A DNA stretch of 27,210 bases from a virus, in the IMG/VR virus record IMGVR_UViG_3300049737_000276, positions 1 to 27,210 of that record; one strand, written 5' to 3'. Of this stretch, positions 1 through 27,210 are shown piece by piece. A model generated the notes under the pieces. It did not search any database and was not told where the DNA came from. It saw only the letters and a program-made list of their open reading frames with translations. The position numbers were made by a program, and so were the translations under genes. Numbering within the stretch: position 1 is the stretch's first letter; each line of letters starts with the position of its first letter.

Positions 1-1
1 T

Positions 2-394
2 AAAAAAGAAGTCGGTGGTGGTAAAGATGTTCATGGTCAAAGATTTACACCCCTGACTCCTAAATACAGAAAGTATAAGAGAAAGCAAGGTGGTACTGGC
101 AAAGCTGATATGAAGTTGACAGGAAAGCTTCTTGATTCAACATATTTTAAAGCACCTAAAATGACAAGCAATAATTCTTGGAAGGCTACAACAGGTAACA
201 CAAAAGAAGGCGTTAAGATACTAGCGCATTCTAACAAGATAAAGATGCCGAAAGGGCTTCCTGTCAGAGCTATTATAGGTGATCAACCAAAGGATGATGT
301 AGTCCATCCTAAGTTAAAGAAGGAGTTCCTAAGGGTTTATTCAGATAGACTTTTTAGGGCAATATCTAAAATACCAAAAAAGGAGTTTCTATGA
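2..394 (+). CDS. Virion morphogenesis / tail completion-like protein (5' truncated)
   Basis: The frame is open from the first bases of the window, so the N-terminus lies outside; about 130 residues are visible. The ATG at 110 is probably internal, because the upstream part reads as sensible protein with the pattern 'G..F.PLTPKY...K' followed by 'KLTGKLLDSTYF'. This 'F.PL(S/T)..Y..K...G...LTG.L..S' layout is typical of phage virion morphogenesis or tail completion proteins (Mu gpG / Phage_tail_S-like), which act at the head or head-tail junction. The product is lysine-rich. It overlaps the next gene by 4 bases (ATGA), implying translational coupling in the head operon. The function is inferred from pattern and position only. 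Confidence 0.55.
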   Translation, partial: KKEVGGGKDVHGQRFTPLTPKYRKYKRKQGGTGKADMKLTGKLLDSTYFKAPKMTSNNSWKATTGNTKEGVKILAHSNKIKMPKGLPVRAIIGDQPKDDVVHPKLKKEFLRVYSDRLFRAISKIPKKEFL

Positions 395-915
395 GCAATC
401 AAGAAACTGTTCAGAACGAACAAGAAGTAGTGGTGGATGCACCGCAAGAGTCAACCGATGAACAGCACGAAGTCGGAAAACTTATCCAAGAGTCGAAGAA
501 ATATCGCTCTCGTGCGCAGGAAGCTGAAATAAAAGCGAAAGAACTCGAAAATCAACTCAAGTCTATTGAAGAGACGAAGCTCAAAGATCAGGAGCAGTGG
601 AAAGAACTTGCGGAGAAATACGAGGACGAAAATAAACAATTATCAGCCATGGCGGAAGAAGGACAAAAATTACAAGAGTCCATTCGTCAAGACCTTTTGG
701 GTCAGCTTACTGAAGAGGATCGTGAATTTGCAGATGATTTGTCTACGGACAAGCTTCGCAAGTTCGTTAATCGGTCAAGTGTTAAAAAGAACGTTGTAAC
801 TAACGAATCCGCTCCAGGTCAAATGCCTTCTTCTAATGTTAATCCATTTACGGAAATGACAACTGAAGAACGCAAGAAGAAGTGGAGTTCGATTCTTGAT
901 AGATATAGGAGCTAA
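391..915 (+). CDS. Putative capsid scaffolding protein
   Basis: A 174-aa acidic, glutamate/glutamine/lysine-rich protein with a long predicted coiled coil over roughly residues 25-100, followed by a flexible segment and a short basic end containing ERKKKW. It lies directly upstream of the major capsid gene with a 4-base gap. Position, size, coiled coil and basic C-terminal helix match phage scaffolding proteins (DUF4355/gp20-like), which bind coat protein during procapsid assembly and then leave or are cleaved. No protease motif is visible, so any protease must be encoded upstream. The start ATG overlaps the preceding stop as ATGA. Confidence 0.65.
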   Translation: MSNQETVQNEQEVVVDAPQESTDEQHEVGKLIQESKKYRSRAQEAEIKAKELENQLKSIEETKLKDQEQWKELAEKYEDENKQLSAMAEEGQKLQESIRQDLLGQLTEEDREFADDLSTDKLRKFVNRSSVKKNVVTNESAPGQMPSSNVNPFTEMTTEERKKKWSSILDRYRS

Positions 916-919
916 TTAA

Positions 920-1759
920 ATGGCAAATATTACCACGACAACGGCAGCCAATTTCATCCCTGAAATATGGTCTGACGGAGTCAAAAACTACTTAGAGCGT
1001 AAGCTCGTTTTTGAACAGCTTGTTGATTCAAGTTATTCAGAAATCGTGAAAGGTCGAGGAGACGTCTTTCACATACCTAAACTAACAGAAACAAGTGATG
1101 CTGCAAAAGGTGGATCTGCGGTAACTTTCTCTGCGGACACACATGGCGAAGCACAACTTACTGTTGATCAGCATCGCTACGCCGCCAAGCTTATAGAAGA
1201 CCTTGCTTCAATCCAAGCCAACCCAGGTTTGCTTGAAAAAGAAGTAAGCACTATGGGTTATGCACTTGCAAAGACAATGGATGCTTTCATTGAAAGTAAA
1301 GTTGAAGCTGCTACCACAAATGGTACTGCTTTAGCTGCTGACAATGTTATCACCGCTGCTGAACTTAGAGCAGGAATGAAGACTCTTATGGAAGCTGATG
1401 TACCTGTTGATGAGTGTAACTTAGTTGTCTCACCTGCATTGTACACTTCCTTACTAGGAATTGCTGACTTTGTAGATGCTTCTAAGTATGGCGATGGCGC
1501 ACCTGCAGCTACAGGAAATATTGGTAGACTTTATGGAATGCCAGTATTCACCAGTACTGTCATGGGTGCTAGTGGAACTACAGGCGTAGAGGTTGGATAT
1601 ATTATGCATCCTTCGGCTGTAAATTTTGCTAGACAACTTGAGCCAAGAGTACAATCAGAGTACTCAGTAGAAGACTTAGGAACAAAAGTTGTTTCTGATG
1701 TTGTCTATGGAGCTGTAACTACTTTTGAAGGTCGTATTCACGAATTCAGAAATCCGTAA
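920..1759 (+). CDS. Major capsid protein (HK97 fold, P22-coat-like)
   Basis: A 279-aa protein with the familiar coat opening 'FIPEIWSDGVKNYLERKLVFEQLV', then 'KGRGDVFHIPKL', a central 'QHRYAAKLIEDLASIQA' stretch and a long helix 'GYALAKTMDAFIE'. This order (P.IW...L...LVF..L, then GD.. IP, then the spine helix) is characteristic of P22 gp5-like and related HK97-fold coat proteins. It forms the capsid shell. It follows the scaffold-like gene by 4 bases and is followed by a perfect hairpin at 1771-1800. The length is normal for a compact coat without large insertion domains. No N-terminal delta domain is visible, which agrees with a separate scaffold gene. Confidence 0.88.
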   Translation: MANITTTTAANFIPEIWSDGVKNYLERKLVFEQLVDSSYSEIVKGRGDVFHIPKLTETSDAAKGGSAVTFSADTHGEAQLTVDQHRYAAKLIEDLASIQANPGLLEKEVSTMGYALAKTMDAFIESKVEAATTNGTALAADNVITAAELRAGMKTLMEADVPVDECNLVVSPALYTSLLGIADFVDASKYGDGAPAATGNIGRLYGMPVFTSTVMGASGTTGVEVGYIMHPSAVNFARQLEPRVQSEYSVEDLGTKVVSDVVYGAVTTFEGRIHEFRNP

Positions 1760-1770
1760 CAGTGATTAAC

Positions 1771-1800
1771 TATGAGGGCAGTCGTATGATTGCCCTCATA
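1771..1800 (+). terminator. Hairpin after the capsid gene (attenuator or mRNA-stability element)
   Basis: Arms TATGAGGGCA (1771-1780) and TGCCCTCATA (1791-1800) are perfectly complementary over 10 bp around a 10-base loop, starting 11 bases after the capsid stop. No T-run follows, so it is not a standard intrinsic terminator. It may cap the abundant capsid mRNA or attenuate expression of the downstream cassette. Confidence 0.5.
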
Positions 1801-1816
1801 CTATATAAGAGGGATT

Positions 1817-2038
1817 ATGCCTACCTTTAGTTATAAATGTAAAGCTTGTGATTATATATTTGACGAGCTTATTTTATTAGGTGATGACGAACCTGATACT
1901 TGCCCAAAATGTAATAAAGATATTGATAAAGTAATTACTGCCTTTCCTGGAGTTATTTATAAAGGCTCTGGATTTCCAACAAACGACTCTAAGATGGCTA
2001 AAGATAATAGAGATATGGTTGCAGGAAAGAAGGTGTAA
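1817..2038 (+). CDS. FmdB-like zinc ribbon protein
   Basis: A 73-aa protein starting MPTFSYKC, with two CxxC pairs (C8/C11 and C29/C32) that should bind one zinc ion, followed by 'VIYKGSGFPTND'. The 'P.F.Y.C..C...F......CP.C' plus 'kGsGF..tD' order is the FmdB-type zinc ribbon seen in many phages and bacteria; its role in phages is unknown (possibly regulatory). I prefer ATG 1817 over the in-frame ATG at 1790: an AGAGGG Shine-Dalgarno precedes 1817, whereas 1790 lies inside the hairpin. It follows the capsid gene and precedes the fibre gene by 39 bases. Confidence 0.75.
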   Translation: MPTFSYKCKACDYIFDELILLGDDEPDTCPKCNKDIDKVITAFPGVIYKGSGFPTNDSKMAKDNRDMVAGKKV

Positions 2039-2077
2039 CCTAGCTCGGTATAAATGAATACCAATTAGGAGTTTTCA

Positions 2078-4330
2078 TTGGCAAATTATAATTCAAGTCA
2101 TACTGGTGCAGAGATTGATTCTGCGATTGGCAGAGTCAAAGATACCGCAGTAACCGCAGGTACAGTTACCGCTAGTAAGGGTGTTGTCGTTGATGCCAAC
2201 AAGGACATATCTGGATTTCGCAACGTAACACTTACAGGACAGCTACAAGCTGCAACGATAAACCTCACAGGTGACACCACGATCGGTGATGGCGATTCCG
2301 ATAATATCACGATAAACGCTGATGTAAATTCCAATATCATACCTAACACAGACAATACCTTTGACCTCGGTTCTGCCAGTAAACAATGGAAAGACCTGTA
2401 CGTCAATGGCATCGGATACATCGACCAACTTGGTACTGATGCTGATCCGATAGCTATCTACGCATCAAGCGGTGAAATCGATGGTACTGCCATTGGTAGC
2501 GAGTCTGCAAGTACAGGTGCGTTTACTACGATAAATGCAAGTGGCAATATTACAGGAAACCTTGTAGGCAATGTTACAGGCAATGTAAGTGGTACCGCAG
2601 CAACTGTAACTGGAGCAGCTCAATCTGCTATTACATCAGTAGGTACTCTTACAACTTTGACTGTAGACGATATGACACTAAATGGTTCTACTATATCTGA
2701 TGCAGGAGCTTTTGACATTGATGCAGGTGGAGTAATTAAATTAGATGCAGGTGGTGGACAAATACAATTTTTTGATGATGGTACTGAGATTGGTGTATTT
2801 GAAAATAGTAGTTCTAATTTTGTAATAGAATCAAAAGTACAAGACAAAGACATATTGTTTAAAGGTAACGATGGTGGTTCAGGAATAACTGCTCTTACAC
2901 TTGATATGTCTGAAGGTGGAAATGCTACTTTTTCAGGTAATGTAACTATAGGAGATAAAATATTATATACTGCTAGTGATTATTTGAAATTTGCTATAAG
3001 TGGTACAGATAGACTTTGGATTTCTGATGCAACTGATAATTGGGGTTTAAACTACACAGGCAATAGTCCTTATGGTATGCAAATAACAACTGCCTCAGAT
3101 AGTAATTCTACTGATGCTTTTGTAATGAAAAGAACTTATGGAGGAAGTTTACATAAAGTATTTGAAATATTTAATAATGGAGTAATAAAAACTTATGGAG
3201 ATTCATCTTCATTAAATTTTCATAATACAGCAGGAACATTAAGAGCATTTTTACAATTAAGCAGTACAGGTCTAATTATAGACACTGATAGTTTTATCGA
3301 GTTTAAACCTAACAATTCAACTGCTATGTACATAGACAGCTCACAACGAGTGGGTATTGGTACAACAAGTCCTGCATATAAACTTGACCTTGCTTCTTCA
3401 GAGGCTATTGTTTCTCAATTTACAGGAAGTAGTGGAGAAACCATATTATCTTTAGATAATACTTCAACTAATGGTGATAAATGGTACTTAATTTCTGGTG
3501 GTAGTGGTGGAAGTTTTGCTGGTGGTAAATTTGGTATATTTAATGCCGATACTACAACAGCAGTAGCAACTTTTACTAATGATGGAAAAGTTGGTATAGG
3601 AACTTCAAGTCCAGCAAGAATACTTGATTTGAATGGGGCATCTAATACAGATGGTATAAGATTTAATAATAGTGGATATTCTTATTATAATGAAATATGC
3701 AATAATGGCGATGGTTTAATTTTTAGAGTAGACCCAGGCACAACTGGTGGTTCAGGAGTAGATTTTAGATGGACTATTAATGATGTCGAACAAATGAGGC
3801 TTGTGCAAAATGGTCAATTAAATGGTGGAGATAACTCAGGTTTAAGTGCATCTCAAGATTTATCTGCACAAGGTAATAAATTATTTTGGTCACTTGGTGG
3901 TGCTTTTGGTAGTATAGGTTTAGCTTTAAATTGTGGAGCATATACAAGTTCATACGATTTGCAAAGATTTTATAATGGGAATGGACAAGTAGGTGCAATT
4001 ACTACAAGTGGAAGTGGCACATCTTTTACTACTTCTTCAGATTACAGACTAAAAGAAAACGAAGTTGTAATATCTGATGGATTAACAAGGTTAAATCAAC
4101 TAAAGCCTTACAGGTTTAATTTTAAAGCAGATAAAGACACAACTGTTGATGGTTTCTTTGCACACGAAGTTTCAGATATAGTACCAGAAGCAATAATTGG
4201 AGAAAAAGATGCAGTAGATGATGATGGTAATATTGTATCGCAAAGCATTGACCAATCAAAACTTGTGCCATTGCTTGTTAAAGCAGTACAAGAACTAACA
4301 GCAAAAGTAGAAGCGTTAGAAAATGCGTAA
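2078..4330 (+). CDS. Tail fibre/spike with C-terminal peptidase S74 (intramolecular chaperone) domain
   Basis: A 750-aa protein with a TTG start preceded by TAGGAG. The N-terminal part contains 'LGSASKQWKDLYVNG' and repeated 'TGNLVGNVTGNVSG'-type beta segments; the middle carries two 'VGIGT(T/S)SP' motifs typical of beta-helical fibre shafts. Residues about 651-750 (bases 4028-4327) form an S74 domain: 'SDYRLKENE' with the S654-D655 pair at the expected self-cleavage site, then 'LKPYRFNFK', 'DGFFAHEVSDIVPEAI', and a terminal coiled coil. S74 domains trimerise the fibre and are then cut off. The gene probably encodes a receptor-binding fibre. Its location next to the capsid gene, far from the tail genes, is unusual. 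Codon and base composition become clearly more AT-rich after about 2650. Confidence 0.85.
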   Translation: MANYNSSHTGAEIDSAIGRVKDTAVTAGTVTASKGVVVDANKDISGFRNVTLTGQLQAATINLTGDTTIGDGDSDNITINADVNSNIIPNTDNTFDLGSASKQWKDLYVNGIGYIDQLGTDADPIAIYASSGEIDGTAIGSESASTGAFTTINASGNITGNLVGNVTGNVSGTAATVTGAAQSAITSVGTLTTLTVDDMTLNGSTISDAGAFDIDAGGVIKLDAGGGQIQFFDDGTEIGVFENSSSNFVIESKVQDKDILFKGNDGGSGITALTLDMSEGGNATFSGNVTIGDKILYTASDYLKFAISGTDRLWISDATDNWGLNYTGNSPYGMQITTASDSNSTDAFVMKRTYGGSLHKVFEIFNNGVIKTYGDSSSLNFHNTAGTLRAFLQLSSTGLIIDTDSFIEFKPNNSTAMYIDSSQRVGIGTTSPAYKLDLASSEAIVSQFTGSSGETILSLDNTSTNGDKWYLISGGSGGSFAGGKFGIFNADTTTAVATFTNDGKVGIGTSSPARILDLNGASNTDGIRFNNSGYSYYNEICNNGDGLIFRVDPGTTGGSGVDFRWTINDVEQMRLVQNGQLNGGDNSGLSASQDLSAQGNKLFWSLGGAFGSIGLALNCGAYTSSYDLQRFYNGNGQVGAITTSGSGTSFTTSSDYRLKENEVVISDGLTRLNQLKPYRFNFKADKDTTVDGFFAHEVSDIVPEAIIGEKDAVDDDGNIVSQSIDQSKLVPLLVKAVQELTAKVEALENA

Positions 4331-4580
4331 AAAACTAAACCAATGGGCAGATGCTAGTAAGATACTAAACGCTATGGTAATACTTGGTTTTGCAATAGCA
4401 TTTATGGTAAGTATCTTTAGTTGTCAAGATTACTATATAGGTAAGACACGAGAAGAGCTATCACAAGAAATGTTTGAGATAGATAGCTTAATGCGTAAAG
4501 TAATTTGGAAAGCAGATAGCTTGGGTATATATAATGAACTTTATATAGACGCTCAAAGAATTAACAATGGTAGTAACTAA
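4323..4580 (+). CDS. Small membrane-anchored protein of unknown function
   Basis: 85 aa. A basic N-terminus is followed by one hydrophobic segment (about residues 15-34, 'NAMVILGFAIAFMVSIFSC') and a charged helical tail. The cysteine at residue 34 directly after the hydrophobic stretch could be a weak lipobox (I-F-S-C), so this may be a lipoprotein, but the match is imperfect. It overlaps the fibre gene by 8 bases. An alternative start at 4374 would shorten the N-terminus to a signal-peptide-like form. A spanin or accessory lysis role is possible from context, but nothing specific supports it. Confidence 0.6.
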   Translation: MRKKLNQWADASKILNAMVILGFAIAFMVSIFSCQDYYIGKTREELSQEMFEIDSLMRKVIWKADSLGIYNELYIDAQRINNGSN

Positions 4581-4864
4581 TGATTGAATTTATTGTAGGT
4601 CTTTTCTTTGGATACATCATTAGTGGAGATGTAGGTGAACCTGTACCTTCACAAATAATTACATATACTGATAGCACACAAGTGGTTAAAGTGTATAGGT
4701 CAGATTTTCAAGGATATAGATACTATCCTAATTCATTGGCTATAGGTTGGAATACTAATGATTATAGGTATTGGGATCACGACCAATTTATTAAGCCTGT
4801 ATATAGAAAAAGAATAGTTGTTAATAGAAAGCCAAAGCCAAAACCAACAGAGAATAAAGAATGA
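4580..4864 (+). CDS. Small hypothetical protein with hydrophobic N-terminus
   Basis: 94 aa. A short hydrophobic start (MIEFIVGLFFGYIISG) is followed by a tyrosine-rich soluble middle (YRSDFQGYRYYPNSLAIGW...) and a lysine/proline-rich end (KPKPKP). It could be a single-pass or signal-anchored protein facing the periplasm. It is translationally coupled to the gene before it (TAATG overlap, one shared base) and overlaps the next by 4 bases. I do not recognise the family. Membership in the run of small membrane proteins between the fibre and the endolysin suggests a lysis or envelope-related role, which is only an inference. Confidence 0.6.
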   Translation: MIEFIVGLFFGYIISGDVGEPVPSQIITYTDSTQVVKVYRSDFQGYRYYPNSLAIGWNTNDYRYWDHDQFIKPVYRKRIVVNRKPKPKPTENKE

Positions 4865-5145
4865 CTAAACCAATAGGACAAGATTCAAGTCTTAATATTA
4901 GCTTGCCTATGCTTTTTCAAGCAGTAGGAATAATTGGTGCAATGGTATGGGGTTATGGTGAGTTAAATGGTCGTATATCTTTTCTTGAGTATCAAGTTAA
5001 AATGAATGAAGAACATATTGCAACTATTGAAGAAGATGCTAAAGAAAGTCAGAACGCTGAGATCCCTGCTGATATAAGACAGAACGAAAAGATTACAGTT
5101 CTTGAAAGAGAAGTAGAAAGATTAAGAAGTGGCAAACGCAATTAA
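4861..5145 (+). CDS. Single-pass membrane protein with coiled coil (holin-like candidate A)
   Basis: 94 aa. One predicted membrane helix (about residues 14-32, 'ISLPMLFQAVGIIGAMVWGYG') is followed by a charged coiled coil to the C-terminus ending RSGKRN. This one-helix plus coiled-coil layout is shared with several small phage membrane proteins annotated as holins or pinholin partners. The next gene has the same architecture and a similar N-terminal motif (DSx(L/I)xISL), suggesting tandem duplication. ATG start with 4-base ATGA overlap with the preceding gene. No experimental family assignment is possible from sequence alone. Confidence 0.6.
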   Translation: MTKPIGQDSSLNISLPMLFQAVGIIGAMVWGYGELNGRISFLEYQVKMNEEHIATIEEDAKESQNAEIPADIRQNEKITVLEREVERLRSGKRN

Positions 5146-5392
5146 TACAGACAGCACTATTAGTTTAAGTGTAGCTATGTTAATAAAAGTAGGTTTCTTA
5201 ATTATGGTAGTTACTGGCTCTTGGTATCAAGCTCAGATGCAATTTGCAGAGCATCAAAGAAAAATTGAAGATTTACAAAATAAAGTTACTGTGTTAAGTG
5301 CGAGTGTTGAAGGAATGGAATCGCAGCATATACAGAAACTTGAAGAAGAAAACAAAACCCTAATGGAAAAATTAGGATTAAAAAGAAGATAA
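5129..5392 (+). CDS. Single-pass membrane protein with coiled coil (holin-like candidate B)
   Basis: 87 aa, GTG start, overlapping the preceding gene by 17 bases. A short polar N-terminus with 'DSTISLSVAML' leads into one hydrophobic helix (about residues 13-32) and then a coiled coil ending KLGLKRR. Its architecture, length and 'DS..IS(L)..ML' opening match the preceding protein, so the two are probably diverged tandem paralogues. Two adjacent small membrane proteins could form a holin/antiholin-type pair upstream of the endolysin, but this is inferred from architecture only. Confidence 0.6.
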   Translation: MANAINTDSTISLSVAMLIKVGFLIMVVTGSWYQAQMQFAEHQRKIEDLQNKVTVLSASVEGMESQHIQKLEEENKTLMEKLGLKRR

Positions 5393-5401
5393 GGAAATAA
5401 A

Positions 5402-5626
5402 ATGGCAAAAAAACAAAATAGAGAAAACAAGCCAGTTTTAAATCTTGATGGTAAAGAGTACGAGATCGACTCAATGGATGATGATCAGAAGGTAATGGTA
5501 TCTCACATTGCAGACTTAAATAGAAAGATTGAAACTGCATCGTTTAATGTACAACAACTTCAGTTTGGCAGACAGGCGTTCATCGATGCGCTAAGTAAAG
5601 GATTAAAAGATGATAACGAAGATTAA
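5402..5626 (+). CDS. Small conserved phage protein (DUF6447-like)
   Basis: 74 aa, acidic, starting MAKKQNRENK and containing 'LNLDGKEYEIDSMDDDQKVMV' followed by a helical 'ADLNRKIETASFNVQQLQFGRQAFIDAL'. A short beta hairpin (DGKEY.I) followed by a two-helix hairpin with regularly spaced glutamines resembles the DUF6447-type proteins I recall from marine phages; function unknown. It has a good Shine-Dalgarno (AAGGAA) ten bases after the preceding stop and overlaps the next gene by 17 bases. The family assignment is from memory of the pattern and is moderate. Confidence 0.6.
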   Translation: MAKKQNRENKPVLNLDGKEYEIDSMDDDQKVMVSHIADLNRKIETASFNVQQLQFGRQAFIDALSKGLKDDNED

Positions 5627-5948
5627 CACTATTGATAGGGCGATAAGTGAAGATGGATTGTCTGACGTTTGTAAGACAGTTCACTATTCGTTTATTAAAA
5701 ATAAAACAGTAGGCGAAGGTGATGATGCTAAAACCTACTCTGCATCAAGCATCGGTACTATAGGCTTAGATGCTCCAGACTCTGAAAACTTCACAGCTTA
5801 TGCCGATATTACAGAAGAAGATGCACAAGGATGGGTAGAAGCTAAAATAGGTGCAGATAGGCTCGCAGAGATTGAAGCAGGTTTAGATGCACAAATTACA
5901 GAACAAGAAACACCAACAAAAGCAACAGGGAGACCATGGAATGCCTAA
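5610..5948 (+). CDS. Conserved phage protein of unknown function
   Basis: 112 aa. The sequence contains 'CKTVHYSFI', 'YSASSIGTIGLDAPDSENFTAYADITEEDAQGWVEAKIG' and ends 'TPTKATGRPWNA'. The pattern V..VH(W/Y), YSAS..G..GL, (F/Y)ADITEE...GWV, then a helix and a final GRPW is a recurrent small protein I associate with marine phages, often near fibre genes; its function is unknown. It overlaps both neighbours: 17 bases with the gene before and 8 bases with the tiny basic gene after. No membrane segment or catalytic motif is visible. Confidence 0.65.
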   Translation: MITKINTIDRAISEDGLSDVCKTVHYSFIKNKTVGEGDDAKTYSASSIGTIGLDAPDSENFTAYADITEEDAQGWVEAKIGADRLAEIEAGLDAQITEQETPTKATGRPWNA

Positions 5949-6024
5949 AGGAAAAGGAACTTACGGAAGTAAGGTAGGAAGACCGCCAAAACGCAAGAAG
6001 ATGAATAAAAAGAAGAAGAAGTAA
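5941..6024 (+). CDS. 27-aa highly basic protein
   Basis: Starts ATG CCT AAA GGA and encodes MPKGKGTYGSKVGRPPKRKK, then MNKKKKK. It is nearly half lysine/arginine and contains a 'GRPPKRKK' stretch like an AT-hook core (GRP) flanked by basic residues. It lies exactly in the gap between its neighbours: it begins 8 bases inside the gene before and its stop shares one base with the next ATG (TAATG), which strongly supports translation. Similar tiny MPKGKGTYG-type proteins are, as I recall, common in marine phages. A DNA- or RNA-binding role is plausible from composition only. Confidence 0.6.
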   Translation: MPKGKGTYGSKVGRPPKRKKMNKKKKK

Positions 6025-6287
6025 TGGCAATTAAGAGAAAGCCCCTAAGTGCATCTACAAAAGCAAACTTGCAAAAAAAAGCGAGAGCAAAAAGAGTAGC
6101 ATATGGAACATTGGTTAAAGTTTATAGAAGAGGTCAAGGGGCTTTTCTTTCCGCAGGATCACGTCCAAAGACAACAATGGCATCCTGGGCTATGGGTAGA
6201 GTAAACTCTTTTCTTAGGGGTAGTAGAAAGCATGATACAGATTTAAGGAGAAAACGTGCCAAAACGAAGAAAAGCACCAAAAGATAA
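6024..6287 (+). CDS. Basic conserved phage protein (DUF5824-like)
   Basis: 87 aa, strongly basic. The core 'VKVYRRGQGAFLSAGSRPKTTMASWAMGRVNSFLRG' followed by 'HDTDL' matches the pattern (V..RG.GAF...SRP....WA..RVNSF......D.DL) I associate with the DUF5824 family of phage and large-virus proteins, function unknown. The C-terminal KRAKTKKSTKR extends the positive charge. TAATG coupling links it to the 27-aa gene before; its end overlaps the next basic gene by 32 bases. It may bind nucleic acid in the virion or host. Confidence 0.65.
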   Translation: MAIKRKPLSASTKANLQKKARAKRVAYGTLVKVYRRGQGAFLSAGSRPKTTMASWAMGRVNSFLRGSRKHDTDLRRKRAKTKKSTKR

Positions 6288-6432
6288 GAAGTCAGGTTTA
6301 CCTAAAAAGTACTTGAGTGGACTTAAGGGTCGTAAAAGATCTGGACGTGCTAGTGCTATTAAAAAAGTATCTAAGCTATATAAGGCAGGTAAGCGTATCC
6401 CAAAGAGTTTGTTTAAAAGAAGGTCTAAGTAA
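6256..6432 (+). CDS. 58-aa highly basic protein
   Basis: Starts at GTG 6256 with AAGGAG six bases upstream. The product begins MPKRRKAPKDKKSGLPKKYL and continues SGLKGRKRSGRASAIKKVSK, ending KAGKRIPKSLFKRRSK. The 'PKKYLSGL.G..R..R...I...S.LYKAGKRIPKS..K.R' motif is a recognisable small phage protein type of unknown function. The stop shares one base with the next ATG (TAATG) and the start lies inside the previous gene, so the whole basic cluster appears translationally coupled. It is about 40 % lysine/arginine, so nucleic-acid binding is likely but unproven. Confidence 0.7.
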   Translation: MPKRRKAPKDKKSGLPKKYLSGLKGRKRSGRASAIKKVSKLYKAGKRIPKSLFKRRSK

Positions 6433-6704
6433 TGGCAATCACATACCGAGGTGAAAGATTTTCAGGCTACAATAAACCTAAGAAGACTACTAGCCATCCA
6501 AAGAAAAGTCATGCGGTGTTAGCTAAAGTTGGTGGTAAGGTAAAGCTTATACGATTTGGACAACAAGGTGTCTCAGGTGCAGGTAAGAAGCCAAAGACAA
6601 AATCACAAAAGGCAAGACGCAGATCTTTTAAGGCTCGTCACGCTAAGAACATAGCAAAAGGTAAAATGTCAGCAGCCTATTGGGCAGATAAGGTTAAATG
6701 GTAA
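6432..6704 (+). CDS. Conserved basic phage protein of unknown function
   Basis: 90 aa. It contains 'RGERFSGYNKPKKT...HP.KSHAVLAK', 'VKLIRFGQQGVSGAGK' and 'RRRSFKARHAKNIAKGKMSAAYWADKVKW'. I recognise this as a very widespread small protein of marine phages with exactly these three blocks; its function is not established. It is basic and soluble. TAATG coupling on both sides ties it to the preceding 58-aa gene and to the membrane protein after it. Recognition of the family type is confident; a functional label is not offered. Confidence 0.8.
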   Translation: MAITYRGERFSGYNKPKKTTSHPKKSHAVLAKVGGKVKLIRFGQQGVSGAGKKPKTKSQKARRRSFKARHAKNIAKGKMSAAYWADKVKW

Positions 6705-6967
6705 TGGGAATAGAGAATTGGACAGAAATTGGTTTTGCAGGATTAGCTGCAGGTATCCTTTGGATGACATTTAAGTGGATGACCAATGAATTGAATAAGA
6801 AGATTGATGATTTACATGATATTATAGTAAAGCTTATTGATGCTAAAAATGTCATGACAGATAAATTTCAAGAACTCAATGATGAGGTAACAGACCAGTT
6901 AAATTACATTGAGGCGAAAATTGGTAATGGAAGAGGCTCAAAGCAGAGCAGAAGAGCGAAGAAGTGA
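6704..6967 (+). CDS. Membrane protein with coiled coil (BhlA-like holin candidate)
   Basis: 87 aa from ATG 6704. One N-terminal membrane helix (about residues 6-24, 'EIGFAGLAAGILWMTFKWM') is followed by a coiled coil and a basic C-terminus (KQSRRAKK). The layout of a single N-terminal helix plus charged helical tail recalls BhlA/UviB-type holins. An in-frame ATG at 6698 would add two residues; I chose 6704 because TAATG overlap with the preceding stop is the rule in this stretch. It lies two genes before a protein of XhlA-like layout and shortly before the endolysin, which supports a lysis role. Confidence 0.65.
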   Translation: MGIENWTEIGFAGLAAGILWMTFKWMTNELNKKIDDLHDIIVKLIDAKNVMTDKFQELNDEVTDQLNYIEAKIGNGRGSKQSRRAKK

Positions 6968-7188
6968 AAGTGTCAGATTATAGGGATGAGATGATGAGCC
7001 TTTTAATTAAGGTTGATACGAGACAAGAAGAAATATTTCATAGACTAAAAGCAATAGACAATCATTTAGAAAAATTAAATGGTAAGGTTGCAGATCATGA
7101 GTCAAGTTTAGTGCGAATAAAGACAATCGGTATGGTTGGAATTTTCGCAATCCCAATAACAATCAATCTAATAATGAGGTTCGTATGA
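6964..7188 (+). CDS. XhlA-like holin/haemolysin-type membrane protein
   Basis: 74 aa, GTG start overlapping the preceding stop (GTGA). A long amphipathic/coiled-coil N-terminal region includes 'LEKLNGKVADHESSLVRIK', followed by one C-terminal membrane helix ('TIGMVGIFAIPITINLIM'). An N-terminal coiled coil with 'KV..HE..L.R.K' followed by a C-terminal membrane helix is the XhlA arrangement; XhlA-type proteins assist holins in lysis. Orientation is opposite to the preceding membrane protein, so the two could work as a pair. The endolysin gene follows one gene later. Confidence 0.65.
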   Translation: MKVSDYRDEMMSLLIKVDTRQEEIFHRLKAIDNHLEKLNGKVADHESSLVRIKTIGMVGIFAIPITINLIMRFV

Positions 7189-7364
7189 TACAGAAAATGA
7201 TAATGGAATATCTTTTCAATGGTGAAAACAAAGAGAAGATTATTGATGAGCTTAATAAGAACATCAATATTCCAATCATAAACGAGGAAACTGAAGAAAA
7301 GATACTTGAAGCTATCTATGGTGTCTTTGAAAACGTGATGGGGGATGTCCTATCAAAAAAGTAA
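7185..7364 (+). CDS. 59-aa hypothetical protein before the endolysin
   Basis: ATG 7185 overlaps the preceding stop (ATGA). The product begins MIQKMIMEYLFNGENKEKII and continues with DELNKNINIPIINEETEEKI, then LEAIYGVFENVMGDVLSKK. It is acidic and probably all-helical with no membrane segment. I do not recognise a function. It completely fills the gap between the XhlA-like gene and the endolysin, and its end overlaps the open endolysin frame, which supports it being a real coupled gene. A regulator of lysis timing is conceivable from position only. Confidence 0.6.
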   Translation: MIQKMIMEYLFNGENKEKIIDELNKNINIPIINEETEEKILEAIYGVFENVMGDVLSKK

Positions 7365-7378
7365 CATTTGCACAAATT

Positions 7379-7837
7379 GTGCCTCATGTTCTTAAGCGAG
7401 AAGGCGGATATGTAGATGATCCTACAGATAGGGGTGGAGAGACCAAGTACGGAATCTCTAAACGCTCATATCCGCAGTTGGATATAAAAAACCTAACCTT
7501 AGACCAAGCACTAGAAATATATAGAAAAGATTATTGGAATCCATCAAGAGTAGAAAAGCTTCCTGATGGCTTAAGAGATGATTATTTTGATGCTGTAGTC
7601 AATCATGGGCAGGGAAACGCAGTAAAGATACTACAAAAAGCAGTAAACTCCACTAGAGGCTCAAAAATAGCCGTAGATGGCAAGATTGGTAGGAATACGA
7701 TAAGAGAATCAAAAAGAATAAATAAAGAGCGTTTTAAGGCATTTAGAACCCTTTTTTATTCTGCAATCGTATTCAAAGATGAATCTCAAGAAAGATTCTA
7801 TTTTGGATGGTGGAAACGTGCTGTAGGTGTAGACTAA
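7379..7837 (+). CDS. Endolysin, GH108-type muramidase with peptidoglycan-binding region
   Basis: About 152 aa. The N-terminus holds the GH108 signature 'KREGGYVDDPTDRGGETKYGIS' with the catalytic glutamate in EGGY (E8 from this start), and the C-terminal part 'VDGKIGRNTIRES' fits the PG_binding_3 region of this family. It would cleave glycan strands of host peptidoglycan; no signal peptide is visible, so it needs a holin. The start is uncertain: GTG 7379 has no Shine-Dalgarno and seems about nine residues too late for the family, whose N-terminal helix usually precedes EGGY. In-frame upstream sequence is open to 7331 without ATG, GTG or TTG, but an ATC at 7352 sits six bases after GGGGA and would restore IKKVTFAQIV. 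Confidence 0.85.
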   Translation: MPHVLKREGGYVDDPTDRGGETKYGISKRSYPQLDIKNLTLDQALEIYRKDYWNPSRVEKLPDGLRDDYFDAVVNHGQGNAVKILQKAVNSTRGSKIAVDGKIGRNTIRESKRINKERFKAFRTLFYSAIVFKDESQERFYFGWWKRAVGVD

Positions 7838-7850
7838 AGGATAATAAGTA

Positions 7851-8075
7851 ATGGATTTAGCAAGAAAATTAAAGATGTTTTTTCAAGATGCGAAAACAAT
7901 AAAGAAACTTAATGAAGATTTATCAATGGTAAATCTCTTAGGAAAGTTAACTAATGAGGATGCCGATAAACTCGCAATGCTTTGTCTTATTATTGATAAC
8001 CTTGATATACCTGAAATTGATTTGATATTTGAAGATGTAAACGCAATTGAATCACCGAACATGGGAGAAGCATGA
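7851..8075 (+). CDS. 74-aa hypothetical protein
   Basis: An acidic, helix-rich protein beginning MDLARKLKMFFQDAKTIKKL, with a leucine/isoleucine-rich middle ('LGKLTNEDADKLAMLCLIIDNLDI') that looks like a helical hairpin rather than a membrane span. AAAGGA lies upstream at suitable spacing. It overlaps the head-tail connector gene by 4 bases (ATGA), so it is transcribed and probably coupled with the neck genes. I do not recognise the family. A small structural accessory or assembly factor is a guess from position. Confidence 0.55.
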   Translation: MDLARKLKMFFQDAKTIKKLNEDLSMVNLLGKLTNEDADKLAMLCLIIDNLDIPEIDLIFEDVNAIESPNMGEA

Positions 8076-9046
8076 CATATTTTGAAGCATACTGCAATAC
8101 GCAAGGAGATCTTCAGGCGATAATACCTGATATAAATAAATATGACCAAAAGTTCTTGGTTAGTAATTGGGTAACACACGCAACCAATGTTTACAAGGCT
8201 TATGATTCTGGTTACGTTGATGTACTGTTTAGAAGTGGAGCAGACCTAGGTAATAAACAAGCAAGCCTAGGAGCTTTGGATACAGATGGAGAATGGTTCT
8301 ATGATTCATCAGAAGATGTAGTATATATATTTTCATCATCCGATGTATCAGATTTAGTTATGGAAGCAGGAACAGACTGGGATGACTTAAAGACGAAGAC
8401 CATAAAAGAGACTGCTGATATGATCCGCAGTTACATCGGCAAACCTATAATGCGTGTGAACAACTCAAACGCCCAAGGTGCAAGCGGTAGAAATTATCCA
8501 TTCGTTATTATTAGAGCTAATGCGATATTAGCTTGCAGTCAGCTCATCATGCCTTATGATCCTGAAAGAGGTCGTGAGGTAGAAGGAATGGCAATGAACG
8601 ATGAAGGCACAGGGCTTCTTGATAGAGTAAAGCGTGGTGAGTTTGTATTAGACTCGGATACATCCCCTGATAAGAATCAGGGTGTGGTTAGGCAGATATC
8701 CTTAGATGCTTCTACAACAGGTGGGATTATTGATGTTACTAACGTTACACATCCAATGACCAGGTTCGATGATATTCGTGTGGTTATTTCTACAGGTGGT
8801 ACATTTGCTGCAGGCACTTCTTCGCCTGTAAAATACGATGTATATGTTGCTGATGATACTGGATTAAAGCGAACAAAGACTGTAGAGAATGAAGTGGTAA
8901 CAGGCGTGTTTCAGTCTGCTGCATATGGTATAGCTATTAGATTTAGCGAAGGAGTGTATGTGGCTGCAGACGAATGGGGCATAAGCGTTATGGGTGGACA
9001 CACTAATGAAACTGGTACAGTAAAGAGCGGTCAAGTCGTTAGATGA
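8072..9046 (+). CDS. Putative head-tail connector/adaptor protein
   Basis: 324 aa. Residues about 1-200 are mainly helical, with 'KTIKETADMIRSYIG', a central 'RANAILACSQLI' helix and 'EGMAMNDEGTGLLDRVKRGEFVLD', a pattern seen in gp6/gp15-like connector proteins and DUF1320-like adaptors. Residues about 205-324 form a beta-rich domain ('GGIIDVTNVTHPMTRFDDIRVVISTGG') that looks like an appended structural domain. It begins the neck-tail gene block and is followed immediately by the tail-terminator-like gene (4-base overlap). This gene order supports a ring under the portal. It is longer than usual adaptors because of the C-terminal domain. Confidence 0.6.
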   Translation: MTYFEAYCNTQGDLQAIIPDINKYDQKFLVSNWVTHATNVYKAYDSGYVDVLFRSGADLGNKQASLGALDTDGEWFYDSSEDVVYIFSSSDVSDLVMEAGTDWDDLKTKTIKETADMIRSYIGKPIMRVNNSNAQGASGRNYPFVIIRANAILACSQLIMPYDPERGREVEGMAMNDEGTGLLDRVKRGEFVLDSDTSPDKNQGVVRQISLDASTTGGIIDVTNVTHPMTRFDDIRVVISTGGTFAAGTSSPVKYDVYVADDTGLKRTKTVENEVVTGVFQSAAYGIAIRFSEGVYVAADEWGISVMGGHTNETGTVKSGQVVR

Positions 9047-9489
9047 TATCGTACAACAATACGATAAAAGAGAATGTACTGGATTCGCTAGATAAGATTA
9101 TTGGTGATGAATTTACGGATGTTCCTGTTTTTTATGACCTAGATGTTATTGCTAGGGGAAATACTTTTTTTGTATTTCAACCACAGACAGATGAACTATT
9201 AGAACAAAGAGTCTCTAGTGATGTAAGAGAGTACACTGTTTTGATTAGATTTCTCCGCAAGTCATCAGGAGATCATAGGAAACATACGGAGCTTGACCCA
9301 GTCACTAAGACGATTGAAAGACTTAAAAGATTAATTGCAAATAACTCGGATTACAGTCCAAGTTCAACTTATAAATGGCACGATGGTCGCATTACCAATA
9401 TTGAGTACCAGGTAGATAATGAAGAATTACCTGAATACAAAATCATAGATGTAACCTTTGCGTGTGTAGTAGAGGAAGTATTATCATGA
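9043..9489 (+). CDS. Putative tail terminator / tail completion protein
   Basis: 148 aa with mixed alpha/beta pattern: an N-terminal helix ('NTIKENVLDSLDKII'), 'VPVFYDLD', a central strand-rich part ('REYTVLIRFLRKSS'), then a helix and a final strand pair ('EYKIIDVTFACVVEE'). Size, fold pattern and location between the connector and the major tail protein match tail terminator proteins (lambda gpU / HK97 gp10-type), which cap the tail tube before it joins the head. The start overlaps the preceding gene by 4 bases (ATGA). No specific signature was recognised, so position carries most of the weight. Confidence 0.6.
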   Translation: MISYNNTIKENVLDSLDKIIGDEFTDVPVFYDLDVIARGNTFFVFQPQTDELLEQRVSSDVREYTVLIRFLRKSSGDHRKHTELDPVTKTIERLKRLIANNSDYSPSSTYKWHDGRITNIEYQVDNEELPEYKIIDVTFACVVEEVLS

Positions 9490-9668
9490 AAGTAAAAGCG
9501 ATAAAACCAATACCTAGCTATGGCTCATTTATGGGATTTTCCATTGAAGATTGGAATAACCTAAATGCAGGATTAGTGGTGGATGTAGATTCTATATCTA
9601 AAAAAGGTAAAGAATATGTAGAAAAATTTAAAGAACCTAAAAAAGTTAAGAAAGAGAAAGGTAAATAA
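9486..9668 (+). CDS. 60-aa hypothetical protein in the neck-tail operon
   Basis: Starts ATG 9486, overlapping the previous stop (ATGA); the in-frame ATG at 9462 lies inside the previous gene and is less likely. The product begins MKVKAIKPIPSYGSFMGFSI and ends in a lysine-rich tail (EPKKVKKEKGK). The first half looks like a small beta-rich fold ending in a 'GLVVDVDSISKKGKEYVE' strand-helix. Small proteins of this layout often sit beside the major tail protein in siphoviruses. The function is unknown. Confidence 0.6.
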   Translation: MKVKAIKPIPSYGSFMGFSIEDWNNLNAGLVVDVDSISKKGKEYVEKFKEPKKVKKEKGK

Positions 9669-9670
9669 TT

Positions 9671-10915
9671 ATGGCTCTCGATGGACAGGCGTTAAGCCCA
9701 AAACAATTTAAATTAGGCTTTAGTTCTGAGGGTAAAATCGGAGCAGGTAAAGCCACAACACTAACAGCAACTGATATAGCGTTTGCGACTACTACGACAA
9801 TAACACACGCTGCAGCTACGTTTTTAACGAAAAATTATGGCGTTGATATGTTTATTACAGTCAGTGGAGCTACTAACGCTGCAAATAATGGAACTTTTAA
9901 AATAACTGCGGTAGTAGCAGGTACTATAACTTGTGGAGATGCGACCTTTACTGTTGAGTCCGCAGGACAGACTATAACAATTCAACCTGCATACCAACTT
10001 ATCAATATCGATTCTATTGAAATGCCATCATTTAATCCTACTCAGGTATTTGATGTAAGGTCTAGCGATGCCAGGGTTGCTAAAGTTAGTGATGCCTATA
10101 CAAGCCAAAAAGCTGTACAGCATGAGGTCAGCTTCTCAGGCACAGCAGATTCTACAGTTCTACCATTGCTTTTAGAGCATATGTTTGTTGTTGACAAAGA
10201 ACAGCTTTCATCAAATCCTGTTGTAAATGCATATGACTTGATAAGTTCTTACACTCCTGAAGAGTTAGAGCATAACGCCACAAGTGATATTGAAAAAACT
10301 TTATCAGTCGCTATCTATTCTCCAGAAGAAGGCAATGACCATTCGATTATTATAGAAGGAGCTACTCTAACCTCACTAACAATCAATGGAGACATGGGAA
10401 CTGAGAATGGCAGAATGAAAATAAGTGGAACATTTAAGTCAGGATATAAGCCAAGTGTAGGCAGTACAAGACCTGCAGAGAAAGCTTATGGCACTACTTA
10501 CTACTACCTTACCACAATGAATACTAAGAAAACTGTTGCGAATAAAGCGGACAGTGTATTACAATCTCTATCAATAAATATGGAAAATCCATCTGAATAC
10601 TTAGGCTATCAAGGCAGTGACGCTGATCCACAGGCAATCGCAAGATCGATTCCTGAATTTGGTGTTACGATTGACGCTACTGTGAAATATGATGACAATA
10701 CAGCAGATATGCATGATTCTCTCTTGCAGGGAACCACAGTTGCAACAGAGCTTTCTAACAATGCAACATTTGCTAGTGCTACCACATTCGGAGTACAGGC
10801 AAGTAACTGCAAGATAACATCAGTAGCTTTCAATGAAGCTGCAGCGATGATGTTGGATGTTAGTATGAAGGTTCTTGCTCCTAGTTCAGGTGATATGATA
10901 AGAATAATTGCTTAA
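9671..10915 (+). CDS. Major tail tube protein with inserted beta-sandwich domain
   Basis: 414 aa. The tail-tube features are an N-terminal 'SPKQFKLGFSSEGKIG', then 'QLINIDSIEMPSFNPTQVFDVRSS' and later 'HEVSFSGTADSTVLPLLLEHMF' and 'GTENGRMKISGTFKSGY'. Residues about 30-110 form an extra domain with 'ATTTTITHAAATFLTKNYGVDMFITVSG.TNAANNGTFKITAV', a small beta-sandwich repeat type common in phage tail and decoration proteins. Gene position (after the terminator-like gene, before the assembly chaperone pair) supports a tail tube. The inserted domain probably projects from the tail surface. The stop overlaps the next start as TAATG. Confidence 0.75.
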   Translation: MALDGQALSPKQFKLGFSSEGKIGAGKATTLTATDIAFATTTTITHAAATFLTKNYGVDMFITVSGATNAANNGTFKITAVVAGTITCGDATFTVESAGQTITIQPAYQLINIDSIEMPSFNPTQVFDVRSSDARVAKVSDAYTSQKAVQHEVSFSGTADSTVLPLLLEHMFVVDKEQLSSNPVVNAYDLISSYTPEELEHNATSDIEKTLSVAIYSPEEGNDHSIIIEGATLTSLTINGDMGTENGRMKISGTFKSGYKPSVGSTRPAEKAYGTTYYYLTTMNTKKTVANKADSVLQSLSINMENPSEYLGYQGSDADPQAIARSIPEFGVTIDATVKYDDNTADMHDSLLQGTTVATELSNNATFASATTFGVQASNCKITSVAFNEAAAMMLDVSMKVLAPSSGDMIRIIA

Positions 10916-11178
10916 TGATTGTAAAAACCAAAAAAGGTGAATTTGAAGTAGAGCCTATTAATTTTAAAGATAGGCGTGAGCTTCACCGCAAAGAGATTAA
11001 AGTGTATTGGGATAATAAGCTCGATACCGATGCCTACTACGAGCTTCTTGATTGGGTAATGAACAAAGCGTTCAAAAACCCTGAAGAAGCTCTTGGTAAG
11101 TTTAAAGACGAAGAAACTGATGAAATTCTTGCTGCGATTTACCAAGAGTATAAAGGCGTATCTAAAAAAAAGAGTTAG
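10915..11178 (+). CDS. Tail assembly chaperone, short form (G-like)
   Basis: 87 aa: MIVKTKKGEFEVEPINFKDR opening, then helical 'ELHRKEIKVYWDNKLDTDAYYELLDWVMNKAFKNPEEALGKF' and an end KGVSKKKS. Length, position between the tail tube and the tape measure, and the slippery run at its 3' end identify it as the short tail assembly chaperone (lambda gpG-like). It is thought to coat the tape measure during tail polymerisation. TAATG coupling links it to the major tail gene. Most ribosomes should stop at TAG 11176-11178; a fraction should shift at 11166-11172 to make the long form. Confidence 0.8.
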   Translation: MIVKTKKGEFEVEPINFKDRRELHRKEIKVYWDNKLDTDAYYELLDWVMNKAFKNPEEALGKFKDEETDEILAAIYQEYKGVSKKKS

Positions 11179-11588
11179 CCTACCGAGTTAATACTTGGTA
11201 TACTTATTTTGGTTTTAGCGAATCCCTTCTACCTACTAAAGGCGAATATACAGCACACTCGCCAACCTTAAACAAGCCAATTACATATACTTCTTCCACG
11301 ATTTGGGAAGAGGTATATCGTGTTGTGGCTGAAGATGAAAAGCGCAAGTTCACTCCAGGGCAGAATCTATATTACAATATACCTCACTTTGCTAATCCAT
11401 TATTCTTCAAGGATCAGGAAGTTGAGTTTGATATTCAAGAATATGCTTACATAAAAAAGTTTAATATCCCACCTGCTAAATGCATAGACGAGGCAGACAT
11501 GAATCGTCTCGTAGTCTATTCGATTATAGATGAAGAACTAACCGCTTGTGATAAACGCATGAAGGAAAAGAACAATGGCAGTCGATAA
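10915..11588 (+). CDS. Tail assembly chaperone, long form made by -1 frameshift (GT-like)
   Basis: After a -1 slip at A AAA AAG (11166-11172) translation continues from GAG 11172 without a stop to TAA 11586-11588, giving about 224 aa. The extension reads ELAYRVNTWYTYFGFSESLL and later 'WEEVYRVVAEDEKRKFTPGQNLYYN' and 'CIDEADMNRLVVYSIIDEELTACDKRMKEK'. The stretch 11179-11324 has no start codon of its own with a good ribosome site, so the -1 extension explains otherwise empty sequence. This is the conserved lambda G/GT arrangement: the T part recruits tail tube subunits. Its end overlaps the tape measure start by 14 bases. The GTG at 11325 is best read as an internal valine. Confidence 0.8.
11166..11172 (+). 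promoter_or_regulatory. -1 programmed frameshift slippery heptamer A AAA AAG
   Basis: In the chaperone frame the codons are TCT AAA AAA AAG AGT TAG, giving the canonical slippery heptamer A AAA AAG (the type used by E. coli dnaX) six bases before the TAG. Slippage by one base moves ribosomes into the open -1 frame that runs to 11588. Confidence 0.8.
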
Positions 11589-13467
11589 AAATGAACTGAT
11601 ATTACAATTTAAGTTTCAGTCTCAAAAAGCCAACACAAATGTAAAGAAAACTAATTCAGCTCTTGGAAACCTAAGAATAAAAGCATCGGGTGTTCGTAGA
11701 GAGATTGGTGGACTTAGAAACGATCTTTTACTTGCAAGTTTTGCTTTTGCAGGTGTTTCTGCTGCAATAGGTAAGGTTGTTGGAGTTTCTGCTAAATTTG
11801 AAGCTGTAAAAACACGCCTAGTGGGATTAACAGGTTCTGTAGAAAACGCAGAAAAAGCTTTTGATAATTTTAATAAAGTAGCATCAACTACGCCATTTAC
11901 ACTTGAAGACGTTGTGGATGCAGGTGCGCAGCTTCAGGCTTTTGGAGCCGATGCTAATGCTTTAATTGTTCCAATTACAGACTTAGCTGCATTTATGGGT
12001 ACTACCGCAGTAGAAGCTGCTAATGCATTTGGCCGTGCTTTTGCAGGTGGCGCAGGCGCTGCTGACATTTTAAGAGAGCGTGGAATACTTAATATTATAA
12101 AAAGCTCTCAAGGGTTAGCAGATTTATCTAAGACTACCTTACCTGAATTTAGAGAAGCTCTAATAACTTCAATACAAGATCCTGTTGTTGGGATTGCAGG
12201 ATCATCCGAAAGGCTAAGTAAAACTTTTACAGGACTAACCTCTAATATGATTGACTCCTTTACGAGATTAGCTGATTCTATTGGTGATAGCCTTATGCCT
12301 GTTATACGACCATTGTTTGAAAGTTTAAAAACAGGAGCTGAAAGAGCTGAGAGATTTATTAGAGGTTTAACTGAGACAAGTCTTGAGACAGCAATCAGAG
12401 AGTTAAAAGAATTTGAAGGAACAGCAACGCAAATAGCAGAGCTTCAAAGACTTAATCTGAACATAGAGCTGAGAGATATGCAAAAAACCTTAAAAGAGAA
12501 TAATGTTGAGTTTAAAACCACAGAAGAAGCTCAGAAGGCTTTTAATACTGCCTTAAAAGAATCAAAAAATTTAGCAATCACACAAGGAAAGTTAGTCGTA
12601 AAATCTATTGAGAAAGCAGAAAAGCAGAAAGAAATTGAAAAAGAAATTGCTGATTTAGCAGAAAGAAAAAAGGGAGTTACACTCTTAAACAATAGGGAAG
12701 AATTTTTCTCTATTACAAATAAGCAGAAGGCTCTTATAGGGGAAAGAGCAGACTTGATTAGAAAAGCTTCAAAGCTTGAAGAAATAGTTGAAAGCAACAA
12801 AGATGATGTTAAAGCGAGTCGAGACCAAGTTGAAGAGCTTGCTTCTATACTTGCTAAATTAAAAGAAATAGAAGAAATTAGAGATATATTAGCTGATAAG
12901 CCACGCCCTAAACCGCCTGTAATTCCTGATCCACCAAAACCTGAAGGTGACGATGAAGACCCTGAAGATAAAGACAAAAAGCGTTTGGATGCTATTAGGA
13001 AGTCAGCAACAATATTTAGAGAATTTGGAAAAAATATTAGCGATGCCGTAGTTCATGGAGAGAACTTAGGTGAGGCGGTAGTGGCTTCTATAAAGGCAAT
13101 CGCTGCTCAAATTATTGCACAACAAGCAACTCTTATGCTTTTAAGATTTTTCTTTCCCAATGTAACAGCAGGTGAAGCAGGTCTTGATATTTTAGAAAGT
13201 ATAGGTATTTTGCGAGGCAAATTTCACGATGGCGGATTAATTGGCGGTAATGGAAGCAATGTTCCAATCTTAGCACAACCTGGTGAGTTTGTAATGCAAA
13301 AAAGCGCAGTGCAGTCTATAGGCTTAAATAATCTTGCGAATATGAATGAGACAGGGCAGTCTGGTAATGTGATAAACGTAAGTATCAATGGCGGTATCGT
13401 TGATGAGGGTTATGTGAGAAACACATTGCTTCCTGCGCTATCTACTGAAGGTGTAAGTATTGCTTAG
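11575..13467 (+). CDS. Tail tape measure protein
   Basis: 630 aa and the longest helical protein of the tail block. The N-terminal half has 'LLLASFAFAGVSAAIGKVV' (a hydrophobic stretch) and the tape-measure pattern 'FEAVKTRLVGLTGSVENAEKAF...A..TPFTLEDVVDAGAQLQAFG'. Residues about 280-430 are heptad-like charged helices, followed by a proline-rich linker (PRPKPPVIPDPPKPEG) and a C-terminal domain with 'FHDGGLIGGNGSNVPILAQPGEFVM'. It sets tail length; about 630 residues would imply a tail of roughly 0.1 micrometre by the usual 0.15 nm per residue rule. It starts inside the GT-like gene, as in lambda, and overlaps the next gene by 8 bases. Confidence 0.85.
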   Translation: MAVDKNELILQFKFQSQKANTNVKKTNSALGNLRIKASGVRREIGGLRNDLLLASFAFAGVSAAIGKVVGVSAKFEAVKTRLVGLTGSVENAEKAFDNFNKVASTTPFTLEDVVDAGAQLQAFGADANALIVPITDLAAFMGTTAVEAANAFGRAFAGGAGAADILRERGILNIIKSSQGLADLSKTTLPEFREALITSIQDPVVGIAGSSERLSKTFTGLTSNMIDSFTRLADSIGDSLMPVIRPLFESLKTGAERAERFIRGLTETSLETAIRELKEFEGTATQIAELQRLNLNIELRDMQKTLKENNVEFKTTEEAQKAFNTALKESKNLAITQGKLVVKSIEKAEKQKEIEKEIADLAERKKGVTLLNNREEFFSITNKQKALIGERADLIRKASKLEEIVESNKDDVKASRDQVEELASILAKLKEIEEIRDILADKPRPKPPVIPDPPKPEGDDEDPEDKDKKRLDAIRKSATIFREFGKNISDAVVHGENLGEAVVASIKAIAAQIIAQQATLMLLRFFFPNVTAGEAGLDILESIGILRGKFHDGGLIGGNGSNVPILAQPGEFVMQKSAVQSIGLNNLANMNETGQSGNVINVSINGGIVDEGYVRNTLLPALSTEGVSIA

Positions 13468-15697
13468 TTTTAGCACAGATCTTGTAAACAAATTAAGTAA
13501 AGATTCAACAAATGCCATATTCTTACTCAGATTGTATTATGGCAATGAGACCAATTTTACAGGATTCTCTACTATTGACTACACCGATGGAAGCGATATC
13601 TACTACGGAGCAATCGTATCTTTAGGTGACTACTCTCAAAGTCTAAGCTTCTTTGGATTTAATGGGAGAACTAATCTTCTTACAGTTAAAATTGCTAACA
13701 CAGATTTCTTAGAAGATAAAAAAAGATTCTCTGACTTAATAGGTACGAATGCATACGACAATAGAAAGTGGGAGCTGTACGTTATACCTAGTGATGGCTC
13801 TATGTCAAAGCAATTAATTGGTGTTGGCGTTATTAGTGGCAACTTTGATTACGACCATAAGTCAATCAATATAAAGCTAAATGATTTCTCCAAAGGAATT
13901 GACACTACGCTTCCAAAAACTGTTATTAGAGAAGACGATACTACTAATGACTTTCACTACGCACCTGAAGAAAACTTTAACAAGCCGATACCAATGTTAT
14001 TTGGAGACCATTCACATACAACAGATTACGATGAGACATCTTTTAATAATAGCGATGGAATAGAGAGATGGGCTACCAGGTCGAAAGTTCCTGCTATTGT
14101 TGTAAATTCATATGATACAGGTACAGATAAAATTATCGCTAAAGCAGATACAGAAGCATTACACACCTTAAATAATGTTACAGTGTATTTTGGAAAAGAT
14201 GGTGTGTATAGTGCTTTAAATCCAAGCAATGTTACAGTATCAGCGTCTGATGCAAAGATAAGTTTTTCAGGCACAAGAGCTTATGCGATGATGGGTCTTA
14301 TAATGGATAATGCTACAAATAGTAGCTATACAAAAGATAAATTTGTAGAAACCACTCTTGAAAAAAATGCAAACGTAGGGAATCAAGAGCTTTTTGTTTT
14401 TGGAGTTCCAAAGGTTCCAAACTTAGGAACCATGGTAACCAACCCTGTAAAAGCATTTATTATTGGTAAGAATGTTTCAGGTTCTGATGATGTGGACATT
14501 AATTATAAAGTTGATGCTACAGAGGTCAGTTCACAGGATCAGGCTGTTGGCAATGGAACTAGAGTTTTATTAGGTGGTATTGGTTCTGATGGAGTAGATA
14601 TATCAGGTGGGTATACTGCAACGCAAGAGTCTGGATGGGATTTAGAATCTAAATTACAAATGTTTGTTGAACTAACAAGTGGTGATGCTGATATTAATGT
14701 AGACCAAGCATGGATACAGATTGAATACGATGCGGATGATACTGTTAATAAGACAGTGTACACTGAAGAGGTATTTTTTAGAGAAGACCCTTATTATAGT
14801 GGAGATAAAGGTAATTTTGAGACTCAAAAAATTGCAAGAAGAGTCGATGTATTTGACCAAGTCCAAACAATATACATATCAGGAAAAGGCAGAAAGTTCA
14901 CTGCAGCAATGACGAGTAGCAGATCGCATAGCTTTACAACAAGCGATTTAATCGAACACCCTGTATTTGTTATTGAGAATATCTTAAGGACAGAATTAGG
15001 TTTAACTGATACAAATATCAATACCTCAAATTTTGATAGTATTTATAGTGCTACCACAACATATAAAACAGCTTTTAGTCAGTATGAATTTATTAGTGCG
15101 ATGGATTTGATTGATGATATATGTAAACAATTCTGTCTTTATTTTTTCTTTGATAGTCAAGGTAAGGCAACTATCAAAAACTTAAAACTTAAAGCTTCTT
15201 ATACTTCTGCTGACTTTACAATTGACTTTAACGAGGTTCAGTTAAGTAATATTTCTAAGACACCTTTAAATCAAGTAAAGACAAATATAAGGGTTGAGTT
15301 TGATCATGATTATTCTACGAGTAAAAATAGGTTAAATGTACAAACATCGTCTAGCACTAAAGCTGATTTTAATATGAATAATGAAACAAATATGATTGTG
15401 GATGCTAATAAAATTCGTTTTAATGTTGAAGGAACAAGCCTGGCTAATGCTAAATCGGTTCCATCTACAATATTAGATTTGTACGAAGACATACATCAGG
15501 AGCGTAAAAATATTATAAACTTAAACACATTGAAGCCTGGATATTTAAAAGCTGAGATTGGAGACATAGTGCAAATATCAAACGTTCCTAGTGATATAAA
15601 ACTTTTTGGAACTGCAATCAGTTCACAGTTTTTTATGATAACTAAATTATCAAGAAAAATAAATCAAGTTTCAATGGAATTAACACAGGTCTCATAA
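13460..15697 (+). CDS. Putative tail hub / baseplate protein
   Basis: 745 aa, TTG start with GAAGG upstream and an 8-base overlap with the tape measure. The N-terminal 200 residues (LLRLYYGN, 'IYYGAIVSLGDYSQSLSFFGFNGRTNLLTVKIANTDF', then 'NKPIPMLFGDH') are of the tail-tip type with a ring-forming beta domain. The C-terminal 220 residues contain 'SAMDLIDDICKQFCLYFFFDSQGKATIKNL' and 'KLSRKINQVSMELTQVS', like the second ring domain of gp27/gpJ-like hubs. It should sit at the tail tip, linking tube to fibres. The match is by architecture and location directly after the tape measure; no separate distal-tail gene is recognised, and this protein may combine both roles. Confidence 0.65.
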   Translation: MLSFSTDLVNKLSKDSTNAIFLLRLYYGNETNFTGFSTIDYTDGSDIYYGAIVSLGDYSQSLSFFGFNGRTNLLTVKIANTDFLEDKKRFSDLIGTNAYDNRKWELYVIPSDGSMSKQLIGVGVISGNFDYDHKSINIKLNDFSKGIDTTLPKTVIREDDTTNDFHYAPEENFNKPIPMLFGDHSHTTDYDETSFNNSDGIERWATRSKVPAIVVNSYDTGTDKIIAKADTEALHTLNNVTVYFGKDGVYSALNPSNVTVSASDAKISFSGTRAYAMMGLIMDNATNSSYTKDKFVETTLEKNANVGNQELFVFGVPKVPNLGTMVTNPVKAFIIGKNVSGSDDVDINYKVDATEVSSQDQAVGNGTRVLLGGIGSDGVDISGGYTATQESGWDLESKLQMFVELTSGDADINVDQAWIQIEYDADDTVNKTVYTEEVFFREDPYYSGDKGNFETQKIARRVDVFDQVQTIYISGKGRKFTAAMTSSRSHSFTTSDLIEHPVFVIENILRTELGLTDTNINTSNFDSIYSATTTYKTAFSQYEFISAMDLIDDICKQFCLYFFFDSQGKATIKNLKLKASYTSADFTIDFNEVQLSNISKTPLNQVKTNIRVEFDHDYSTSKNRLNVQTSSSTKADFNMNNETNMIVDANKIRFNVEGTSLANAKSVPSTILDLYEDIHQERKNIINLNTLKPGYLKAEIGDIVQISNVPSDIKLFGTAISSQFFMITKLSRKINQVSMELTQVS

Positions 15698-16449
15698 TGG
15701 CAAAGAAATTTATATACGATTCAGCAGGAACATATAGCTCGACACTAACCGATGGCACAGTATCAGGAAGTACTTTTAGCGTGTCAACATCAATGACTAA
15801 CGAGATATTTGCGAACGATCAAAACATATCTAACGCTATAACATCGTACAATGTAGACGATGCAATACGCTTTGGATTTTCTTCTGCGCAAACTATCGAT
15901 ACAGTTGCATTGTATTTTAAAGGTGCAAGTTCAGGAAGGCTTGATATATTTCCTGATGGTGGTACTGCAACAAGCCTCGGTTCAACCGCAGGTAACGATG
16001 CATCGCTTGGTGCAGGTTGGAATATTATAGATATCACAGAAGCAAGTAATGATAATTGGTTCTTGGTAGCAACTGTCGCTGAAGTTACAAGTCTGTCTGA
16101 AGTAATATTAGGTAAGACCTTGACATTCCCATTCAATCCTAATTTAAACAGCAAAGAATCTAAGCAGTTCGGTGTTGATGTAGTAGAATCCTATGGTGGT
16201 AACGAATACGCAAACAAAAGACACGATGGTAAGCGTATGTGGGAGATATCCTTCAGCAATCTAACAGAGACCGATAAAACAAACTTTGAATCTATGCGAG
16301 ATGCAATCAGTACAAACTTCCTGAAGTTCTTATATTATGATGATAGTAGCTATCATTGGGTAAGAGCATTAAGTGGTAGCTTTGAGTTTACTGAGGTTGC
16401 ATACCAGGCATATAACATGAACGTTAAAATGATAGAGCAATTAGCATAA
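15697..16449 (+). CDS. Tail tip protein, paralogue 1 (fibre-adjacent)
   Basis: 250 aa, TAATG-coupled to the gene before. Residues about 40-140 look like a jelly-roll (discoidin-like) beta domain ('DAIRFGFSSAQTIDTVALYFKG' ... 'GWNIIDITEASNDNWFLVAT'). The C-terminal about 110 residues include 'SEVILGKTLTFPFNPN', 'VVESYGGNEYANKRHDGKRMWEISF' and 'ALSGSFEFTEVAYQAYNMNVKMIEQ', a beta domain shared with the gene at 19397. It probably mounts the fibre encoded by the next gene on the tail tip. TAATG coupling to the fibre gene supports this. The exact role is inferred. Confidence 0.6.
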   Translation: MAKKFIYDSAGTYSSTLTDGTVSGSTFSVSTSMTNEIFANDQNISNAITSYNVDDAIRFGFSSAQTIDTVALYFKGASSGRLDIFPDGGTATSLGSTAGNDASLGAGWNIIDITEASNDNWFLVATVAEVTSLSEVILGKTLTFPFNPNLNSKESKQFGVDVVESYGGNEYANKRHDGKRMWEISFSNLTETDKTNFESMRDAISTNFLKFLYYDDSSYHWVRALSGSFEFTEVAYQAYNMNVKMIEQLA

Positions 16450-19400
16450 TGTCAGCAAATACTTCACTTACAGATACTGCAATCAGTGCAGGTTATACAC
16501 AACTTCTTCATATAGGAGACACAGATGGTGTACACGCATCCACAAAGCGTGTAGTGTTTGATGGAGATGGTACTACAACAGCGTTAGAGATTAGCGGAGC
16601 AACTGTAGGAGCTAAGTCAGGAACATCATTACTCCAAGGTGGAGTCGCTATTACTTCAACCGCTGCAGAGCTAAATATACTAACAGGAGTAACTAGCACA
16701 AATGCAGAGCTAAATATACTGGATGGCGTAACAAGTACGACAGCCGAACTTAATATCCTTGATGGAGTTACATCGACAACCGCAGAACTTAACATACTAG
16801 ATGGAGTTACGTCTACTGCTGTAGAGCTTAACATATTAGACGGAGCTACACTATCAGTTACAGAGCTTAATGTACTCGATGGTATCACTGCAAATACAAG
16901 CGAACTTAATCAGCTTGATGGAATAACAGTAGTGTCTACGATAGGATCTCAAGTATTAACCAATAAGACTATTGATGCGGACAACAATACTATTAGCAAC
17001 CTAGCGCATGGCAGTGAGGTCGATAGCCCTTCATCAGGAGTTCATGGGGTAACAGGAAGTATTGTTGGAACATCGGATTCACAAACACTTACAAATAAAA
17101 CTTTAACTACACCAATAATCGCTGAAATAGATAATTCTAGTACAATTACCTTAGATGCAGGAACAGATATCGTACTAGATGCTGATGGTGGCGATGTATT
17201 CTTTAAAGATGCAGGTACTACTTATGGGTCTGCAACCAATACTTCAGGTAATTTAATTTTAAAATCAGGCACTACTACAGCAATGACATTCTCTGGTGCT
17301 GATGTAACTATAGCAGGAGATGCGATAGTATCAGGCAGTGATTTAACGTCAGGTAGTTTTAGTTCAGGTTTCGCAGGATCAGGATGGAAGCTCAGTAACA
17401 CTGCTGACCTAGAAGTATCTTCCGCAACTATCAGAGGTACGCTGTCAGTTTTTGAACTTTTAATACAGCAATTACGAGCAACTAATGGTGCAGTGTTCAT
17501 TACTTCAGCAGCGAAAGTAGAAAGTGTGAGTGGATTAAGTGCTTCGGATGATGACGGAACAATAACATTTGAAGATGCATCAGGTAACAGTATATGTCCG
17601 TTTGCTGATGGTGATATTATTATGATGCAAAGAGTAAATCCTGGTGCTTTGGTTGCTCCTAGTGCTGCAGGTGATGCGACTAATATCATTAAGAAGTTGG
17701 TTTATGAAGTAACAGCAGTTTCAAATAACACAGTAACAGTAACCAATGCAGGGTTTAATAATACTACTTCACCATCCGTAGGCGATGAGTTTGTAAGAAT
17801 AGGAAATAATGGCGATACTTCTAATCGAGATGGAATAATCTATCTAACATCTGATGATAGCAATGCTCCGTTCATAGATATCAAGTCAAGTGTCAATTCA
17901 TATTCTGAGTGGACAACATCTATGCCCAAGGTCAGACTTGGTAAGCTAAGTGGTATTACTGACAGTGATATTAATGGTGGTTCAGAACTTTCAGGATTCG
18001 GTCTATATAGTGATAATATATATCTAAAAGGTGAGATTGTAGCAACATCAGGCAAGATTGGTGGTATCAATTTAACATCTAGTAAGATACACACAGGGAC
18101 AGGAGCTCATAACAATTCTAATACAGGGTTCTACATAGATAGTAGTTCTAATTTTTCTTTAGGCGATAAATTATCGTGGAATGGAACTACCTTAAGTGTT
18201 AATGGTAATATTACAGTAGCAAATGCTTCATCTGTTAGAAGTGATTTAAATGTATCTAATGGTGCTACTGCTAATAGCTCTGATGCTGATTTAAAAAGCA
18301 GAGCTAACCACACAGGAACTCAAGGCTTAAGTAGCTTAGATAGCACCATTATATCTGGTGGTAAGATTATTACAGGATTGCTTACTGCAGACAATATACA
18401 AGCAGGAACTTTAAATGCTTCAGTAGTATCGGTAACTAATCTAAACGCATCGAGCGTAAGTGCAGGAACTATGTCTGCTGAAAGAATTTTACTTGGAGGA
18501 CAAGACCTCAATACATTTATTGGCACAACGATTTTTGGCGATGGTTCAGATGGCTCTGCAACAATAAGTAGTAATTCTACAATCACTGAAGATAAATATT
18601 TTACAAACCTTACAATTAACTCTGGAATCACGCTTGATGCTCAAGGGTTTAGAATATTTGTTTCTGGCACATTAACTTTAAATACTAATGCTAAAATTAC
18701 AAACAATGGTGGCGCAGGTGGTAATGGCGGTGTTGAAGATGGTGGCTCAAGGGGAGCAAAGGCATCTGAGGGAACTTTACGAGGTGGTGCGCTTGGTGGT
18801 CTTGGTGGAAGTAGCGACTTTAATGGTGGAACTGGCGGTAGTGCTGATCCTTGTATAAACTCTAATAGTGGTTCAGCAGGCGGTGCAGGTCAAACTTTAT
18901 CTGGAGGTACATCAGCAGGTAGTGGTGGTACAGCAGGTGGTGCGACTGTTAAAAAGACAAACTTTGCACATACCGATCCAAGCGTATTATTCACTATGCG
19001 TGATTTGTATGGAGTTGATGACACACCAAAAACAATCAGACCTTCTTGCGCAGGTGGAGGCGGTGGCGGTGGCGGTGGTAAAGCTACTGAAGGTCATGGC
19101 GGAGGCGGTGGTGGAGGCGGAGGTGGCTTCGTTGTCGTAGGTGCAAAGACAATCACACTAAATAGTGGCGCAAAGTTTGAAGCTAAAGGCGGTGCAGGTG
19201 GTAATGGATATACAGGTTCTGGTGCAGATGGAGATGGTGGTGGCGGTGGTGGTGGCAATGGCGGTGGTGTTATAATCGTATCGACTACTAGTGTTTCTTC
19301 AAGTTATGTAGATGTAACAGGTGGCGCAGGTGGAAGCTCAACAGGAGGCACTAATGGAACAGCAGGCTCAAGTGGTACGTTTATTATGCGCCAGATATGA
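16449..19400 (+). CDS. Large tail fibre/adhesin with ELNILDG repeats and glycine-rich tip
   Basis: 983 aa. After an N-terminal attachment part, residues 73-160 hold seven 13-residue repeats of the AELNILDGVTSTT type, followed by 'GSQVLTNKTI' and 'DSQTLTNKTL' linkers, beta-helical 'GTDIVLDADGGDVFFKDAGTTYGS' segments, and 'SGKIGGINLTSSKIHTGTG', a motif of phage fibre shafts. From about residue 753 the sequence becomes glycine-rich with runs of nine and ten glycines separated by non-glycine loops, ending GTFIMRQI. Such glycine-rich ends resemble polyglycine-II adhesin tips. The protein is probably the main receptor-binding fibre. It is flanked by two paralogous tail proteins and coupled to both by 1- and 4-base overlaps. 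Confidence 0.8.
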   Translation: MSANTSLTDTAISAGYTQLLHIGDTDGVHASTKRVVFDGDGTTTALEISGATVGAKSGTSLLQGGVAITSTAAELNILTGVTSTNAELNILDGVTSTTAELNILDGVTSTTAELNILDGVTSTAVELNILDGATLSVTELNVLDGITANTSELNQLDGITVVSTIGSQVLTNKTIDADNNTISNLAHGSEVDSPSSGVHGVTGSIVGTSDSQTLTNKTLTTPIIAEIDNSSTITLDAGTDIVLDADGGDVFFKDAGTTYGSATNTSGNLILKSGTTTAMTFSGADVTIAGDAIVSGSDLTSGSFSSGFAGSGWKLSNTADLEVSSATIRGTLSVFELLIQQLRATNGAVFITSAAKVESVSGLSASDDDGTITFEDASGNSICPFADGDIIMMQRVNPGALVAPSAAGDATNIIKKLVYEVTAVSNNTVTVTNAGFNNTTSPSVGDEFVRIGNNGDTSNRDGIIYLTSDDSNAPFIDIKSSVNSYSEWTTSMPKVRLGKLSGITDSDINGGSELSGFGLYSDNIYLKGEIVATSGKIGGINLTSSKIHTGTGAHNNSNTGFYIDSSSNFSLGDKLSWNGTTLSVNGNITVANASSVRSDLNVSNGATANSSDADLKSRANHTGTQGLSSLDSTIISGGKIITGLLTADNIQAGTLNASVVSVTNLNASSVSAGTMSAERILLGGQDLNTFIGTTIFGDGSDGSATISSNSTITEDKYFTNLTINSGITLDAQGFRIFVSGTLTLNTNAKITNNGGAGGNGGVEDGGSRGAKASEGTLRGGALGGLGGSSDFNGGTGGSADPCINSNSGSAGGAGQTLSGGTSAGSGGTAGGATVKKTNFAHTDPSVLFTMRDLYGVDDTPKTIRPSCAGGGGGGGGGKATEGHGGGGGGGGGGFVVVGAKTITLNSGAKFEAKGGAGGNGYTGSGADGDGGGGGGGNGGGVIIVSTTSVSSSYVDVTGGAGGSSTGGTNGTAGSSGTFIMRQI
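16665..16928 (+). repeat. Seven coding tandem repeats of 13 codons (xELNxLDGxTxxx)
   Basis: Seven consecutive units start at codons 73, 86, 99, 112, 125, 138 and 151 of the fibre gene. The core ELNILDG is nearly constant, but its codons differ between units (for example GAGCTAAATATACTA, GAACTTAATATCCTT, GAGCTTAACATATTA), so the units are old and maintained at protein level. The last two units are more diverged (TELNVLDG, SELNQLDG). Confidence 0.9.
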
Positions 19401-20365
19401 TTCTATATACAGATACTATAGATCTAAATCCACCCACAGAAGGATTTATTAATTCATCGGTTACAATAGACTTTGGAGACAACACAACTTTATTTTCACT
19501 AGAAGCACGCAAGTTTGGTAGTATTGCTACTTCAGCATTTCAAGCAGACTATACCACAAAAACACCAAGCGTTCTATATGATTATAAAGACACGCTACAA
19601 ACAGACTTTACAAGTCTAAAAACATTTGAGACTTCGGCAAGTGAGACATTTTATACATCAAACAATAAACTATTTAAGACTGCGGATACAGGTACTGACA
19701 TTGGACTTCGCTACGAGTTTACTAATACATCTACATTCGATTTCATTGCATTTTATGCTCCTACTGTCAATACTGCTGCAACTGTAAAAGTATTCGCTAC
19801 GGATAAGAATGTAGTATTCCTGACATCTGCAAGTAAAACATTTCTTACTAGCAATGGCAATATCTTCTTAACCGCAGACAACCCAAATGATAGTTTAGGT
19901 CTTATAAAAGAAAGCACAATATCATCATCAGGATGGACAATAATAGACTTAAGCTCTAGCCCTGTAACCACAGATATTGTACTGTTGCAGTTATCAGGTA
20001 GTTTTGATGTGGAGCTTAGTGAAATCTTTATGGGTGAGCGTTATGAGCTACCTAGAAACTTTGATATCGGAATTAGAACTGGAGCCAAACCCAGGACAAG
20101 CGTACTTGAAAGTTATAGTGGGTTTGAATATGCAAACAAAGAAAATGACGATGAAGAGTTCTATCAGTATCAATTCAGCTTGGCTAGTGAAACTGTAAAA
20201 GACTCTATAGAGAATATTATTAGTCAAGGAAAGAATCAACGTATACTTATTGAAGATGGTTCAGAATATCGATACGCATTCTCATCAGATAATCCATTTG
20301 TAGCAACTGAGGTTGCATCAGGATTATATGATATACAGCTAAACTTGACTAACGATAGAGTCTAA
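19397..20365 (+). CDS. Tail tip protein, paralogue 2 (fibre-adjacent)
   Basis: 322 aa, overlapping the fibre gene by 4 bases (ATGA). The C-terminal about 115 residues ('EIFMGERYELPRNFDIGI', 'SVLESYSGFEYANKENDDEEFYQYQFSL', 'FVATEVASGLYDIQLNLTND') align by eye with the C-terminus of the protein at 15697, including the ESY.G.EYANK block. The middle holds a duplicated segment: residues 80-104 and 144-169 both read SAS.TF.TSN...F.TAD......GL, each followed by a beta domain. It may form part of the fibre attachment or tip ring. Its 3' end overlaps the convergent integrase gene by 27 bases. Confidence 0.6.
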   Translation: MILYTDTIDLNPPTEGFINSSVTIDFGDNTTLFSLEARKFGSIATSAFQADYTTKTPSVLYDYKDTLQTDFTSLKTFETSASETFYTSNNKLFKTADTGTDIGLRYEFTNTSTFDFIAFYAPTVNTAATVKVFATDKNVVFLTSASKTFLTSNGNIFLTADNPNDSLGLIKESTISSSGWTIIDLSSSPVTTDIVLLQLSGSFDVELSEIFMGERYELPRNFDIGIRTGAKPRTSVLESYSGFEYANKENDDEEFYQYQFSLASETVKDSIENIISQGKNQRILIEDGSEYRYAFSSDNPFVATEVASGLYDIQLNLTNDRV

Positions 20366-21340
20366 GTGCGTAGCTACAGATTCATACAGTTCACGCTTTT
20401 CTTCATTTAAAAGATCTACATAATACTTTACAGTAATATCTACGCTTGTATGGTCTAAGAACTTGGACACATGAAATATTGAAGCCCCTTGACGTAATAA
20501 TATTGCTCCAGAAGCTTTTCTAAGGTCGTGTGCTGTAAATTGTATGTCAGTCTCATCTCTTAGAGTTTCAAATCTATTCCTGACGTACGAATCAGTGTAA
20601 GGTATAGGAGCTTCCCTGTCCATCCAATTATACAATATATCCATAGCAGATTGCGATACACTTGCCCAAGACTTTCTATTACCCTTGCGTGTCATTGAGA
20701 TGCGATTGTTCATAAAGTCTACATCGCTCCAAGTAAAGTTCTTTTGTAATGGTTCAGATATTCTTGCGCCTGTTAATAGATAAAATCGTACAAGATTTTT
20801 TGTATCCCCTGTGGCTGTATTTATTAGAGTCTTGATATCATCATCAGACAATACATTGATTTTCTTCTTAGCGATTTTATAATAGCTTATTATAGGTGCA
20901 GATTGAATCTTTTTACGGCTGATTGCCCAAGAAAATGCACTCTTTATTGCCCTAAGATCACCATTGACTCCATTTGCTTTTCGATGATTGTTCCTATCTT
21001 TATACAACTCAATATCTATGTTCTCAACTTTAATAGTACTAGAGAAACATTTTATAAGATTACATAAAGAAGTACAATATCTTTTATATGTATGTTCACT
21101 TCTATTCTTAATAATGAACGCAAGAAACTCATCTTTAAGTTCCTGTAAAGTATAGTTATTGTTGAATTTACGAGGAATCTCGATTTGCAATTTGTTCGCA
21201 TCTATAATACTGTTGACACGATCAAAGTAACTTTTTGCCCTAGACTTTCCAGTTATTACTCGCTTTACCTGTTTACCTAAGTCAGGATCTTGGTAGGTAA
21301 TGCGGTATTTATCGTTGTGTAATTTTATAATTTTAGACAT
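20339..21340 (-). CDS. int: Tyrosine-type site-specific integrase
   Basis: 333 aa. The C-terminal catalytic domain has all expected residues: R193 (TGARISEPL), K219 (TRKGNRK), H271 and R274 (AHDLRKASG), H297 (FLDHTSVD) and the nucleophile Y306 (KYYVDL, nine residues after H297, as in XerD). Residues about 60-150 form the SAM-like core-binding domain ('TLQELKDEFLAFIIKNRSEHTYKRY'), and the first 55 residues form an arm-binding-type domain. It integrates and excises the phage by recombination between attP and attB. The start ATG (21338-21340 complement) has a GGAGAG site upstream. Convergent overlap with the tail gene at 19397 is unusual. No attP core is identifiable without the host sequence. 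Confidence 0.93.
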   Translation of the reverse strand: MSKIIKLHNDKYRITYQDPDLGKQVKRVITGKSRAKSYFDRVNSIIDANKLQIEIPRKFNNNYTLQELKDEFLAFIIKNRSEHTYKRYCTSLCNLIKCFSSTIKVENIDIELYKDRNNHRKANGVNGDLRAIKSAFSWAISRKKIQSAPIISYYKIAKKKINVLSDDDIKTLINTATGDTKNLVRFYLLTGARISEPLQKNFTWSDVDFMNNRISMTRKGNRKSWASVSQSAMDILYNWMDREAPIPYTDSYVRNRFETLRDETDIQFTAHDLRKASGAILLRQGASIFHVSKFLDHTSVDITVKYYVDLLNEEKRELYESVATHLDSIVSQV

Positions 21341-21363
21341 AAAAACTCTCCATTGTTTGTTTT

Positions 21364-21393
21364 AATATATTATTGTGAACAAATTGATTGCAA
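21364..21393 (-). promoter_or_regulatory. Putative leftward promoter for the integrase
   Basis: Read on the - strand, TTGCAA (21393-21388) is followed after 18 bases by TATATT (21369-21364), about 24 bases before the integrase ATG. Because TTGCAA is palindromic, this promoter and the rightward one use the same -35 bases, which would make their firing mutually exclusive. Confidence 0.4.
21373..21382. promoter_or_regulatory. Candidate operator (palindrome TTGTGAACAA)
   Basis: TTGT-GA-ACAA is an inverted repeat lying between the -35 and -10 of the leftward promoter and just upstream of the rightward -35. A dimeric HTH protein such as the adjacent 64-aa regulator could bind here. Only one clear copy is seen, so the assignment is weak. 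Confidence 0.3.
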
Positions 21394-21417
21394 GTAATAT
21401 TTTACATTTTGTATACT
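21388..21417 (+). promoter_or_regulatory. Putative promoter for the HTH regulator
   Basis: TTGCAA (21388-21393) and TATACT (21412-21417) are separated by 18 bases, a plausible sigma70-type promoter pointing at the HTH gene; the start site would be near 21424, giving a very short leader with the AAAGGAAAGGA ribosome site. The -35 box is its own reverse complement and is shared with the leftward promoter. Confidence 0.45.
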
Positions 21418-21439
21418 TGACAAAAGGAAAGGACTTGTT

Positions 21440-21634
21440 TTGAACCATTTAGAGAGAATAAAACAAAAACTAAAAGATGAAGAGCGCAGCCAAAGATGGT
21501 TGGCTCGAAAGTTAAACAAAAGCCATAGTTTAATACATATGATGCTTAAGGGACAAAGAACTATGGATAGTCAAACTAGAATTGACATTGCGAATGTTCT
21601 TGGCGAAGAACCAGAAAGTTTGTATAATGTATAG
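21440..21634 (+). CDS. XRE-type helix-turn-helix regulator (64 aa)
   Basis: TTG start with AAAGGAAAGGA upstream. Almost the whole protein is one HTH domain: 'RSQRWLARKLNKSHSLIHMMLKGQRTMDSQTRIDIANVLG' with the recognition helix around SHSLIHMMLKG. There is no dimerisation or peptidase (LexA/CI-type) domain. It diverges from the integrase and precedes the early operon in the same direction, a position typical of Cro-like or small CI-like phage regulators controlling integration and early genes. A strong promoter overlaps its 3' end (21600-21628). Whether it represses or activates cannot be read from sequence. Confidence 0.8.
   Translation: MNHLERIKQKLKDEERSQRWLARKLNKSHSLIHMMLKGQRTMDSQTRIDIANVLGEEPESLYNV
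21600..21628 (+). promoter_or_regulatory. Early promoter (TTGGCG-17-TATAAT)
   Basis: TTGGCG (21600-21605, four of six consensus bases) and a perfect TATAAT (21623-21628), preceded directly by TG, are separated by 17 bases. Transcription would start near 21635, immediately after the HTH stop codon, and run through a structured leader into the early operon. This is the best sigma70-like promoter I see in the window. Confidence 0.6.
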
Positions 21635-21642
21635 TCTAAATA

Positions 21643-21712
21643 TGGGGAGCTATTCACCCTTTCGTTATATTACCTACAACTCTCCCTTAGTTGAAAACCG
21701 ATTAGCTCCCCA
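21643..21712 (+). ncRNA. Structured leader RNA (cis-regulatory candidate) before the early operon
   Basis: TGGGGAGCTA (21643-21652) pairs perfectly over 10 bp with TAGCTCCCCA (21703-21712), enclosing 50 bases. Inside is a second hairpin, CAACT (21677-21681) and AGTTG (21689-21693) around a 7-base loop CTCCCTT. The loop's CTCCC could alternatively pair with GGGAG of the outer 5' arm, so two mutually exclusive folds exist. The stem ends seven bases before the ATG at 21719, which has no Shine-Dalgarno of its own. It lies just downstream of the promoter at 21600-21628. It may be an attenuator, antitermination site or translation control element, or a small RNA. Confidence 0.45.
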
Positions 21713-21718
21713 CATATC

Positions 21719-21934
21719 ATGAGTAAGGGTATCATAAAATTTGATTCCAAAGACGAAAAGATGTCTATGTTAGAATACATTGTTCGTATTTTGGATAAGA
21801 AAAACATTAATTACACAGTAAAAAAGAAAGATCAACTTCATATCGTTGATACTGAAGAAGGTTCAGATATATTTCTTTTCGAAGAAATTATGAAAAAAGC
21901 TGAGAGGAGAGGCTATGAAAACTTCGTTGATTAA
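21719..21934 (+). CDS. 71-aa hypothetical protein, first gene of the early operon
   Basis: A mixed-charge small protein starting MSKGIIKFDSKDEKMSMLEY, with 'IVRILDKKNINYTVKKKDQLHIVDTEEGSDIFLFEEIMKKAE'. The pattern suggests an alpha-beta fold (helix, two strands, helix). No known motif is recognised. The ATG at 21719 follows the leader hairpin and lacks a Shine-Dalgarno; internal ATGs at 21761 and 21767 are alternative starts. The coding end overlaps the next small gene by 20 bases. As the first gene after the early promoter it may be a regulator or host-takeover factor, a guess from position. Confidence 0.6.
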   Translation: MSKGIIKFDSKDEKMSMLEYIVRILDKKNINYTVKKKDQLHIVDTEEGSDIFLFEEIMKKAERRGYENFVD

Positions 21935-22040
21935 TTTTCTTATGGACTTAGCACATTTCGTTGTGTTTGAGTTATGGAAAAACGTAGAAACCATACTAAT
22001 AGTAGTGTTAGCATTGCTATTGGTTATAACTAATTGCTAA
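21915..22040 (+). CDS. 41-aa membrane peptide
   Basis: ATG 21915 with GAGAGGAG upstream. The product starts MKTSLINFLMDLAHFVVFEL and then has WKNVETILIVVLALLLVITNC, so the C-terminal half is one strongly hydrophobic membrane helix ending in cysteine. The gene fills the gap between the 71-aa gene and SSB and has a clear ribosome site. Single-helix early phage peptides can act on host membrane proteins or in superinfection exclusion, but no family is recognised. Confidence 0.55.
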   Translation: MKTSLINFLMDLAHFVVFELWKNVETILIVVLALLLVITNC

Positions 22041-22050
22041 AGGAGATAAA

Positions 22051-22560
22051 ATGGCAAAGAAAAAAGAAACTACAATACCTAAGTCGTTTACTACAGGCGA
22101 ACTTGAGGTAAAGTGGTCACACCTACATAAACCTGATGTGTTTTTTGGAACTCCAGGAGACCATAACATCAGCGTTGTTATAACTGATGAGCTTAAAAAA
22201 GAGATGGACTCTTGGATGAAGCAATCAGGAGCAAACAAAATCAATGGACAAACAAAGACTGAAGAAGGTACCGATATCCTGAAGGTTAAGTCCAAGCTCT
22301 ATACATCAGGTGAAAGCCCTAAGACAAGCTTTCCTTGTTTTGATGCAGGAGCAAGAGAGACAGAAGATACGCCATTTGGTGGTGACGTTGTCAAATTAAT
22401 GATTGCACCTAGATTGAATGATAGAGATAATTCTATGAGCTTATGGCTTTCAGGATGTCAAATCGTTAAATCAGGGGGCAGAACTACAGGGTTTGTACCA
22501 GTCGATGGATTCACCGCAGAATCGGATTCGGATGTTGAGCAAGAAGATTTACCTTTCTAA
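22051..22560 (+). CDS. ssb: Phage single-stranded DNA-binding protein
   Basis: 169 aa with a strong AAAGGAG site. The central region reads as an OB-fold-like beta protein ('LEVKWSHLHKPDVFFGTPGDHNISVVIT', 'ILKVKSKLYTSGE', 'VVKLMIAPRLNDRDNSMSLWLSGCQIV') and the C-terminus is an acidic tail ending SDVEQEDLPF, the typical SSB tip with a terminal phenylalanine used to recruit partners. It resembles T7 gp2.5-like and DUF2815-like phage SSBs rather than bacterial SSB. It lies in the replication/recombination operon with two nucleases, primase and helicase. It would coat ssDNA during replication and recombination. Confidence 0.75.
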   Translation: MAKKKETTIPKSFTTGELEVKWSHLHKPDVFFGTPGDHNISVVITDELKKEMDSWMKQSGANKINGQTKTEEGTDILKVKSKLYTSGESPKTSFPCFDAGARETEDTPFGGDVVKLMIAPRLNDRDNSMSLWLSGCQIVKSGGRTTGFVPVDGFTAESDSDVEQEDLPF

Positions 22561-22613
22561 GCTCAGAAACGAACCTAAACACATAATACAGAAACTACAA
22601 CAGGAGTTAGATA

Positions 22614-22913
22614 ATGCCATCAAAGAGCAGTCGCAAGGGCTACGCCTACGAGAGAGAACTATTAGAACAATTGACTGACGAGGGATTCAAATGTCAAAGA
22701 GCGTGGGGTAGTGATGGTCGCTCGATGGGAGTAGAACCTGATGTTGACTTAATTGCTGATGACATTAAAATCCAAGCCAAGCGTAGGAAAGCAATTCCGA
22801 AGTGGCTTGAGCTTGGAAACTGTGATGTAGTTATGTTCAGAGGGGATCATCGTGAAAGTTTTGCGGTGATCCCTGTTAAAGAATATGTTCGGCTATTGTC
22901 CGCTGATAAATAA
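22614..22913 (+). CDS. Holliday junction resolvase-like nuclease (Hjc/PD-(D/E)xK type)
   Basis: 99 aa, CAGGAG before ATG 22614. The opening 'RKGYAYERELLEQLTDEGFKCQRAWGSDG' matches the archaeal Hjc pattern (KG...E.EL...L...GF...R..GS.G), with E13 as first metal ligand, PDVD (D43, D45) as second, and 'IKIQAKRRK' (Q54-A-K56) where family members usually have ExK. The glutamine variant occurs in some PD-(D/E)xK nucleases but should be tested. It probably resolves branched DNA from replication or recombination. It sits after SSB and overlaps the next small gene by 29 bases. Confidence 0.75.
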   Translation: MPSKSSRKGYAYERELLEQLTDEGFKCQRAWGSDGRSMGVEPDVDLIADDIKIQAKRRKAIPKWLELGNCDVVMFRGDHRESFAVIPVKEYVRLLSADK

Positions 22914-23043
22914 AACCTGCGCATTTGGAGCCAAGCACAAAGGTAATTATATGTGTGGCTTTCAAACAGGTGAAAATAGAATTAAACACATGACCAAGTG
23001 TCCTGTGAAAAAGATTTGGCAACAGCATTTAAAAAAAGTGTAA
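22885..23043 (+). CDS. 52-aa four-cysteine (zinc-binding) protein
   Basis: ATG 22885 lies inside the preceding nuclease gene. The product begins MFGYCPLINKTCAFGAKHKG and continues NYMCGFQTGENRIKHMTKCP, ending in a basic helix (VKKIWQQHLKKV). Cysteines C5, C12, C24 and C39 are spaced like a small treble-clef or zinc-ribbon-like site. Small 'CP....(V/T)C.......C.......I..CP' proteins are familiar in phage genomes, with unknown function. The frame fills an otherwise empty 130-base stretch, supporting reality. Confidence 0.6.
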   Translation: MFGYCPLINKTCAFGAKHKGNYMCGFQTGENRIKHMTKCPVKKIWQQHLKKV

Positions 23044-23135
23044 TTATTGGGATTGGCGTTTTGATAATTAAATTTTTAACTAGGGTATTATAAATACGAG
23101 TTGTTGCCAAAAAAATTAACATACGAAAGGTAATC

Positions 23136-23300
23136 ATGGCAAAAGTAGAAAGACATTGGAAGTACAAAAGTATTTCTGACCCACTATATATTAAAGAGAA
23201 AAAAGAGTTTTTTAAGGAAGGCGGTAATGGATGGTGGTATTTCTTAGGATATAAAGACTGGAAAGGGGTTAACGAACCAAATGCCAAACAAGAAGGCTAA
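23136..23300 (+). CDS. 54-aa hypothetical protein
   Basis: ATG 23136 with CGAAAGG upstream. The product begins MAKVERHWKYKSISDPLYIK and continues EKKEFFKEGGNGWWYFLGYK, ending DWKGVNEPNAKQEG. It is rich in aromatic residues (WW, YF, W) and lysine, and looks like a small beta protein. No family is recognised. Its last 20 bases overlap the next small gene. It is preceded by about 90 bases without a gene, in which I see only AT-rich sequence and a weak -10-like TATTAT; no convincing promoter. Confidence 0.5.
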   Translation: MAKVERHWKYKSISDPLYIKEKKEFFKEGGNGWWYFLGYKDWKGVNEPNAKQEG

Positions 23301-23427
23301 AGAGCGTAAGCGCAAAAGAATACTTTTGAACAAGCAGTTAAATTCTAATGGGAGAACTGCGAAACAAGTACAACGAAAAAACAAAAAGAAAGGAGTGAAT
23401 GATGGTGGAAGAAAACTATATCGCTAA
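23281..23427 (+). CDS. 48-aa lysine/arginine-rich protein
   Basis: ATG 23281; the product begins MPNKKAKERKRKRILLNKQL and continues NSNGRTAKQVQRKNKKKGVN, then DGGRKLYR. The 'MPNKKAK.RKRKR..LN..L...GRTA.Q..R' pattern is a small basic protein type I recall from several phages, function unknown. It overlaps the genes on both sides (20 and 26 bases). Composition suggests nucleic-acid binding. It parallels the basic gene chain at 5941-6704 but lies in the early region. Confidence 0.6.
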   Translation: MPNKKAKERKRKRILLNKQLNSNGRTAKQVQRKNKKKGVNDGGRKLYR

Positions 23428-23752
23428 GATGGAGAAAAAGTACCCAAACATGACCAAGAGGTACAAGGAAATCATGCAGTCGCAATACGAGACATTCTGT
23501 AGAAAGCAACACGACTATGGTAGCTCAAATATAAGTCTCGGCGGCAATATGAGACTTCAGGAAGATCGTAGGATGAGCTTGAAAGCGTTAGTTATTCGCA
23601 TGAATGATAAAGCAAACAGACTGATGACCATCTTATTTAAGAACGATGGTAAGAACGCAGTAAAAAACGAAACCTATGTCGATGCCTTTCAAGATGCAAG
23701 CGTGTATGGAATTATTGCACAGCTTGTTGATGAGGGAGTCTGGGGAAAATGA
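23402..23752 (+). CDS. Nucleotide-modification-associated domain protein (DUF1599/Nmad1-like)
   Basis: About 116 aa. The central motif 'CRKQHDYGSSNISLGG' followed by 'LVIRMNDKANRLMTIL' and 'ETYVDAFQDASVYGIIAQ' matches the DUF1599 pattern (K..DYG.....R...K..R........E...D...D...Y). These all-helical proteins resemble MazG-like nucleotide pyrophosphohydrolases, and the family is linked in comparative work to phage nucleotide modification. The acidic ED/D residues of the metal site are present in part. AGGAG lies six bases before ATG 23402; ATG 23399 is possible. It overlaps the next gene by 4 bases (ATGA). The substrate is unknown. Confidence 0.7.
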   Translation: MVEENYIAKMEKKYPNMTKRYKEIMQSQYETFCRKQHDYGSSNISLGGNMRLQEDRRMSLKALVIRMNDKANRLMTILFKNDGKNAVKNETYVDAFQDASVYGIIAQLVDEGVWGK

Positions 23753-24186
23753 ATTGGATCACACATATCAAAGTTGAAAACATCAAGCCAGAGCCTGGAA
23801 TTTACGCAATGTATGATACAGATAATCGTCTTATATATATAGGGCAATCCAAGGATGTTAATTATCGTGTTAGTAAGCACCCTAAAAGGAGCAAATACGC
23901 ATCAATTAAGGTTAGGCATATAAAGAGTTATGATGAGCGAATAAACCTCGAAGAGAGGCTTATTAGAAGGCTTAAACCTAAACTAAACAGACACCTGAAA
24001 GGGTCTAAGGTCTCATATGTAACCGCAAGGGTACGATTAGAGCTAAGAGAAGACCTTATTAAGGCGTTAAGGTTATATGCAACCATGCATAGCCTAAGTT
24101 TGGCTAATGCGTGTTATGAGATTATGCGACAAGAGTTAAGTCAAGAACTACAATTTGTAAAGGAGTATGAAAATGGCGAGGACTAA
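23749..24186 (+). CDS. GIY-YIG endonuclease with C-terminal ribbon-helix-helix-like domain
   Basis: 145 aa. Residues 16-85 are a compact GIY-YIG nuclease: G17-I-Y19, Y30-I-G32, the arginine R40 in 'NYRVSKH', the metal-binding glutamate E69 in 'LEERLIRRLKPKLN' and N80. Residues about 92-133 ('VTARVRLELREDLIKALRLYATMHSLSLANACYEIMRQEL') read as a strand plus two helices of the Arc/MetJ type, a DNA-binding ribbon-helix-helix. The fusion suggests a sequence-targeted nickase or nuclease, possibly a small homing-like enzyme or a phage regulator. It is fully within the early operon, overlapping the genes on both sides. Confidence 0.75.
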   Translation: MNWITHIKVENIKPEPGIYAMYDTDNRLIYIGQSKDVNYRVSKHPKRSKYASIKVRHIKSYDERINLEERLIRRLKPKLNRHLKGSKVSYVTARVRLELREDLIKALRLYATMHSLSLANACYEIMRQELSQELQFVKEYENGED

Positions 24187-24820
24187 AGCACATGGTGGCA
24201 GTTATATTACAACAAAAGGCAAGAAATGTCGGTCAGTTACCACGATTTTAGGTGGAAATCTTGGATGGAACAAGCAAGTATTGATAGGATGGGCTAGAAG
24301 ACAGGCATTATCAGGACATGATCCCGAATTAGTACTGAAAGAGGCTGCGAATATTGGAACTTTGACCCATTATCTCGTGGAATGCGACATAAAGAACGAA
24401 GTTCCAAAGACTTCTAGCTATTCTGCCGAGCAAATCGAGAAGGCAAACAACGGATTCGAAGCTTTTAAGCAATGGAGAAGAGCATATAAGCCAAAATTTA
24501 TCGGTACAGAGCTAGTTTTGGTCGATGATGAGTTAGAAGTAGGCGGTACAGCCGACCAAGTAGCAAAAATTGGTGGTCAGGTAGTCATTGGAGACATAAA
24601 AACGAGCAAATTTCTGTATGATGACCATATTATACAGCTTGGTGCCTACTGCCATATGTACGAAAGGATGCAACCGAAGGCTAAGATTGAATATGGGTAT
24701 GTACTGAGGCTTGATAAGAATACAGGTGCGTTCACGCATCATAACATTAGTCGCAAACAGCTAGATTGGGGATGGAAGGTATTTTTGTGCTGTTTGGAGC
24801 TAGATAAACTAAAACTATAA
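24173..24820 (+). CDS. RecB/Cas4-like PD-(D/E)xK nuclease
   Basis: 215 aa from ATG 24173, which has AAAGGAG at good spacing (ATG 24167 is too close). Motifs in order: G62-T-L-T-H66 (GxxxH), E113 in 'GTELVLVD', G-T-A-D128, D141-I-K143 ('VVIGDIKTSK') and 'IIQLGAY' with Q155. This is the PDDEXK_1 (RecB-like) arrangement of phage exonucleases. It should degrade or resect dsDNA ends for recombination or host DNA breakdown. No iron-sulphur cysteine cluster at the C-terminus (a Cas4 feature) is seen. It overlaps the GIY-YIG gene by 14 bases and precedes the primase. Confidence 0.8.
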   Translation: MARTKAHGGSYITTKGKKCRSVTTILGGNLGWNKQVLIGWARRQALSGHDPELVLKEAANIGTLTHYLVECDIKNEVPKTSSYSAEQIEKANNGFEAFKQWRRAYKPKFIGTELVLVDDELEVGGTADQVAKIGGQVVIGDIKTSKFLYDDHIIQLGAYCHMYERMQPKAKIEYGYVLRLDKNTGAFTHHNISRKQLDWGWKVFLCCLELDKLKL

Positions 24821-24836
24821 AGAAAGTGAGGGAGAG

Positions 24837-25580
24837 TTGGATTATTTGGAATTTTTTAGTAGTCATTTGGAAGGAATTAAGCATTCCTATGGAGACGAGT
24901 ATGTTGCAAAGTGTCCTTTTCATGAAGATACCAAGCCTTCGTTTGGATTTAATGTCGAAAAAGGTGCGTGGATCTGCAGAACAGGGTGTGGACAGGGCGG
25001 TATTAAAGCATTTAAGGAAAAGATGGGCATTGTAGATACAAAAACTTACGAACCAAAGCCACGATTTGAAAAAATAGAGCAATTTAAAGCTCTGGATGAG
25101 AGTTGGGGTGTGCTTATGTTTGCATACATTGATTACTTTGAGTCAAAGTTTATGAAAGCTGCTGAGAAAAAATATGGATGGAAAAAGGATGTGATTCGTG
25201 AATGCATTGTAGGATTTGATGTTAAAAAGCAATGTTTAGTATTTGGTATTCACGATTTAAAAGGTAGATTGGTAAATATCAAATGGCATAAAAAACATGG
25301 AATTAAAGGTCATAACAGCAACACTATATATCCGATGTATAAATTTGGTAAATATGATCTTCGTAAGCCATTATTAATCGTAGAGGGAGAAAAAGACGTG
25401 ATAACAAGCATTTCACAAGGACATCAAGCAATATGTTTGACCGCAGGGTGTATGAGTAAAATTCCTGTGCAATATATTGATATATTACGCAAGTTTGAGG
25501 AGATTGGCGTAATGTATGATAACGATGAGGCAGGGGTCAATGGCTCAATTAGTCTCGTGGAGCAGTTGCGCAATGGGTAG
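24837..25580 (+). CDS. DNA primase: CHC2-type zinc finger plus TOPRIM domain (C-terminus truncated by frame change)
   Basis: 247 aa, TTG start with GAGGGAG upstream. The zinc finger is C26-P-x-H29 and C47...C51 ('KCPFHEDTKPSFGFN', 'WICRTGCGQGG'). The TOPRIM domain has E183 ('LLIVEGEKDV'), 'AICLTAGC' and the metal-binding D228-N-D230 ('GVMYDNDEAGVNGS'). It would make RNA primers for the phage replisome. The frame stops at TAG 25578-25580, about 20 residues after DxD, before the last TOPRIM strand is complete; that strand (RVKTVIHPNGSD) is encoded at the start of the next gene in the +1 frame. It is therefore a split primase-helicase or one made by frameshifting. Confidence 0.85.
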   Translation: MDYLEFFSSHLEGIKHSYGDEYVAKCPFHEDTKPSFGFNVEKGAWICRTGCGQGGIKAFKEKMGIVDTKTYEPKPRFEKIEQFKALDESWGVLMFAYIDYFESKFMKAAEKKYGWKKDVIRECIVGFDVKKQCLVFGIHDLKGRLVNIKWHKKHGIKGHNSNTIYPMYKFGKYDLRKPLLIVEGEKDVITSISQGHQAICLTAGCMSKIPVQYIDILRKFEEIGVMYDNDEAGVNGSISLVEQLRNG

Positions 25581-26679
25581 AGTGAAAACAGTCATACACC
25601 CTAATGGGTCAGATATTGGTCAAGATATAACAGACCACGCAGAGAATGGTGTACGCATTGACGATATACTTGGTCAGGGCAAGAAATCATTTGAGGTCAC
25701 CACTGCTGCGGATTTACTAAAGATAACACCGAAACCTGTGGACTGGATAGTAGAAGACCTAGTTGCTAAAGGTGTGAAGACAGTGATCGGTGGTATGACA
25801 GGTGCGAACAAGAGCTACTTTGTGATGGAGATGGCTGTACGGATAGCGTGTGGTATTGGAGAATTCATGGGTCATGCGATAAAGAAAGACTATAGCGTAT
25901 TGTATGTGAACCTGGAAATATCGAACGATGAAGTCAATCGTAGGATACAAAAGATTATATCGAATCTCCATGTAACGCATGAGGGACTCCAGAATTTACA
26001 CATCAATGTATTCGATAATGAGACATTCGATGATGTGTGGGAGAAGATAGGGAATACAGTAGAAAAGGTAAAGCCACAGCTACTTATCGTGGACAATCTA
26101 TATGCTAGTACGAATGTAAATCTATCGAGAAATGATGAGATTAAGAAGTTGTTGCGTAGGATTGATAATGTGGTAACTGAGAACGATATATCGTTGATAC
26201 TCGTTGCTCACTTTAATAAGAGCATGGGTGAGACTGAGTTAAGCCTAGAGCGTATGCAAGGTGCAAGTAGTTTGCAGAATTGGATTGAGTTTGGGATATT
26301 GCTTGGTAGAAGCTCGGTAAATACGGAGTATCGCTTGATGCGTATCGTGAAGAGTAGGATTAGCAACGCATCGCACCATCATTTTCTGCTGCAATGGTCG
26401 AATGATACGCATTTGTTTACCAAGAAAGGTATCGTTGAGAATCCTTCGGTTCACTTCTTGCCTGTAAACAAACTAGGTCAATATAAAGAGGTTCTGGATG
26501 AAATGGATGACAGATTTGATACATCAAGGTTCTTAAATGTGGTCGAAAATCAGTTCAATTTGACACGCAGGACAGGAGATCGATGGATTGCTGATTTACT
26601 TACAGCAGGGTTAATCAAGAAGGAAAAACAGGGATTATTCAAGAAAACAGACCTAGAAATTATCAAAGATGAATCGTAA
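25573..26679 (+). CDS. RepA-like replicative helicase (AAA_25/RecA-fold ATPase) carrying the end of the TOPRIM domain
   Basis: 368 aa from ATG 25573, which overlaps the primase stop by 8 bases and has GGAG ten bases upstream; an ATG at 25516 is open but encodes no domain-like sequence. The first 30 residues ('GRVKTVIHPNGSDIGQDITDHAENGVRIDDIL') read as the end of a TOPRIM domain. The ATPase follows: 'WIVEDLVAKGVKTVIGGMTGANKS' (Walker A, with N79 in place of the usual glycine), E115 in 'YVNLEIS', Walker B 'LLIVDNL' (D174), 'LILVAHFNKS' and a 'GASSLQNWIEF' sensor block. A winged-helix-like C-terminus ('LNVVENQFNLTRRTGDRWIADLL') ends the protein. It should unwind DNA at the fork with the primase. 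Confidence 0.85.
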   Translation: MGRVKTVIHPNGSDIGQDITDHAENGVRIDDILGQGKKSFEVTTAADLLKITPKPVDWIVEDLVAKGVKTVIGGMTGANKSYFVMEMAVRIACGIGEFMGHAIKKDYSVLYVNLEISNDEVNRRIQKIISNLHVTHEGLQNLHINVFDNETFDDVWEKIGNTVEKVKPQLLIVDNLYASTNVNLSRNDEIKKLLRRIDNVVTENDISLILVAHFNKSMGETELSLERMQGASSLQNWIEFGILLGRSSVNTEYRLMRIVKSRISNASHHHFLLQWSNDTHLFTKKGIVENPSVHFLPVNKLGQYKEVLDEMDDRFDTSRFLNVVENQFNLTRRTGDRWIADLLTAGLIKKEKQGLFKKTDLEIIKDES

Positions 26680-26688
26680 CACACCCCA

Positions 26689-26761
26689 TGTCGTAACTGT
26701 CGTAACTGTCGTACTTTACGACACGTACGACATTTTTTAGTAGTTTACGACAGATACGACA
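26689..26761. repeat. Heptamer array TGTCGTA/TACGACA (seven copies)
   Basis: Copies of TGTCGTA start at 26689, 26698 and 26707; copies of the complement TACGACA start at 26717, 26726, 26746 and 26755. Within each group the spacing is exactly 9 bases, and the last pair is 20 bases after the second. This follows the replication genes directly. Regularly spaced short repeats in both orientations resemble an iteron/origin cluster or repressor operator set. The central part also folds as a terminator. Confidence 0.85.
26698..26738 (+). terminator. Intrinsic terminator built from the heptamer repeats
   Basis: Outer stem TGTCGTA (26698-26704) with TACGACA (26726-26732), a 2x2 internal mismatch (AC against CG), inner stem TGTCGTA (26707-26713) with TACGACA (26717-26723) and a CTT loop, followed at once by six T (26733-26738). 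This is the shape of a rho-independent terminator for the replication operon. The gene after it would then need its own promoter or readthrough. Confidence 0.65.
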
Positions 26762-26780
26762 CTGTGTGTGTGTAGTCAAA

Positions 26781-27104
26781 GTGGAAAATAAAGAGAAAAC
26801 CGAAAAAACCTTTGAAGAGCTAATTGACCCTTCGTTTCAAGATATTATAGACCCTGTGTTTCATAATATTAGAGAAGATAGCCCATGCAAACACGCAGAT
26901 TCAGGGAAATGTCCATACGCTTACCAAAATGAACAGGATGTAGTCCATTGTAAGATGGCGATTACTTGGCACCCTGTAACTGCGGTCGATGAAATGACTA
27001 AGTGTTTTAAAGGAAAATATAATTATAACAGGGATAAACTTGCAGCTAGAAATAGATTGCGTAAGAAGTTTCCTGATTTAGAAGAAGATACCCTGTCGTT
27101 TTAA
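26781..27104 (+). CDS. Four-cysteine hypothetical protein after the heptamer array
   Basis: About 107 aa from GTG 26781; GTG 26766 in the same frame would add five residues, and neither has a clear ribosome site. The acidic N-terminus ('EKTFEELIDPSFQDIIDPVFHNI', with two near-identical 'DP.F..I' units) is followed by a cysteine cluster C36, C44, C57 and C75 in 'CKHADSGKCPYAYQNEQDVVHC' and 'KCFKGKYNYN', then a basic helix. The cysteines could bind zinc. I do not recognise the family. It is separated from the helicase by the array/terminator and converges with the HNH fragment on the other strand. Confidence 0.65.
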   Translation: MENKEKTEKTFEELIDPSFQDIIDPVFHNIREDSPCKHADSGKCPYAYQNEQDVVHCKMAITWHPVTAVDEMTKCFKGKYNYNRDKLAARNRLRKKFPDLEEDTLSF

Positions 27105-27117
27105 ATATTAGAGCTTA

Positions 27118-27210
27118 TTAGTGTCTTTCAGCGTGGCATCTTACACATAATACGATACATTTGCTCATTTCTTTTAAAATCGCAGCTTTAGAAAACATAT
27201 CACCGATCAT
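27118..27210 (-). CDS. HNH endonuclease, C-terminal fragment (runs off the window)
   Basis: On the - strand the frame is open from the window edge to a stop at 27118-27120, and the visible 30 residues end in 'ILKEMSKCIVLCVRCHAERH'. The 'KCIVLC..CH...H' ending is the classic last part of an HNH nuclease (second CxxC pair and final histidines of the beta-beta-alpha-metal fold). Phage HNH proteins near the right end are often linked to terminase and cos cleavage. The N-terminal catalytic histidine lies outside the window. Its stop is 13 bases from the stop of the convergent gene. Confidence 0.6.
   Translation of the reverse strand: MIGDMFSKAAILKEMSKCIVLCVRCHAERH

What the first reader, a model, noticed from the sequence alone, without database searches (positions are those of the whole stretch)
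25552..25610. Primase-helicase split inside the TOPRIM domain, with a possible +1 frameshift at GGG TAG
The primase frame ends GAG CAG TTG CGC AAT GGG TAG. The next frame (+1) continues AGA GTG AAA ACA and encodes RVKTVIHPNGSDIGQDITD, which reads as the missing last strand and helix of the same TOPRIM domain. A slip of the glycine tRNA from GGG to GGT at the slow TAG would give a continuous 613-aa primase-helicase, similar in plan to T7 gp4. The alternative is restart at ATG 25573, giving two proteins that must associate to complete the fold. A sequencing indel is a third option. Either biological outcome is unusual for a replisome core enzyme.
Basis: partly seen in the sequence, partly recalled or inferred. 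Interest (0 to 1): 0.72.

Follow-up and report, generated by a model that had tools for sequence, protein, structure and literature searches.

The report
Phage primase–helicase split inside TOPRIM domain
In a small family of marine phages the enzyme that primes and unwinds DNA is encoded as two overlapping genes cut in the middle of one catalytic domain, so the primase and the helicase most likely have to come together to rebuild the active site.

Summary
A DnaG-type primase frame (24837-25580) stops at TAG 25578-25580, and a +1-frame AAA_25 (RepA-like) helicase frame starts at ATG 25573 (8-nt overlap, ATGGGTAG). The first ~26 residues of the helicase frame are the missing end of the TOPRIM domain. 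They include an Asp that aligns with the Mg-binding D237 of T7 gp4.

It is not a sequencing indel: ATGGGTAGA is identical in five further distinct phage contigs (nucleotide identity in the last 175 primase codons 71-97%). Fused relatives read straight across the site.

The +1 frameshift is possible but not favoured. The invariant GGAG lies 10 nt before the ATG, right for initiation and wrong for +1 frameshift stimulation (3 nt). Synonymous sites vary immediately outside the overlap. No downstream RNA structure stands out. In two relatives a stop just upstream excludes any earlier start. Eight-nt overlaps occur twice more in this phage.

Best reading: two translationally coupled proteins that rebuild one TOPRIM in trans. 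T4 gp39/gp60 is a direct precedent. A second phage lineage splits TOPRIM independently, once with an endonuclease gene in the gap. A new variant of a known kind; no experiment has tested it.

The parts
24837..25580 (+). DnaG-type primase ORF (247 aa, TTG start; GTG in most relatives): CHC2-type zinc ribbon plus the first part of TOPRIM (EGEKD and YDNDEAG motifs)
25377..25571 (+). Incomplete TOPRIM segment (Toprim_2 profile positions 2-67 of 88)
25559..25562 (+). GGAG Shine-Dalgarno-like element, 10 nt before ATG 25573; duplex energy -5.6 kcal/mol, identical in all six family members
25573..25580 (+). 8-nt stop/start overlap ATGGGTAG: ATG of the helicase, TAG of the primase; also the candidate +1 slip site (GGG TAG)
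25573..26679 (+). Helicase ORF (368 aa) beginning with the TOPRIM tail, then an AAA_25/RepA-like RecA-fold ATPase
25576..25653 (+). Missing TOPRIM end (last strand, QDITD motif and helix) carried on the helicase polypeptide, residues 2-27
25624..25626 (+). Asp18 codon of the helicase ORF; aligns with T7 gp4 Asp237 (Mg ligand in a published docked model); invariant in split and fused relatives
25702..26223 (+). AAA_25 helicase domain

Best explanation
The primase and helicase are made as two separate polypeptides from one message. Ribosomes finish the primase at TAG 25578-25580 and reinitiate, or initiate at the GGAG, at the overlapping ATG 25573. The helicase protein therefore starts with the last strand and acidic (QDITD) helix of the primase's own TOPRIM domain. 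The two proteins assemble, probably co-translationally and near 1:1, so that the helicase N-terminus completes the TOPRIM fold and supplies one metal-binding aspartate. This would make a two-chain equivalent of the T7 gp4 primase-helicase. Shown: the split, its conservation, the TOPRIM identity of the tail and the overlap. Inferred: coupling, association in trans and the catalytic role of Asp18.
For: Split and ATGGGTAGA invariant in six distinct phages. The codon before GGG is AAT, CAT or GAT, so the amino acid changes but the AT of ATG is kept. GGAG invariant at 10 nt, SD energy -5.6 kcal/mol in all six, better than 86% of 627 background ATGs. In L005 and L007 a helicase-frame stop sits just upstream, so no earlier start is possible there. 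In this phage 18 of 29 examined gene pairs overlap; two others overlap by exactly 8 nt, 4323-4330 and 13460-13467. The literature treats -8 nt overlaps as coupled, and overlapping pairs as enriched for subunits of heteromeric complexes (PMC10666635). Tail conserved: I15-V27 invariant in the family; P10, D18, I19, D21 and K80 also invariant with fused L037 and L032. The profile aligns the tail with T7 gp4 CKDANE, where D237 lies. Precedents: T4 gp39 carries the TOPRIM EGDSA motif while gp60 carries DADHDG; L015-L018 split TOPRIM independently.
Against: No proteomic, ribosome-profiling or biochemical data. A -8 overlap couples less efficiently than -4 or -1 (PMC10666635). The SD spacing of 10 nt is a little long. 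Most conservation features, except the SD spacing and the kept ATG, could also accompany a +1 slip. Separate AlphaFold models were too poor to test association (mean pLDDT 45 and 50).
Confidence: 0.72

Rival explanations
1. Programmed +1 frameshift at GGG TAG: peptidyl-tRNA-Gly slips from GGG to GGT at the slow UAG and makes a 613-aa fused primase-helicase, alone or together with a separately initiated helicase (a T7 gp4A/4B-like pair).
For: GGG TAG A is invariant in all six family members. The +1 frame is the right one, and fused homologues with the same domain order exist.
Against: Known +1 stimulation needs an SD 3 nt from the slip codon (PMC5009743); here it is 12 nt from GGG. Synonymous sites vary directly outside the overlap. 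The downstream 100 nt folds no better than shuffles (z -0.49). GGG is dictated by the overlapping ATG-GGT codons, so its conservation is not independent evidence. Helicase Met1 is kept although a frameshift would not need it.
Confidence: 0.15
2. Two separate proteins, but the primase works without the tail; the TOPRIM end on the helicase is a remnant of an ancestral fusion.
For: The primase product ends cleanly, and the pieces are separate genes.
Against: The tail is among the most conserved parts of the helicase ORF (I15-V27 invariant) and keeps residues shared with fused homologues. The other surveyed phage primases with this motif in an uninterrupted gene continue through the KDxxD-type segment.
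Confidence: 0.08
3. Sequencing or assembly indel, or a decayed gene.
For: A single-base frame change is the usual form of such errors.
Against: The identical junction occurs in five further distinct contigs, with open frames on both sides and amino-acid conservation.
Confidence: 0.01

Closest known systems
Bacteriophage T7 gp4 primase-helicase
   Same: Order of zinc ribbon, TOPRIM primase, RecA-fold helicase; the profile of the artificially joined protein plus fused relatives aligns over primase and helicase (6n7i, E 2.7e-14).
   Different: T7 gp4 is one continuous chain; here the chain is cut before the last TOPRIM strand. The helicase part is AAA_25/RepA-like (1g8y matches at E 6.2e-13).
Fused phage TOPRIM-AAA_25 primase-helicases (Arthrobacter phage BruhMoment gp78; Idiomarinaceae phage 1N2-2 ORF55; Alteromonas phage XX1924; MAG contig L037)
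   Same: TOPRIM plus AAA_25; the sequence runs continuously through the position of the split.
   Different: A single ORF; only about 20-30% identity.
Phage T4 topoisomerase II large subunit gp39 + gp60
   Same: A catalytic TOPRIM divided between two polypeptides: gp39 has the Glu motif, gp60 the DxD motif.
   Different: The T4 split lies earlier in TOPRIM and has mobA in the gap; here there is a simple 8-nt overlap and no insert.
Phage primase lineage L015-L018 with relatives L201-L203
   Same: DnaG-type TOPRIM cut before the KDINE motif, which begins the helicase ORF (ATGA overlap in L017/L018); L201 and L202 are fused.
   Different: Different lineage, cut after the last strand rather than before it; L015/L016 carry an HNH/endonuclease VII-like gene in the gap.

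Membership tests
DnaG-type / T7 gp4-like TOPRIM primase | CHC2-type zinc ribbon | tested here: met
   PF01807 E 3.9e-08 above cut-off
DnaG-type / T7 gp4-like TOPRIM primase | TOPRIM EGE and DxD motifs on the primase chain | tested here: met
   EGEKD and YDNDEAG invariant in six members
DnaG-type / T7 gp4-like TOPRIM primase | Complete TOPRIM, including last strand and third acidic motif, on the same chain | tested here: not met
   Toprim_2 matched only to position 67 of 88; the rest lies in the next ORF
AAA_25 / RepA-like hexameric helicase | RecA-fold ATPase with Walker A | tested here: met
   PF13481 E 2.7e-24; GGMTGANKS invariant
Programmed +1 ribosomal frameshift cassette (prfB type) | Slip codon next to a stop, with the +1 frame open | tested here: met
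   GGG TAG A, frame open
Programmed +1 ribosomal frameshift cassette (prfB type) | SD-like stimulator 3 nt upstream of the slip codon | tested here: not met
   GGAG ends 12 nt before GGG; spacing rule from PMC5009743
Programmed +1 ribosomal frameshift cassette (prfB type) | Trans-frame product made | not testable with these tools
   Needs proteomics or a reporter
Translationally coupled overlapping gene pair | Start codon overlapping the upstream stop by at most 8 nt | tested here: met
   8-nt overlap conserved in six members; two other 8-nt overlaps in the phage
Translationally coupled overlapping gene pair | Downstream translation depends on upstream translation | not testable with these tools
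   Needs a reporter assay
Genes-in-pieces enzyme (split, reassembling in trans) | Uninterrupted homologues exist | tested here: met
   L067, L068, L069, L037
Genes-in-pieces enzyme (split, reassembling in trans) | The two chains associate and are active | not testable with these tools
   AlphaFold models poor; joint folding not available

The most novel reading that the evidence does not exclude
Both routes operate: most ribosomes reinitiate at ATG 25573 to make a helicase, while a set fraction slip +1 at GGG TAG to make the fused 613-aa primase-helicase. A stop/start overlap would then set the ratio of primase-bearing to helicase-only subunits in the replisome ring, much as T7 does with gp4A/gp4B.
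Probability: 0.1. Interest if true: 0.7.

Novelty: new variant of a known kind. Interest (0 to 1): 0.45.

Why it matters
If the two chains rebuild one TOPRIM, primase activity can exist only in a primase-helicase complex, a natural interlock between unwinding and priming. It would add a split at a new position to the known gene-in-pieces TOPRIM enzymes and give a ready-made test for in-trans TOPRIM complementation. The overlap also gives a clean case for separating coupling from +1 frameshifting.

Tried and rejected
Sequencing indel: rejected by independent contigs. Downstream stimulatory RNA structure: none evident; the alignment fold is mostly invariant pairs, with 4 of 62 showing a compensated change. 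Rfam: no hit in the window, L007, L015 or L017, so no intron was found in the L015 insert. Pattern search for more junctions found only two additional contigs, L077 and L078, both chance matches in unrelated frames. The alignment-based genome scan gave distant primases; none showed this split on inspection. A published split phage primase was not found in the held library.

Full report
Observation. The window is a 27,210-base virus record from IMG/VR. The primase frame runs 24837-25580 and ends LRNG-TAG; the helicase frame opens at ATG 25573 and ends at 26679. Pfam finds a zinc ribbon and a truncated Toprim_2 in the first, and AAA_25 from residue 44 in the second.

The split is real. Seven viral contigs carry the same gene pair: L002 and L008 are near-identical to the window, and L003, L004, L005, L006 and L007 are distinct phages. 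L007 is 72% identical to the window in nucleotides over the last 175 primase codons and 79% over the helicase. In all of them the junction reads ATGGGTAGA. This rules out an assembly or sequencing indel.

It cuts through TOPRIM. Fused homologues (Arthrobacter phage BruhMoment gp78, Idiomarinaceae phage 1N2-2, Alteromonas phage XX1924, contig L037, fragment L032) read continuously through the junction; the residues after it align with the last TOPRIM strand and an acidic motif of the type KDxxD. A profile of the joined sequence and its fused relatives finds T7 gp4 and aligns this motif with CKDANE, whose Asp is residue 237. A recent docked model has T7 D207, D209 and D237 holding two Mg ions (PMC12839067). 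So one probable metal ligand, Asp18, sits on the helicase chain. P10, D18, I19 and D21 are invariant across split and fused proteins. In a sample of 106 YDNDEAG loci the other complete primase ORFs continue through this segment.

How the second frame is reached. In favour of initiation at 25573: ATG is invariant while the overlapping primase codon changes among AAT, CAT and GAT; GGAG is invariant 10 nt upstream and, at -5.6 kcal/mol, is better than 86% of background ATGs; in L005 and L007 a stop just upstream in the helicase frame excludes earlier starts; and the phage overlaps its genes habitually, 18 of 29 examined pairs, two others by exactly 8 nt (my notebook entry says 19, the recount is 18). 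Overlaps of -8 nt are a recognised coupling arrangement, weaker than -4 or -1, and overlapping pairs are enriched for subunits of one complex (PMC10666635). Against a +1 slip as the main route: SD stimulation of +1 shifts needs 3 nt (PMC5009743) and here the distance to GGG is 12 nt; synonymous positions vary at once outside the overlap; the downstream RNA is unremarkable. The GGG codon is forced by the overlapping ATG GGT, so its conservation does not discriminate. None of this excludes a low-level slip.

Precedents. Phage T4 gp39 carries the TOPRIM Glu motif (LFLTEGDSA) and gp60 carries DADHDG, with mobA annotated between them. A review describes this and the split nrdA and gene 43 as enzymes reassembled from pieces, with activity shown for the latter two (PMC2988022). 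A second phage lineage found here splits a DnaG-type TOPRIM before KDINE: fused in L201 and L202, ATGA-overlapped in L017 and L018, and separated by an HNH/endonuclease VII-like gene in L015 and L016. No Rfam intron was found in L015, so there the halves are probably separate proteins.

Limits. The family is small (six distinct members). Host and expression are unknown; 'marine' rests on my recollection of the IMG sample numbers and on a short match to Pelagibacter phages. Structure predictions were too poor to show association. The in-trans TOPRIM is an inference from conservation and precedent.

Verdict. New variant of a known kind.

Noticed in passing
L015 2480-3100, L016 2970-3500, L017 2490-2700, L018 3610-3800: Another phage primase lineage has its TOPRIM cut before the KDINE motif: overlapping ATGA in two contigs, an HNH/endonuclease VII-like gene exactly in the gap in two others, and fused relatives L201 and L202. 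A possible snapshot of a homing-endonuclease gene and a split gene.
   Followed up: partly
26688-26761: Cluster of TGTCGTA/TACGACA repeats in both orientations directly after the helicase gene, kept in the relatives; candidate origin, iterons or operator.
   Followed up: partly
4323-4330 and 13460-13467: Two more 8-nt stop/start overlaps between gene pairs on the + strand of this phage.
   Followed up: yes
4031-4297: End of a long tail-type gene is 79-83% identical in DNA to Pelagibacter phages (Hroenn, Bylgja, Himinglaeva, Unn), while the rest of window 1-25000 has no close match among phage records: a likely shared module.
   Followed up: no
L205 959-3829 (phage T4): Reading T4 gp39 and gp60 places the topoisomerase split between the Glu motif and the DxD motif of TOPRIM.
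   Followed up: yes

Follow-up and report, generated by a model that had tools for sequence, protein, structure and literature searches.

A conserved seven-copy repeat array behind a RepA/DnaB-like helicase gene is a candidate replication origin in a group of marine temperate phages

What purpose is served by a compact set of seven heptamers lying between the replication genes of a marine phage and the next open reading frame (ORF)? The original prediction, made from the 27,210-nt stretch of phage DNA analysed here (the window), was that one element might act both as an iteron cluster (origin or operator) and as a transcription terminator, with a bound protein controlling either process. We compared the array with those of relatives, with the DNA behind related helicase genes in distant phages, and with described replication systems.

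The window covers 27.2 kb of a phage for which a 99.9% identical relative (G001) is circularly closed, with a 123-bp end repeat and a length of 35,001 bp; a second relative (G002) is likewise closed at 34,342 bp. The phage has major capsid-like, terminase, portal, and tail genes of its own, and the group's terminase shares no more than 34% identity with any terminase in the phage collection. A large tail-fibre-like ORF (16449-19400) has tandem AELNILDGVTST protein repeats at its start and a Gly-rich tract at its end. Replication genes form a plus-strand operon, comprising a Cro-like helix-turn-helix (HTH) protein (21440), a Gp2.5-like SSB (22051), an Hjc-like protein, a GIY-YIG fusion, a PD-(D/E)XK nuclease, a primase, and a helicase. 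The fusion (23749-24186) joins a GIY-YIG endonuclease domain to a ribbon-helix-helix (RHH)-like tail and, at 60-81% identity in close relatives, diverges faster than its neighbours. Downstream of the helicase come the array, a Cys-rich ORF on the plus strand, a minus-strand cassette that differs between relatives, and then the terminase genes. In the phage of the window the cassette slot is occupied by an HNH-like ORF, and in L008, L009, and G002 by a DNA C5-methyltransferase-like ORF (cassette coordinates: L005 7603-8001; L008 7587-8594; L009 7667-8770; G002 offset 413-1549). The genes and the domain closest to the array are as follows.

24837..25580, plus strand: DnaG-type primase (zinc ribbon and Toprim), with an 8-nt overlap with the helicase start
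25573..26679, plus strand: AAA_25 / RepA-DnaB-like helicase, likely initiator (Pfam AAA_25 3e-24, DnaB_C 4e-4; PHROG primase/helicase families)
26452..26676, plus strand: predicted winged helix at the helicase C-terminus, which probably reads the iterons (AF2 pLDDT 64; weak HTH_28 match)
26781..27104, plus strand: conserved Cys-rich ORF of ~107 aa just after the array, 72-100% identical in relatives, with no Pfam or PHROG match

The helicase start was placed at the ATG at 25573 because two relatives (L007 and L008) carry an in-frame stop upstream. At this junction (25565-25620), the end of the primase ORF and the start of the helicase ORF overlap by 8 nt (ATGGGTAG), and the C-terminal Toprim motif (PNGSDIGQDITDH) is read in the helicase frame, in which L007 and L008 have their stop just upstream. 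Possible explanations are that an ancestral primase-helicase was split here or that a frameshift occurs; no slippery site was seen.

All seven heptamers of the original prediction, three TGTCGTA and four of its complement, were found where it had placed them. The array begins ~10 bp after the helicase stop, and its consecutive heptamers are 9, 9, 10, 9, 20, and 9 bp apart, so that five copies and two copies lie on either side of a 13-bp A+T-rich spacer. TGTCGTA occurs 11 times in the whole window against 2.2 expected, a count reached in 0 of 100 shuffles, and the four copies outside the array are scattered; in the 250 bp that follow the helicase gene, no 7-mer reached seven copies in any of 300 shuffles. 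A conserved inverted pair, CACAC...GTGTGTGTG, which the original prediction did not mention, flanks the array and makes 26679-26771 one large imperfect inverted repeat. The set is very likely an iteron array, with the following parts.

26679..26771, no strand: large imperfect inverted repeat around the array, 85% complementary; outer arms are CA/GT repeats, arms conserved
26689..26695, plus strand: iteron 1, TGTCGTA; core TGTCGT invariant in relatives
26698..26704, plus strand: iteron 2, TGTCGTA; core invariant in relatives
26707..26713, plus strand: iteron 3, TGTCGTA; core invariant in relatives
26717..26723, minus strand: iteron 4, read as TACGACA on the plus strand; core invariant in relatives
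26726..26732, minus strand: iteron 5 (TACGACA on the plus strand); position 7 variable (TGTCGTW)
26733..26745, no strand: A+T-rich spacer TTTTTTAGTAGTT separating the two iteron sets; contains the T-run of a possible terminator
26746..26752, minus strand: iteron 6 (TACGACA on the plus strand); core invariant in relatives
26755..26761, minus strand: iteron 7 (TACGACA on the plus strand); core invariant in relatives

The original prediction proposed looking for the same heptamer spacing in related phages, and this spacing proved invariant. Eight IMG/VR contigs, every one from the same marine phage group, carry the array, and all eight keep the seven TGTCGT cores and every spacing. These relatives were the only matches to the strict two-orientation pattern among 2.9 million contigs; broader DNA pattern scans returned, among the matches listed, mostly chance or coding repeats. 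The six distinct sequences differ at 12 of the 73 positions of the array and show no indels there; all 12 are among the 31 non-core positions, and the 42 core positions are unchanged (P about 8 × 10−6). Within the spacer, TAGTAGT is conserved among relatives and the T-run is not. Position 7 of the repeat is A or T across relatives, and in the most distant of them (L008) each of the seven copies has T at position 8, as expected if the preference of the reader protein had shifted. When GTDB genomes were searched for a prophage or host, neither the helicase alignment nor the terminase returned a relative, and a literature search returned no description of these arrays.

The best candidate for this reader is the helicase itself. 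Its last 75 residues are predicted to form a helix-strand-helix-helix-strand-strand arrangement (AF2, pLDDT about 70 in the helices), for which the top ranks of Foldseek and VIA-align were winged-helix DNA-binding domains, including BlaI (Z 8.5), an ORC winged helix (8.7), and the archaeal MCM C-terminus (7.8), although Z near 8 may mean a common arrangement only and the winged-helix model is of moderate confidence. The full-length model (mean pLDDT 45) was too poor for use. Based on the domain model, the helicase probably ends in a winged helix. The binders originally suggested, the RHH fusion at 23749 and the HTH protein at 21440, now appear less likely. Two relatives (G002 and G005) have almost the same array and a helicase 98-99% identical to that of the window, whereas their fusion is only 60-64% identical. 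The HTH protein is conserved (92-98% in relatives), but the predicted winged helix of the helicase remains the likelier array binder of the three.

A tblastn search of 50,697 phage records with the helicase returned homologues at about 20-28% identity, and the DNA after the gene was read in 20. The helicase gene is immediately followed by a significant repeat cluster in the Idiomarinaceae phage 1N2-2 (11 GGTACA), in Alteromonas phages XX1924 and PB15 (12-13 GGTTCA), and in phage ctKR88 (AGTACCA, with pairs 9 bp apart). Significant post-helicase clusters were also found in Paenibacillus Vegas, Faecalibacterium Aster, Flavonifractor Castelnaud, Bacillus BCJA1c, and Mycobacterium NoShow. Each of these distant clusters has its own repeat word, and several contain a TATATA-like palindrome, which is absent in the window. 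Among annotated gaps, a significant cluster was present in 9 of 14 post-helicase gaps (window included) vs. 0 of 25 others (Fisher 9 × 10−6), and among 250-bp windows in 8 of 20 post-helicase vs. 3 of 304 others (P 7 × 10−9), with the phages in these counts not all independent, XX1924 and PB15 being near relatives, and L309 left out for having too little downstream sequence. Later additions included three positives (Javan273, Javan17, and Javan249), two borderline cases (Javan85 and Javan377), and four phages without a cluster (BFK20, Widow, RLK, and EmiRose). Homologues with little C-terminal extension (MonChoix, Pureglobe5, HTVC021P, WO, and 38507) had no cluster; neither was one detectable after the long-C-terminus homologues MD02, ctuI7215, Polewnik, 82E32.3, PA-SR01, and BFK20, and the distant contig L330 had no four-copy 7-mer cluster. 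Profile comparison of the window's C-terminus with those of 1N2-2, XX1924, and PB15 was not significant.

Repeat word and helicase C-terminus could be compared more closely within a Gram-positive family, in which helicase cores are 56-89% identical and the last 70 residues only 19-40% identical where words differ. Streptococcus phages Javan17, 249, and 273 share both a recognition helix, SEKT(V/I)RRWI, and a repeat word, GGGACA; Javan161 has an equally close core, yet carries TEKTVRNHL and other repeats (cores of the compared Streptococcus phages are 83-89% identical). In Javan161 (L305 3719-3850), two long direct repeats (CCTGTAAAAAACAGAGAATTTTATGTTATTTTCC) follow the helicase, at the place where its near relatives have GGGACA words. 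Identity in the last 70 residues is 90% for the same-word pair XX1924/PB15 and drops to 53-59% for same-word Javan pairs, so the C-terminus is variable anyway. The match between helix and word is the stronger point, although few phages stand behind it. The comparable stretch in the window helicase is RRTGDRWIADLL.

Taken together, these observations make it likely that replication in this marine temperate phage group starts at the array, which the adjacent RepA/DnaB-like helicase would read. In the scheme we propose, the helicase would bind TGTCGTW words through its predicted C-terminal winged helix, and these words, being in two sets and in both orientations, would put helicase complexes on both sides of the short A+T-rich spacer. 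There the helicase may load itself, with the neighbouring DnaG-type primase beginning synthesis. The origin component of the original prediction is thus strengthened by the invariance of cores and spacing and by the same layout after distant helicases, from which we infer origin activity. Counting against this reading, besides the long-C-terminus homologues lacking a cluster and the non-significant profile comparison, are the lack of a clear A+T-rich melting region, with A+T around the array at the window mean and no broader A+T-rich region, and the position of the GC-skew minimum. A minimum at the array had been put forward as a check, but in closed genomes G001 and G002 cumulative skew reaches its maximum 56 bp before the array and its minimum 4.15 and 3.41 kb after it, respectively, where the minus-strand cassette ends. 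Because skew follows gene orientation in these phages, it does not locate an origin. Classical iteron plasmid origins have DnaA boxes next to their iterons; on reading 26680-26790, no TTATNCACA-like word was found.

The same repeats can also be read as an RNA structure. As originally described, the central copies (2-5) form a nested hairpin with a folding energy of −17.0 kcal/mol (z −4.6), directly followed by TTTTTT at 26733-26738, and the window and four near relatives combine iterons with both hairpin and T-run. The array might then be chiefly a transcription terminator, with the repeat words simply the two sides of nested stems, or one element with two jobs in which a bound iteron reader gates termination. 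However, an intrinsic terminator would keep a G+C-rich hairpin and an immediate U-run in relatives, and in the two most diverged ones the T-run has become TTTTG (L008) and TTTAG (L009). Pairing in the short hairpin is unchanged at 13 of 14 pairs because the cores are unchanged, and its one variable pair is broken in four of the six distinct sequences without compensatory change; a long alternative hairpin keeps 13 of 15 pairs with one compensatory pair, which sits at position 8, where L008 altered all copies together. A stem arises here because the copies are inverted, and the lack of both T-run conservation and compensatory change makes the constraint look like protein binding, which favours recognition as double-stranded DNA over RNA structure. 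Seven copies in fixed phase would also be superfluous for a terminator, a simple terminator scan did not list the array hairpin, a conserved plus-strand ORF lies directly downstream, and no Rfam covariance model matched near any gathering score across 26000-27210. We therefore regard a terminator as the main function as very improbable, and the combined element as improbable too. The iteron half of the dual claim stands on its invariant cores and spacing while the terminator half is weak: a terminator may function in the window's own strain, but it is not the feature that selection has preserved, and termination as a conserved second function is unlikely.

Protein binding is itself compatible with other roles, since conservation indicates binding and not its purpose. 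The array lies between two plus-strand genes, and could be an operator through which the conserved Cro-like HTH protein, the helicase, or the Cys-rich protein controls the downstream ORF or the replication operon. We consider this unlikely: no promoter-like site is listed at the array, the repeat word is absent from the gap upstream of the HTH gene itself, and distant clusters follow the helicase gene and are absent from other gaps. Repeat arrays elsewhere also act as integrase arm sites, packaging signals, or partition sites, and the phage has an integrase gene at 20339-21340 and terminase genes 4-5 kb downstream of the array. Yet the array adjoins neither, and the comparative association is with helicases, so that a role of this type seems extremely improbable. 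An origin read by the adjacent helicase remains the explanation we prefer.

Beyond this phage group, the evidence leans modestly towards a broad, undescribed class of phage origins, in which RepA/AAA_25-type helicases with a fused or adjacent primase would serve as self-loading initiators, their C-terminal winged helix and 3′ iteron word changing together, in phages of both Gram-positive and Gram-negative hosts. The proposed arrangement suggests that a RepA/DnaB-like helicase can read its own origin with no initiator or loader besides itself, unusual among helicases of this class. It also provides a sequence rule for finding origin and initiator in many temperate phages, namely directly 3′ of an AAA_25 helicase gene encoding a C-terminal HTH, and the natural swaps among near-identical Streptococcus phage helicases make the recognition code directly testable.

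Among known systems, the iterons of plasmid RSF1010 are read by a separate protein, RepC, and the alpha protein of P4 is a single fused protein of another helicase class. P4 alpha and its ori/crr resemble the present arrangement in pairing primase and helicase with a C-terminus that reads DNA at iterons, and differ in that primase and helicase are separate ORFs here and the iteron word is another. P4 alpha and its cognate ori are named in PMC6092414. The RSF1010 RepA-type hexameric helicases and GP46 of Lactococcus phage F13 belong to the same RepA/AAA_25 class as the window helicase (PMC8965321), but the related skunavirus gene in Lactococcus phage 38507 is, unlike that of the window, followed by no repeat cluster. 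By description only, the array can be likened to a short noncoding stretch in the replication module of Streptococcus thermophilus phage Sfi21, an origin-like element that acts as an origin in trans (PMC6356513).

The closest parallel is with the Rep-ori units of SaPIs and PICIs. The C-terminal domain of SaPI Rep helicases recognises iterons directly downstream of their own gene, and that of the SCCmec helicase Cch2 binds the region downstream of its gene (PMC7581432). The PICI unit, which drives plasmid replication, has an A+T-rich region downstream of rep with an iteron set on either side (PMC6092414). Shared features include an initiator helicase with a C-terminal DNA-reading domain, here predicted (PMC7581432, PMC6092414), two sets of short iterons lying directly behind the helicase gene, here ~10 bp after its stop, a primase adjacent to or fused with the helicase, and a word specific to each element. 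On the other hand, the window helicase is a RecA-fold RepA/DnaB-like AAA_25 protein, for which Pfam gives AAA_25 and a weak DnaB_C only, rather than one of the DUF927 or D5/Primase_Cterm types named for SaPIs; the primase is DnaG-type; the A+T-rich region is only a 13-bp spacer; and the array is carried by a phage that encodes capsid and terminase proteins of its own, not by a helper-dependent satellite. Because the helicase is of the RepA/DnaB class and the carrier a complete phage, we do not file the array as a SaPI/PICI member. The PICI organisation was described as shared by no other known bacterial replicon (PMC6092414), a statement that would be too narrow if the broad class outlined above is real. 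On present evidence, and by analogy, the array appears to work like a SaPI/PICI Rep-ori, but with a RepA/DnaB-type helicase.
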